A model generated the notes under the pieces. The model was given only the letters and a program-made list of their open reading frames with translations, was not told the origin of the DNA and made no database searches. DNA of 9,076 bases from JALXCG01 sp026991065 [NCBI: Gemmatimonadota bacterium] (GTDB taxonomy: Bacteria > GCA-2686955), in NCBI GenBank assembly GCA_026991065.1, contig JALXCG010000029.1, positions 1 through 9,076 of the forward strand, in the 5' to 3' direction. The position numbers were made by a program, and so were the translations under genes. This document shows, in pieces, positions 1-9,076 of this stretch; position 1 is the stretch's first letter; each line of letters opens with the position of its first letter.

Positions 1-66
1 CTGCGCTGGTGCGCACCCAGCGATACCCCAGGTCGTAGCGCGCCTGCCGGGTGCGCACCAGCGCAG
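1..66. repeat. 18-bp perfect inverted repeat
   Basis: CTGCGCTGGTGCGCACCC at 1-18 is the exact reverse complement of 49-66, with 30 bases between the arms. Each arm also contains the self-complementary decamer GGTGCGCACC. It lies inside the open body frame of the left-end secreted-protein gene, where the arms code for ALVRT and WVRTSA on the minus strand. It touches the window edge, so its full extent is unknown. Confidence 0.8.
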
Positions 67-329
67 TGTCCGGCGTGTCCTCCCCCTCCAGACAGGCCCC
101 CCACATGTTGCTGACCACGGTGCCCAGCAGGTGATGGGTGATCTGGAAGTCACTGTCTCCGTCGCGCGGCGGGTTGACGCCGAGCGGCTCGGCCGGGACC
201 GATTCAACGCCGAAGATCAGCACCAACAAGAGCAGCAGCAGCGCAAACGCACTTCCGGCTTCCGGCTTCCGGCTTCCGGCTTCCGGCTTCCGGCTTCCGG
301 CTTCCGAATCTCATGGAGTCCCGAGTCAT
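1..329 (-). CDS. Putative phase-variable secreted protein, 5' part (currently out of frame)
   Basis: Function not recognised. On the minus strand an ATG at 327-329 (second in-frame ATG at 312-314) sits 6 nt after a strong AAGGAG. It is followed by a basic stretch coded by the 7-bp repeat. From about 251 leftward a different frame is open to the window edge. It starts with a hydrophobic core (ALLLLLLVLIFG), then a likely signal-peptidase region ending VPA, then a mature part beginning EPLGVNPPRDGDSDF that contains a single Cys and a Trp-Gly-Ala-Cys segment. With seven repeats the ATG frame instead ends at 204 after 41 codons. In the signal-peptide frame a TGA lies just upstream of the repeats and no ATG follows. 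Six or nine repeats would join ATG, basic n-region and hydrophobic core into a normal Sec signal peptide. A sequencing or assembly error in the repeat is the main alternative. The 3' end lies outside the window. Confidence 0.6.
252..306. repeat. Heptanucleotide tandem repeat (7 perfect copies plus partial)
   Basis: CTTCCGG is repeated seven times without change at 252-300. A partial eighth unit, CTTCCG, follows at 301-306. On the minus strand the unit reads CCGGAAG and lies between the ATG at 329 and the hydrophobic signal-peptide core of the left-end gene. Seven is not a multiple of three, so each gain or loss of one unit changes the reading frame downstream. The unit translates in rotation as Arg-Lys-Pro-Glu-Ala-Gly-Ser, a polar, partly basic stretch compatible with a signal-peptide n-region. 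Confidence 0.95.
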
Positions 330-335
330 GTCAAG

Positions 336-341
336 CTCCTT
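336..341 (-). promoter_or_regulatory. Shine-Dalgarno deciding the start at 329
   Basis: The minus strand reads AAGGAG, then six bases, then ATG. This is a near-ideal ribosome-binding site. It shows that the ATG upstream of the 7-bp repeat is a real start, not a chance codon, even though it is out of frame with the signal peptide at the present repeat number. Confidence 0.75.
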
Positions 342-405
342 CTTTGGAGTACTCGCACTTCCCACGGCCCGATTCTCCCGGGACCACAGGTCTTTACTGT
401 TGTTC

Positions 406-434
406 AGTATGACCCCGCCGGTGAAGTTGCACAA
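406..434 (-). promoter_or_regulatory. Possible sigma70-type promoter for the left-end gene
   Basis: On the minus strand TTGTGC (429-434) and CATACT (406-411) are separated by 17 bases, with a leader of about 70 nt before the ATG at 329. Both hexamers are imperfect, so this is a weak prediction. Confidence 0.3.
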
Positions 435-1040
435 GGGGCTTCGAGCCCCCATCCGCGTCGTTGGCGCGGGATTGACTCCCTGCGGCGCAACGGCTGGGGG
501 ATTTCTCCATGAAAGATGCGCGCGAACTCTACGCCCAGCACACCGCCGAGACCTGGCAGATCCTTGAGGAGGAGGCGCTGCGACTTGCCTGGAGCGCCAC
601 CGCCGGCCGGCCGTGGCTGGTCAATGCGCTCGCCTATGAAACCTGCTGCGAGAAGCAGGGGGTGAAGGATCGCACACTGCCGGTCACGGTTGCTGCAAGC
701 GTTCCTGCAGCGCATCGTCAACGGCGGTAGCCGCATCGACCGCGAATATGGCCTGGGGCGGATGCGGACCGATCTGCTGGTGAAGTGGCCGCTCGACCCC
801 GCACAGGGTTTCCTGGGGCCGGTGCAGAAGGTGGTGATCGAGCTGAAGCTGCTACACAAATCGCTGGCAGCGACAATTGCCCAAGGGCTCGAACAGACCC
901 ACGCCTACGTCCAGCGCACCGGCGCCGCCGATGCCCATTTGCTGCTCTTCGACCGCCGGCCCGAGATCCCCTGGGAGCAGAAGATCTTCCGCCGCGAAGA
1001 GGAGCACGAAGGGCTCGCGATCACCGTCTGGGGGATGTAG
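408..1040 (+). pseudogene. Decayed AAA-like ATPase with PD-(D/E)XK-type C-terminal domain
   Basis: Three pieces in different frames together resemble the C-terminal half of a widespread family of AAA-like ATP-binding proteins ending in a PD-(D/E)XK nuclease-like fold. Piece one (about 408-490) ends GIDSLR. Piece two (from about 491, through an ATG at 509, to a stop at 730) contains RLGDFSMKDARELYAQHTAET and WLVNALAYE. Piece three (about 690-1040) contains LQAFLQRIVNGG, then YGLGRMRTDLL with a candidate Asp, then VVIELKL, an E-x-K signature, and ends ITVWGM. The P-loop half is absent. As I recall the family, a substantial stretch normally separates LPVT from LQAFLQ. Here they abut near 688, which implies an internal deletion as well as a frameshift. 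No Shine-Dalgarno precedes 690. Family assignment is from memory of conserved phrases; non-functionality is inferred from the broken frames. Confidence 0.7.
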
Positions 1041-1043
1041 CGA

Positions 1044-1078
1044 GCACTCGCCCCAACACCACTCACTGCAGCGAGTGC
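1044..1078. terminator. Possible hairpin between convergent pseudogene and decarboxylase gene
   Basis: GCACTCGC at 1044-1051 pairs with GCGAGTGC at 1071-1078 across a 19-nt loop. The right arm lies in the last codons of the minus-strand decarboxylase gene. No T-run follows on either strand, so terminator function is uncertain. Confidence 0.3.
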
Positions 1079-2043
1079 GAAGTCGGCGTGCGAAAGCGGG
1101 AGAGATCGAGCCCACGGAAATAGTCGATCGTCTTCACCAACCCGTCGCGCAACTCCACCCGCGGCGCCCAGCCCAGCTTCTCCTTGGCCAGATCGATCAC
1201 CGGCTTGCGCTGCGCCGGATCGTCGGAAGGCAGCGGCCGGAACTCGATCACGGATTTGCTATCGGCCAACTCGATCACAATCTCGGCCAGCTCCCGGATG
1301 GTGAACTCATGCGGATTCCCCAGGTTCACCGGACCGATGAAATCCTCGGGGCCGTTCATCATGGCGTGGAGGCCACGCACCAGATCGTCGACATAGCAGA
1401 AGCTGCGCGTCTGGGAGCCATTCCCGTATATCGTAATCGGTTTATTGGCAAGCGCCTGGATAATGAAATTGCTCACCACGCGGCCATCGTAGGGATGCAT
1501 GCGCGGACCGAAGGTGTTGAAGATCCGCACCACCCGAATATCCACGCCATTCTGCCGGTGATAGTCGAAAAAAAGCGTCTCGGCGCAGCGCTTGCCCTCG
1601 TCGTAGCAGGCGCGCAACCCGATCGGATTGACATTGCCGCGGTACTCCTCCGGCTGCGGATGCACCTGCGGATCGCCATAAACCTCGCTCGTCGACGCCT
1701 GCAATACCCGCGCACCAACCCGCTTGGCCATGCCCAGCAGATTCACCGCCCCCATGATCGAGGTCTTCACCGTCTTGATCGGATTGTGTTGGTAGTGCAC
1801 CGGACTGGCGGGACAGGCCAGATTGTAGATCTGGTCCACCTCAAGAAAGATCGGCTGAATAATGTCGTGCCGGATCAGCTCGAAATTGTGGTGGTCAAGA
1901 AGATGCGCGACGTTGTTCTTCTGGCTGGTAAAGAAATTGTCGAGGCAGATCACATCGTGCCCCTCATGCACCAGGCGCTCGCATAGATGCGTGCCAAGAA
2001 AACCGGCGCCGCCGGTGACGAGAATCCGTTTCAGAGTAGCCAT
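1063..2043 (-). CDS. uxs: UDP-glucuronate decarboxylase (UDP-xylose synthase)
   Basis: This is a cytosolic short-chain dehydrogenase/reductase-type enzyme. It oxidises UDP-glucuronate at C4 with NAD+, decarboxylates it and reduces the product to UDP-xylose, a donor for cell-surface glycans. The 326-residue protein is full length for bacterial members. It shows the Rossmann motif TGGAGFLG (residues 10-17), an acidic NAD-binding segment CLDNFFTS (33-40), [12 protein letters not shown] (73-84), the catalytic STSEVYGDP (117-125) and the YxxxK pair Tyr147/Lys151 in [28 protein letters not shown] and [17 protein letters not shown] are characteristic of this decarboxylase subgroup, not of 4-epimerases. 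I chose the ATG at 2041-2043 because GGAG (2050-2053) lies 6 nt upstream and the protein then begins just before the first Rossmann strand; an in-frame codon 11 residues earlier lacks this. No other sugar-nucleotide or glycosyltransferase gene is visible, so its pathway partners are outside the window. Confidence 0.93.
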
Positions 2044-2237
2044 GAAGATCTCCAGTGCAGGTCGCTGATTCACCAAGTCTGCATCGTAACGGATTTCAGC
2101 CGGACCGGCGCACCATTTAGCGGCGGATCAGCTATTCCCAACACGCAGCACCCGTGCCATGGAGACGATCAAGCGGAGCTGTCCGCTCCGTGGGATTTCG
2201 CCTCCAACGCCGTGGCCGTGGAGATTACACCGTAGCA

Positions 2238-2258
2238 GCGCGCTCTCTTTGAGCGCGC
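2238..2258. promoter_or_regulatory. Stem-loop in the uxs/nsrR divergent spacer
   Basis: GCGCGCTC and GAGCGCGC form a perfect 8-bp stem around a 5-nt loop. It lies 2 bp upstream of the box shared with the reductase promoter and about 10 bp upstream of the predicted -35. It lacks a T-run, so an operator-like or structural role is as likely as termination. Confidence 0.4.
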
Positions 2259-2260
2259 AC

Positions 2261-2273
2261 TTTCTACTTGCAC
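2261..2273 (-). promoter_or_regulatory. Candidate NsrR operator box, copy 1
   Basis: The plus strand reads TTTCTACTTGCAC. Its reverse complement matches 12 of 13 bases of GTGCGAGTAGAAA upstream of the NO reductase gene (2784-2796). It overlaps the predicted -35 hexamer of the regulator gene, as expected for autorepression. The proposed binding protein is inference; the sequence match is direct. Confidence 0.4.
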
Positions 2274-2297
2274 TCCGAGTCGCTCCCTTTCTATATT
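2268..2297 (+). promoter_or_regulatory. Predicted promoter of the nsrR-like gene
   Basis: TTGCAC (2268-2273) and TATATT (2292-2297) are spaced 18 bases apart. Transcription would begin about 2303-2305, giving a very short leader that starts at or near the GGAGGT ribosome-binding site. Alternatively the -10 could lie slightly elsewhere in this AT-rich patch. Confidence 0.4.
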
Positions 2298-2303
2298 CTA
2301 CCC

Positions 2304-2309
2304 GGAGGT
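2304..2309 (+). promoter_or_regulatory. Shine-Dalgarno deciding a TTG start
   Basis: GGAGGT lies 5 nt before TTG at 2315-2317. With no ATG or GTG at a comparable position, this site supports initiation at TTG. Confidence 0.8.
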
Positions 2310-2314
2310 AGACA

Positions 2315-2731
2315 TTGCGACTCTTCAAATCATCTGAATACGCGATTCGCTGCCTGGTCTTCATGGCGATCTCGGAGTGCGATCTCTGCCCGGTGCAACA
2401 ACTCGCCACTGAGCTGAACATCCCCTTCAAGTTCCTCGGTCGCCTCATGGGGCGCCTGCGCGCCGCCGGGTTCGTTGAATCGGTGCGCGGCAAGCACGGC
2501 GGCTACCGCATCGCCAAACCACTGGAAAAGATCCGCCTCGAAGCGATCATCGACACTGTAGAGGGCCTTGACACTTATGACCGCTGCATCCTCGGCTTCG
2601 ACCGCTGCGACGAGGAAAACCCCTGCCCGTTGCACGACTTCTGGAAGAGCCCCAAAGCCGGCATCCAGGAGATGATGGCCCAGGTCACCCTGGCCGACAT
2701 GGTGCAGGCCAAGGGCAAAAAGCTCTCCTGA
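2315..2731 (+). CDS. nsrR: Rrf2-family Fe-S transcriptional regulator, NsrR-like nitric oxide sensor
   Basis: This is a 138-residue winged-helix repressor of the Rrf2 family. The DNA-binding helix-turn-helix spans about residues 24-62 (QQLATELNIPFKFLGRLMGRL, then the wing SVRGKHGGYRIA). The cluster loop carries three cysteines, Cys91, Cys98 and Cys104, followed by LHDFW, the spacing typical of [Fe-S] Rrf2 proteins such as NsrR. Residue 8 is Glu; in Streptomyces coelicolor NsrR, Asp8 from the partner subunit supplies the fourth ligand, so an acidic ligand is plausible here. Three extra cysteines (13, 22, 25) lie near the N-terminus. The TTG start is chosen because GGAGGT precedes it and it yields the conserved MRLFKSSEYAIR beginning. 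It lies 147 bp upstream of the quinol NO reductase on the same strand, which strongly favours NO sensing over IscR- or CymR-type roles. NO attack on the cluster would relieve repression. The sensing function is inference from motif plus context. Confidence 0.85.
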   Translation: MRLFKSSEYAIRCLVFMAISECDLCPVQQLATELNIPFKFLGRLMGRLRAAGFVESVRGKHGGYRIAKPLEKIRLEAIIDTVEGLDTYDRCILGFDRCDEENPCPLHDFWKSPKAGIQEMMAQVTLADMVQAKGKKLS

Positions 2732-2783
2732 CCTCCCCACCCCACATTCTCCGCGCCGGCACCCTTGCGGCGCAATAACCTAC

Positions 2784-2796
2784 GTGCGAGTAGAAA
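2784..2796 (+). promoter_or_regulatory. Candidate NsrR operator box, copy 2
   Basis: GTGCGAGTAGAAA is located 82 bp before the reductase ATG. It matches the reverse complement of the box in the regulator's own promoter with one mismatch. Locally it also forms an imperfect dyad, CTAC-N6-GTAG (2780-2793). No convincing -35/-10 pair could be placed beside it. Confidence 0.4.
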
Positions 2797-2839
2797 TAAG
2801 CCGCGCGATCGACTTTCTTAGAACACCACTCTTCAACCG

Positions 2840-2858
2840 CACCGGCCTCCCGCCGGTG
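2840..2858 (+). promoter_or_regulatory. Leader stem-loop just upstream of the norZ ribosome-binding site
   Basis: CACCGGC and GCCGGTG form a perfect 7-bp GC-rich stem with a CTCCC loop. It ends 5 bases before AAGGA (2864-2868), which is itself 10 bases from the ATG. It could affect translation or mRNA stability; a protein-binding palindrome is also possible. Confidence 0.4.
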
Positions 2859-2878
2859 TCACCAAGGAATTCACAGCC

Positions 2879-5101
2879 ATGAATCCCTCTCTCCTGGACC
2901 GTTTGCTGAGCCGCAAAGGGCTGTATGTCGCCTTTTGGATCGTGGGGCTCGTGATGGTGACCACACTGATTGTCTTCACCGCCAACCTGCAAAAAGAGGT
3001 CCCACCGATTCCACAAAAAGTGGTCTCCACCTCCGGACAGACCCTCTACACCTACGACGATGTGGTCAAAGGCAAGGGGCTGTTCCAGGAGTTCGACCTC
3101 ATGGACTACGGCACGCTGCTCGGCATGGGCGCCTATCTCGGCCCCGACTTTTCCACCGAGTTCTTCCACCGTCGCGCCGAGTCCCTCTATGAATCGTTCG
3201 CCCGCGCCGACTACGGCACCTCCGCCGCCCGCCTCAGCGCCGAGCAGCGCGCCGCGGTCAAGGAGCAGGTCAAGCGCGACTTCCACGCCGGCACCACACT
3301 CACCGACGGCGTGGTCACCTACTCCGACGCCTCGGCCAAGGCCTACCAGGCCAACGCCGACTACCTGGTCGACTTTCTCACCAACGGCAATCGCGAGATG
3401 GCCTGGGTCGGCGGCGTAATTCGCGCCGACGAAGCGCGCCTGATCGCCGCCTTTGTCGACTGGTCGCAGATGGTCGCTTCCTCCCTGCGCCCGGGCACCG
3501 AGCGCACCTGGAGCAACAACTGGCCGCCGGAACCCCTGGTCGATCAAAACGCCACCTGGAACACCCACTACTACACCCTCTGGGAGATGCTGGCGCTCTG
3601 GGTCGGCACCATCCTGGTCCTCTTCATCGCCTACGAAAAGCTCCTCAAGAAGGATCCGAACGAGCGCCTGGAGCAGCCGCTGGTCATCACCAAACTCTTC
3701 CCCTCCCAGCAGAAGCTCATCAAATATGTCCCGGTCGTCAGTCTCTTCTTCCTCCTCCAGGTGATCCTCGGCGGCTACCTGGCCCACATCTACACCGACC
3801 CGGTCAACAACTTCATCCTCGACCAGTCGCTCATCCCCTTCAACGTGATGCGCGCCCTCCACGTCAACCTCGCCATTCTCTGGGTGGCGATCGGCTGGCT
3901 GGTGGGCGGAATGCTCATCGCCCCCCTGGTCGGCGGTGAAGACCTCAAGTTCCCCTGGCTGGTCGACCTCCTCTGGGTCGCCCTGCTCATCGTCGGCTCC
4001 GGCGGTCTCATCGGCATCTACCTGGGCGCCACCGGCCAGATGCGCGACGTCTGGTTCTGGCTCGGCAACGAAGGCCGCGAACTCCTCAACCTCGGCCGCG
4101 TCTGGGACATCGGTCTCGTCGTCGGCCTGGTGATGTGGTTCCTCATGGTCTTCAGCGTCATCCGCAAGGCCAAAACCAACAACATCCTGGTCGGCACCAT
4201 CATCTGGAGCGCCTTCGGCATCGCCACCCTCTACATGGCGGGCATGGCCCCGGTGCACAAGATCATGCCCAACTTCACCGTCGATGACTACTATCGCTGG
4301 TGGGTGGTGCACCTCTGGGTGGAACTCACCTTCGAACTCTTCGCCGCCGGCGTCCTCGCCTTCCTCACTGTCGCGCTCGGCCTGGTCTCGCGCAAATCCG
4401 CCGAGCGGATCATGCTCTTCGAACTCGGCCTGATCATGCTCAGCGGCACCCTCGGCGTCGGTCACCACTACTGGTGGCAGGGCCTCGACGAATACTGGAT
4501 CGCCATCGGCGGCATCTTCTCCGCCCTCGAACCCCTGCCCCTCGTGCTGCTCATGATCGAGGCGGTCAAAGAGCAGCGCCACATTCGCGCCGAAGGCGGC
4601 AACTTCCCCTTCGCCGTCCCCTTCCTCTTCCTCGCCGGCAGCGCCTTCCTCAACTGGTTCGGCGCCGGCTTCCTCGGCATGGTGATCAACACCCCCACCA
4701 TCAACTACTACAGCCACGGCACCTACCTGATCATGCCCCACGGCCATGTCGCCCTGCTCGGCGCCTTCGGCTACATCTCCATCGCCTTCATCTACCTCGT
4801 GGCCCGCAGCAACGCCATGGCCAAAAACCTGGAGTGGGATGAGAAGTGGAGCAAAATCGGCTTCTGGCTGGTGACCATCGGCGTGGTCCTCTTCGCCCTC
4901 CCCACCCTGATCATCGGCTTCCAGCAAGCCCACACCGCCCATGATCTCGGCTACTGGGCCACCCGTCAGCGCGCCGCCCTCGACGGCCTGCAACCCTGGA
5001 TGTGGTCCCGCCTGCTCCCCGACGGCCTCATGATCCTCGGCGCCGCAACGATCTTCTTCGACCTCCTGAAGAAGAGCTTCTTCGCGCGCCCCGCGGCCTG
5101 A
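2879..5101 (+). CDS. norZ: Quinol-dependent nitric oxide reductase (qNor)
   Basis: This integral inner-membrane enzyme of the haem-copper oxidase superfamily reduces two NO to N2O using quinol electrons, for detoxification or denitrification. The 740-residue length and about fourteen hydrophobic segments fit single-subunit qNor. An N-terminal membrane segment (about 16-36) leads into a periplasmic region (about 37-232) that corresponds to the NorC part of cNor. There is no CxxCH and no cysteine at all in the protein, so electrons come from quinol, not a c-haem. Metal ligands are visible: His328 (low-spin haem b), His478, His529 and His530 (non-haem FeB), and His621 and His623 (haem b3 and haem b). 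Glu482, Glu486 and Glu551 match Glu211, Glu215 and Glu280 of Pseudomonas aeruginosa NorB by constant offset. The start has AAGGA upstream. It lies behind the nsrR-like gene, which probably regulates it, and a strong terminator follows 66 bp after the stop. Confidence 0.96.
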   Translation: MNPSLLDRLLSRKGLYVAFWIVGLVMVTTLIVFTANLQKEVPPIPQKVVSTSGQTLYTYDDVVKGKGLFQEFDLMDYGTLLGMGAYLGPDFSTEFFHRRAESLYESFARADYGTSAARLSAEQRAAVKEQVKRDFHAGTTLTDGVVTYSDASAKAYQANADYLVDFLTNGNREMAWVGGVIRADEARLIAAFVDWSQMVASSLRPGTERTWSNNWPPEPLVDQNATWNTHYYTLWEMLALWVGTILVLFIAYEKLLKKDPNERLEQPLVITKLFPSQQKLIKYVPVVSLFFLLQVILGGYLAHIYTDPVNNFILDQSLIPFNVMRALHVNLAILWVAIGWLVGGMLIAPLVGGEDLKFPWLVDLLWVALLIVGSGGLIGIYLGATGQMRDVWFWLGNEGRELLNLGRVWDIGLVVGLVMWFLMVFSVIRKAKTNNILVGTIIWSAFGIATLYMAGMAPVHKIMPNFTVDDYYRWWVVHLWVELTFELFAAGVLAFLTVALGLVSRKSAERIMLFELGLIMLSGTLGVGHHYWWQGLDEYWIAIGGIFSALEPLPLVLLMIEAVKEQRHIRAEGGNFPFAVPFLFLAGSAFLNWFGAGFLGMVINTPTINYYSHGTYLIMPHGHVALLGAFGYISIAFIYLVARSNAMAKNLEWDEKWSKIGFWLVTIGVVLFALPTLIIGFQQAHTAHDLGYWATRQRAALDGLQPWMWSRLLPDGLMILGAATIFFDLLKKSFFARPAA

Positions 5102-5167
5102 TCCCGACCAGCGGCGGAACCGCGCCCAGATCACTGGAACCGTCGACGTGACGCGGCGGATCCTCCC

Positions 5168-5205
5168 GGTTGGAGAGGAGTTCACGCTCCTCTTCAACCT
5201 TTTTT
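5168..5205 (+). terminator. Strong rho-independent terminator after norZ
   Basis: GGTTGGAGAGGAG (5168-5180) pairs with CTCCTCTTCAACC (5187-5199) over 13 positions with a single G-U wobble, around a 6-nt loop. Six Ts follow directly (5200-5205). It closes the reductase transcript and separates it from the propeller gene. Confidence 0.92.
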
Positions 5206-5438
5206 GTCTGCACCAGTTGTGCCGCTTCCAACGCAACGCGGCACCGCCGGCCGCAATCAGCCGGATGGAACGCGCCGGTTGCGCTCGAAAAAGCCCCCTT
5301 CAGCAGCCGCCCCAAGGGTTCGGCTTCTCCACATCTCCTCGCGCGGCCTGCCGGCGGGGGTCCTGGTGATGGTGGCAGCCGCAAAGGCGACAGAAGCAAC
5401 GCCCGCGCAACAAAACCGGTGCGCCCGAAAGCGATCCG
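5206..5438. other. Non-coding spacer with small hairpins
   Basis: No credible gene is seen here: open frames on both strands are rich in Arg, Pro, Ala and Ser, have no good ribosome-binding site and resemble no family. Two small hairpins follow the terminator: GTGCCGC/GCGGCAC (5219-5225 with 5238-5244, 12-nt loop) and CCGGC/GCCGG (5247-5251 with 5260-5264). With the terminator and palindrome on either side, the whole gap between norZ and the propeller gene is about 400 bp. Confidence 0.5.
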
Positions 5439-5453
5439 GCTTATAGTATAAGC
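5439..5453. promoter_or_regulatory. Perfect 15-bp palindrome upstream of the FG-GAP gene
   Basis: GCTTATAGTATAAGC is two 7-bp arms around a central G, in an AT-rich patch 52 bp before the ATG at 5506. It contains TATAGT and TATAAG, either of which could serve as a -10 element, so the palindrome may be an operator overlapping the promoter. No good -35 was found at the right distance. Confidence 0.45.
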
Positions 5454-5505
5454 TCAATGCACTAAAACAAGCTTCCCCATCCTTCCCAGATCGAAAGGCC
5501 CGCCC

Positions 5506-7101
5506 ATGAGATCCCGTTTCCTGCCCTGCTCCCCCCTCCTCTGCACCCTTCTCCCTCTGGCACTCGCCTCTCCCGCACTGGGGCAATCCGGCGCCATCCT
5601 GCAGGAATTTGCCGGGCAGACCTACTGGGAGGGATTCGCCGGAACGCTCGACGGCTGCGGTGACATCGACGGCGACGGGGTTCCCGACCTGGTGATCGGT
5701 GACGACACCTACGCCGGCTTCGGCGGCCATGTTCGCGCCTACTCCGGCGCTACCGGGGCCGAACTGTGGAGCTGGAGCGGCTTCGCCCAGGGCGACGCGG
5801 TCGCCGGTGCCGGCGATGTGGATGCCGACGGCACTCCGGACATCATCGTCGGCGATCTCTTCGCCTCTCTACCGATCATCAAGGCGGGCGCTGCCTATGT
5901 CTATTCCGGCGCCACCGGGGCACTCTTGCACGAATTCATCGGGGACACCGGAGACGGCTATCTCGGAAGATCGGTGGATGGCGTGGGCGACATCGATGGC
6001 GACGGCGCCGCGGATCTGATCATCGGCGCCGACGGCGTCGGCAACATCCGCGCTTTCGGCGGTGCCGCCTACGTCCGGTCCGGCCTCACCGGAGCCCTTC
6101 TTTTCCAGATCGACGGGACCAAGGATCACGGCTACCTGGGCTCCAGCGTAGCAGGAACCGGTGACACCAACGGCGACGGCATCGGCGACTTCCTGGTCGG
6201 CGCATACGGGGAAGACCGCTGGGGCTACAACACCGGTGCCGCCTATCTCTACTCCGGGGCCGACGCCTCTCTTCTTCACTCCTGGACCGGCTTGAACCAG
6301 AACAATCGCTTCGGCGAGGCCGTAGCCGCGACCGGCGACCTGGATGGCGACGGTTCCGGCGATCTGGCGATCGCGGCGCCGGGCGCCGGGCCAAACGGGC
6401 AGGTGTATCTCTACTCCGGCGCCACGGGGCAACTGCTCTTCACCCTGGAGGGGCAGGATCCCGGCGAAGTGTTCGGCAAAAGCGTCGCCGGCGCCGGTGA
6501 CGTAGACGGCGATGGCACCAGCGACGTTATTGTCGGTTCCGACCGCTACTACACACCGGGTGGCTATAGCGGCATCGTCCGCGTCTTCTCCGGCGTCGAC
6601 GGCCACCTGCTGCAGTATTTCACCGCCGGCCTCGAAGTCGGTCGGCTCGGTCTGGCCGTGGCCGGCCCCGGCGATCTGGATGGCGATGGCCGCGCCGATC
6701 TGCTGGCCGGAGCGCCGGAAGTCGAAGTGCCGGGGCTCAACGAGGCCGGGGTTGCCTACCTCTTCTCCGGCCAGCGTGAAGGGGTTCTGTTGGAAGTCGC
6801 CAACCTGCAAGCCGGCGGCACTGCCACCCTGCGCCTCTACGGTGCCGACCCCACCAGTTCCGCGCTCTTCGCCTATTCCCTCACCGGCGCCGGCCCCACC
6901 CCGACCCCCTATGGCGATGCTGAATTGAGCGCGCCGATCCAGAGTTTGCCACCGGTTCTCTGCGATGCCAACGGCATGGCCGAGATTCAGGTGAGCGTTC
7001 CCGGCTCCGCCGCCGGAGTCCTGCTCTGGGCCCAGGCCGCCGAACTGTACGCCGGAGGCGGCGGCGTTCTCACGCAACCGCTGGCGCTCGAAGTTCACTG
7101 A
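5506..7101 (+). CDS. Secreted seven-repeat FG-GAP (integrin-alpha-like) beta-propeller protein
   Basis: This 531-residue protein has an N-terminal signal peptide: basic MRSR, a hydrophobic core at about 11-22, and likely cleavage after Ala-Leu-Gly at 26. Seven calcium-loop motifs of the form DxDxDGxxD begin at residues 53, 104, 162, 220, 278, 332 and 390, mostly 58 residues apart. Each is followed by a hydrophobic strand such as LVIGD or DLAIAAP, and most blades also carry a YSGATG-type strand. Seven repeats is the number needed to close one integrin-alpha-type propeller. Residues about 425-531 form a separate small beta domain ending in LEVH, with one Cys at 486; this tail style is common in planctomycete-like secreted proteins (from memory, not searched). 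AAAGG lies 7 nt before the ATG. The role may be adhesion, surface display or matrix binding; no enzymatic motif is visible. It is transcribed convergently with the S8 protease. The domain call is firm, the role is not. Confidence 0.9.
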   Translation: MRSRFLPCSPLLCTLLPLALASPALGQSGAILQEFAGQTYWEGFAGTLDGCGDIDGDGVPDLVIGDDTYAGFGGHVRAYSGATGAELWSWSGFAQGDAVAGAGDVDADGTPDIIVGDLFASLPIIKAGAAYVYSGATGALLHEFIGDTGDGYLGRSVDGVGDIDGDGAADLIIGADGVGNIRAFGGAAYVRSGLTGALLFQIDGTKDHGYLGSSVAGTGDTNGDGIGDFLVGAYGEDRWGYNTGAAYLYSGADASLLHSWTGLNQNNRFGEAVAATGDLDGDGSGDLAIAAPGAGPNGQVYLYSGATGQLLFTLEGQDPGEVFGKSVAGAGDVDGDGTSDVIVGSDRYYTPGGYSGIVRVFSGVDGHLLQYFTAGLEVGRLGLAVAGPGDLDGDGRADLLAGAPEVEVPGLNEAGVAYLFSGQREGVLLEVANLQAGGTATLRLYGADPTSSALFAYSLTGAGPTPTPYGDAELSAPIQSLPPVLCDANGMAEIQVSVPGSAAGVLLWAQAAELYAGGGGVLTQPLALEVH

Positions 7102-7104
7102 GTC

Positions 7105-7142
7105 GCTTGCGGATCGCCGCGACGCAGCGGCGACCCGCAAGC
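7105..7142. terminator. Probable bidirectional hairpin between convergent genes
   Basis: GCTTGCGG (7105-7112) pairs with CCGCAAGC (7135-7142). An inner stem, CGCCGC (7115-7120) with GCGGCG (7127-7132), continues it across a small symmetric internal loop, giving 14 base pairs. It begins 3 bp after the propeller stop codon and ends 13 bp before the protease stop. A run of four As at 7143-7146 follows on the plus strand, not Ts, so it is not a textbook U-tract terminator in either direction. Confidence 0.55.
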
Positions 7143-7155
7143 AAAAGCGCGCCGC

Positions 7156-9076
7156 TTACGGCAGCGGCGCCTCAATCACATGGCGCTCCGTTACGTTGAA
7201 GCTGAAGACACCGTAGTCGGGCGCACCCACCGGATGGGAACCGGCGTTGGGCTCCTGCCACATATCCTCAGCCCGGTAGTAGTACTCCACCAGCGAGCCC
7301 GCCGGCTGTCCCGGAATCTGCCCGCTCACCCAGTCGTTGCCGATCGGAGTCAGCGCCACCTCCTGCCAGGCGCCTCCATCCACGCGATAAAACACCGAGG
7401 CCCAACCGATGCCGTAGTCGTCGGCGAGCTGCGCCCCCACGGTGTAGCTGCCACGCGCCGGCCCACTGGGGATCTCGATCGCATCGACAAAATAGGGCGG
7501 CTCGATATCGTCTGGAGTGGTCACCTTGAGGTCATCGACCCACCACTTGGCCCAATTGACGAAGAAGCGGTCGGCGGTGATACCGAAGCGGACCCGCAAC
7601 GCGCCATCCCCGACATTGGGAAGTTCGATCTCCTGCGGTGACCACGGACGATAGAGCGGATCCGACATCCAGTCAAAAACCCAGCCGCGTTTCCAGGTGG
7701 CGCCGTTATCCACCGAGACATCGACCCGCATGTCGGTGAAAAGCTCCTCCTGCAGGTTGTAGGCGTGCCAGAAAGCGAGGGTTGCGGTATTGAAGCCCGA
7801 CAGATCGATCGGATCGCGCAGCGTGACATACTCCCAACTGTTGGTCGGACCGCCACTGAACATGGCGTGAGTGGGCGAGTGGGAAGATTGCGTGGAAAGG
7901 TCCCAGTTCTGCTCCGTGTTCCAGAGCAGGTCGAAGGAGTCCGGGTCCGCATACTCCAGTTGGTCCAGGTGCAGCAGCACCGGCGGTGGCGGCGAGCCGA
8001 CCGTGAAGCGCAGCGGCACCACCTGGTCGAAGTCGACGCTGTCGCCATCGGCGTGAACCGCCAGGCCCAGCTCCACACTGTGACCACCGGGCGTCAGGTC
8101 GTGCGCCCAGATGCGGATCGGGGAGTCGAGATTGTTCCCACTCTCCTCGGGGGCCAGGTCTCCGTAGTCGGAGAGCGCCGCATCCACAGTCAGGTAGTTG
8201 TCGTGAGAGTCCGCCACGATCCGGGTGTTGTAAGCGGTTTGGCCACCGATATTCTTCAACTCCACCAGAACCGACGCGCTTTCCCCGGCGTCCAACTTGC
8301 CATCACCATTGCCGCCGGGCGGAGAATCGTCGAGCTGGGTCTGCACCACGCGCACCCAGGGGGCATTCAGCGGCGCGGTGGATTCGAGCGCCGACCACAC
8401 GTCCAGACGGCCCCAACCGTAGTCATTGTTGGGGTAGGGGTCGCCCGCGGGCGGTTGCACCGAACTGTCGAGCAGAATGTCATAGAGGAGATCGGGAGTG
8501 AGAGTCGGGTTTTTCTCGCAAAGCAGCGCCACCGCACCGGCCATGTGCGGCGTGGCCATGGAGGTGCCGCTCCAGGTGTCGTAGCGGTTGTTGGGCAGGC
8601 AGGAGCGTACATTCTCGCCCGGAGCGGAGAGATCCGGCTTGATCAGATTCCAATCGGGACGGAACCAGGTACTCGGGTCGTTCCAGGGGTTTCGGTTGGG
8701 GGCCGGCCCGCGCGAGGACCAGGAGGAGATCAGGTCCCGGGAGTTGGTCGACCCAACGCCGAGAACCACCGAGTAGTTGCCCGGCGTTCCGGCCGAACCG
8801 GTGCCCGGCCCCTCGTTGCCGTTGGCGCAGACGGGCAGGATGTCGATGGTGAGATAGGTGGCGAAAACATCCCAGAAGGAGGTGCTGGTGCGGTCGGTCG
8901 AGCCCCAGGAGTTGGAGCAGACCCGCACATCCACCTCCGGCTTGAGCCCGCCGATAAACTCCAGCCCCTGAATGATCTGGTGGTCATAGCCGGAACCGCC
9001 GGAATCGAGCACCTTGGCGGTGACGAACTTGGCTCCCGGTGCCACACCGATGTCGTTGCCGAAGGGCCCCAGGCCG
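7156..9076 (-). CDS. Subtilisin-like (S8) exported serine protease, 5'-truncated by window edge
   Basis: About 639 C-terminal residues are visible; the frame is still open at the window edge and the catalytic Asp and His lie outside. Residue numbers here count from the GTG at 9043-9045, which is an internal codon (preceded by GLGPFGNDIG), not the true start. The protease core shows GVAPGAKFVTAKVLD, the oxyanion Asn77 in CANGNEGPG, SSRGP (110-114), DLSAPGENV, and the catalytic Ser162 in SGTSMATPHMAG. A beta domain at about 228-350 contains NGDGKLDAGES and resembles CARDB-like adhesion or spacer domains. A jelly-roll, MAM-like segment spans about 358-510 (WDLSTQSSHSPTHAM through WWVDDLKV). A final beta domain spans about 515-620 (YRVDGGAWQ, LVEYYYRAED) with the tail ending APLP. 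No C-terminal FlgD-type or PEP-CTERM sorting signal is present. Likely role: extracellular protein degradation or processing. Family certain, domain names for the C-terminal part tentative. Confidence 0.93.
   Translation of the reverse strand, partial: GLGPFGNDIGVAPGAKFVTAKVLDSGGSGYDHQIIQGLEFIGGLKPEVDVRVCSNSWGSTDRTSTSFWDVFATYLTIDILPVCANGNEGPGTGSAGTPGNYSVVLGVGSTNSRDLISSWSSRGPAPNRNPWNDPSTWFRPDWNLIKPDLSAPGENVRSCLPNNRYDTWSGTSMATPHMAGAVALLCEKNPTLTPDLLYDILLDSSVQPPAGDPYPNNDYGWGRLDVWSALESTAPLNAPWVRVVQTQLDDSPPGGNGDGKLDAGESASVLVELKNIGGQTAYNTRIVADSHDNYLTVDAALSDYGDLAPEESGNNLDSPIRIWAHDLTPGGHSVELGLAVHADGDSVDFDQVVPLRFTVGSPPPPVLLHLDQLEYADPDSFDLLWNTEQNWDLSTQSSHSPTHAMFSGGPTNSWEYVTLRDPIDLSGFNTATLAFWHAYNLQEELFTDMRVDVSVDNGATWKRGWVFDWMSDPLYRPWSPQEIELPNVGDGALRVRFGITADRFFVNWAKWWVDDLKVTTPDDIEPPYFVDAIEIPSGPARGSYTVGAQLADDYGIGWASVFYRVDGGAWQEVALTPIGNDWVSGQIPGQPAGSLVEYYYRAEDMWQEPNAGSHPVGAPDYGVFSFNVTERHVIEAPLP

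Follow-up and report, generated by a model that had tools for sequence, protein, structure and literature searches.

A tandem array of CCGGAAG heptamers in the first codons of a putative secreted-protein gene is probably a slipped-strand contingency locus, in which the number of repeat units would decide whether an exported protein is made. The array lies near one end of the 9,076-bp stretch of DNA analysed here (the window), which is a whole contig (G000:C29) of a 4.14-Mb genome assembled in 902 contigs and 83.8% complete (G000). Relatives of the gene keep a frame-changing tract at the same place but differ in the repeat itself, and an unrelated family of secreted proteins carries such arrays in its signal peptides as well.

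Reading frames of the window locus

All features of the locus lie on the minus strand. The array (252..306; period 7, 7.9 copies, 100% match by TRF) consists of seven full units at 300..252 and six matching bases upstream, and is thus a tandem repeat in the 5' coding region with a unit not divisible by three. A Shine-Dalgarno sequence, AAGGAG (336..341), is separated by a 6-nt spacer from an ATG at 329 (327..329), and MTRDSMRFGS is encoded between this ATG and the seven units; a second in-frame ATG is found at 314..312. From the ATG at 329 the frame crosses the repeats and stops after 41 amino acids (204..329). The signal-peptide core ALLLLLLVLIFGVESVPA (191..244), recognized by eye and by hydropathy rather than with a predictor, is encoded in a different frame and leads into the presumed mature protein, of which 63 codons (2..190) are present before the contig ends; we take cleavage to occur after the motif VPA. 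The signal-peptide frame has its own TGA (311..313) directly ahead of the repeats and no ATG, GTG or TTG between this stop and the core, while the third frame meets a TGA within the core (219..217).

A preliminary description, made from the letters alone, had proposed most of this arrangement. Its seven perfect repeats between the Shine-Dalgarno/ATG pair and an out-of-frame core, its stop at codon 41, the TGA reached in the core in the remaining phase and the signal-peptide frame closed ahead of the repeats were all found again, the lack of a later start in that frame extending from ATG to GTG and TTG. The 'long open body' it spoke of is indeed an open frame, but one of only 81 codons from the core on, because the window, being a whole contig, ends inside the gene.

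Simulation of 0-10 copies, with both ATGs tested, confirmed that only multiples of three (0, 3, 6 and 9) link the ATG to the body, and all other copy numbers stop at 20-48 amino acids. Even with zero full units an ordinary signal peptide remains at the N-terminus. Upstream, the ATG frame continues open as far as an ATG at 452, and a strong Shine-Dalgarno sequence was seen, as judged by eye, at the ATG at 329 only. The locus fits a natural start at 329 and an array that arose as an expansion inside the signal peptide.

Paralogues in the source genome

A search with the 81-residue fragment encoded in the window returned two paralogues in the same genome, on contigs C135 (58% identity) and C847 (60%). 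The C135 gene, with a frame open over 1013 codons, carries an array of another heptamer, TCACGGG (ten full units, 10.9 by the array finder), in the same place as CCGGAAG in the window gene, and GAGG stands five bases ahead of its ATG. At ten units this gene is OFF, its ATG being out of frame with the signal peptide; among the 0-13 units simulated it is ON at 0, 3, 6, 9 and 12, and loss of a single unit would turn it ON. Here too, the signal-peptide frame offers no ATG, GTG or TTG from its stop to the core. The C847 gene is open over 991 codons, and its contig begins at the signal peptide, so that any upstream start would lie outside the contig. With every full unit deleted, the ATG is back in frame with the signal peptide in both the window gene and C135, as growth of the array inside an ordinary signal peptide would predict. 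The preliminary description had looked to relatives for conservation of the repeat and its start: the position of the repeat and the Shine-Dalgarno/ATG pair are kept in C135, but the unit differs, and the homologues of the sister genus have poly-C instead.

Over 960 codons, C135 and C847 differ by a dN of 0.37 and a dS of 1.15, and the window fragment gives dN/dS values of 0.37/1.79 against C135 (76 codons) and 0.32/0.74 against C847 (71 codons). Values of dN well below dS suggest constraint on the body, as long-term averages that do not prove each copy to be functional today.

The roughly 1000-residue family found no curated match above the Pfam cut-off (one weak row, for the C234 homologue described below), no NCBIfam match and no PDB match by sequence. 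Structure models of the body built from four sequences reached pLDDT values of 33.8 and 31.3 and were unusable. Its NEP and DE motifs are reminiscent of clan-A glycoside hydrolases, a likeness that we take as a lead only. A profile search of 386 genomes recovered the family in the two members of the phylum, together with two weak partial matches, and a scan of genome contigs returned only those of ARS67.

Homologues in the sister genus

The phylum was sampled through two genomes only, the source genome and that of isolate ARS67, from the sister genus (G001). In G001, four homologues could be read at the N-terminus; instead of a heptamer, each has a run of 7-8 C inside the signal-peptide core. 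The C9 gene is ON at 8 C. The C87 gene is OFF at 7 C. The contig of C234 does not reach the start of its gene, which in the core frame is OFF at 8 C. Both genes are ON at 6, 9 and 12 among the tract lengths of 5-12 tested. The fourth, on C2, is off at every length from 5 to 12. This homologue (L019 2214-2986, minus strand) has its frame broken more than once at the start, lacks a middle part, and looks decayed.

Long single-base runs are common in this genome (23 runs of at least eight of one base in 299 kb), so the poly-C tracts are weaker evidence than the heptamers, supporting rather than strong. A scan for gene starts broken by homopolymers listed 22 cases in G001 and 3 in G000, and not one of them is signal-peptide-like (best hydropathy 1.2); it did not recover the known poly-C genes, we think because frames with GTG or TTG upstream were excluded.

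A second secreted family

Two further arrays were found at signal peptides in G001. In the exported protein encoded on C21 it is TCTCGCC (3.6 copies, three full units), and on C62 it is the 13-mer CTCAGCCTCTCCG (5.5 copies, five full units). The C21 gene is OFF and would be ON at 1 and 4 of the 0-6 copies simulated; the C62 gene is OFF from its ATG and would be ON at 1, 4 and 7 of 0-8. Unlike the window gene and C135, neither is ON with zero full units. In C62 a GTG in the body frame lies four bases past the ATG and might permit expression in the present state. The two proteins are paralogous, and their family is unrelated to that of the window gene and C135: the right-handed beta helix of Pfam is matched above the cut-off by the proteins of C62 and of a third paralogue, C55, and below it by that of C21. 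C55 is without an array and in frame. The 13-mer of C62 was seen first through the homologue of the C21 protein and afterwards in the wider repeat scan.

The arrays begin 29 nt past the first base of the ATG in the window gene, 22 nt in C135, 14 nt in C21 and 10 nt in C62, and they reach the core. In all four the repeat falls within the predicted signal-peptide segment, again assigned by eye and hydropathy without a predictor.

Distribution of repeat arrays

The survey covered 1,306,416 readable bases in 84 G001 and 63 G000 contigs. The G001 sample (1.108 Mb, about 26%) comprised 79 contigs taken by number and five added for a homology hit (C2, C9, C87, C205 and C234), each cut at 20 kb; the G000 sample (198,168 readable bases, about 5%) comprised 60 contigs taken by number (253,790 bases, 75,830 of them N) plus C135, C847 and the window. 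Arrays had to be perfect, with a unit of 7-60 nt and at least 3 copies for units below 9 nt or at least 2.3 copies from 9 nt on, the range of 7-60 having been chosen after the heptamers had been seen. Nine such arrays were found. Five have a unit of 9 or 12 and lie each in a stop-to-stop frame of at least 150 codons. The other four, whose units are not multiples of three, are all at signal peptides (window, C135, C21 and C62), and these four are not independent, since the window was given, C135 was reached through homology, and C21 and C62 belong to one family.

Shorter units were kept outside this tally: 26 arrays of unit 4, at places mostly unchecked, and one of unit 5 (CCCCG, 3.0 copies, inside a frame and away from a signal peptide), with at least 3 copies and lengths of 12-18 nt where listed. 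On G000:C30 (L083 6517-6561) the hexamer GGAGCG is repeated 7.5 times inside a 648-codon ORF; its unit is divisible by three and so alters length, not frame. The start of this ORF resembles that of DNA polymerase III gamma/tau.

In a scan blind to repeats, 118 of 629 long ORFs have an N-terminal core, and six of these lack an in-frame start ahead of it; two of the six are signal-peptide-like by eye, C135 and C21, both with heptamers. The scan ran without C62 and without the window gene, which has fewer than 200 codons there.

The 60 G000 contigs taken by number (178 kb readable) contain none, and no period-7 array of at least 3 copies arose in 10 Mb of simulated sequence (Markov-1, composition of the G001 sample). 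The window array is not a product of chance. A pattern search of G000 for other CCGGAAG tracts, which the preliminary description had suggested for gene starts, returned no further CCGGAAGCCGGAAG, and no tandem CCGGAAG or TCACGGG elsewhere in that genome; in G001, three tandem units of either were likewise absent. A further heptamer array, CCGCTCT x5 (G001:C256:11071-11105), surfaced in the reversed-pattern control of the TCTCGCC search and is known by position alone. Each of the four heptamer units was found at one place only in the two genomes together, three of these places being 5' coding and the fourth the C256 array. A switch of this kind had been expected to use repeats that are not scattered over the genome, and this held for the portion covered here (about 26% of G001 and 5% of G000).

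Discussion

In the mechanism that we favour, replication slippage would add or remove one repeat unit at a time. As 7 and 13 both equal 1 modulo 3, each such step shifts the frame. One copy number in three would put the ATG in frame with the signal peptide and with an exported body, of about 1000 residues in the paralogues, and the other copy numbers would yield a peptide of about 40 residues. In the assembly the window gene reads OFF at its 7 copies, and 6 or 9 would turn it ON. Copy number presumably changes in living cells, translation would proceed in the frame of the ATG, and variation of the secreted proteins may be what selection acts on. The comparison with relatives lends support to the ON/OFF phase variation proposed in the preliminary description: a frame-changing repeat recurs in them at this position, and the body of C135 is open.

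A different account would see in these arrays neutral microsatellites that grew in already dispensable genes, so that the genes are frameshifted pseudogenes. The assembled states seem to speak for it, as six of the seven tract loci whose downstream frame is open as far as the sequence reaches read OFF, C9 alone being ON; the eighth locus, the decayed-looking homologue on G001:C2, stands outside this tally and also points that way. Yet if a single phase of the three is ON, some two thirds of loci would be OFF anyway, and neuO is reported OFF in 42 of 64 genomes (PMC13001214). Decay is also hard to reconcile with frames that stay open over some 500 to 1000 codons in C135, C847, C234, C21 and C62, with the placement at signal peptides of all four frame-changing arrays of unit 7-60 in 1.31 Mb, or with a dN between paralogues that is, as a long-term average, well below dS. 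We therefore consider this account unlikely.

Less probable still is that the genes are always made, either because the assembled copy number is wrong or because a start codon in the signal-peptide frame was overlooked. The consensus of a metagenome-assembled genome may, as is generally appreciated, settle on a wrong repeat length, and C62 has its in-frame GTG beside the ATG. However, the G000 arrays (55 and 76 bp) would fit within a typical short read, two separate arrays in that genome would have to be miscounted, and the signal-peptide frames of both the window gene and C135 are without any of the three start codons between stop and core. That the array acts as a structure in DNA or RNA, for instance as a G-quadruplex-type dispersed heptamer like GGGNATC, seems to us scarcely credible. 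Certain bacteria do contain G-rich heptamer repeats in abundance (PMC4692102) and the TCACGGG units contain GGG, but CCGGAAG has no GGG run, the four arrays inspected all lie in 5' coding regions, and GGGNATC is described as repeated genome-wide with a non-coding excess (PMC4692102), whereas here each unit has one place.

The slipped-strand reading remains the one we prefer, and it leads to a broader and more tentative proposal. One family uses CCGGAAG, TCACGGG or poly-C and the other TCTCGCC or the 13-mer. Different units in homologues, and in two unrelated secreted families, suggest repeated origin of the same switch. We lean, by a little, towards the view that a small, uncultured-looking phylum keeps an ON/OFF repertoire of secreted proteins in which the position of the switch is conserved while the repeat is replaced over evolution. 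If so, selection would favour the presence of a slippery tract at the signal peptide, whatever its sequence, and stochastic secretion would be a lifestyle not confined to the known pathogens. Gene callers may also miss or mis-start such genes, because the assembled state is mostly OFF.

Repeat-driven phase variation has been described mainly in host-associated pathogens. The Opa family of Neisseria shares one repeat unit, whereas the homologues described here have units of their own. The CTCTT repeats of the opa (P.II) genes lie in the part encoding the signal peptide, and their copy number sets whether a surface protein is correctly or incorrectly translated (PMC3899988). The window locus is alike in having a repeat of non-triplet unit inside the signal-peptide segment, and differs in that Opa uses a pentamer in a pathogen, as against the 7- and 13-bp units found here. 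The neuO product of Escherichia coli K1 is not known to be exported. neuO is a capsule O-acetyltransferase gene carried as cargo by phage CUS-3, with an AAGACTC heptamer in its 5' coding region and a full product only if the copy number is divisible by 3 (PMC13001214); the switch also appears in PMC9659370. The window gene, compared with it by description only, shares the 5' coding heptamer and the multiple-of-three rule, but is predicted to encode an exported protein rather than a phage-borne capsule enzyme.

Haemophilus influenzae has several heptamers proposed as phase-variation tracts, for example at hmw1A/hmw2A, and the unit length at the same genes differs among strains (PMC2651432), so that both heptamer tracts and changes of unit at the same genes have a parallel there. 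The hmw repeats lie upstream in the promoter, with one tract inside an ORF and, in the part of that source available, none described in a signal peptide (PMC2651432). Heptameric tandem repeats are also seen as GGGNATC in Xanthomonas and Nostoc, dispersed over the genome and over-represented in non-coding regions (PMC4692102), and as many intergenic TAACTGA repeats in marine Beggiatoaceae (PMC4679880), the latter being environmental bacteria. Those are dispersed and mostly intergenic, whereas ours are single-locus and at a coding start, and the present arrays are not of the class of dispersed G-rich heptamers with the same unit at many, mostly non-coding loci. Given neuO, H. influenzae and the marine Beggiatoaceae, a heptamer is less unusual than the preliminary description had held. 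The present case stands apart in its organism, in having units of 7 and 13 bp within signal peptides, and in homologues that retain the position but not the repeat, the last of these being the new part. The limited open literature searched yielded few reports of phase variation by repeats in bacteria from metagenomes or the environment, which is no proof of absence.

Other genes of the window

On the plus strand, the frames at 509-730 and 690-1040 overlap and have the appearance of a single gene whose frame is broken; its second half resembles the C-terminal part of AAA-ATPase/nuclease-like proteins, and 690-1037 gave no Pfam match. A 740-residue frame (2879-5101, plus strand) matches COX1 and NorB cytochrome c-like domains of the nitric oxide reductase type, and it is adjoined by a gene for an Rrf2-family regulator (2315-2731). 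At the other contig end, a Subtilase-family gene (7156-9075, minus strand) is truncated.
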